IMG/VR virus record: IMGVR_UViG_3300009164_000223
Location: 1 to 31,495 of that record
DNA length: 31,495 bases
DNA from: a virus
Direction: 5' to 3' (one strand)
Below the pieces are notes generated by a model. The model had not been told where the DNA came from, searched no databases, and worked only from the letters and a program-made list of their open reading frames with translations. Shown piece by piece: positions 1 to 31,495 of this stretch; positions within the stretch are counted from its first letter, which is position 1; the number at the start of each line of letters is the position of its first letter. Made by a program: the position numbers and the translations under genes.

Positions 1-116
1 ATGTTCTTCGCAAAAAAAATTGAAAGAAAAAATACCCACCCCCCATAAGTCCCCGTCATTACTGGGCTTCAGCGGTGTTAGTTTTTGTGTTTGTGTGTTT
101 ATGTTTGAGTGTTGCT
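1..116. other. Left-end noncoding stretch, possible genome end
   Basis: No supportable gene is seen here. On the plus strand it holds A runs (about 11-35), a C run near 40-44 and a GT-rich low-complexity stretch near 74-110. It lies downstream of the HNH gene. If the molecule is circular or cohesive-ended, this stretch plus the last 50 bases of the window forms the noncoding gap between the HNH gene and the small terminase, where a cos or pac site would be expected. That is inference from gene order. No exact repeat longer than a few bases is shared by the two window ends. Confidence 0.4.
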
Positions 117-425
117 CTAAAGCGGTTTGTCTCCGCGAGCTGAGTTGCAGCTGATGTGAGCAGGCAACAATGGAGAGTTTAGGTCTCCAGGTATTAAGTG
201 ATCTACGCTTATTTGATTCCGGTCAGTGAAGAGTTGCTGGCAGATATGGCAACGGGTAGCGGTGGCCTTTATTTGTTCTCGTGCTAAACGATAACGCGGG
301 TCGTTATACCTGCTCCACTTTTCTCTTTGATGTTGGATGCAGTAACTTCCGCCTGATGTTAGGACACCGCATTTGATGCAGGGCTTCGGGAATCTACCCA
401 AACAAATCAGCTTCTTTATCGTCAA
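117..425 (-). CDS. HNH endonuclease
   Basis: Small HNH-family nuclease. Two zinc pairs, CIKC and CHIC, flank the nuclease core, which reads SVDHLIP (the DH pair) followed by HISCNSARG, the usual tail of phage HNH proteins. The longest frame starts at TTG 425, overlapping the methyltransferase end by 32 nt without a clear ribosome site. A TTG at 401, overlapping the upstream TAG stop and preceded by AAAGAAG, would put the first CxxC near the N terminus as in relatives, and may be the real start. If the genome is circular, the next gene is the small terminase. HNH proteins beside terminase genes assist DNA packaging cuts in HK97-like phages, so a packaging role is possible; a homing or defence role is the alternative. 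Confidence 0.82.
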   Translation of the reverse strand: MTIKKLICLGRFPKPCIKCGVLTSGGSYCIQHQREKWSRYNDPRYRLAREQIKATATRCHICQQLFTDRNQISVDHLIPGDLNSPLLPAHISCNSARGDKPL

Positions 426-1686
426 GGGTTAGGTACGCGTGTTTTAGTCGGCCTTCAATTATGGGTAAGTATTCTTCAGTCAATTCAATTCCTATAAAGC
501 TTTTGTTCTCTAGGATTGCTGCTTTACCTGTTGAACCTGAACCACAAAACGGGTCGAGAACAACACCATTCTCAGGGGTTACAAGCCTAATCAAATACTG
601 CATTAGAGCTGTTGGTTTTACTGTTGGATGAAAGTTGCGTTGCGGTTGATTAGTTCTATTGCGCGGGTTATCTCCGCCTATGCCATCAGTTGAGTTGCGA
701 TCTGCGTGTCTTATTTCTGGCAGTTCGTCTAAGCCTTCGTTGCGGTCGCGTTTGTTTGCTTTAGCAACATAAAAGAACCTGCTCGCCCCACCTATATCAC
801 TATGACCTGTTCTATCTCTATCTTTGCTAAAAGTGTTATCTGCTTCTTGTCCAAAGTTTCTACCTGTTGAACGCCCACCAGATACGCTTTTGCTTATGCC
901 TGATTGCTGATCTAATAGTTCTGCTGTGTATTCGTCTAAGATAATGTTTGCAGGCCAACGGCCACCAGACGGTCTTTCAGTTGAAGAATTATTCTCTCCC
1001 CAGATTGCAGACTTACCGCTTAACCCACCTTCTGTGCGATTTTCTCCTGTCCCTATTCTGCTTGCATCAATGTTGATTGCCCCTGTCCCATACTGTAAAA
1101 CATTCTCTGCAACAGTTCCGATAACGGGTTTGCGGGCAACAACAATAGGTTCATGAGCAGGTTTGAGTGCTGTCCCCCAACCATCCCACTTCTTAGCTTC
1201 ATCAGTATCAGCAATGTGGCGCATTTCATCACGACTTGAACCTTGAGTTTCTGGGTCACGCAAATCTCTTTCACCATACTCGCCTGCAACTTTGAAAGCT
1301 TTTCCAATTTTGACCTCTCCGCCTTGCATTTTGTCTATGGCTTTACTGATGTTGTGCGATTTAGGGAAGCCTGATCCGTATAGCCATGCGATGTTGTCGC
1401 GTATTTCAAATCCTGCATCTTCAATAGCAACCGCTAGCCTATGCCAAGTTCTAGTTCCCCCGAACGCTAACAAGTGTCCCCCAGGTTTGAGAACTCTTAG
1501 GCACTGCTGCCAAAGTTCAATTGAATAAGCTATCCCTGAGTTATCCCAACTCTTACCCATAAACCCTAGTTCATAGGGCGGGTCGCAAACTATTGAGTCA
1601 ACGCTGTTTGATTGCAGTTCAGGCAGGATGTCTAAATTGTTGCCGGCATAGATTACGGCTTGACCAATTATGAGTTTAGGTATCAT
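394..1686 (-). CDS. DNA methyltransferase, N6-adenine or N4-cytosine, DPPY type
   Basis: S-adenosylmethionine-dependent amino-methyltransferase. The catalytic motif DPPY is at about residues 35-38, and the cofactor motif DPFCGSGSTG is near the C terminus at about 378-387, the circular order of beta-class enzymes. GSGFPKSHN and HPTVKP, typical of this phage family, are present between them. The region of about 120-320 would be the target recognition domain. The 430-residue length is normal for the family. ATG 1686 overlaps the upstream stop as ATGA, so it is translationally coupled. The likely role is protecting phage DNA from host restriction. The downstream HNH gene could make a restriction-like pair but is more probably an independent nuclease. 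Whether the methylated base is A or C cannot be read from the sequence. Confidence 0.9.
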   Translation of the reverse strand: MIPKLIIGQAVIYAGNNLDILPELQSNSVDSIVCDPPYELGFMGKSWDNSGIAYSIELWQQCLRVLKPGGHLLAFGGTRTWHRLAVAIEDAGFEIRDNIAWLYGSGFPKSHNISKAIDKMQGGEVKIGKAFKVAGEYGERDLRDPETQGSSRDEMRHIADTDEAKKWDGWGTALKPAHEPIVVARKPVIGTVAENVLQYGTGAINIDASRIGTGENRTEGGLSGKSAIWGENNSSTERPSGGRWPANIILDEYTAELLDQQSGISKSVSGGRSTGRNFGQEADNTFSKDRDRTGHSDIGGASRFFYVAKANKRDRNEGLDELPEIRHADRNSTDGIGGDNPRNRTNQPQRNFHPTVKPTALMQYLIRLVTPENGVVLDPFCGSGSTGKAAILENKSFIGIELTEEYLPIIEGRLKHAYLTLDDKEADLFG

Positions 1687-1889
1687 TCAATTTCTTCTTT
1701 CAGCGGGTCGTAGATGGCTTGAAATCCTAGACTAACTTCAGTGTTCGACAAAGTAGAACTATCACGCTCAGCAGCCGTTGAAGGCTTGCTTGTATGCTTA
1801 TGTGTCCTTCTCCAAGCCTTGACTAGCTCGATGGCTTCTCGGTCATCAGTTTCAAACTCTGCTCCACAAGAACAGGTTTCACGAATCAT
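1683..1889 (-). CDS. Small CxC-containing protein, function unknown
   Basis: A 68-residue protein if it starts at ATG 1889; an upstream in-frame start at 1934 would lie inside the preceding gene. The N terminus reads MIRETCSCGAEFE, a half zinc-ribbon (CxC) also seen in small actinophage proteins, followed by a helical segment ending in HKH that could supply further metal ligands. The remainder is polar and has no recognisable domain. It overlaps the preceding zinc-ribbon gene by 11 nt and the methyltransferase start by 4 nt, so it sits inside a tightly coupled operon. Function is not known. Confidence 0.65.
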   Translation of the reverse strand: MIRETCSCGAEFETDDREAIELVKAWRRTHKHTSKPSTAAERDSSTLSNTEVSLGFQAIYDPLKEEIE

Positions 1890-2055
1890 TCTTAGCCCAA
1901 CCAGATCCAAGGAATCGGGTCGCACCCCAACCAAACTTTCTTTCCATTACAAGCTCACATAAACCGCATACAGGGGCTTTAGGTTCATCTTGTAGTTCAG
2001 CAACAACTTGATCAGTTACACCACAGTTAGGGCAGATAAAGAGATAAGCAGGCAT
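1879..2055 (-). CDS. FmdB-like zinc-ribbon protein
   Basis: A 58-residue protein. It begins MPAYLFICPNCG, has a second pair CGLC about 24 residues later, and ends in FLGSGWAKND. This matches the layout of the FmdB zinc-ribbon family (short beta start, CxxC, CxxC, then a GSGF/W-x-x-D tail). Family members are presumed small regulatory or nucleic-acid-binding proteins, with no firm biochemical role. The start ATG 2055 lies 14 nt after the tmRNA-like RNA, preceded by a weak purine stretch (AAGAAAG). Its stop overlaps the start of the next gene. Family assignment is by motif pattern only. Confidence 0.7.
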   Translation of the reverse strand: MPAYLFICPNCGVTDQVVAELQDEPKAPVCGLCELVMERKFGWGATRFLGSGWAKNDS

Positions 2056-2069
2056 TAGTTTCTTTCTTG

Positions 2070-2150
2070 TGGAGTTGTAGAGAATCGAACTCTAGTCTTA
2101 CTGCTTCTCCATGAGAGTTTTAGCGCGCAATCGAATACCATTCCAACCCC
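2070..2150 (-). ncRNA. tmRNA-like RNA reduced to the tRNA-like domain (mini-tmRNA)
   Basis: Read on the minus strand. A 7-bp acceptor stem forms between GGGGTTG (2150-2144) and CAACTCC (2077-2071). A 5-bp T arm TAGAG/CTCTA with loop TTCGATT is at 2094-2078, and an A follows the acceptor at 2070. The third acceptor pair is G-U (2148 with 2073), the alanine identity pair of tmRNA. The 5' part carries GGTATTCGA followed by CGCGC, resembling the GG-TTTCGAC-CGCGC start of actinobacterial tmRNA as I recall it. The 3' part GGAGAAGC...GTAAGAC before the T arm also resembles the mycobacterial tmRNA 3' region. No canonical anticodon arm (5-bp stem, 7-nt loop) can be folded. Between the halves is only a small hairpin (2124-2103), with no tag reading frame. 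It starts at the base after the phosphoesterase stop. CCA is not perfectly encoded (ACA). A decayed remnant is the main alternative. Confidence 0.6.
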
Positions 2151-3317
2151 TTACAGTTTCCAAACTGTACCTGTAAAGTCTATGCCCTGCTGAAGCTCGA
2201 AGCATACTAACCCTGGCTGAGAGTCTTCGCCTGCTGTTGTTCTCCACCAGTTAGAGCCATTGTCTAGGGTTGCTGCTTGAACCCAGAAGCGTGAAGTTCC
2301 CCTAGGGGTAGAACCTAACTCAAGAACTCTTAGATGGTGAAAGTGGCCTGATACGCCTATTGTTGCAGCGTGAACCGGTTGCTTACCGAAGGCTTGCTGT
2401 CTCCACCATGTTGGCACTTGATCAGGTCTAGGCGATTGATGTCCATGCCATAAGCCCAGAATATGAAAGCCATCGCCCCAGATATCGTGAGCTAGTGATT
2501 CATCGTGTTGGGCAGGTTCAAAGAACTTTATAGGCAATCCAACTTCATGAGACAACCTTGCAAGAGTGCGGGCAATATGAATACCCCAGTCATCAGTTAC
2601 CTTGCCAACTCGTTGCTTGTTGACCCTGAATTGACAGTGATTGCTTCCAACGCTCAGATAAGTTATCGGGGCATACTTACTGAGTTGCTTGAGAGTCTCC
2701 CAGGCTAATGATGTTGCTAAGTCAACCTGTTGCATAAGACTAAGGTCATTAGATTGAAGTTGATGCATGTCGGCAGCATTACCAAAGTTCTCGATAGTGT
2801 CCCCAACATCGCAGAAAACTATTTGCTCAGGTTTGAGAGCCTTGACCTTCTCGATAAGTTTTACTTGTGTTTGGGCTACTCGGTGAATTAGCGCATCCAC
2901 TCCGCCCCTATGATCCACCTTGCCAACTTGCAGATCACTCCACAAGATAACAAGGGCTTTACCTGTTGCAACCTGCTTAGGGGTTACAGGCTTAGTTTTC
3001 TTAGCTAGAGAATAAAGCAAGGGTAGATTGATATTCGCATTACGCTTGACCCAGCGAATCCTAACTGAAGTCATCCACATTGGCTCTAAAGGAAAAGGTC
3101 TAGCAACCTGCCACCGGCTAATTCTAGGCTCGCCAACAATCTCAATCTCTTCAGGATTGATACCGGCTTCTCTCAAGAAACCTTCAATGTCTGTCGGGTT
3201 ATCCCCTTCAACCGCAGGAAGTACAGCTTCTCCCCCTACACCATCAAATTGAACTGATGGACTCCACCCTTCAGGGTAAACAACTTTAGGGGCTGGCTGG
3301 CTTAGTCCTTCCAACAT
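2151..3317 (-). CDS. Mre11/SbcD-like metallophosphoesterase
   Basis: Calcineurin-like metallophosphoesterase, of the type annotated in actinophages as an Mre11-like double-strand-break exo/endonuclease. The metal and active-site motifs appear in order: SDLQVGK (about 127), CDVGDTIEN (about 169), GSNHCQ (about 224), HGH (about 291) and SGHFHH (about 323). The N-terminal 110 residues have no recognised motif. I chose ATG 3317, with GAGAAG about 8 nt upstream, over a TTG at 3323. The start overlaps the upstream HTH gene. The tmRNA-like RNA begins on the base after its stop. A role in recombination or DNA-end processing fits the other recombination genes, but no SbcC-like partner is seen. Confidence 0.85.
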   Translation of the reverse strand: MLEGLSQPAPKVVYPEGWSPSVQFDGVGGEAVLPAVEGDNPTDIEGFLREAGINPEEIEIVGEPRISRWQVARPFPLEPMWMTSVRIRWVKRNANINLPLLYSLAKKTKPVTPKQVATGKALVILWSDLQVGKVDHRGGVDALIHRVAQTQVKLIEKVKALKPEQIVFCDVGDTIENFGNAADMHQLQSNDLSLMQQVDLATSLAWETLKQLSKYAPITYLSVGSNHCQFRVNKQRVGKVTDDWGIHIARTLARLSHEVGLPIKFFEPAQHDESLAHDIWGDGFHILGLWHGHQSPRPDQVPTWWRQQAFGKQPVHAATIGVSGHFHHLRVLELGSTPRGTSRFWVQAATLDNGSNWWRTTAGEDSQPGLVCFELQQGIDFTGTVWKL

Positions 3318-3526
3318 GAGCAACGCTTCTCTCTATGATGCTTTATCGCAGCATCACTGACTTTAGTTCCCCGCTTATAAAGCTCATTAGATAGCGTTTT
3401 GTAAGGCCATTCAGGAGACATAACAGCAGTCTCGAAAATAGTTTTATCTTTATCAGATAAGTCAGCCTTGATGGTGCGGATTCGGCAGGATGTTTGTCGT
3501 TTAGGTAGTTGCAGATCTTCAAGCAT
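3302..3526 (-). CDS. Small helix-turn-helix-like protein
   Basis: A 74-residue protein ending in KHHREKRCSC. The central region reads as three short helices with a turn (WPYKTLSNELYKRG, then KVSDAAIKHHREK), consistent with a DNA-binding helix-turn-helix. The basic recognition-like helix followed by a CxC tail resembles small actinophage HTH proteins often found beside an Mre11-like gene, as here. ATG 3526 overlaps the preceding stop, and its 3' end overlaps the phosphoesterase start by 16 nt. Target DNA is unknown; it could be regulatory or structural. Confidence 0.6.
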   Translation of the reverse strand: MLEDLQLPKRQTSCRIRTIKADLSDKDKTIFETAVMSPEWPYKTLSNELYKRGTKVSDAAIKHHREKRCSCWKD

Positions 3527-3737
3527 CTCTCAACTCTACCTTCCCAGTCTCGCCTTTATTAGTCGTTATAACTGACCTGGCAACAGTCTCAGCAACAGCC
3601 TGAATAACATCGCCTTGCGCAGCACATACAAGAAGCAAGTCTGCAAGCTTGCTATTAAAGGAATCATCGTTAGACAGATACCAGCGTTCATTACCGCGCA
3701 GGATAGTTATTGCTTCGTCAAGTTCTCTACTTAGCAT
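3519..3737 (-). CDS. Hypothetical protein
   Basis: A 72-residue, mostly helical acidic protein with no recognised motif. It overlaps the preceding gene (start ATG 3737 within the end of that gene) and the following HTH gene by 8 nt, so it is part of the same coupled small-gene operon. A central hydrophobic helix (LADLLLVCAAQGDVIQAVAE) is too polar to be a clear membrane segment. Function is unknown. Confidence 0.6.
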   Translation of the reverse strand: MLSRELDEAITILRGNERWYLSNDDSFNSKLADLLLVCAAQGDVIQAVAETVARSVITTNKGETGKVELRDA

Positions 3738-3969
3738 TATTTAGAGCCTTGACCTTCCTGATACAGACTTGAATCTGTTTAGCCTTTAGCCTGGCATTGA
3801 CCGCCAAAACAGGAACATCAAGATCCTTATGAACAGCCTTCAGTTCTTCATGCAAAACAGCTAAAGCAAGATACACGCCATAATTACGCCCTTTGGCGTG
3901 GCCTATAAAGTATTGCTGTCGCATAGCCTTTGGGAAGAGTTTTCTTAGTAAGCGGTTAGTTTTCGTCAT
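3727..3969 (-). CDS. Hypothetical basic protein
   Basis: About 80 residues from ATG 3969 (MTKTNRLLRKLF), with GGGA 6 nt upstream. In-frame alternatives are ATG 3981 and TTG 3999. It is strongly basic, with Lys/Arg-rich N and C termini (RLKAKQIQVCIRKVK), suggesting nucleic-acid binding, but there is no recognisable fold. It overlaps the tiny membrane-protein gene upstream by about 14 nt and the next gene by 11 nt. Function is unknown. Confidence 0.6.
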   Translation of the reverse strand: MTKTNRLLRKLFPKAMRQQYFIGHAKGRNYGVYLALAVLHEELKAVHKDLDVPVLAVNARLKAKQIQVCIRKVKALNNAK

Positions 3970-4084
3970 CGTAAATCCCATCGTTATTTGCTGCTTCAAG
4001 AAAAACTGCCATCACAATGCTTGCAACAACAGGTAAAACGACTGCCAGCAGAATGACAGCCCCAATAGTCAACCAGATACTCAT
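3956..4084 (-). CDS. Tiny single-span membrane protein (42 aa)
   Basis: A short reading frame fills what would otherwise be a gap. A hydrophobic segment from about residue 4 to 29 (ILLAVVLPVVASIVMAVF) is followed by an acidic tail, NNDGIYDDEN. ATG 4084 shares one base with the preceding stop (TAATG), strong evidence of translational coupling. The acidic C terminus would lie in the cytoplasm or outside depending on topology. Function is unknown; it could be one of several membrane-perturbing or superinfection-type small proteins. Confidence 0.55.
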   Translation of the reverse strand: MSIWLTIGAVILLAVVLPVVASIVMAVFLEAANNDGIYDDEN

Positions 4085-4314
4085 TATGGAATGTCCATCG
4101 CATCAGTCAGCTTCTCCAAGATTAGATCTAGGACAGCCTGCATTTGAGCGTTAGTTATTACGCCTGAGCGCTCCAGTTCAATCAGGGCATCAGAAGTTCT
4201 TGTTGCTTCATTTCGTTGCCCTTCACTCTTACCGGCTTTATAGTCTCGGCTAAAGATGTTGACTGAGTTCACCCTGGCACACTTACAGCCATCCTGACAG
4301 TTATTGCAGGTCAT
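4084..4314 (-). CDS. Cys-rich small protein, function unknown
   Basis: A 76-residue protein. The first 12 residues carry four cysteines, spaced CxxCxxxCxC, a likely zinc site. The rest is helical and charged, ending in a leucine-rich helix (MQAVLDLILEKL). ATG 4314 overlaps the previous stop by 4 nt, and its own stop shares a base with the next start. No family was recognised; the metal-binding N terminus plus a helix could be a small protein-interaction adaptor. Confidence 0.6.
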   Translation of the reverse strand: MTCNNCQDGCKCARVNSVNIFSRDYKAGKSEGQRNEATRTSDALIELERSGVITNAQMQAVLDLILEKLTDAMDIP

Positions 4315-4556
4315 TCGGTACGCCCTTGCTTTAGGCCTTCAGCAAACTTGTTTAGGTGAATAAGCAAAGTATCAATTGAATCTCTTGCACCTAGATCGTA
4401 AGCATCTTTAGGGAAGGCAGGAAGTTGCAGTTTCTTGTAGCTCTCAACGATACTAATGACCGCTTCAACAGCGTTATCTCTTGAGCTTTTAATTGCTGAT
4501 GTGATTGCATCGGCAGTATTGCTAACTAGTTGCTCTTTTGTTTCAGGGTTACTCAT
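4311..4556 (-). CDS. Hypothetical helical protein
   Basis: An 81-residue protein, predicted mainly helical from its pattern (DAITSAIKSSRDNAVEAVISIVESYKK spans one long amphipathic stretch). No cysteine pair, membrane span or catalytic motif is seen. ATG 4556 shares a base with the stop of the tiny membrane protein upstream, and its end overlaps the next start. Function is unknown. Confidence 0.6.
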   Translation of the reverse strand: MSNPETKEQLVSNTADAITSAIKSSRDNAVEAVISIVESYKKLQLPAFPKDAYDLGARDSIDTLLIHLNKFAEGLKQGRTE

Positions 4557-4705
4557 TATTTTGTCCTTTCGCAGACAGTTGTTTTATTGTTTTCAAAATC
4601 ATCAAGGGTACGCAACTCAGGACAGGCAGGCTGAAACCTGAGAGCAAGCAAACCCAGCATTACTAAGGCGATTGCGATAAGCAGCATAAACATCCTGTTA
4701 TTCAT
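4556..4705 (-). CDS. Tiny membrane protein (49 aa)
   Basis: A reading frame of 49 residues with an N-terminal hydrophobic segment of about 20 residues (MFMLLIAIALVMLGLLAL) followed by a polar tail with two cysteines (ACPELR, VCERTK). It could be a membrane anchor or a signal-peptide-like protein with a disulfide-capable tail. ATG 4705 overlaps the GIY-YIG stop as ATGA, and the stop overlaps the next start as TAATG. Function is unknown. Confidence 0.55.
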   Translation of the reverse strand: MNNRMFMLLIAIALVMLGLLALRFQPACPELRTLDDFENNKTTVCERTK

Positions 4706-5061
4706 CTTGTCTCAGCCTTCTTCAGTTGTTCCCACATTTTGAAAGCCATCTCTAAACCTTTTGCAATTTGCTGAGAAGATAGCTTGTTACTAAGATCATT
4801 GAGATTATCCCAAACATCAACGCTGGCTTTTACTTGATGCTTGATGTTGTATTTAGGCTTTTCAGCCCCAATTGCCAGTTTCTCGGCTTCTAAAACATCA
4901 GTTCGAGTTCCAAAGTTTTCTAATTTTATGAAGGCAACTTCTGGCCACCAGGATTGAGAAGCCTGATGTTGTTTTGCTCTTTCATAAGCGTTGATTGATA
5001 CGCCAATGTATAGCAGCTGATTAGCAGAATCATAAAACCGGTATAAAGTCTGCTTATTCAT
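4702..5061 (-). CDS. GIY-YIG nuclease
   Basis: The GIY-YIG nuclease fold is recognisable. It starts TLYRFYD, has YIG at 18-20, the catalytic Arg at about 28 in NAYERAKQH, and the glutamate region EAEKLAI at about 58-64, ending with PKYN at about 69-72. This is close to small stand-alone GIY-YIG proteins of actinobacteria and their phages. The last 45 residues are helical with no DNA-binding motif I recognise. ATG 5061 overlaps the previous stop. It may be a homing-type or DNA-repair nuclease or take part in host DNA breakdown. Confidence 0.82.
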   Translation of the reverse strand: MNKQTLYRFYDSANQLLYIGVSINAYERAKQHQASQSWWPEVAFIKLENFGTRTDVLEAEKLAIGAEKPKYNIKHQVKASVDVWDNLNDLSNKLSSQQIAKGLEMAFKMWEQLKKAETR

Positions 5062-5245
5062 CGCTGATCTCTTTCAAGTAAAGAACTTCAAGAGTGTTGC
5101 AGTTCACGAAAACAAGCTTGCCGGTAGCCGCGCAGTTGCGAATAACATTCTGCTCTTTCAGCATTTTGATTAGCCTGGTACGCTCTCGCTCTTCGCCTTG
5201 TTTGCGATAAAACTCGCGTACTTGCTCAGCACTATTTGTCGGCAC
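5054..5245 (-). CDS. Hypothetical protein, possible winged-helix-like
   Basis: A 63-residue protein. The N-terminal half is a charged helix rich in Arg and Glu (EFYRKQGEERERTRLIKML), and the C-terminal half is beta-like (KLVFVNCNTLEVLYL). It starts with GTG 5245 and overlaps both neighbours (14 and 8 nt). Similar small proteins occur in actinophage early regions, but I cannot name a family. Function is unknown. Confidence 0.55.
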   Translation of the reverse strand: MPTNSAEQVREFYRKQGEERERTRLIKMLKEQNVIRNCAATGKLVFVNCNTLEVLYLKEISDE

Positions 5246-5444
5246 GATATTTGTCCTTCCAATACTCGGCTTCTTCAGCCATCAGTTCATTCAAGCGCTT
5301 ATGGCCATGTCTCTCAACAAAAGTTGCAGAGTATTCTTTATCAACCCTGCCTAAAGCACCGGCTAACCAGTAACTTAATGCGCCTAAAAGTTGCAACTTG
5401 AGTTTGAGATAGATACTGTTTCTGCCTTTAGATCTTCTGCCCAT
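5232..5444 (-). CDS. Hypothetical basic protein
   Basis: A 70-residue protein with a very basic start (MGRRSKGRN), a moderately hydrophobic central stretch (LQLLGALSYWLAGALG) and a charged helical tail. The middle could lie against or within a membrane, but it is short. ATG 5444 shares a base with the preceding stop (TAATG). Function is unknown. Confidence 0.55.
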   Translation of the reverse strand: MGRRSKGRNSIYLKLKLQLLGALSYWLAGALGRVDKEYSATFVERHGHKRLNELMAEEAEYWKDKYRADK

Positions 5445-5551
5445 TATTGCCTAATCAGCTCAGGGATAACAGTGTTACTCCAGATAATGAACTGAGTGAA
5501 ACCCCAGAGAGCAAAGAACAGAATAATCGAGTTAGTTATATGCCTTCTCAC
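5444..5551 (-). CDS. Tiny membrane protein (35 aa)
   Basis: Starts with GTG 5551, which overlaps the preceding stop as GTGA, and ends with a TAATG overlap into the next gene. The peptide is 35 residues with one hydrophobic segment (SIILFFALWGFTQFIIW) between short polar ends. The coupled start and stop on both sides are the main reason to call it a gene. Function is unknown. Confidence 0.45.
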   Translation of the reverse strand: MRRHITNSIILFFALWGFTQFIIWSNTVIPELIRQ

Positions 5552-5745
5552 TTGATTAGCTCCAAGCCTTGAAGTACCTGGTGAACTGCACGATTACGCT
5601 CAAGAAATACTGCCTGCCCATAAGCAGTAACAGCATCATCCCAAACATCGAATAAGTGAGCGTGATTCAGGAAATCTTTACCACAAGCAACCCAAGCCTT
5701 ATAAGCGTTGACTGCATCAAGAAATAACTCTTCAGGGCTTCGCAT
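5548..5745 (-). CDS. Hypothetical protein
   Basis: A 65-residue, Ala/Trp-containing helical protein (SPEELFLDAVNAYKAWVACG). No catalytic motif or membrane span is seen. ATG 5745 overlaps the preceding stop by one base, and the stop overlaps the GTG of the next gene. Function is unknown. Confidence 0.55.
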   Translation of the reverse strand: MRSPEELFLDAVNAYKAWVACGKDFLNHAHLFDVWDDAVTAYGQAVFLERNRAVHQVLQGLELIK

Positions 5746-6068
5746 TATGCACCAGCCTTAGCTTCAGCATAATCAGCAACAGCCTGCTCCAAGTTATCAA
5801 TCTGATCAATGTCAAGACTGTAATAGCCTGCGATTGCATACATGTTTGATTCATCAACATACATCAACCCATCAATAGCGTTGCAGCAAACAAGCTTGAC
5901 ACTTGCGGTTGAGCAGTAACAACAGAAAGCCAACTCAGTATCTACTTCATTGACTAACTCCCAGAAGAAGAACTTACCTAAATCTAGGTTAGGGTCTGCT
6001 TCAACTGCCTTGTTTAGTTTGTCCCATAGTCCTTGAGACTGAACAACTGTTTCCTTGATAGCGATCAT
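5745..6068 (-). CDS. Hypothetical acidic protein with central Cys cluster
   Basis: A 107-residue acidic protein. Cysteines cluster in the middle: FCCYCSTASVKLVCCNA, about residues 48-63. This pattern could bind metal or form disulfides, but it does not fit a named zinc finger. The C terminus is a helix ending in AEAKAGA. ATG 6068 overlaps the preceding stop, and its stop overlaps the next gene. Function is unknown. Confidence 0.58.
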   Translation of the reverse strand: MIAIKETVVQSQGLWDKLNKAVEADPNLDLGKFFFWELVNEVDTELAFCCYCSTASVKLVCCNAIDGLMYVDESNMYAIAGYYSLDIDQIDNLEQAVADYAEAKAGA

Positions 6069-6271
6069 TATGCAACCACCTTCTTGTCATACCATGCAGC
6101 AACAAAAGCTAGATCTCTTACTTCAAGTTCTTGTAGTAGGTATTTACGAACCATTAGAGCAGAATCAAGGTCATTAACTGTTGCAGAAGTAATCTGAGCA
6201 TCTAGAGCGTTCAGAGTTACTTTTAGAGTTGCTGTCCCTTGGCTTGCAATCTTTGTCTGTAAAGCGTTCAT
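6068..6271 (-). CDS. Hypothetical protein, first gene of a small-gene operon
   Basis: A 67-residue protein with no recognised motif. ATG 6271 is preceded by AAGGACAAG, a good ribosome site. Upstream is the only non-overlapping gap of the area (6272-6386) with a hairpin and a TATACT box, so this is probably the first gene of a coupled operon running down to the phosphoesterase. Function is unknown. Confidence 0.58.
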   Translation of the reverse strand: MNALQTKIASQGTATLKVTLNALDAQITSATVNDLDSALMVRKYLLQELEVRDLAFVAAWYDKKVVA

Positions 6272-6303
6272 TTCTTGTCCTTTGTTTGTCCTTTAGGCTT
6301 TCT

Positions 6304-6324
6304 GCCTATAACTCAAGTATAGGC
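6304..6324 (-). promoter_or_regulatory. Inverted repeat with embedded TATACT box
   Basis: A perfect 7-bp inverted repeat (GCCTATA / TATAGGC) with a 7-nt loop lies 33 nt upstream of the 6271 start. On the minus strand it contains TATACT (6321-6316), a plausible -10 box about 45 nt before the ATG. No convincing -35 at 16-18 nt was found (TTGAGC occurs but only 13 nt away). It could be an operator over a promoter or just an RNA hairpin. There is no T tract, so it is not a terminator. Confidence 0.35.
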
Positions 6325-6386
6325 TCAAATAGTTGCTCAAGGAAAGCATTTAGGACAAGTTTTTAGGTAACAGTTTGGTAAACAAT

Positions 6387-6830
6387 TTAGGGGTAATTAG
6401 AGATAGTAACTGCGACCCCAGGCTCGCCAGTAGCGTACTTCTTAGACACTTCAAGCCTTACAACCTGACTATCATCCGCCCAAACCCCTTCACCTTTAGC
6501 GGTAATGCCATCCATAAGGCTGCGCAATACCTTATCCAAATCAGGTGGAACAGTCGGATAAGCACGCTTGACAGAAGGCTTACGAGTCAAATAAAACACC
6601 GCTTCAAGCTTCACAGCCCCATCAAACTTAGAACTATCCCCAGAATCAATCATCGCCTGCTTCACCGCATCAGCAACAGCTTTACGCCAAACCGGTAAGC
6701 CAGGAGAAGCTTCAATAATCAGCGGAATGTTATTGCCCGCAGCAGTTCTTCTAGTACCTACATACTTCTTAGAGCCTTGCGGTCTAGGCTCAAACCCAAA
6801 AACAGTAAAACTGAAACTATCTCTTGCCAT
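6387..6830 (-). CDS. rusA: RusA-like Holliday junction resolvase
   Basis: RusA-family endonuclease that cuts Holliday junctions during phage recombination and before packaging. The N terminus has the PRPQGSKK loop. The catalytic acidic residues are in PPDLDK (97 and 99) and WADDSQV (119-120), followed by a Lys at about 130 and PGVAVTI. The 147-residue length is typical. ATG 6830 overlaps the tiny membrane-protein gene upstream by 14 nt. It belongs to the same module as SSB, the YqaJ exonuclease and the annealing protein. Confidence 0.9.
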   Translation of the reverse strand: MARDSFSFTVFGFEPRPQGSKKYVGTRRTAAGNNIPLIIEASPGLPVWRKAVADAVKQAMIDSGDSSKFDGAVKLEAVFYLTRKPSVKRAYPTVPPDLDKVLRSLMDGITAKGEGVWADDSQVVRLEVSKKYATGEPGVAVTISNYP

Positions 6831-6963
6831 AATAATTCACCAAAATTACCAGATACAGAAAAACCCCTATCAACGCGTTTATGGCTGATAAGGGTTGAAC
6901 TGTAAACAGACTGTTTGTGAGTAATAGGCTACCCAAGAAGAAACCTATAACCCAAGGTTGCAT
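6817..6963 (-). CDS. Tiny two-span membrane protein (48 aa)
   Basis: A 48-residue frame that starts directly after the SSB stop (TAA then ATG 6963) and overlaps rusA by 14 nt. It shows two hydrophobic segments (VIGFFLGSLLL and LIGVFLYLVILV) separated by a short polar part, ending YYGKR. A stable hairpin lies within the gene (see 6857-6896). Function is unknown. Confidence 0.5.
   Translation of the reverse strand: MQPWVIGFFLGSLLLTNSLFTVQPLSAINALIGVFLYLVILVNYYGKR
6857..6896 (-). terminator. Possible intrinsic terminator or attenuator between ssb and rusA
   Basis: On the minus strand an 11-bp stem (AACCCTTATCA / TGATAGGGGTT, one G-U) with a 13-nt loop is followed at once by T5. This has the form of a Rho-independent terminator in the direction of transcription, but it sits inside the 48-residue frame. 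It may act as a partial terminator lowering rusA relative to ssb, or be an incidental RNA structure. Confidence 0.35.
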
Positions 6964-7269
6964 TTAGAACGGTAGATCAGCAGGCACAGCAGGCTTAGCT
7001 TCAGCAACAACAGCGTTGTTCACATCAAGCTTCACCTTGCGACCTGGCTTGCCAGTTTTATCTTCAAAATCTTCAATCTTTGCTGACAGTTGACCTGTAA
7101 CAGTAACTTCAGCATCAACAGCCAGATTGTGTGAGACAGCAAACCAAACTGTCCAAGTGCGAGTGTAATCTTCACCAGTAGCGCTCTTGTAGCTCTCAAC
7201 CAAAGATAACCCCTGATTGCTTGCACCGAATACTTTATTTACTTTTCCTGTTACCTTGACCTGAGCCAT
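6964..7269 (-). CDS. ssb: Single-stranded DNA-binding protein
   Basis: A short SSB-like OB-fold protein of 101 residues. It begins with a beta strand (QVKVTGKVNKVFG) and continues through an OB-like core with aromatic residues (TRTWTVWFAVSH), then VTVTGQLSAKI. It ends DLPF, resembling the acidic-hydrophobic tip that SSBs use to bind partners. It protects single-stranded DNA during replication and recombination. ATG 7269 has AAAAGGAAA upstream. The position between helicase and rusA supports the call. It is shorter than host SSB, as often in phages. Confidence 0.82.
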   Translation of the reverse strand: MAQVKVTGKVNKVFGASNQGLSLVESYKSATGEDYTRTWTVWFAVSHNLAVDAEVTVTGQLSAKIEDFEDKTGKPGRKVKLDVNNAVVAEAKPAVPADLPF

Positions 7270-7313
7270 AAGTTTCCTTTTCTATGAATGTTTTGTTTGT
7301 TGCTTTTAGAAGT

Positions 7314-7586
7314 TTAGTTGTTAGGTACGACATGCTTAGGGTTCACGCAGTCTGTATGCCTGCAACTTCTTTCCCCTGGTAAGAATAACTTTCCGTTCTC
7401 ATCAATAGGCCGAAGTTTCGCATCCAAATCCCCTAAGTGTGGAGTACAGCGTAAATTGCCGTATTGAATAGTTTTCTGCGGTTTAGCACGACAACTAATG
7501 CAAAGAAGATCCTTGCGACCCCTTTTGTCGGCTGCAACAGCCCAAACAAAGCCACACCTGCGACAAGCAACCTGATTCTCTTCCAC
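7314..7586 (-). CDS. HNH-like zinc-binding protein
   Basis: A 90-residue protein with an N-terminal zinc ribbon (CRRC ... CISC) and a C-terminal segment CTPHLGDLDAKLRPIDENG, then LFLPGERSCRHTDCVNPKHV. The last part matches the zinc-binding end of the HNH fold (CxHxxCVNPxHV). The start is GTG 7586, overlapping nothing but only 5 nt after the helicase stop, with AGGA upstream. It is clearly paralogous to 10973..11416. It could be a nuclease or a DNA-binding protein; the catalytic first His is not certain. Confidence 0.7.
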   Translation of the reverse strand: MEENQVACRRCGFVWAVAADKRGRKDLLCISCRAKPQKTIQYGNLRCTPHLGDLDAKLRPIDENGKLFLPGERSCRHTDCVNPKHVVPNN

Positions 7587-7591
7587 GCTTC

Positions 7592-8863
7592 CTAGTGTAA
7601 TTCTTTCACTCTCGAATAAGCCCCATCAAACACCTGGTCAAAAGCACCGGTTGCCCCATGCCTATTCTTCACCACATCAAAAGTAATTAGGCTCTTCATA
7701 CCCATCATCGCATCGTTATACTGCATGTTCTTTTCCAGTTCGGCATCTCTGCCCTTATCAACATCAGACTGCTTACGCGAGAGCATAACGATAACATCAG
7801 CATCCTGCTCAATCTGGCCAGAATCTCTTAGATCACTAGCGTTAGGTTTATCATCAGGTTTGTTATCCACTCGCCTATTCAACTGAGCTAAGGCAACAAT
7901 AGGAACACCCAATTCCTTGGCTAAGTTCTTTAGGTCAATGGAAATCTGCGAAATCTGCTCATACTTAGGCGCTCTAGGATTAGCGGCAGTAACAAGCTGA
8001 AGATAGTCAAGCACGATCACTTTTACAGGTTGCTTCTGCATAACCGCTAAAGCGTAAGCCCGCAACTGAGCAACAGTCTGCCCGCCACGATCACTAATAA
8101 TCAACTTATTTCTCGCAGAAGAAATCAAAGCATCAATTTTCAACAATTGAGCATTAGAGAGACTATTACGCTCAATGTCAGACAGCGGAATATCAAGTTC
8201 ACCTGCAACAGCCCTATTCAACAAACTGCTCTTATCCATTTCAAGGCTAAAGAACAACACTTCATCAGTGCGAGCAAGTTCCCAAGCCAACTGCAAACCA
8301 ACAACAGTCTTACCAACACCAGGGCGCGCACCAAACACATACAACCCCTGCTGCTTCAACCCAACAATCAAGTCATTTAGCCTAGAGAAGCAAGTTGGCA
8401 AAGTTTTCTTAGGATTCCTAATATCCCGAAGCATCATCTGCAAATCAAAGCGCAAATCAGGCAGTTCAAACGCTTCAACAAACTTCAGCTTATCTAGCCT
8501 TGCCTTGACCTGTTCGATACGAGCCGAAACATCACCATCAGCCTGCATCTCCAACGCCAACAGTCTCAGCTGGCGGTCAACACTCTCTTCAACAACACGA
8601 GAAACATAATAAGAAACATGCGAAGGAGCAACACCAAAATCAAGGCTAGTCGCAACCCTTCTGCGAGCTTCAGGATTCAGTTTCGCGCAAACAGAGAAAA
8701 CATCAATAACCTTGCCGGATGCTTCTAAGTCTCTAATGACTGAATACGCTTCAGCAAACCAAGGAGCATCAAAATCAGCAGCATCAAGATTCACATGATC
8801 TAAAACAGCCCCATGAGAGTTCAGTATCGTACCAATAACAAGCTCTTCAAAATCAATGTTCAC
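7592..8863 (-). CDS. dnaB: Replicative DNA helicase, DnaB family
   Basis: RecA-fold replicative helicase of 423 residues. The N-terminal domain (1-110) matches the DnaB primase/loader-interacting region. Walker A GARPGVGKT is at 178-186, Walker B VIVLDYLQL at 282-290, sensor ALAQLNR at 324-330 and the SDLRDSGQIEQDAD motif at 343-356. It is expected to unwind DNA at the phage fork as a hexamer. GTG 8863 overlaps the stop of the winged-helix gene upstream (4 nt), which likely supplies the initiator or loader. Confidence 0.95.
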   Translation of the reverse strand: MNIDFEELVIGTILNSHGAVLDHVNLDAADFDAPWFAEAYSVIRDLEASGKVIDVFSVCAKLNPEARRRVATSLDFGVAPSHVSYYVSRVVEESVDRQLRLLALEMQADGDVSARIEQVKARLDKLKFVEAFELPDLRFDLQMMLRDIRNPKKTLPTCFSRLNDLIVGLKQQGLYVFGARPGVGKTVVGLQLAWELARTDEVLFFSLEMDKSSLLNRAVAGELDIPLSDIERNSLSNAQLLKIDALISSARNKLIISDRGGQTVAQLRAYALAVMQKQPVKVIVLDYLQLVTAANPRAPKYEQISQISIDLKNLAKELGVPIVALAQLNRRVDNKPDDKPNASDLRDSGQIEQDADVIVMLSRKQSDVDKGRDAELEKNMQYNDAMMGMKSLITFDVVKNRHGATGAFDQVFDGAYSRVKELH

Positions 8864-9471
8864 TTATCTTCCCCCCTAGCGCTAGGAAAGCATGCCAAGA
8901 CTTGTCCAAGCAGTTTCTCATCGGTATGAGCATTATCAATCCACCACCGACCATCCCTAGAAGTCTCAAAAAACTCAAGAAACTCTTTACGCTCAACAAA
9001 CGACAAATCAGGCCTACGCTCAGCAATAACATCCCAAAACGGAGAACCTGGAACAGAACTAAAAACCAACTTCGGCTTCTTATCTAATTTATTTAATCCT
9101 TTATTTAATAGGGGGTCAATTTGGTTACTGGTTGACAGGTCATTTTGGTCATTTAAAGCGGTCATTTTGGTATCTAACAAAGCGGTCAAATCAGCCTGTT
9201 TAGACTCAAGAAAAGGAATAAAATAAACATTACTTTTACCTGACCTATTACTTCCCCGAATCCAAACAAGCTCACCTAAAACCTGCAACCTATGCAACGA
9301 TCTACGAACACCACGAGCATCAGGAATACCGGTCAACTCGGCAATCTTCTCCTGACTAGGCCAAGAACCCCTGCCAGGATTATAAGTTTTGGCAATAGTC
9401 AAAAGAACGAACTTATCTATCCTTGAAGCCTTTGAATACTTATAAACAGCATCCATCTCTTTGTAACCCAT
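8860..9471 (-). CDS. Winged-helix replication protein (initiator or helicase loader)
   Basis: A 203-residue protein. The N-terminal part (about 10-95) is a winged helix: SWPSQEKIAELTGI is the helix-turn-helix, followed by VRRSLHRLQVLGELVWIRG and a wing with NVYFIP. The C-terminal part (about 140-203) is a WW-containing helical domain (RDGRWWIDNAH), as seen in phage replication initiators fused to DnaD-like or loader tails. The coupled DnaB gene downstream supports a role in origin recognition or helicase loading. ATG 9471 has AGGAC 5 nt upstream. An origin site was not identified. Confidence 0.75.
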   Translation of the reverse strand: MGYKEMDAVYKYSKASRIDKFVLLTIAKTYNPGRGSWPSQEKIAELTGIPDARGVRRSLHRLQVLGELVWIRGSNRSGKSNVYFIPFLESKQADLTALLDTKMTALNDQNDLSTSNQIDPLLNKGLNKLDKKPKLVFSSVPGSPFWDVIAERRPDLSFVERKEFLEFFETSRDGRWWIDNAHTDEKLLGQVLACFPSARGEDK

Positions 9472-9489
9472 TTTTGTCCTAACCTTGTC

Positions 9490-10104
9490 CTAAATAACTA
9501 AATCTTGCAAAAGTATTTTCAACGCCATCTCAGCTTGTTGTGGAACTACCCCATTACCGCAAGCCTTAAGTTGGTCATTACGCTTCAAACCAATCTCTTC
9601 AGCAGTAACCCAACCTTCAGGCAAACCCATCATCCACTCAGTGAACTCAGCAGAAAGCCTATGCGCACCATCTTTACCATCAGGCTTAGTCGGGGCAGGA
9701 GCAGGGCGAGTTAGCGCTTCCCAACGCCTAATAGCAGGCTCAAACTTGCCCCAATTGATAGTTTCCTGAGCTTGCCAAACTTCACTAGCCAAAGTTGCCC
9801 TACGCTCCTGATTATGCCCAGTGTTCTTAGCATCATCCACTTGCGGAGTTTTCAACAAAACTAAATCAACAGCAACATTAGGCAAATCAACCTGATGCCC
9901 AGAATCAACACGCTCCTGAGAACTTTTCAAATTACCCTTCACACCATCTAAAGCTTTAGGAGTTGGCATCAGTATTTCCCCCCCCCGAATAGCGTTAAAG
10001 ATACATCTTGCGAGAGTGTCATTTTGAAGCCGGTCAAATCTGATTCTTTCTGCTCGCCCATCCTTATAGTCCCTTCTGGTCGGAGTCGGCAACAACATCA
10101 TCAT
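9490..10104 (-). CDS. Cytosine methyltransferase, C-terminal fragment (frame 3)
   Basis: A 204-residue frame with the end of a phage C5-cytosine methyltransferase. It has a TRD-like part with LLPTPTRRDYKDG, then INWGKFEPAIRRWE, RLSAEFTEWMMGLPEGWV, and finally GNGVVPQQA (motif X, about 183-191), which completes the cofactor pocket. It opens at ATG 10104 with GGAG 7 nt upstream, so it may be made separately. Alternatively it is joined by a +1 shift to the preceding frame, whose end overlaps it by 41 nt. A run of nine G (C on the plus strand, near 9978-9986) is in frame here and is a likely indel hot spot. Confidence 0.75.
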   Translation of the reverse strand: MMMLLPTPTRRDYKDGRAERIRFDRLQNDTLARCIFNAIRGGEILMPTPKALDGVKGNLKSSQERVDSGHQVDLPNVAVDLVLLKTPQVDDAKNTGHNQERRATLASEVWQAQETINWGKFEPAIRRWEALTRPAPAPTKPDGKDGAHRLSAEFTEWMMGLPEGWVTAEEIGLKRNDQLKACGNGVVPQQAEMALKILLQDLVI

Positions 10105-10612
10105 TCGTAATCTCCATCCTTACAGCAACGCCAAGGCTAGCCCCTGGCATCCCTTTAGTTTTACCATCAATAAAATCCTGTCTGCGCTGCAAATAATCTT
10201 CAACAGGCTCATCGTGATTGCGAACATGCCCAACAGTCGGAGTTGGCAATAAAGAAGCAGCAATTGAATCAGAAACTTTTAGCCCATTATCGAAAGCAAG
10301 TTCAGCAACCTGATCCGCAACCTTCACCATCCTGCCCCGCTCAATAGCCTGAGTTTCACTAATCGCCCCCCCTGTTCCATCAGTAACGCTAGGAGTTCTC
10401 AAAATTGAGTTTTCGGGGATAGGCAACAATAAAGATTCTGAATCTGTTATGGGGCGCACCTGCATCGGCAGCTCGTAAACCACACCAGCGCGCATCGTAC
10501 CCGATGTCGGCCAAGTCTCCGAGAACAGCTCCCATTGCTCGAATAGGTTGCTTCCCTGCGATAACATCCAAATCTTCTTGACTGTATTCCATTCCATTAT
10601 TGGCTTTTGCAC
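10064..10612 (-). CDS. Cytosine methyltransferase, middle fragment (frame 2)
   Basis: A 182-residue frame from GTG 10612. From about residue 70 (PENSILRTPSVTDG...) it reads as the spacer and recognition region that normally follows motif VIII of phage cytosine methyltransferases, including LLPTPTVGH. It is one base out of frame with the catalytic part, and out of frame with the C-terminal part by another +1. Its first 70 residues overlap the catalytic frame and include SETWPTSGTMRAGVVYELP, which itself resembles a segment seen in phage methyltransferases. GTG 10612 has GGGG about 8 nt upstream. It could be a separate subunit, part of a frameshifted protein, or debris. Confidence 0.6.
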   Translation of the reverse strand: MQKPIMEWNTVKKIWMLSQGSNLFEQWELFSETWPTSGTMRAGVVYELPMQVRPITDSESLLLPIPENSILRTPSVTDGTGGAISETQAIERGRMVKVADQVAELAFDNGLKVSDSIAASLLPTPTVGHVRNHDEPVEDYLQRRQDFIDGKTKGMPGASLGVAVRMEITNDDVVADSDQKGL

Positions 10613-10973
10613 TTAGCAAACCCCTTACATTCTCGATAATCACTAATTTAGGTTGTAACTCTTGTATTGCTCTAGCAAACTCAATCCATAAGCCTGAGCG
10701 TGTTCCTTCTTCAAGCCCTGCTCTTTTACCTGCCAAACTCAAATCTTGACAAGGAAAACCGCCAGTCAAAACATCAACCGGCTCAACAGTTCTAAAGTCA
10801 ACTGATCTAACATCCCTAAAGTTAGGGACACCAGGGAAGTGATGTTCAAGTATCTTGGCAGGAGCAGTCTCCCATTCACAATGCCATGCAACTTCAGCAT
10901 CCAAAACATTCATAACAGCCAAATCAAGTCCCCCATAACCAGAGAAGAGGCTGCCAATTTTTAGTTTGCTCAT
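10389..10973 (-). CDS. DNA cytosine-5 methyltransferase, catalytic N-terminal part (frame 1)
   Basis: A 194-residue frame with an intact C5-methyltransferase catalytic half: motif I LFSGYGGLDL (9-18), motif IV GGFPCQ with the catalytic Cys at 75, motif VI ENVRG (114-118), and motif VIII RAADAGAPHNRFRIFIVAYP (167-186). It stops eight residues later, while relatives continue into a recognition domain and motifs IX-X. Those parts are in the two following frames. The last sense stretch is TAT CCC CGA AAA: skipping one base at CCC-C puts ribosomes into frame 2. Start ATG 10973 overlaps the HNH-like gene stop (TAATG). Active only if all parts are joined or complement each other. Confidence 0.85.
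   Translation of the reverse strand: MSKLKIGSLFSGYGGLDLAVMNVLDAEVAWHCEWETAPAKILEHHFPGVPNFRDVRSVDFRTVEPVDVLTGGFPCQDLSLAGKRAGLEEGTRSGLWIEFARAIQELQPKLVIIENVRGLLSAKANNGMEYSQEDLDVIAGKQPIRAMGAVLGDLADIGYDARWCGLRAADAGAPHNRFRIFIVAYPRKLNFENS
10413..10421 (-). other. Candidate +1 frameshift site (CCC-CGA) in the methyltransferase
   Basis: Reads TAT CCC CGA in the catalytic frame. A proline tRNA on CCC can slip +1 onto the overlapping CCC, favoured by a slow CGA codon next. The shifted frame gives VAYP-ENSILRTPS, the continuation expected for this family. A one-base sequencing or mutation error in the C4 run would look identical. Confidence 0.35.
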
Positions 10974-11416
10974 TACGCTCCAACTTTCTTGCGGTCATAC
11001 TTCTTAGCTTCCATCAACGCCAACTTCAACTCTTCAGGGTCAACAACAGTTTTGACTTCACGATTCACAGGCTTAGGGGTGGCAGTATGTTTTCTTATGT
11101 GTCTAACATTGACACAATCTTGATGTCCACAAACCCGTTCACCAGGTCTAAACAGCCCGCCATCTTCATCTAAAGGCCGCCAAAGTTCATCAAGTTCACC
11201 CTTATGTGGATAACAGAAAATCTTGCCTAAAACAGGGTGAATGTATGTAATACAGCGGGTTTCAACGCGCACACAATCAGCGCATAACTGCCAGTTCTCA
11301 TCCCCGCGAGACTTACGCTTTTCAATAGTCGTTGCAGGAATACCTTGCCCGCACTGATCGCAGGCGTAATCGGTTGCTCTCAGCTCTTGTTCATCAACAG
11401 TTTTCTTGCGTGGCAT
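10973..11416 (-). CDS. HNH-like zinc-binding protein, paralogue
   Basis: A 147-residue protein. It has zinc ribbon CDQC ... CADC near the N terminus, then CYPHKGELDELWRPLDEDG, LFRPGERVCGHQDCVNVRHI, the same block as in 7314..7586. The CGHxDCVNxxHI end resembles the metal-binding half of HNH nucleases. The C-terminal 35 residues are charged and helical. ATG 11416; its stop shares a base with the methyltransferase start. It may be a nuclease or a DNA-binding accessory of the methyltransferase. Confidence 0.68.
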   Translation of the reverse strand: MPRKKTVDEQELRATDYACDQCGQGIPATTIEKRKSRGDENWQLCADCVRVETRCITYIHPVLGKIFCYPHKGELDELWRPLDEDGGLFRPGERVCGHQDCVNVRHIRKHTATPKPVNREVKTVVDPEELKLALMEAKKYDRKKVGA

Positions 11417-11450
11417 AGAAAGTATCTAAGCACAAAAACTGCGGAAACAC

Positions 11451-11624
11451 CTAATTTTGGATAAAAGTCATCAAAAAGTTTAGGCGAATAGTTTGGTCAT
11501 TTAGCCTGGCAAGCGTTTTAGCCCGCAAAATAGGGTCATCAACGAGAACAACAACAAGTTCCCCCAACTCAGCAATATGAGCAGAGAGAATCCTAACTGT
11601 TTGCAGTAACTCCAGTGATTCCAT
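11451..11624 (-). CDS. Hypothetical protein (57 aa)
   Basis: A small frame in the gap after the annealing protein, overlapping its end by 32 nt from ATG 11624. It has Leu/Val-rich helices (SLELLQTVRILSAHIAELGELVVVL) and ends NFLMTFIQN. The strongly hydrophobic pattern suggests a helical hairpin or coiled coil. No family is recognised; the call rests on filling the gap with a coupled frame. Confidence 0.42.
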   Translation of the reverse strand: MESLELLQTVRILSAHIAELGELVVVLVDDPILRAKTLARLNDQTIRLNFLMTFIQN

Positions 11625-12108
11625 CGGCCTTCCCTTTAATTGCTTCCAGAATAGCAGTCGAAGCTTTACCCTGTTTTGCTTCCAAATAAAGAGATCTCAA
11701 ACCTTCAATGTCGTTGATGTTATCTAATGCTGCCTGCCAGTTTCGTGCAGGGGTAACATCACGCTTGACCTTGCTCATTTCTTCGCGTGTAGCCCTTTTA
11801 TCGCCTGAATACCCTGCATTAGCAAGCGCTCTACCAATAGCTGAAGTCTCAGCATTTTCAAGAGCAGAAGTCTTATTCGCCATCCCTGCCCCATCAATCT
11901 CAAAAGCCAAACCAGTAGCCTTAGCCAAGTTCTTCTCCTGATCTTCAGCAGAGAAATAAACATAAGCTTGAACAACCCAAGTTGAAATCTGTCTATCTTG
12001 AGAAGTTGTTATGTTGCGGGTGATTAGTCTGCCATCAGGTCTGTCCTTATAGAACCTGGCGATACGCTCGGCAACTGTTTCATATTCAGCTAAGTTAAAT
12101 TGAGCCAT
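11593..12108 (-). CDS. ERF-family single-strand annealing protein
   Basis: A 171-residue recombinase of the ERF superfamily, which anneals complementary single strands. The family signature is seen in NKTSALENAETSAIGRALAN followed by AGYSG, and upstream DRPDGRLITRNI and VVQAYVYF form the core sheet. The C-terminal 50 residues are a linker and small helical tail. It follows the YqaJ exonuclease, so the pair would work like lambda exonuclease plus Beta: the nuclease exposes single strands and this protein anneals them. ATG 12108. Confidence 0.85.
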   Translation of the reverse strand: MAQFNLAEYETVAERIARFYKDRPDGRLITRNITTSQDRQISTWVVQAYVYFSAEDQEKNLAKATGLAFEIDGAGMANKTSALENAETSAIGRALANAGYSGDKRATREEMSKVKRDVTPARNWQAALDNINDIEGLRSLYLEAKQGKASTAILEAIKGKADGITGVTANS

Positions 12109-12268
12109 CTTCTTTATCCTTCTCGGTTGTTTGTTTTAGTTCACGCTCTTTATTTGCGCAGTCATAACATTTATCGCCAGTTCTAGCCCCATCAATACCC
12201 AACAGCAGGGCATCAATACCAGAATGAACGATGTTTTCAGTTGTTTCGCAGGTTAGACACTTGCTCAT
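12095..12268 (-). CDS. Small zinc-binding protein (57 aa)
   Basis: A 57-residue frame between the exonuclease and annealing genes. It has two cysteine pairs, CLTC (4-7) and CYDC (34-37), about 26 residues apart, a likely zinc ribbon, then a charged lysine/glutamate-rich tail. ATG 12268 shares a base with the YqaJ stop (TAATG), and the 3' end overlaps the annealing protein start by 14 nt, so it is translationally coupled to both. It could be an accessory of the recombination pair. No named family. Confidence 0.6.
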   Translation of the reverse strand: MSKCLTCETTENIVHSGIDALLLGIDGARTGDKCYDCANKERELKQTTEKDKEDGSI

Positions 12269-13152
12269 TATTTCTTCGCTTTCTTGAATGTTAGGAAAGG
12301 AAGCCCTGCACCGCGTTGAGACAAAGTAACAACAACTTCCCCATCAATTGTCCCATTTTTTGCCCCATTTAAGGCAGCAATAGTGCGAGACTTCAGCTCA
12401 GTAAAGTGAGTTTCAATCTTCTCTAAATCCGCCTGGGCGTTTAGCAGTTCAATGCCTAGAGTGCCAAGCTCTTCATGAAGGGTTTCGATGGCAGGGGAAA
12501 GAGATCTAATCGTTTCATAGGTCGAATCTGAGCCATCCCATTCTGGTTGCAGATTATCTAAAACATTGTGGCGAAACTCTAGGACACGATAATAGATTGC
12601 TTGAAACTCAAACTCATCCCACAGAACTTCATATTCCTTGTATCTGCCTGCATTGACTACCGCGAAAACTGAGCGCTTGATGTCAAAAATCCACATATAC
12701 CAAAGCACTTGAGCGCGGTAATGCTCAGGGACACTATCCCAATAGGTTGCTGTATGTTTTATCTCAAGAATGTAAGGCACTCCAAGCTCATCGAAGCAGA
12801 GAGCATCAGGGTTAGCATGCGCCCAAGTCTGCTCTTTATGCGCATAAGTCCCAACTTCATAAACTTCATGCTCAGGATGTTGCTCCTGATAGAGCGTGCG
12901 AATTGCTGGCTCAACAAGCTGACCCAAACGCATCGCAGTATTAGGTTCAAAACTAGAAGGCAATCTGCCGGTCTTTTGCGCCCATAAAGTGATTGCCGAA
13001 GTGAAAGGGGACAAGCCAAGGATTGCGCCTATCTCACTGCCTGAAATAACACCCTGCTCATCTCTAAGCGCATGCCATTCAGGGCTGTTGTTCTCAAAAT
13101 TACCTAAGAACTTTGCTTGTATCTCATAACTGTTTTTATTGATTGTTTGCAT
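12268..13152 (-). CDS. YqaJ/lambda-exonuclease family recombination nuclease
   Basis: A 294-residue 5'-3' exonuclease of the YqaJ viral recombinase family (PD-(D/E)xK fold). Residues seen in order: SGSEIGAILG (38-46), the GQLVEP motif with Glu at about 81, ANPDAL with Asp at about 116, LEIKHT giving Glu130 and Lys132, and YRAQVLWYM with Gln148. The C-terminal 80 residues are helical. It is the first gene of the early operon, starting 15 nt from the divergent whiB start. A TAGAGT box ends 6 nt before ATG 13152, so the transcript is probably leaderless. Confidence 0.9.
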   Translation of the reverse strand: MQTINKNSYEIQAKFLGNFENNSPEWHALRDEQGVISGSEIGAILGLSPFTSAITLWAQKTGRLPSSFEPNTAMRLGQLVEPAIRTLYQEQHPEHEVYEVGTYAHKEQTWAHANPDALCFDELGVPYILEIKHTATYWDSVPEHYRAQVLWYMWIFDIKRSVFAVVNAGRYKEYEVLWDEFEFQAIYYRVLEFRHNVLDNLQPEWDGSDSTYETIRSLSPAIETLHEELGTLGIELLNAQADLEKIETHFTELKSRTIAALNGAKNGTIDGEVVVTLSQRGAGLPFLTFKKAKK

Positions 13153-13155
13153 GTC

Positions 13156-13164
13156 TATACTCTA
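13156..13164. promoter_or_regulatory. Overlapping divergent -10 boxes between whiB and yqaJ
   Basis: Plus strand: TATACT at 13156-13161, 6 nt before the whiB ATG (13168). Minus strand: TAGAGT at 13164-13159, 6 nt before the yqaJ ATG (13152). Both fit TAnnnT placed so that transcription would begin at or near the start codon, common for leaderless actinobacterial genes. The two boxes overlap, so polymerase should not occupy both at once. No convincing -35 boxes were found. Confidence 0.5.
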
Positions 13165-13167
13165 AAC

Positions 13168-13470
13168 ATGACCGCTGACAACTTTAGATTAGATCAAGCC
13201 ACAATCGAACTGCATGAAGCAATTATGGATAATGGCGGAGTTGAGTGTGAGCAAGTGCCTGATGTTTTCTTTCCCGAAGAATGGGCTGCGCGGGGGGCTT
13301 CACAAAGTACAAACATGTATAACATGGCTATACAAACCGCTAGACAAATCTGCATGCGTTGCCCAGTAATGGACAAGTGCCTAAGAGTTGGCATGGCTGA
13401 AGATTACGGTATTTGGGGCGGAACAACACCTAAACAGCGCAGGCAACTAAAACGAGAGCAAGAACTCTAG
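13168..13470 (+). CDS. whiB: WhiB-family transcriptional regulator
   Basis: The only plus-strand gene. A WhiB-like iron-sulfur protein of 100 residues. Four cysteines, at 27, 62, 65 and 71 (C ... CxxCxxxxxC), bind a 4Fe-4S cluster. The GIWGG turn is at 81-85, followed by a basic tail, TPKQRRQLKREQ, for DNA binding. WhiB proteins are found only in actinobacteria and their phages, and act with the sigma factor. ATG 13168 is chosen over an upstream in-frame ATG at 13117, because the latter extension lies inside the yqaJ 5' region and has no family match. Its stop TAG overlaps the stop of the opposing gene. It probably controls host or phage promoters, perhaps the overlapping yqaJ promoter. Confidence 0.93.
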   Translation: MTADNFRLDQATIELHEAIMDNGGVECEQVPDVFFPEEWAARGASQSTNMYNMAIQTARQICMRCPVMDKCLRVGMAEDYGIWGGTTPKQRRQLKREQEL

Positions 13471-13631
13471 TCATCCTTGTTGCGAATAGGATAAGTCAAA
13501 ACCCAGATACCAGTTGAAGCAATAATGCAGTAGCCGATAACAGTTTTAGCAGTGCCTTCCAAAACTATCCAGGCAATCAGCATGCCCAGCAAAGTCCAAA
13601 TCTGGCCGATAATATCTCTTAGAAAGTTCAC
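13467..13631 (-). CDS. Small two-span membrane protein, holin candidate (54 aa)
   Basis: A 54-residue frame from GTG 13631, which overlaps the preceding stop (GTGA). Two hydrophobic segments, about 8-26 (IGQIWTLLGMLIAWIVL) and 30-47 (TVIGYCIIASTGIWVLTY), with a short turn and a charged C terminus RNKDD. As the last gene of the late operon, after an M23 lysin and a membrane protein, it fits a class II holin or antiholin, but this is inference. It ends tail-to-tail with whiB within a CTAG. Confidence 0.55.
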   Translation of the reverse strand: MNFLRDIIGQIWTLLGMLIAWIVLEGTAKTVIGYCIIASTGIWVLTYPIRNKDD

Positions 13632-15016
13632 TTTATTCTCCTAGTCTTAGTTGAACCTGATCCACTAGCACCCGCACTAGCAGAAGCCTGAGCTGAAGCA
13701 ACAGCCTGAGAAGTCGCAAACTGACTAATCTGAGTCAAAACAACTGCTGCAACAATTTCCTTCTTAGCCTTAGCACGAACTTCAGGGGACATGTCAGCAC
13801 CAACATTTCCCATAAAGTTCAAAGCATCAGTCAAAGCAACAATAGAAGCACCAAAAACAGGGATATTAGCAATCTCTTCAGGAACTTGAATATCATCTTC
13901 CTGAGCCTGTTGCATCAGGTTATCTAGCAAAACTTGATGTTGCTCTTCAGGGGACATAATTTCAGGGTAAGCAACCGGTGAATCAACAGGAACATCAACA
14001 ACAGGCTCTTCAGTAGTTTCAGGGCTAGGAGTAGGCTCAGGGGTAGAAACAGGCTCTAAAGGCGTTTCAGGGTCTATTTGGGGGGTTTCTGGCTCAACTG
14101 GGGGATTAGGGTCAACAGGCGGGTCAGGGATAACAGGAACAACAGGGGGAACAGTCGGCTCAGGTTCAGGAACAACAAAATCAAAACCAGTGTGAACAGT
14201 AATCGGGTCAGAATACTCACTATAAACACCAAGAGAATCGTTATCGGCACGAACCCTAAAAGTAACATCAGTATCTTCAGGCAATCCGCCAATAGTTATA
14301 GCTCTATCAATGCTGGCCAAACCCCAACCATCTGCCCCGCCATAAGTCCAAGTAACCGCATAACGCTCAATAGGGGTCTCTTCAATGTAACTTGACCAGG
14401 TTAGATCAACATTTGTGCCATCAACAACACCTTCAACCAGAAACGGCTTATTTAGGTTAGGGGAAACAATTACAGGCGGGGTAACAACATCGCTGCTAAA
14501 CGCTGAAGGGGGAACAATAACAGTCCCTTCATCTTGACCCCAAAACAGGCGGTTACAAGCTCCGCCACCATACTCATAAAACCAAGCATCAAACTTCACG
14601 CTCGCATAAGCAGTCATACCAACAACCGCTGAAGAAGGCGAGCAACCCTTCAAAGTCCAAGCATCAATAACAGGAACATCATCAAAAGACATGTAAAAGC
14701 CGTCATCACTCCAGTTAGTAAAACTCACCAAACCAGATCTAGGGGAAGTGATGTAACCCGAATAATGAACTAAAACATAATCGCCCTGGCAACCGGCAAC
14801 AATACCAGCATTATCGGCATCAAAATCAGAGTCAATATTTGCAACGCTAGTCCAGCCTGATTCGCAGAGAGTATAAGCCCTGCGGTCAGGAGTAGCCGAA
14901 GGGTCAAAAGTATAAACTTCAACCTTTAGCCCATTAGGGTCAGCTTTAGCAATAGTCAAAGGCCAAAAGGTAAAGGCTAGAACAAAGAAAACTGATGCAA
15001 GAAACTTTAGTTTCAT
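13628..15016 (-). CDS. Secreted PA14-FN3 surface protein
   Basis: A 462-residue protein with a Sec signal peptide: KLKF start, hydrophobic core (ASVFFVLAFTFWPL) and AKA cleavage at about 25. Residues about 26-170 match a PA14-like beta domain (YVLVHYSGYITSP, FTNWSDDGFYMSFDD), usually a sugar-binding module. About 185-276 is a fibronectin type III domain (VDGTNVDLTWSS, VTFRVRADN). About 283-345 is a Pro/Glu/Thr-rich linker, and the C-terminal 110 residues are helical with an Ala/Ser-rich end and basic KTRRIK. Virion fibres rarely carry a signal peptide, so the protein is probably exported from the infected cell. It lies in the lysis block. Possible roles: host-surface modification, glycan binding or lysis accessory. 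Confidence 0.72.
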   Translation of the reverse strand: MKLKFLASVFFVLAFTFWPLTIAKADPNGLKVEVYTFDPSATPDRRAYTLCESGWTSVANIDSDFDADNAGIVAGCQGDYVLVHYSGYITSPRSGLVSFTNWSDDGFYMSFDDVPVIDAWTLKGCSPSSAVVGMTAYASVKFDAWFYEYGGGACNRLFWGQDEGTVIVPPSAFSSDVVTPPVIVSPNLNKPFLVEGVVDGTNVDLTWSSYIEETPIERYAVTWTYGGADGWGLASIDRAITIGGLPEDTDVTFRVRADNDSLGVYSEYSDPITVHTGFDFVVPEPEPTVPPVVPVIPDPPVDPNPPVEPETPQIDPETPLEPVSTPEPTPSPETTEEPVVDVPVDSPVAYPEIMSPEEQHQVLLDNLMQQAQEDDIQVPEEIANIPVFGASIVALTDALNFMGNVGADMSPEVRAKAKKEIVAAVVLTQISQFATSQAVASAQASASAGASGSGSTKTRRIK

Positions 15017-15279
15017 TACTTCTGCTTAGGCTCAGGCTTCACATTCTTCAACTGAACAGACTGCTGGAAGGCAGCGTTGATCTCATTCTGAGTCAATCTA
15101 CCATCTTCAAGGAAAGCCAAAGAAAGACGCTCAATAACCTTAGCAACAGCCAAAATACCGCCAATGGCAGCAGCAGTCGCAGGAGCAACACCACCCAGAC
15201 TTCCTGCACCAATAACACCTAGAGCAGAAGCAACAAAAGTCGCAACAATTCTTAGTAGGACATTTCCAGCAGACTTCAT
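15016..15279 (-). CDS. Membrane protein, holin candidate
   Basis: An 87-residue protein with two hydrophobic segments: LLRIVATFVASALGVIGAG (about 8-26) and an Ala/Gly-rich ATAAAIGGILAVAKVI (about 34-49). A soluble, Lys-rich tail follows (LKNVKPEPKQK). It lies 2 nt after the M23 peptidase stop, the usual position for a holin that opens the membrane to the lysin. Length and two-helix layout fit, though holins have no diagnostic motif. ATG 15279; stop overlaps the next start. Confidence 0.62.
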   Translation of the reverse strand: MKSAGNVLLRIVATFVASALGVIGAGSLGGVAPATAAAIGGILAVAKVIERLSLAFLEDGRLTQNEINAAFQQSVQLKNVKPEPKQK

Positions 15280-15281
15280 AA

Positions 15282-15743
15282 TTACCCCTTGTTTCCTAGA
15301 ATGTGTTTCAGCGGGTCAATCAAATCTTCGTAAGCGCTCAAATGAATGTTCGGGTTAGAGTGATCCTTGTTAGCCTTACCAATGCTCAAGTGCAGATGCG
15401 CACCGGTAGAAGCTGAGCCAGAAGGAGTGTTCTTACCGCCCCCAACAAGCCCTAAAACAGTTTTACCGCCAACGACCTTATCGCCCTTTACAAGCGGAGA
15501 TTTCTCAGCCAAATGAGCATACAAAACCCAGTAACCATCTTTAGTTGAATGAATAACAATCCAACCCAAAACATCAGTCCAAGTTGAAACAAAAACAGTT
15601 CCGTCAGTGATTGCCTTGATAGCTGACTTCTCTTTAGGACTCCAGTCCTGTCCGCGGTGCGGTCTGCCATTACGATAAGGGGCAAGATTACCAAACTCAT
15701 CATTACGAGTATTGGCAGGAAAAGGCTCAAAATAGATTGTCAT
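15282..15743 (-). CDS. M23-family endolysin (peptidoglycan endopeptidase)
   Basis: A 153-residue zinc metallopeptidase of the M23/LytM family that cuts peptide cross-links of the cell wall. Zinc ligands are visible: HRGQD (His29, Asp33) and HLH in TGAHLHLS (116-118). A catalytic His at about 77 lies in YAHL. No signal peptide, so a holin is expected to release it. No separate cell-wall-binding domain is seen, making this a compact lysin. ATG 15743. Confidence 0.9.
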   Translation of the reverse strand: MTIYFEPFPANTRNDEFGNLAPYRNGRPHRGQDWSPKEKSAIKAITDGTVFVSTWTDVLGWIVIHSTKDGYWVLYAHLAEKSPLVKGDKVVGGKTVLGLVGGGKNTPSGSASTGAHLHLSIGKANKDHSNPNIHLSAYEDLIDPLKHILGNKG

Positions 15744-15767
15744 AAGACAATTCTAAATTAGGGGATG

Positions 15768-15998
15768 TTACAGCCCGAAAGCGCTCTTCAGCAAAACAAC
15801 AGCAACGCTAGTAACAACAGCAGTAATCAGAGCAGGAATCCAGGCACTCCGGTTTATCTGCTTCTCTAGTTCTCTAATTCTTGTTTCGTGATCGCGTGAA
15901 GCATCAAGTATTTGAATTGAGTTTGCTTTTAGAATCTCGATGTCGCGAACAATCTGCAACAACAAAGTCTGATTAGAAGGTTTAGGTTGCTCACTCAA
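15768..15998 (-). CDS. Coiled-coil, C-terminal membrane-anchor protein (XhlA-like)
   Basis: A 76-residue protein: polar N terminus, a helical coiled-coil stretch (ETRIRELEKQINRS), then one hydrophobic segment near the C terminus (WIPALITAVVTSVAVVLL). This layout is that of XhlA-like or DUF2746-like phage proteins, often holin partners. The TTG 15998 start has AGGAG 10 nt upstream and overlaps the preceding small gene. Likely part of the lysis block. Confidence 0.65.
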   Translation of the reverse strand: MSEQPKPSNQTLLLQIVRDIEILKANSIQILDASRDHETRIRELEKQINRSAWIPALITAVVTSVAVVLLKSAFGL

Positions 15999-16110
15999 TT
16001 GGGGTCATCTCCTGACCACACAAACCACAAACAAGCATCCCTTCAGCAGGCGGAGTATGCTCATCATCCTGCATAAAGCAACCTTCAGTTTTACAGCTAA
16101 ACATTTCCAT
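15991..16110 (-). CDS. Tiny Cys-rich protein (39 aa)
   Basis: A 39-residue frame between the tail-tip gene and the coiled-coil membrane protein, from ATG 16110. Cysteines at 6, 11, 28 and 31 (C-x4-C ... CGLC) suggest one zinc site. Its stop overlaps the next start by 8 nt. No family recognised, and no ribosome site is strong; the case rests on coupling and cysteine pattern. Confidence 0.45.
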   Translation of the reverse strand: MEMFSCKTEGCFMQDDEHTPPAEGMLVCGLCGQEMTPIE

Positions 16111-16112
16111 CC

Positions 16113-16595
16113 TTATCCCGCAGCAGTTCCAGTAGCCATCATCACTGCAATACCATAAAGAGTTTGAGTTGCAGGCTGAGAGACACCACCATTATTGACC
16201 AGGGCAATTGTTGCAGTTCCAGTAGTAACAGCGTTAACAACAGGGGTGAAGTACGCTCCACTAGTGGCAAGCCCGCAAACAATCGGGGTAGTCCCGAAAC
16301 GGGATGTAGGGAAAACAACAGACACAAGTGCAGATGAACCCGCAGCAACAGCAGTAGCCGGCCCAGTTGCGCTAAAGACAGCCATAGCAGCAGGAAGCGG
16401 TTGCCACTGCGCACCATCCCAATGCTCAATTCTGTCTCTATCCGTTAGATAAGAAACCTGCCCAGCAGTAGCAGAAGGAATACCAGTAGAACGAACAGCT
16501 GAAGAACCAAAAGTTCCAACAACCTGCGCAGAAACATAAGTGTTCAAATCTGATGCGGTAAGGACATCACCAATAGCCCAAGTTTTCAAAGTCAT
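16113..16595 (-). CDS. Minor tail/fibre tip protein
   Basis: A 160-residue protein. The N terminus, TWAIGDVLTASDLNTYV, is a common start of actinophage tail-tip proteins (TWATGDVxTAxxLN), followed by an AGQVSYLTDRDRIEHWDG segment typical of fibre ends. The rest is Gly/Ala/Thr/Val-rich beta structure, possibly a trimeric tip. It lies after the large minor tail gene, as receptor-binding fibres do. ATG 16595 with AGGAG 7 nt upstream. The receptor is unknown. Confidence 0.7.
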   Translation of the reverse strand: MTLKTWAIGDVLTASDLNTYVSAQVVGTFGSSAVRSTGIPSATAGQVSYLTDRDRIEHWDGAQWQPLPAAMAVFSATGPATAVAAGSSALVSVVFPTSRFGTTPIVCGLATSGAYFTPVVNAVTTGTATIALVNNGGVSQPATQTLYGIAVMMATGTAAG

Positions 16596-16629
16596 AAAGT
16601 TTCTCCTAAGTGTCTAGTTTATCGGGATG

Positions 16630-18462
16630 TTAGACAACCTTCTGAGTATCCAAAACACCCAGATAAGTTGAGTTCAAAATTATGCCTGCACCGAATGGGG
16701 CTAACCCTAAAGAAACCTTATGAGTTTCAGGAGTGAAATCCTGTTTGATGCTAATAATTGTGTATTTCTTGTCAATGTTTGAACCTGTTGCTGAAGGCCT
16801 AAAGATAACTCTGGCAGGGTCATAAAGGTCAATTGCTTGCACTCTAGCCTGAGCAGTTCCCGCCATCGCTTCTAACTGCAAATCTAAGCTAGTAAGAACA
16901 TAATCAGGGCTTCCAAACTGGCCGTAAATCTCGCTAACCATCGCAGTAGATCTAGCAGGGCTAATACCTAAATTATCTGTCTGCCCAAAAGTTCTAATGC
17001 CATAGAGTGCCTGGCTTGCAGTGCTTCCAGTTGTAGCAGTTCCCCCAGAAGCTCGAACAACATTCACCTGATTATAGAACTGGTCAGAAGCGTATTGAAC
17101 CTGCAAATCATAGATAGTTAAACCAGTTCCTAAGAAAGTTGCTTGGCCATAGTTATCTGCAAAGTTCACGATGGCAGTCGCAGCAGCAGTTCCAGACTTG
17201 ATAGTTACCGCATAAACGCTAGAAGAATAACGCTCAGTCCCAAGCCAACCCGAGTAAGGGCGTTGCTGCTCATTCAAATAAGTGCTTGTAGTTTCCTGAT
17301 AGCGTTCACCGTCAAAATAGACACTTGAAGCTGAAGATGTTGGAGAAATAATCAAGTCTTTTATTTGGAAAGTTCCATTTAGATCTGATACATAAAACTC
17401 AAAATAATTACATACAAGGGCAGTCGTAACATTTTCGATAACGATACGCTTCCAAGTGTTATTGCTGAAAGTATTTGCATAAGCAACAGTTGCTTTAGTT
17501 ACATAAGCTCCAGTTGCAGGGTTCTTGTAAATCAAGCGTATTTCAGCACTCACATCAACAGCGTTAGTCCAAAACGCGACACTATAAGCAGTGTTAGGTT
17601 TATATTTCACAGGATCATATTCCTGATACTGCAAACCCTGCTCAGAGCCTAAAAGAACAGACTCTAAAACATACTCGCCAGGATACTGAGAGTTAGTTGT
17701 TACAACAGGAGTTCCTTCAGTTGAAAGAATCCAGTTAGATAAATCAGTTGCAGTGCCTTTATAAAAACCTGCGGTCAGGTGATAGTTATAGCTCAACGAT
17801 GCGGATGGATTCCAAGTCGTATTGGTATAACTGCGGTCAGCCCATTTAGCGTTGCCGTCTTTAGTCCCCCAAAAATAGGCTGGCTCAGTTCTAGCAACAT
17901 TCTGCAAATACGCTAAAACAGTTGTTCCCTGATCAAGAGTATCTCCAACTAAAGGCGTTTTACCGGCACTACCAGCCATAGAAACAGTTACAGCAGTTGA
18001 ACCCCAGATTGCCGTTGCCGATGCAATTCTAGGAGTAGGTAATTGCCCAGCAGTATTAGCAGCAGTAATTAGGGTCGGGTTGAAGTTAGCTTTAGCAAGG
18101 ACACCTAAACCATCAGTAGCCATCAGGCTTGCTCTAGCATCAAGTCCCTTCTCATCATTAGTGAAATCCCAGTTTTGAACCCAACCAGTGAAGATAACGA
18201 CACCGCCAGAATAAATAACGACTTTAGCGTTAGGTTGAACTCGCGTATAACCATTAGTAGCATCATAAAGAATAGAGCTTGTATTGAAAGGGTCAAAAGT
18301 TCTATCGTTATTGATAAAACTAACTGTTGCCTGACCAACCTGAGTATCATCTAAAATACGCGGGCTACCACGATCAATAGTTACATTAGTTGCATAGGCA
18401 GTAACATCAACTTGCGCACCAGCACCAAAACTAAGATAAATCAAATATGTAGGGACAGGCAT
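16630..18462 (-). CDS. Minor tail protein with carbohydrate-binding-like insertion
   Basis: A 610-residue baseplate or distal-tail protein. The N-terminal 130 residues (VDVTAYATNVTIDRG, GQATVSFINND, IFTGWVQNWDF) are the beta-sandwich typical of actinophage minor tail proteins. Residues about 220-370 form an inserted beta-rich unit (LSNWILSTEG, YSVAFWTNAVDVSAEIRLIY, FEFYVSDLNGTFQIKDL) with the pattern of a carbohydrate-binding jelly roll. The C-terminal part returns to a tail-hub-like fold. It follows the tape measure directly (TAATG overlap). It probably forms the tail tip and contacts host glycans. Confidence 0.8.
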   Translation of the reverse strand: MPVPTYLIYLSFGAGAQVDVTAYATNVTIDRGSPRILDDTQVGQATVSFINNDRTFDPFNTSSILYDATNGYTRVQPNAKVVIYSGGVVIFTGWVQNWDFTNDEKGLDARASLMATDGLGVLAKANFNPTLITAANTAGQLPTPRIASATAIWGSTAVTVSMAGSAGKTPLVGDTLDQGTTVLAYLQNVARTEPAYFWGTKDGNAKWADRSYTNTTWNPSASLSYNYHLTAGFYKGTATDLSNWILSTEGTPVVTTNSQYPGEYVLESVLLGSEQGLQYQEYDPVKYKPNTAYSVAFWTNAVDVSAEIRLIYKNPATGAYVTKATVAYANTFSNNTWKRIVIENVTTALVCNYFEFYVSDLNGTFQIKDLIISPTSSASSVYFDGERYQETTSTYLNEQQRPYSGWLGTERYSSSVYAVTIKSGTAAATAIVNFADNYGQATFLGTGLTIYDLQVQYASDQFYNQVNVVRASGGTATTGSTASQALYGIRTFGQTDNLGISPARSTAMVSEIYGQFGSPDYVLTSLDLQLEAMAGTAQARVQAIDLYDPARVIFRPSATGSNIDKKYTIISIKQDFTPETHKVSLGLAPFGAGIILNSTYLGVLDTQKVV

Positions 18463-19745
18463 TATCTACCCTTGCTAGTAAAGCCTGCAAAAGGTAACCC
18501 GCCATTAGCTTTGCCATATTTAACGACAGCATCAACAACCGCTTTAGGGTCAGCAGACTGAACCTGAATCGTAATGTTGTTATTTGTTGTTGTAGTCAAA
18601 TTATTTTTACCGTTAGCAAAAATACCTGTGCCAGCCTTGCCAGTAGGCTTGCCACCAAAAATCACATTATTTGTGCCAGAACTATCGTCAGCGTAAAGAG
18701 TTCCAAAACCTCTCGCGATAGTTTCAGCATTTATCGCGTTGAGAGTATCTTGCACACCAATTCCACGCCTAACCGATTCAGCACCTAAACCAATGTCTGA
18801 TGTAAGCAAAGCAATTGCCCCGTTGTAATCACCCGCACCAATTTTTTGAAAAGTTGCGACAGTAACAGTTAGACCATCTGTAATAGTGCCGATGGTATCT
18901 GAAATCATTTGTAGTGAATTAGCAAAACCAGCAGTAGGGTTATTGCCACCATTAGGATCCATCAAACCAAACAAAGCCTGCAAATTATCGAAAGTAAGTT
19001 TGATACTGTCTTTCAAAGATGCAAAGGCTTTACCAATGTCAGTTTTAGGGTTAGCGGCTTGTTCAAAAAACTTGCCAATCTGCTCAATAGCTCCACCAGG
19101 TTTAGTTATTTCTCCAACAAAATCCTGAATCAAAGGTAAAACTAAATTACCTAATTTTTCTTTAAGAATGTCCATACTGTTATTGAACTTGCTAAAAGGA
19201 TCTGCCTGCTGAATGGCAGCACCACCAACAATCTTCTCCAAATCGCCAAACAAATCCTTGCTTGTTTTTAGGGATGGAAATAGCTTTTCAAGTTGTTTTC
19301 TATTACCTACAAAAGCTTGAGAAATAGCATTTGAGACCTTTTCTAAAGGCTTACCGGTTGTTGCCGAAGCGTCTAAAGACAAGGTGAGAAGTTGTTGAGC
19401 TTTGTTTACATCTTTAGTAACTCGGACAAACTTACCCATACTCGGACGAAGATCATCATCCATGATCCCGGTTTGGAGAGATAAGCTCTCTATAAAACGA
19501 TCTGACTGTTTTATTTGAGTTTTAGTCGCATTAGCATTACGAACTAATTGAGTATTCAATAATTGTGTTGACTTCTGGTCAGCTGAAGCAGCCTTAGCAG
19601 ATTCCATCAACAAATTAGTTATTTGACTGATACCGATACCAATACCAATAGCACCGATAGCTTTCTTTAGCCCCCCAAAACCACCTTTAGCCTTCTTAAT
19701 GCCTGAATCATCAAACTTAGATAAGAGTTTTACGATAACTGACAT
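18462..19745 (-). CDS. Tail tape measure protein (short)
   Basis: A 427-residue tape measure, which sets tail length and is ejected with DNA. N terminus MSVIVKLLSKFDDSGIKKA followed by a Gly/Ile-rich helix (AIGAIGIGIGISQITNLL); long helical region with ADQKSTQLLNTQLVRNANAT, FVRVTKDVNKAQQLL, NAISQAFVGNRKQLEKLFP; C terminus NITIQVQSADPKAVVDAVVK. At about 0.15 nm per residue a tail near 60 nm would result, short for a siphovirus. It follows the gp10-like gene (TAATG). Confidence 0.85.
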   Translation of the reverse strand: MSVIVKLLSKFDDSGIKKAKGGFGGLKKAIGAIGIGIGISQITNLLMESAKAASADQKSTQLLNTQLVRNANATKTQIKQSDRFIESLSLQTGIMDDDLRPSMGKFVRVTKDVNKAQQLLTLSLDASATTGKPLEKVSNAISQAFVGNRKQLEKLFPSLKTSKDLFGDLEKIVGGAAIQQADPFSKFNNSMDILKEKLGNLVLPLIQDFVGEITKPGGAIEQIGKFFEQAANPKTDIGKAFASLKDSIKLTFDNLQALFGLMDPNGGNNPTAGFANSLQMISDTIGTITDGLTVTVATFQKIGAGDYNGAIALLTSDIGLGAESVRRGIGVQDTLNAINAETIARGFGTLYADDSSGTNNVIFGGKPTGKAGTGIFANGKNNLTTTTNNNITIQVQSADPKAVVDAVVKYGKANGGLPFAGFTSKGR

Positions 19746-20308
19746 TAGTTGAGTTTCCTGTTCACCTTGGCTGCATACTTCTCAAGTATCAATTTTATCT
19801 CAGCCTGTACACTCGGCAGAGACTTCTCAACGCCAGGATAAACAAAGTTATTGTCATTATTCTTCTTCAAGTGTCTAATCATTGACCTACCCTGAGTCGT
19901 TACTCGGTGAGATCTAGTGACACCTTTCCAAGAATACGAATTAGTTACAGTTCTTCTAGGTACACCTGAACCTTTACCGGCAACATCAGCAAGAGCAGTC
20001 GCAGGAGAATTAACACGCAAACTAGCAAGAGAAGTAACCGCAAACTTCTTAGACGCTTTAGTTTTAAAACTAAACTTCACTTCATCAGGTTTCCTGCCAA
20101 CTCCCCAACCTAAACGGCCACGAGTATTAGAGACAGGGCGAACCTTAGATTCAAAAGGATTCACTTTAGGGATAGCAGCCTTGATAGCAGTAATGGCAGG
20201 CGCAGCAACAACCCGCATCTCTTTAACCATCGCGTTCTTCAAACCAGGCTCAAGCTGATTCAACGCCTTCACTATTTCTTTAGCGTTATAAACGATGTCA
20301 TCAGCCAT
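19745..20308 (-). CDS. Head-tail or tail completion protein (HK97 gp10-like)
   Basis: A 187-residue basic protein starting at ATG 20308, which has AGGGG 5 nt upstream; the longer start at 20335 has no such site. It begins MADDIVYNAKEIVKALNQLEP, consistent with HK97 gp10-type tail-completion proteins. It then contains a variable middle (WKGVTRSHRVTTQGRSMIRH) and a helical end. It sits between the chaperone frameshift product, whose stop overlaps its start, and the tape measure. This position is unusual, as gp10-like genes often precede the tail tube, so the assignment is tentative. Confidence 0.55.
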   Translation of the reverse strand: MADDIVYNAKEIVKALNQLEPGLKNAMVKEMRVVAAPAITAIKAAIPKVNPFESKVRPVSNTRGRLGWGVGRKPDEVKFSFKTKASKKFAVTSLASLRVNSPATALADVAGKGSGVPRRTVTNSYSWKGVTRSHRVTTQGRSMIRHLKKNNDNNFVYPGVEKSLPSVQAEIKLILEKYAAKVNRKLN

Positions 20309-20692
20309 TGTTGCCCCTTTGATGCTGAATCGCAAACAACATTGTATTTAGCATGCGATCACTCTCTTCCATTAGAACACTAGGGGCGATACCTGTTGCA
20401 ACCGCAAGATTAGCAATCAACCAATGAAAAGAGTCAATACCTAAAGGCTTTAGGCTTTTGGGTCAGCAACCTCAACAATCGAAACAAGGTCAACCCAGTT
20501 GTCAAACTCTTCGCCAGTTTTTTTGAGTCGCTTAATCGCAAGCCACGCAAGGTAAAGAAGGTGAGTAACCTTTTCAAGCTTGTCAATGCCTAAGTCAAAA
20601 AAGGATTCCCATTTGACTACATCGCCAGCCGAAGTGTTTACTTCTAAAATAGTGCCATCAACAAAAGTAATTGTAAGAGTTATCTGATTCAT
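20301..20692 (-). CDS. Tail assembly chaperone, frameshifted long form
   Basis: A -1 shift at C CCA AAA (20462-20456) joins the first 79 residues of the short chaperone to 51 residues in the other frame (130 in total). The extension reads LGIDSFHWLIANLAVATGIAPSVLMEE and then MLNTMLFAIQHQRG. ATGIAPSVL followed by a short acidic helix is typical of the T part of G/GT chaperone pairs. Such a ratio of short and long products is needed for tail assembly in most long-tailed phages. The stop at 20301 overlaps the next start. Confidence 0.8.
20450..20692 (-). CDS. Tail assembly chaperone, short form
   Basis: An 80-residue G-type chaperone: beta-like start (QITLTITFVDGTILEV), then a helical part with VTHLLYLAWLAIKRLKKTGEEF and DNWVDLVSIVEVADPKA. 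It is positioned between major tail protein and tape measure, as in lambda G. It coats the tape measure before tube assembly. The last codons include the slippery heptamer used for the long form. ATG 20692 with AGGG 7 nt upstream. Confidence 0.82.
   Translation of the reverse strand: MNQITLTITFVDGTILEVNTSAGDVVKWESFFDLGIDKLEKVTHLLYLAWLAIKRLKKTGEEFDNWVDLVSIVEVADPKA
20456..20462 (-). other. -1 ribosomal frameshift site (CCCAAAA)
   Basis: The heptamer C CCA AAA fits X-XXY-YYZ: P-site CCA slips to CCC, A-site AAA re-pairs on AAA. It lies two codons before the zero-frame stop TAA (20452-20450), and the -1 frame stays open for 51 codons to 20301. No strong stimulatory stem was worked out. Confidence 0.75.
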
Positions 20693-20713
20693 ACAATAAC
20701 CCTAACCTAAAAA

Positions 20714-21124
20714 TTAGGCTGTTGCGCGAGAGACTGTTCCAGTTGTAGGCCAAGTAACTGAGAAAGTAGCCAAGTCACCGATGTTACCTGAAACAGGAGT
20801 TAGATCAGTAACCAAACAGATTGCAGTATAAGCAGGGTTTGAGCTTGAAGTTGCAGTGCTTGTTGGCTTGATAACGACAGTCGCGTTAGTTCCAAGCAAA
20901 GGCCAAAGAGTTGCATCAACTGTTGAAACAGCATAATCCTGATTGAACTGAAGTGTTAGAGAACCTTCTTTTAGGCCAGCAACGCGGCTAACCCAAGTGC
21001 TACCAAAAGCAGTAGTTGTAATGTCGTTAGCAGAAGTCTTTAGCTCAACCTGAGTCAGGTATGAAGCCAAAGCAGTAGAACCATTGATGCTAACGCTGAA
21101 GTCTGTTGCGACAAAGATTGCCAT
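20714..21124 (-). CDS. Major tail protein (tail tube)
   Basis: A 136-residue beta-rich protein that forms the tail tube: NDITTTAFGSTWVSRVAGLKEGS, FNQDYAVSTVDATLWPLLG, then a C-terminal FSVTWPTTG. This TTxFGstw-GLKxGSlTLQFNQD pattern is typical of small actinophage tail tube subunits. It is followed by the tail chaperone, the standard order. ATG 21124. Confidence 0.85.
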   Translation of the reverse strand: MAIFVATDFSVSINGSTALASYLTQVELKTSANDITTTAFGSTWVSRVAGLKEGSLTLQFNQDYAVSTVDATLWPLLGTNATVVIKPTSTATSSSNPAYTAICLVTDLTPVSGNIGDLATFSVTWPTTGTVSRATA

Positions 21125-21133
21125 TATTTATCC

Positions 21134-21535
21134 TTAACTTGCGAATACTTGAACCGAAAACTCGGCACTGTAATAGTCTAATGCATTTATACTAACTGCC
21201 CCGATTGCACTTGTCTCAGCGACAAACACATCGAAAGCATAACCGCCAAGAGTGCGATCTGATTCAATCGCATACTTGATAGAACCACTACCAGGAGCAA
21301 TATAAACATCCATCGCTTGCTGAGCTGAGCGCTCAGAAACACGCCCCAAAACGACAGTAACCTTAAAAGTATATTCGGCCATAGAACGATTGTTTTGCTT
21401 GTTGTATTGGACTCGCTCAATACCAATCATGGCCATAGGCGGGTTGACCACATCAGGCAAAGTCTCAACAACTCTCAGCCCTGAAATAGTTGCTAGGTTA
21501 TTTGCTAACCCTGTTCTAAGGTTGCTGATAGCCAT
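21134..21535 (-). CDS. Tail terminator-like protein
   Basis: A 133-residue alpha-beta protein between the connector and the tail tube, the normal place of the tail terminator (lambda gpU/HK97 gp10-11 region). It has an N-terminal helix (AISNLRTGLANNLATIS), then beta strands (YTFKVTVVLGRVSERSAQQAMDVYI) with the helix, and ends in a strand (EFSVQVFAS), a pattern of that fold. Called mainly by position. ATG 21535 overlaps the connector stop (TAATG). Confidence 0.62.
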   Translation of the reverse strand: MAISNLRTGLANNLATISGLRVVETLPDVVNPPMAMIGIERVQYNKQNNRSMAEYTFKVTVVLGRVSERSAQQAMDVYIAPGSGSIKYAIESDRTLGGYAFDVFVAETSAIGAVSINALDYYSAEFSVQVFAS

Positions 21536-22140
21536 TATGCGCCTGTTCTAAGCAGCCTAAACGGATTGATTAGTTGAGCAACATCGCCATCAATGCTGTA
21601 ACCAACACGCATAATACCCATGTCAGAAACACCGGCAACACCCAGCGGAGACTCAAGGCGCTTAAATAATCTTGAAGCCTGGATAATGCAAGCAAACTTG
21701 ATTGGCTCAGGAACACTAGCCCAACCCCAAGTTCCAGTTACTTTTACTAAAGCAATATCTGCCCAAACAGGGAATAAATAATTATCTGTTGCGGTTATCG
21801 CTGTATAAGGTGAATACGCACCATTAGCCAGTTGATTAGGCGGCAGAAGCTGATAATCGCCACTCTGCCAAGTTGTATCAAAAATTAGCGGATCAGTTGA
21901 AGAAGTCTTTAGCTCAGTCAATGTTTGTAAATCATCAATCCAACACATAAAGCCATCATTTGCCTGAAAATAGCGGACAACACCCGAAGCGGTTGAATAG
22001 AAGAACCGGTTGCAGTATTGGTCAATCATGCGAGAAGCTGAGTTAATGCTTTGCTCAATCAAAGTGTCATCAACAGAATCAGTAATGCGAAGCGCTGCCT
22101 TCACATCCGCAAGAGTGCAATAGCCGTTAGTAACTGCCAA
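21535..22140 (-). CDS. Head-tail connector (HK97 gp6-like)
   Basis: A 201-residue protein whose first 60 residues match the helical gp6 connector: CTLADVKAALRI, DDTLIEQSINSASRMIDQYCNRFFY. The middle contains a beta part unique to these phages (VRYFQANDGFMCWIDDLQTL), and the end returns to helices (KFACIIQASRLFKRLESP). It forms a ring between portal and tail. Start is TTG 22140 with AGGAG 6 nt upstream. It follows the sugar cassette, so the head gene order is interrupted by that insertion. Confidence 0.8.
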   Translation of the reverse strand: MAVTNGYCTLADVKAALRITDSVDDTLIEQSINSASRMIDQYCNRFFYSTASGVVRYFQANDGFMCWIDDLQTLTELKTSSTDPLIFDTTWQSGDYQLLPPNQLANGAYSPYTAITATDNYLFPVWADIALVKVTGTWGWASVPEPIKFACIIQASRLFKRLESPLGVAGVSDMGIMRVGYSIDGDVAQLINPFRLLRTGA

Positions 22141-22161
22141 AATAAACTCCTAAAGTCCTTA

Positions 22162-22605
22162 TTAGTTTACCTTGCCAGCAGTAATGCGGGCTTTCAAATC
22201 AGTAGTACTGATGCCAGGAGTGTAAGGGACATAAACAAGCTGAATCTCTAACTGATCTAACCATTCCCTAGAGAACTGCATTTGAGCGTAATAATCTTTT
22301 CTCGCCCAGTCATCGCCAATAACAATAAAGTCAGGCATAACCTGCTCAATGCTAGGTTTGGAGTCTGCCCCGCCAATGTTAGAAATAACAGAATCCACAT
22401 ACTTGCAACCCAGTAAAACTTCTTTACGCTCAGCAAAACTCATAATAGGCGGTTTGCCCTTATACGCCTGAATAAAGGCATCAGTGTTCAAAGCCACAAT
22501 AACTTCCCCATCCTGCCCTGCAAGCCTTCTACAAGCCTTGAGAAAGCGTACATGAGCCGAATGGAACAAGTCAAAAGTTCCCCCTGTATAAACTACTTTT
22601 CCCAA
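22162..22605 (-). CDS. Nucleotidyltransferase, glycerol-phosphate/ sugar cytidylyltransferase-like
   Basis: A 147-residue cytidylyltransferase-fold protein (TagD-like). It has TGGTFDLFHSAHV: the first His of the HxGH signature is present and the Gly is replaced by Ala (HSAH, 15-18). ISTT at about 132-135 is the second nucleotide-binding motif. It should activate a polyol phosphate or similar substrate with CTP. With the two glycosyltransferases it forms a surface-sugar cassette. Start is probably TTG 22605, overlapping the preceding gene by 13 nt. Confidence 0.85.
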   Translation of the reverse strand: MGKVVYTGGTFDLFHSAHVRFLKACRRLAGQDGEVIVALNTDAFIQAYKGKPPIMSFAERKEVLLGCKYVDSVISNIGGADSKPSIEQVMPDFIVIGDDWARKDYYAQMQFSREWLDQLEIQLVYVPYTPGISTTDLKARITAGKVN

Positions 22606-23243
22606 CTGTTAGCCCTTCTAATCTGCAAACTCCAGTTACCTTCACTGTAATCCTGCTCAGCAACCTTCTTCTCAAAGAGCTTATGATTGCGCTGAAAAGT
22701 CAAATCATTATTAGTTTGAAACCCTGAAGCCAAAGTGCTTGAATTGTCATGTCTCAAAGAAGCATCAATAAAGTTAGTCTTTACCCCAGCCTGCTCCAGC
22801 CTGCGCTCATAATCGTTATCTTCAAAATAGATTGGGTGAAAACGCTCATCAAACAAACCAGCCTTCAAAACTGCACCTTCACCCAAAACAAACCCTGACC
22901 ATGAAGGATAAATATTTAGGAAGTTGATGGCCTGAGTATCAACCTGCTCAGCAATCTTCTCCAGCGCACCAGGCTCAAAAACAGAATCATCATTCACCAA
23001 AACCCAGTAAGGCGCAAAAGGCGTACTCTTCACAATCAGGTTCAAACCCCCGCCATAACCCAAACCATAAGGCAACTGAATAAACCATAAGTTCTTTACA
23101 AGCTCAGGCTTTACAGGCTTATACTCACGCCTTCCCGAATTGTCCACAATAACAAGATTCTCAACAGGGTAATCAATAGAAGCAAGTAAGCGGTCAGCCA
23201 TATCAAATCTTGAATAAGTCAAGAAACCTAAAACAGGGATCAC
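22593..23243 (-). CDS. Glycosyltransferase, GT-A fold (family 2-like)
   Basis: A 216-residue GT-A glycosyltransferase. It has VIVDNSG near 31-37 for nucleotide binding, VNDDS at about 83-87, the DxD-like metal site, and FEDNDYERRL at 140-149 as the catalytic-base region seen in GT2 enzymes. Acceptor and sugar are unknown. It starts with GTG 23243, overlapping the GT-B gene (4 nt). It could glycosylate virion proteins, DNA or host-surface polymer. Confidence 0.85.
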   Translation of the reverse strand: MIPVLGFLTYSRFDMADRLLASIDYPVENLVIVDNSGRREYKPVKPELVKNLWFIQLPYGLGYGGGLNLIVKSTPFAPYWVLVNDDSVFEPGALEKIAEQVDTQAINFLNIYPSWSGFVLGEGAVLKAGLFDERFHPIYFEDNDYERRLEQAGVKTNFIDASLRHDNSSTLASGFQTNNDLTFQRNHKLFEKKVAEQDYSEGNWSLQIRRANSWEK

Positions 23244-24421
23244 TTCTCAGATAACTTCTTGACTAGTGGCTTCCACTTCTCCTGATAAATCTTGTCGGCA
23301 TCATACTGTTGAGCAAAAGCCAAAGTGTCAGGGAACTCTTTACGCCCCCGCTGGTAAGCCTGCTCAAGAGCATCAGCAATAGCCTGCACATTAGGAACAT
23401 TGAACCAAGTATGTTGACCGGCATCCCATAAAGGCTGACCATTGATTAGGAAACTATCAGGCGAAGCAAGCTCAGCCGAAGCAGCAAAGTTACTCGTGAT
23501 AATAGGCACACCCGCTGCCTGGCACTCTACCTGCGGGACTCCAAAGCCTTCACCATAATTAGTAAACAAGCCAACATCCCAACCCGAATAGATCGCAGCC
23601 AAACTCTCCTGACTAATCCCATACTGATAAGCAATCGGGTCAACGAACTTCACCTTCTCAGCAGGGACACCACAAGCAGCAAGAATATTAGGCAACACAA
23701 AACCAGACTGCTTACCATAAGGCTCAGTATGCAAATACAAAACAACATCATCATGCTTAGCAGCGAACATACCGAAAGCAAGAAAGTTCTCGGCAACAGC
23801 TTTACGATGGATAAACCCGCCAGCCTTGTTAGCAAAGTTCATGCCAACAACAAAATTGTTTTCACCGCCAACAAACTCACGCCCAGAAATACCTTCAGGC
23901 AAATCCTTAGTCGGCTTGAAAACTTTAGTATCAATCGCATGCGGAATATATTCGCTCTCAATACCTGCCTGCTCAATCATGTTCTTACCAAAAACACTCA
24001 TCGCAATAGGCGTAACATTAGGCTTCCTAAGCCACTTCAAAACATTCTCAGGGGCAGGCTGATGGTCAATCGGCACCCAAGAAGCAATTGGAATACTGTC
24101 AAGCGCAGGGTTTGAAAAGACCCAAACATCATACAAAGTCAGCATCCAAGCAGGAAGTTTAGGATTCTCAGCCTTCCAATGCGCATAATGCAAAGGCATA
24201 ACATCATCACTATATTGAGTCATTCCCCTGCTGTAATGCGGAATAAGCCCTGCACCAGTCTCAATCAGGCTATTGACACCTTCGCCACCATAGTTAGAAA
24301 GCATCGCAACCTTATGGCCATCCCTAACAAGTCGTTCAATGACCTGCTTAGATTGAGTACCATAACCAGTCGGCTGATTAAGAGAGTTTGAATACCAGGC
24401 AATAGCGGCTTTAGTTGTCAT
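23240..24421 (-). CDS. Glycosyltransferase, GT-B fold (family 4-like)
   Basis: A 393-residue GT-B enzyme. The N-terminal domain starts AAIAWYSNSLNQPTGYGTQS and includes HKVAMLSNYGGEG. The C-terminal nucleotide-binding domain has YGEGFGVPQVECQAAGVPII at about 289-308, the E-x7-E motif of GT4, and then SNFAASAELA. First gene of the cassette, ATG 24421, just after the capsid terminator. TAGAGT lies 6 nt before the ATG, so it may have its own leaderless promoter. Confidence 0.88.
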   Translation of the reverse strand: MTTKAAIAWYSNSLNQPTGYGTQSKQVIERLVRDGHKVAMLSNYGGEGVNSLIETGAGLIPHYSRGMTQYSDDVMPLHYAHWKAENPKLPAWMLTLYDVWVFSNPALDSIPIASWVPIDHQPAPENVLKWLRKPNVTPIAMSVFGKNMIEQAGIESEYIPHAIDTKVFKPTKDLPEGISGREFVGGENNFVVGMNFANKAGGFIHRKAVAENFLAFGMFAAKHDDVVLYLHTEPYGKQSGFVLPNILAACGVPAEKVKFVDPIAYQYGISQESLAAIYSGWDVGLFTNYGEGFGVPQVECQAAGVPIITSNFAASAELASPDSFLINGQPLWDAGQHTWFNVPNVQAIADALEQAYQRGRKEFPDTLAFAQQYDADKIYQEKWKPLVKKLSEK

Positions 24422-24425
24422 GCAA

Positions 24426-24433
24426 ATACTCTA
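24426..24433 (-). promoter_or_regulatory. TAGAGTAT box before the sugar cassette
   Basis: On the minus strand TAGAGTAT is followed by 4 nt and then the ATG of the GT-B gene. The same TAGAGTAT-N4-ATG arrangement precedes yqaJ. It lies right after the terminator T tract, so new transcription here would make sense. No -35 is obvious. Confidence 0.42.
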
Positions 24434-24437
24434 TAAG

Positions 24438-24469
24438 AAAAACCCCCCAAACCTTTTGAGTTTGAGGGG
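24438..24469 (-). terminator. Rho-independent terminator after the capsid gene
   Basis: On the minus strand a 10-bp stem (CCCCTCAAAC / GTTTGGGGGG, one G-U) with a 7-nt loop is followed by T5. It is about 20 nt beyond the capsid stop and before the sugar cassette, so it should limit read-through of strong capsid transcription into the glycosyltransferases. Confidence 0.88.
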
Positions 24470-24489
24470 CTTTACGGGGAGAAAAGGGC

Positions 24490-25656
24490 TTAGCTAGCTC
24501 CACCCTTGAACTTCTTGATGTTTGCAGTCTGTACTAGCGCACCATCAATTCTCCAAGTTGCTCTCCAGGTTGCAAGGTCGTTACCAAAAGCGTAGTCATC
24601 GCTTCTGTCAACCTTTAGGCCACCAGCGTTGCGAACATACAGAGCCTTTAGATCACCAACAGCAAGTGAGTTAACACCAGTGCCAGGGCTAGGCATAGCA
24701 GGAGTTTCGATAACAGGCACACCAAGAACAAGGTCGCGAGTATCTAGACCAGTACCAATGTTGAACAAGTACTGACCATAAGAGTCCTTTAGCTTACGCA
24801 AGGCTGCAATAGAAGTGCTGTTTGCTAGCATCGCGAAAGTAGGCTTGCTGCGAAGCGCACCATCAAGGCTGTAAACAAGGTCAATAACATTGTCAGCAGT
24901 GAAAGCACCTGATACACCGGTTGAACCAGTAACACCAGTACCAGCAACAGGAAGGAAACCAGTAGGCTCTACTGTTCCAGTTCCGTTAACTAGCTTGTTG
25001 CCGATTGCATAACCGAAAGCGTTACCGAACTGTTCAGCCAAGAAACCAACAATGTCAACACCAGCATCGAGAACAAGCTCGCGAGATAGTTGAGACAAAG
25101 CTGAGAACTTGTAAGCGCCTAGAGTAGTGAACGCGTTGAAGGTAGGCTCTGAAGTTCCAATTGAAGAACCCTGGCCAACGATCGCAGCAGTTGAGAAAGC
25201 AGACTGTGAAGGGATCTGCAAGTTTTCACCTGAAGCAGTGTTGATAACAGTTGCATACTCTAGCAATGGGTTTACTAGGCGAGCAACCTTAACAATCTCG
25301 TTGTAGAAAGATGTAGGAACAGGCGCACCAGTTGAAGAACCGGTGATTGCGCGGAACTCGTGTCCGCGGATCTCGCCCATAGCCATCTTGCGAAGAATGT
25401 CTGATTCGTTGTCAGAAACAGTTGCATCCTTGAAGTTGACAGCAGCCTTAGCAATCGCTTCAGAAGTTTTTGCTTCACGCTGTTCAAGTTCGATTAGTTC
25501 ATTTCTCTTGTTGATGTCTGCGGTTAGAGAAGAGTACTTAGCCTCATCTTCACCAGACCAAACGCCGCCACGAGCCTCAACTGAATCAATCAGTTCCTTA
25601 GCTTCGTGCCAAGCCTTAGCCTTAGCATCAACCTGCTTAGCAATAAAATCGCTCAT
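24490..25656 (-). CDS. Major capsid protein (HK97 fold)
   Basis: A 388-residue HK97-fold capsid. ATG 25656 with AAAGGA 9 nt upstream was chosen. An in-frame extension up to 25800 is not credible because it would run through the terminator and leader. The N-terminal 75-100 residues are a charged helical delta-domain (KAKAWHEAKELIDSVEARGG, RNELIELEQREAK), which the prohead protease probably removes. The mature part has VPTSFYNEIVKVARLVNPLLEYATVI, a KFSALSQLSRELVLDAG spine-helix region and a C-terminal RATWRIDGALV segment, all typical. Expected to be highly expressed, with a terminator on both sides. Confidence 0.92.
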   Translation of the reverse strand: MSDFIAKQVDAKAKAWHEAKELIDSVEARGGVWSGEDEAKYSSLTADINKRNELIELEQREAKTSEAIAKAAVNFKDATVSDNESDILRKMAMGEIRGHEFRAITGSSTGAPVPTSFYNEIVKVARLVNPLLEYATVINTASGENLQIPSQSAFSTAAIVGQGSSIGTSEPTFNAFTTLGAYKFSALSQLSRELVLDAGVDIVGFLAEQFGNAFGYAIGNKLVNGTGTVEPTGFLPVAGTGVTGSTGVSGAFTADNVIDLVYSLDGALRSKPTFAMLANSTSIAALRKLKDSYGQYLFNIGTGLDTRDLVLGVPVIETPAMPSPGTGVNSLAVGDLKALYVRNAGGLKVDRSDDYAFGNDLATWRATWRIDGALVQTANIKKFKGGAS

Positions 25657-25777
25657 TAGGTTTGTTCCTTTCAAGAACATAGTTTTTAGGGGGATTAGGC
25701 GAGTACACTCAGCCAGAAACTCAGGGGATAAACACACCTGATAAATAAAGTCTATACCCGCAATATATACATTCGCA
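25657..25777 (-). promoter_or_regulatory. Capsid leader region
   Basis: A noncoding leader of about 120 nt between the protease terminator and the capsid start, containing TATAGA (minus strand, in GGGTATAGACTTT near 25753) and a TATATA stretch near 25764, either a possible -10. A separate promoter for the capsid gene is likely from the terminator placement. A -35 cannot be fixed by eye. Confidence 0.35.
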
Positions 25778-25809
25778 TAAAAGAAAACCCCCTGGGACAA
25801 ATCAGGGGG
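25778..25809 (-). terminator. Rho-independent terminator between protease and capsid
   Basis: On the minus strand CCCCCTG / CAGGGGG forms a 7-bp stem with an 8-nt loop, followed by TTTTCTTTTA. It lies about 60 nt after the protease stop. With the capsid terminator it isolates the capsid gene as its own transcription unit. A further 7-bp repeat (TATTGCC/GGCAATA, 25834-25864) sits upstream without a T tract. Confidence 0.82.
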
Positions 25810-25870
25810 AAAAGAAAGTTAGGTTTCTTTATTTATTGCCAACCAACACCACGCAAGGGCAATACTCTAA

Positions 25871-27718
25871 TTATACGCGCTTCATCAGCAAATCAAGCTC
25901 TTTCTTCTTCAAGTCCAAAATCGCGTTAGGGTTAGTAACTTCAGGATCTTGCTTTAGAACCTTGCCAAGAGTGTCAGTCAAAAGTTCACCTTGGCGAGCA
26001 GTCAACTCATCACCGGCTTCAAGAGCCAAAAGAGCATCAGTCAACTCTTCAGCAGACACTCCACGAATCTCAGCTAGGCGAGCAATCTTGCCAGTCAAAT
26101 CAGTAACAGATCTAACATTGGCAGTCCCTTCAGTTCCTAGATAAGCAGGGAAAGCCACACCAACAGACACTTCATGAATGTTCACGCGCTTTAGGACACG
26201 CTCATTAGCGTTAAGCCAAACATCGCCACCGGCAGCAACTCTAAAGCCAAAACTGAAACCAGTTACATCTCCGCGCTGAATACTAATAACCGCATCTCGG
26301 CCAGCCTGAGTGTCAGGGAGAGAACTCTCCACATAAAGGCCACGCTCATCTTCAACAAGTTTTAGAGTGCCTGCACGAGTAGAACCTAGAACAGTACTTG
26401 TGTCGTGATTCCAAAGAAGTTTGATGTCATTACGAGAGTTCAAAGAATCTCTAAAAGCACCGCGCTCAATAGTCTCAATAAAAGGCAAAGGCTGAGAAGG
26501 TGAATTGAATACTGCTGCATAACCGCGCAAGGTCATGCCATCACCATCCTGGCGAATCTCTAAATCCTGAAAAGCAACACGCTGTTCAATGCCCTTAGTT
26601 ACACGCTCACCGCGCTCATGCAATTCAGCAACCTTAGAAGGCTCAACAAAACGAACACTATCTTCTTCAACCAACATCTCGGCAGGAACATCCAAAGGCT
26701 CAACAACAAGAGCAGGCTCACTCATAGAGTCAACAATTTCACAAAGTTTATAGACAGTCTCAGAGAGCTTGGCGATAGTCTCTAAAGCATCATCCTTCAA
26801 ACTGTAAACCTTATCCTGCAACTCGGTAACTGACATCTCTTCCATAGCTCTTCCTTCATTTGATTCAGGTAAATCCGCAGGATCAACAACAACACTCACA
26901 CCCGCATCCTTATAGGCAGCACGAGCTTCAGCATTATTTTCAACCACAAAAACCACATCCAATCCATCAGCCAAAAACTTTTCAGCAACAGCACCCTTAT
27001 AGGCGGCACTATCATTTTGATTATCTGGCTGCATAATCAAAGCTAAATAATCTACTCCAAGTTTATTCAATAAAGCAGTAGTCTCTTCACGATTCGATTC
27101 ATGTCTGCCAGTAACAACAACCAAATCAACATCCTGCGCTTCAATGTAAGAATAGACAGCCTGATTCAAACCGCCAGAAACATAAAGCGTATCGTCAAAA
27201 TCTGAGATACCAATTCTGTCCCCTGCTGCCCTAACAGCAGATTCACTAGGCAAACTGTTTACCCATTCCTGACCTGCATCGCCACCCCAAGCATCCCAAG
27301 CAACTCGACCAGGTGAAGGATAACCTTCATCTCTAGGGTCAAACCCAACAGCAGACTTATCAACTTCATGGCGAGCAAAATAAGAGATCATTCTGTTTAC
27401 AACATCAGCCGAAACATCAGCACCCGAAGCTAACTGTTGCGCACGCGCTCTACCAACACCAGTAAACCCAGACCCAGCCAAACCAGCATCAATCCAAGCC
27501 AAAGCCCTTTTAGCAGCATCCTGCACACCAACAGGCGGGCTATAAGAACCAGCAGCAACAGCGCGCTTCAGTTCTCCCCCAACAGGAATGTTCTCTGCAA
27601 GGCTAACCGCAACCATCTGCGCAACCGCTTCAGTCTTAGTTTTATGTTGCCCCAAAATAACACCATCATCCTTGACAGTGTTCCAACCCTGCTGAGTCTG
27701 CTCAATAAAATAAGGCAT
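25871..27718 (-). CDS. Prohead protease with N-terminal extra domains, including HAD-like
   Basis: A 615-residue multidomain protein. Residues 1-40 (YFIEQTQQGWNTVKDDG) look like a DUF2188-type domain. 60-150 is a helical region with AWIDAGLAGSG and DPRDEGYPSPGRVAWDAWGG, of the type found in phage head proteins. About 168-280 is HAD-like: DFDDT (173-177), VVTGRH (201-206) and FVVENNAEARAAYKDAG. After a coiled coil (292-330), residues about 395-500 are an HK97-type prohead protease: LRGYAAVFN, LLWNHD with His438, and GFSFGF with Ser489. It cleaves the capsid delta-domain during head maturation. An internal ATG at residue 292 has AGGA 6 nt upstream and could yield a shorter coiled-coil plus protease form. 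ATG 27718. Confidence 0.88.
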   Translation of the reverse strand: MPYFIEQTQQGWNTVKDDGVILGQHKTKTEAVAQMVAVSLAENIPVGGELKRAVAAGSYSPPVGVQDAAKRALAWIDAGLAGSGFTGVGRARAQQLASGADVSADVVNRMISYFARHEVDKSAVGFDPRDEGYPSPGRVAWDAWGGDAGQEWVNSLPSESAVRAAGDRIGISDFDDTLYVSGGLNQAVYSYIEAQDVDLVVVTGRHESNREETTALLNKLGVDYLALIMQPDNQNDSAAYKGAVAEKFLADGLDVVFVVENNAEARAAYKDAGVSVVVDPADLPESNEGRAMEEMSVTELQDKVYSLKDDALETIAKLSETVYKLCEIVDSMSEPALVVEPLDVPAEMLVEEDSVRFVEPSKVAELHERGERVTKGIEQRVAFQDLEIRQDGDGMTLRGYAAVFNSPSQPLPFIETIERGAFRDSLNSRNDIKLLWNHDTSTVLGSTRAGTLKLVEDERGLYVESSLPDTQAGRDAVISIQRGDVTGFSFGFRVAAGGDVWLNANERVLKRVNIHEVSVGVAFPAYLGTEGTANVRSVTDLTGKIARLAEIRGVSAEELTDALLALEAGDELTARQGELLTDTLGKVLKQDPEVTNPNAILDLKKKELDLLMKRV

Positions 27719-27990
27719 TAGTCCTGTTTCTGAATCATCACGCCAAGGCTATAAGTCCCTGAGCTAGTTCTCGCATAAAGAGCATCACCTGGATCAAGAG
27801 TCAACTGCAACAGTTCAGAAGAATCAATATGGATAGACTCACCCGCAACCAAAGAAGCACTGCCAAGATAAATAAGGCGATTAGCATTGTTCTCAAGATT
27901 ATGCAAACTGATTCTTGTAGGTTGAATATCTGGGGAAACAACCTGCACTAAAGCAGTACCAACAGAAACAAGAGCTTGAGTTATCGGCAT
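27718..27990 (-). CDS. Small head protein (decoration-like)
   Basis: A 90-residue beta-rich protein: LVSVGTALVQVV, RLIYLGSASLVAGESIHI, LDPGDALYARTSSGTYSLGV. The YLG...AGES...GDxLYA pattern is found in small phage head-fibre or decoration proteins. It sits between portal and protease, with stop and starts overlapping (TAATG), so it is made with the head genes. Exact place in the virion is unknown. Confidence 0.65.
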   Translation of the reverse strand: MPITQALVSVGTALVQVVSPDIQPTRISLHNLENNANRLIYLGSASLVAGESIHIDSSELLQLTLDPGDALYARTSSGTYSLGVMIQKQD

Positions 27991-29328
27991 TTATTCCCCT
28001 GTCTCATAACTACCATCAGGGATAGTAGTTGGATTCTGTAACTGCACTGTCGGCAAACCGGTATGGGCAATCTTAGGCAAACCAAGAACAGTCAAAACAT
28101 CTTCAGGAACAAAGCCCAAACCAATCAACTTCTGAGCCATCGCAACCTTAGTTTCATTCTCAGTCAAAGAAGCAGCGCTAATGTTCACATTCGCCAAAGG
28201 AACACGAACAACATCGCCACCATCAATAGGCTGCATGTTCTCTTTACGCCTAACTTCATTAGCTGAGAAAACACCATTCTGAAGCATCTTCGCATAACCT
28301 TCAATTCGAGTTGCATAATCTCCGCGAAGCAGATCGTCAGTGTTGAAAGATAGAAACGCGAAGTCAGGGAGAAGAGTTGAGAAAGCATCTTCAAGTTTGG
28401 CCACCCAAGGGCGCAAAGTGTGGCTGACAAAGGCTATCTGCTTCTGCTCAATGCTGGAGTAAGACTGCCCGCCATTATTTAAACCAATCATGTCTGTTGG
28501 GACACGATAAGCGCGAGCAATATCTTCAACCGCCAGCCTGCGAGAGTCAAGCATTTGCGCTTCATCATTAGCGACCTGAGTTGCCTTGAAAGTTGCACCG
28601 CCTGAAAGGATGCCTGTTTTGTGAGCTTTACGATAACCCTTGTGAGCCTTATCAAAACTGTTTGACAGATTCTCAGCCTGCTCAGCAGTAAGCGCTCCAG
28701 GATATTCGATAACGCCAGAAGTAACAGTTCCCTGACCGAAATAGCGGGCAGCAAAAGATTCAAGGCTGATGGCCAAACCGATGTTTTCTTTCAAAGTGTC
28801 AATCGGTGATCTACCGCGTAATTCACCAGCCAGAAGAATAGAACCAGCAATATGCAGCACTTCATCAGTGGTAAGAGTTTTACCTGCTTCGCCAACATAA
28901 CTAAACAACTTCTGCCCAAAAGGGTTACGCGAAACATTCACGCTGGCAGGGTTCAAAACAATCAGGTTAACTATCTCGCCAGATTCATCCCTAAAAATAC
29001 GGATAAAAGCGTTGCCATCAGTTAGCAAGCTGATAAGGGTTTGCTGCCAAAACGCAACACTAGGAATCCCAACATCAGGTTTGATAACCCAAGCAGGGCG
29101 GGGGCGGTAAGGAGTAGCAATACCATCACGCCTAATGTAAGTGTCCACCGGTAAAGCCGAAATAGTGTCAGAGATAAGAGACACACAAGCCCAAACAGCA
29201 TTGACACTGAAGGCAGTGTTGTAATCAACATAAGCAGAAGATTGAGTTTCATAAGAAGTCAAATCACCTGCACCCCAAAGAGACTGAAAAGAGATCGCTC
29301 TATTCTCGCCAGCAAGTTTTCTAAGCAT
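27991..29328 (-). CDS. Portal protein (HK97 type)
   Basis: A 445-residue portal protein forming the DNA channel at one capsid vertex. It has the N-terminal AFSVNAVWACVSLISDTISA helix, followed by LPVDTYIRRDG, GNAFIRIFRDESG, LNPASVNVSRNP, then GEVLHI-like TTDEVLHIAG, and the C-terminal part with DIARAYRVPTDMIGL and ANEVRRKENMQPIDGGD. This order matches HK97 gp3-like portals in order and length. ATG 29328 shares a base with the stop of the tiny membrane protein upstream. Confidence 0.92.
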   Translation of the reverse strand: MLRKLAGENRAISFQSLWGAGDLTSYETQSSAYVDYNTAFSVNAVWACVSLISDTISALPVDTYIRRDGIATPYRPRPAWVIKPDVGIPSVAFWQQTLISLLTDGNAFIRIFRDESGEIVNLIVLNPASVNVSRNPFGQKLFSYVGEAGKTLTTDEVLHIAGSILLAGELRGRSPIDTLKENIGLAISLESFAARYFGQGTVTSGVIEYPGALTAEQAENLSNSFDKAHKGYRKAHKTGILSGGATFKATQVANDEAQMLDSRRLAVEDIARAYRVPTDMIGLNNGGQSYSSIEQKQIAFVSHTLRPWVAKLEDAFSTLLPDFAFLSFNTDDLLRGDYATRIEGYAKMLQNGVFSANEVRRKENMQPIDGGDVVRVPLANVNISAASLTENETKVAMAQKLIGLGFVPEDVLTVLGLPKIAHTGLPTVQLQNPTTIPDGSYETGE

Positions 29329-29474
29329 TATTTACCGCCATCTTCTAACGCCAACCCAAACAACACCAAGCCAGCACCAACAGCCAGCACACCCAAAGGA
29401 AACCAAATCAAGCCCAAACCTAAAGCGGTTACAGCTACACCAACAGCCTGCAAAATAGTTGCTAACAAAATCAT
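29328..29474 (-). CDS. Tiny two-span membrane protein (48 aa)
   Basis: A 48-residue frame between the large terminase and portal genes, almost wholly hydrophobic (LLATILQAVGVAVTALGLGL and FPLGVLAVGAGLVLFGLAL), ending EDGGK. ATG 29474 lies 3 nt after the terminase stop, and its stop shares a base with the portal start. Two helices with a proline turn. Not a usual head gene; function unknown. Confidence 0.55.
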   Translation of the reverse strand: MILLATILQAVGVAVTALGLGLIWFPLGVLAVGAGLVLFGLALEDGGK

Positions 29475-29476
29475 CC

Positions 29477-30994
29477 TTAGAACACAAAAAACTCAGGCAC
29501 AACAGTATCTAGTTTACTTGTTGTGCGGTCATATGCGATAACAAAAGCAACAGCGGCGTCAATACGCCTAGAAGAAGCACGAGACTCCTTGACTATACGC
29601 GCACCCATGTTATCAATCTTCAACATACAGTTATCGAGATGCCTGGCAAGAACAGGGTTGCCATCGTGAGTCAAAGTCCCTTCAGTAACCGCATCAAACA
29701 CCTTCTGAGTTGCAGGAATCATACGCCTAACCGAAGTTGAAGGCCACTCAACTACCGGCAAACCTGACTCCATCAAAACAGCCATAGTTCTCTGCCACCT
29801 AAAAGGGTCAAAAGCAATCTCACGAGTATTGCGATACTTCTGGCAGAACTCCATAATGGTACGCTCGACATCCAAAGTATCAACCCGCCAATCATCCTGA
29901 TCAGTTGGCTGCTTCTCCCAAGCCTTCACAAGAAAGACATGGGGCTTCTCTTCTTTAGACTTCGGGACAGTAACCGCCACAATAACAGTCGCATCCCCAC
30001 TAAACGAGCCATCAACACCCAAAATAACATCAGCATCCAAAGGAACATCAACATCAGCCCTGAGAGTATTCCACAAACCTGAAGGCAACCACGCATTTTG
30101 ACTGCTCACCCATTGATTGCAACGCTTAGTTCTAAACTCAGCTTCAGGAGTACGCTTCACCATAGACTCAAAATCAGCCTTGCTATTCAAATCCCCATAA
30201 CCAGGATTAGCCTGCATCCAAGTTTCTTCTAACCTATGATCACTGTCAGCGGGCGCTTGCCACCAAGCCATATAAAAACTAGGGTCAATAATTTCACCCG
30301 AAGCAACCTTCTCGCCATATTGGTAAAGCTGGTAAGCAGTCGAATCATGCCCAGTACTGTCAGACTTTACCCCGCAGGTAGTAGTTGCCAACATCATGGG
30401 TTGCCTTCTCGAAGCCATAGACAACTGCATAACATCCCAGAGTTCACGATTAGGAAGGGCATGGCACTCATCCATAATTACTGCGCTGGCGTTAAGACCT
30501 TCCTTAGAATACGCTTCAGCGCTTAGCACTCGCCAGATTGAACCGGTAGAAGGAACTTCAATAACATCCCGATAGATGTTGCACATCGAAGCAAGCTCAG
30601 GCTCACGCTCAATAATTTTGCGAGCATCCCCGAAAGTAATACGAGCCTGCTCCTTTTCAGCAGCGCAAGAATAAACTTCACCGCCATCATCACCATTGAA
30701 AAGAAACCACAAGCCGACACCGGTTACAAGGGCTGACTTTCCGTTTTTACGAGCTTTGCCCCAGAGAGCAGTCCTTTTCTGGAACAGCCCATTCTCATCC
30801 AAAACCAAAGTCTCTTCAAGAAGTTTCTCCTGCCAAGGGCGAAGGCGAATCGGCTCACCAGCAGACCCAGCAACAGAATCCTTAGTTAGAGTAACAAAAG
30901 TATTTATAAAATCAACAGCATCAGCACCGCGACTACCAAACCGCAAATCAGTTGGAGTAACAAGAGCAGGCGGCCAACTACTTACCTGAGTCAA
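29477..30994 (-). CDS. terL: Terminase large subunit
   Basis: A 505-residue packaging motor. The N-terminal ATPase has Walker A GKARKNGKS (79-87), Walker B AVIMDE (171-176) and the coupling motif ATTT (203-206). The C-terminal nuclease has ILGVDGSFSGD with Asp328 and RRIDAAVAFVIAY near the end. It cuts concatemers and drives DNA into the prohead. The start is TTG 30994, overlapping the small subunit by 17 nt. Confidence 0.95.
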   Translation of the reverse strand: MTQVSSWPPALVTPTDLRFGSRGADAVDFINTFVTLTKDSVAGSAGEPIRLRPWQEKLLEETLVLDENGLFQKRTALWGKARKNGKSALVTGVGLWFLFNGDDGGEVYSCAAEKEQARITFGDARKIIEREPELASMCNIYRDVIEVPSTGSIWRVLSAEAYSKEGLNASAVIMDECHALPNRELWDVMQLSMASRRQPMMLATTTCGVKSDSTGHDSTAYQLYQYGEKVASGEIIDPSFYMAWWQAPADSDHRLEETWMQANPGYGDLNSKADFESMVKRTPEAEFRTKRCNQWVSSQNAWLPSGLWNTLRADVDVPLDADVILGVDGSFSGDATVIVAVTVPKSKEEKPHVFLVKAWEKQPTDQDDWRVDTLDVERTIMEFCQKYRNTREIAFDPFRWQRTMAVLMESGLPVVEWPSTSVRRMIPATQKVFDAVTEGTLTHDGNPVLARHLDNCMLKIDNMGARIVKESRASSRRIDAAVAFVIAYDRTTSKLDTVVPEFFVF

Positions 30995-31445
30995 TTACAA
31001 CAACCTGATCTCTCTCAGCCTGGCGTTTCCTTAGTTGCTCCATCTTAGTTTCAGCCTTAATCTCAGCAAGCCCCAACTTAGAACGAGCATCAACAGTCAA
31101 ACCCAACTTCCCCAAATTATTCACAATCGCAGACTCCAAATCCAAGAGCTGCCTATGAATATGAAAGTCATCAGGCTTCTCCACAAAAGCGCGCTCCAAA
31201 ACAATCTGCCTATCCAACTGCTTACAAGTCAAAAGCAAAAGCTCAACATCAGACTGCGGGCTAATCCAAGTCTGCCCAACACCAAAGACACGATTCCACA
31301 AAAGCAACCCAGCCCAATCCAAAGGCTGATGCGGATCAACATAACCAGCGCGAAGCGAAACAGTCTCAGCAACATCAGGAAGCTTACGCTTACCAGGATT
31401 ACCTAGAGCGCGTTTCTGTTCAAGGGGCTTAGCAGGATTCGCCAT
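30978..31445 (-). CDS. terS: Terminase small subunit (P27-like)
   Basis: A 155-residue packaging recognition protein. It has an N-terminal GNPGKRKLP, typical of P27-family small terminases, a helical core (DVELLLLTCKQLDRQIVLER), then LGLTVDARSKLGL and a charged tail. It should bind the packaging site, likely in the adjoining gap at the window end. ATG 31445. Confidence 0.85.
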   Translation of the reverse strand: MANPAKPLEQKRALGNPGKRKLPDVAETVSLRAGYVDPHQPLDWAGLLLWNRVFGVGQTWISPQSDVELLLLTCKQLDRQIVLERAFVEKPDDFHIHRQLLDLESAIVNNLGKLGLTVDARSKLGLAEIKAETKMEQLRKRQAERDQVVVIDSGK

Positions 31446-31495
31446 GCAACAAGGCTACCAACTTAACTTGCCAACTGCGCATACCTGCAAAAAAG
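31446..31495. other. Right-end stretch upstream of terS
   Basis: Fifty bases with no supportable complete gene. One minus-strand frame (ending TAA at about 31467-31465) could be the last ten codons of a gene beyond the edge, and another encodes only 17 residues. The stretch is upstream of terS and may belong to the packaging-site region with the left end. Confidence 0.3.

Follow-up and report, generated by a model that had tools for sequence, protein, structure and literature searches.

We confirmed that a 31,495-nt stretch of viral DNA (IMG/VR record IMGVR_UViG_3300009164_000223; the whole stretch is hereafter called the window) carries, at positions 2070-2150 of its minus strand, a selected phage-encoded tmRNA that is reduced to its tRNA-like domain (TLD). 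tmRNA is the bacterial RNA that frees stuck ribosomes, and the gene found here, which we refer to as a mini-tmRNA, measures 81 nt including the discriminator A. An earlier note on this DNA had placed the feature correctly, and the 7-bp acceptor with a G-U third pair, the perfect T arm with TTCGATT and the missing anticodon arm that it described are all seen, the RNA being encoded on the minus strand. Read from 2150 to 2070, its sequence is GGGGTTGGAATGGTATTCGATTGCGCGCTAAAACTCTCATGGAGAAGCAGTAAGACTAGAGTTCGATTCTCTACAACTCCA, laid out as GGGGTTG GAATGGTATTCGA TTGC GC GCT AAAAC TCTC ATG GAGA AGC A GTAA GAC TAGAG TTCGATT CTCTA CAACTCC A; a 3′ CCA is absent from the gene, and CAA follows the discriminator A. 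The 5′ strand of the acceptor stem, GGGGTTG (2144-2150), forms 7 of 7 pairs with its 3′ strand, CAACTCC (2071-2077), the third pair being G3·U70 (positions 2148 and 2073, respectively). It is followed by a D-loop region without a D-stem, GAATGGTATTCGA (2131-2143), in which UUCGA (2131-2135) corresponds to tmRNA nucleotides U16-A20, including the SmpB-contacting U17, C18 and G19. The 5′ strand of P2, the equivalent of tmRNA helix 2, occupies 2122-2130 (TTGC at 2127-2130 and GCT at 2122-2124, with GC between them) and leads into an inner arm at 2106-2121, composed of an AAAAC bulge and the hairpin TCTC-ATG-GAGA, which can also pair in the alternative register CTC-TCATG-GAG. The 3′ strand of P2, AGCAGTAA (2098-2105), a GAC linker (2095-2097), whose A (2096) is the counterpart of E. 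coli A334, and the T arm TAGAG-TTCGATT-CTCTA (2078-2094, with 5 of 5 pairs) complete the molecule. The P2 of the window RNA is somewhat irregular. Only 33 nt separate UUCGA from the GAC linker, and the inner arm stands where the mRNA-like domain and pseudoknots would be; the RNA contains no tag frame, mRNA-like domain or pseudoknots, and, as read from its sequence, neither an anticodon arm nor a D-stem.

Upstream of the RNA, the TAA stop of an Mre11-like exonuclease/metallophosphoesterase gene (2151-3323, minus strand; phrog_284) abuts its 5′ end, and downstream a 58-aa zinc-ribbon ORF (1879-2055, minus strand; its Zn_ribbon_8 match is below the Pfam cut-off) starts 14 nt past it. These neighbors, together with the presence and pairing of both RNA ends, speak against an att site, in which a 3′ part of ssrA would be found beside an integrase. 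The closest named phage by both terminase (55% identity) and exonuclease (52.8%) is the Pontimonas phage phiPsal1, and the host of the window phage is therefore likely to be an actinobacterium.

Comparison with 27 full-length bacterial tmRNAs from sampled genomes shows that these begin with GGGGNYG and a short loop ending in UUCGA, followed by P2, and end with P2′, GGAC, the T arm and the acceptor. The window RNA shares this terminal layout, except that it has AGAC in place of GGAC, and in place of about 300 nt of the full-length molecule it has a small hairpin on a short P2, which supports the earlier proposal that of a tmRNA only the TLD is left, its two ends being connected through a small arm. 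ARAGORN, run as a tRNA finder over the whole window, called neither a tRNA nor a tmRNA. The Rfam tmRNA model RF00023 does align with the window RNA from end to end, a covariance-model match being one of the checks proposed in the earlier note, but the score of 40.7 bits (E 9e-17) is below the gathering cut-off of 47 bits, and a whole-window cmscan omits it, although 8 of 8 other carriers pass the cut-off with 54-70 bits. We rejected the RF00023 score as sole evidence: tRNA-sized stretches in bacterial genomes score up to 48 bits, with E-values of 1e-11 to 1e-18, so that E-values alone mislead, and the case has to rest on architecture and covariation. It is likewise comparative evidence, and not single-sequence folding, that decides the identity of the RNA, folding of the window copy being mildly unusual (z -1.46), with a misfolded T arm. 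A covariance model built here from mini-tmRNAs, R2, gives the window RNA, which is part of its training set, 66.6 bits; on this scale mini-tmRNAs score at least 45 bits, and tRNA genes and 3′ ends of full-length tmRNAs at most 37.

A pattern scan of viral contigs yielded at least 120 contigs with such RNAs, in contrast to 2 obtained with a mirror-image control pattern. Among the matches listed, all scans together gave 119 distinct sequences, 111 of which had full acceptor and T-stem pairing and U70; after exclusion of one that overlaps a tRNA call (L127), 110 distinct RNAs were kept. Pair 5-68 and U70, neither of them demanded by the pattern, are present in all 110 through this selection step, which 111 of the 119 sequences passed. 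Other features that were not demanded are A73, found in 110 of the 110 distinct RNAs among the matches listed, the A corresponding to E. coli A334, found in 108 of them and in 72 of 72 aligned members, and the pairs of P2, which are of many types. In the 72 aligned members, in which the acceptor stem and the T arm both covary, 94.8% of cells are paired, 456 cells are changed on both sides, and the covariation score is 0.678, versus 0.165 after shuffling and 0.07-0.10 after sliding; aligning the sequences to the structure in itself favors pairing, an effect against which the slid and shuffled controls, as well as the syntenic set described below, guard in part. The G3-U70 pair is found in 72 of 72 aligned members, while pair 5-68 varies freely. 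Mini-tmRNAs often lie 2-11 nt from a tRNA gene, as expected, like their location in tRNA arrays, for an RNA that is matured like a tRNA.

A pattern that required one more base in the T stem retrieved, apart from chance matches (L007 and L088-L091), only RNAs whose T arm is longer by one nucleotide (L002-L006). One viral contig, L004, contains two different mini-tmRNAs (1566-1638 and 5112-5183, both on the minus strand), the second of which has a bulged A in the T stem, in common with L002, L005 and L006. ARAGORN tmRNA calls overlapping L109, L160 and L215 were dismissed as spurious, since the 5′ end of each mini-tmRNA itself pairs perfectly.

Relatives were also collected independently of the RNA. 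A search with the exonuclease protein returned 80 viral loci, in 77 of which the region past the stop codon was readable, and 37 of the 77 carry a mini-tmRNA, which abuts or overlaps the exonuclease stop codon in 35 and is found about 510 nt downstream, past an inserted ORF, in 2. In 30 of the 77 (among L011-L077), G1 of the RNA is the last base of the exonuclease TAG stop; a comparable tmRNA overlap with the gene upstream is described for Carsonella smpB only (PMC4131195). Eighteen distinct syntenic copies, found through the neighboring protein and not through the RNA pattern, have 99.0% of cells paired and a covariation score of 0.473, versus 0.161 for shuffles and less than 0.1 for slides, and G3-U70 is present in 18 of 18, while pair 5-68 again varies freely. 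Recurrence at the same site in related phages, with compensatory changes in the stems and an invariant G-U pair, was thus borne out. About half of the exonuclease relatives have no RNA at this site, and it is therefore dispensable there; R2 found none elsewhere in the sequence stretches examined from relatives without it. In one relative of the latter kind, for which the whole record was searched (G026), the RNA is located instead between the prohead protease and capsid genes, as it is in phiPsal1.

Several of these loci deserve separate mention. In L018 and L032, an ORF resembling a GIY-YIG nuclease (judged by eye) is inserted between the exonuclease stop and the mini-tmRNA. In L074, L076 and L077 the T loop reads AGCGTTA, with all stems and U70 intact, and in L059, L067 and L071 the mini-tmRNA site is occupied by another conserved, terminator-like hairpin (GGATCTCCTAGTAGCC...GGAGAT). 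The mini-tmRNA of L066 (2945-3022) is followed 4 nt on by a tRNA-Arg gene, which suggests that the two are processed jointly.

Among cultured phages, R2 detects mini-tmRNAs in phiPsal1 (66 bits), Shaeky (74.5), LuckySocke (74.9), BRock (71.8), Jojan60 (71.3) and pSt2308 (75.5), none of which is annotated as a tmRNA in the corresponding record; those of Shaeky, LuckySocke and BRock are situated inside tRNA arrays. R2 was built from most of the pattern-found sequences, and phiPsal1, Shaeky and the other cultured phages named here are outside its training set. No R2 match was obtained in phiC31, Yasdnil or Theresita, and CcrBL9 (27.8 bits), BUCT628 and PA_L9 were rejected as members because they score below the family. 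Acinetobacter phage BUCT628 (L257) and Pseudomonas phage PA_L9 (L259) contain unannotated tmRNA-like 3′ ends, and Mycobacterium phage Nanosmite (L094) an apparently full-length tmRNA that is unannotated in its record. The mini-tmRNA of phage Alone3 has a degraded D-loop. The exact pattern was absent from 396 genomes of one bacterial phylum, and an R2 search of 296 bacterial genomes, the weaker of the two negatives, as it scored only about 16 candidates per genome, found no mini-tmRNA, so that in what was sampled these RNAs are restricted to viruses. SmpB was found in 0 of 35 carrier or related phage records and in all three bacterial genomes checked; with no SmpB of phage origin, the RNA must use that of the host, if any.

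In most members P2 has about 7 pairs and is followed by an internal loop, in which UAAAR faces A(A/C)N, and by a short CC...GG hairpin whose tip resembles a tetraloop, the family consensus for the inner arm being UAAAR-CC..GG-A; members of a shorter subtype (60-69 nt) have just one hairpin. The same inner arm recurs in phages of Streptomyces, Pontimonas and Stenotrophomonas and in many environmental contigs, which speaks for a phage RNA family of some age and against the view that host ssrA was cut down repeatedly in recent times.

The positions that are kept offer clues as to what the RNA may do. G3-U70 and A73 are alanine identity elements, and charging with alanine seems to matter, because G3-U70 is invariant (72/72 and 18/18) and A73 is found in 110 of 110, with pair 5-68 free to vary. 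The SmpB contact site is kept as well, in the form of UUCGA and of the A334 equivalent (108 of 110 among the matches listed); according to PMC8363625, SmpB grips the TLD via the D-loop and the A334/U17 pocket, contacting U17, C18 and G19, and A334 is part of the pocket for SmpB Trp122. We consider it reasonably probable that the mini-tmRNA is a charged decoy, alanylated by the host and bound by SmpB, that suppresses or diverts host trans-translation; its expression, processing, charging, binding and effect on the cell we infer. The RNA would be made within the exonuclease gene transcript, excised by host tRNA-processing enzymes and supplied with CCA; G3-U70 would direct its charging with alanine, and SmpB and EF-Tu of the host would bind it. 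The resulting Ala-TLD-SmpB would compete with host full-length tmRNA for SmpB, and also for the empty A site wherever a non-stop mRNA has stalled a ribosome, but it could not support tagging there, since it lacks a resume codon, a tag and a stop; the net outcome would be that host trans-translation is suppressed or diverted during infection. The decoy reading, which agrees with the earlier note's inference of a template-less entry at stalled ribosomes that would block trans-translation, is supported by published inhibition: a TLD of the DS6A type, chargeable or not, is reported to inhibit tmRNA strongly in E. coli (PMC4131195 and PMC11915505). Since this inhibition is independent of alanylation, pure titration of SmpB would not explain an invariant G3-U70, and mainly for that reason titration is unlikely to be the whole story; the invariance favors a role at the ribosome itself, and this role might consist in useful rescue and not in inhibition.

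Rescue of this kind is the main rival reading and is possible, if on balance unlikely. The charged mini-tmRNA with SmpB would then replace trans-translation and not block it, accepting the nascent chain, perhaps adding several alanines without an mRNA and freeing ribosomes untagged, with release occurring, for example, by peptidyl-RNA drop-off and hydrolysis, and translation would be kept running despite the degraded mRNAs of an infected cell. The invariant G3-U70 and A73, which imply that charging matters, and the clustering with phage tRNA genes fit such a role, but we know of no termination or recycling route for a TLD-only tmRNA. In vitro, a TLD fragment with SmpB is described as supporting the synthesis of poly-alanine when no mRNA is present (Shimizu and Ueda 2006, as cited in PMC3929946), and mitochondria retain a tag-less tmRNA along with SmpB (PMC11915505 and PMC7050145); against this, the one in vivo experiment reported on a TLD-only tmRNA shows inhibition of tmRNA.

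It is improbable that the tRNA-like fold acts as RNA punctuation, i.e. as an RNase P/Z cleavage signal separating the exonuclease mRNA from downstream messages. The location at or overlapping the upstream stop codon in 35 of 77 loci and in the protease-capsid gap of phiPsal1 and a relative would suit this role, but neither G3-U70 nor UUCGA nor the A334 equivalent would have to be kept for cleavage, and about half of the relatives do without the RNA, several copies of which are inside tRNA arrays. It is highly improbable that the RNA is an odd alanine tRNA or that it acts as a decoy for no partner but alanyl-tRNA synthetase, a decoy for this enzyme or for SmpB having been one of the options in the earlier note: the alanine identity elements G3-U70 and A73 are there, but so are a tmRNA-type D-loop and P2 position, with no anticodon arm or D-stem, no ARAGORN call, and R2 scores of at least 45 bits versus at most 37 for tRNA genes. 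Least credible of all is a relic, be it the remnant of a decayed phage tmRNA, a scar of recombination with ssrA or an att site. In its favor, ssrA is a common integration site (e.g. an attR match), the T loop is altered in three relatives and the D-loop is degraded in Alone3. The simpler origins that had been proposed at the outset (decay or a scar) are, however, contradicted by the covariation, by the positions that never vary and by the repeated occurrence of the RNA. In addition, the two ends of the gene are both there and pair with each other, compensatory changes are found in both the 72-member and the 18-copy sets, the same inner arm occurs in phages of Actinobacteria and in a Stenotrophomonas phage, and 396 genomes of one bacterial phylum contain no match.

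Beyond the charged decoy, a wider and rather doubtful reading is that these RNAs form an old and widespread family of phages, distinguished by a conserved inner arm (P2, an internal loop with UAAAR and a CC-tetraloop-GG hairpin), that reprograms ribosome rescue, and that with host SmpB it may drive template-free addition of alanine to stalled chains, as could be expected if charging is indispensable, as it appears to be. Where G1 lies within the TAG stop, maturation by RNase P would leave the exonuclease mRNA non-stop, and, if this is true, maturation at such UAG overlaps would couple the exonuclease gene to the very rescue step that the RNA controls. The occurrence of such RNAs in over 100 phage contigs suggests that viruses commonly interfere with, or replace, host ribosome rescue, and phage manipulation of this process may have been overlooked because gene finders call nothing at mini-tmRNA genes. 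phiPsal1, Shaeky, BRock, LuckySocke and Jojan60 could serve as laboratory systems for asking why phages attack or replace trans-translation, and the mini-tmRNAs as a whole represent a set of putative natural minimal SmpB ligands.

Comparison with known systems shows that the kind of RNA to which the window copy belongs is already known from mycobacteriophage DS6A, which, according to PMC4131195, carries a TLD-only tmRNA (tmID 11587). In the literature that we found, no other phage is named as having such an RNA, and the 2025 tmRNA database paper repeats this single case. Both the window RNA and, going by its published description, the DS6A RNA are phage genes for little more than a TLD; the window phage, however, is nearest to phiPsal1 among named phages and is not a mycobacteriophage. 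Canonical tmRNAs (ssrA, RF00023, and the full-length ones of phages Kumao, Wildcat and Bxz1) have in common with mini-tmRNAs the G3-U70 acceptor, the UUCGA D-loop, the start of P2, GGAC and the T arm, but are roughly 350-400 nt long, with a tag frame and pseudoknots, whereas mini-tmRNAs measure 60-88 nt and lack both. The tag-less mitochondrial tmRNAs of jakobids, which co-occur with nucleus-encoded SmpB, and the ~65-bp plastid tmRNAs of Mallomonadaceae, which are of nearly the same size as mini-tmRNAs, are organelle genes that underwent independent reduction. The engineered TLD of T. thermophilus (PDB 2CZJ), in which 25 nt from the 5′ end and 34 nt from the 3′ end are connected via UUCG, is an artificial version of the same design and is close to the short natural subtype of 60-69 nt, although it lacks the conserved inner arm. 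Four aspects of these RNAs appear to be new: how many carriers there are, the conservation of the inner arm, the recurrence at two conserved places among the phage genes, and the stop-codon overlap.
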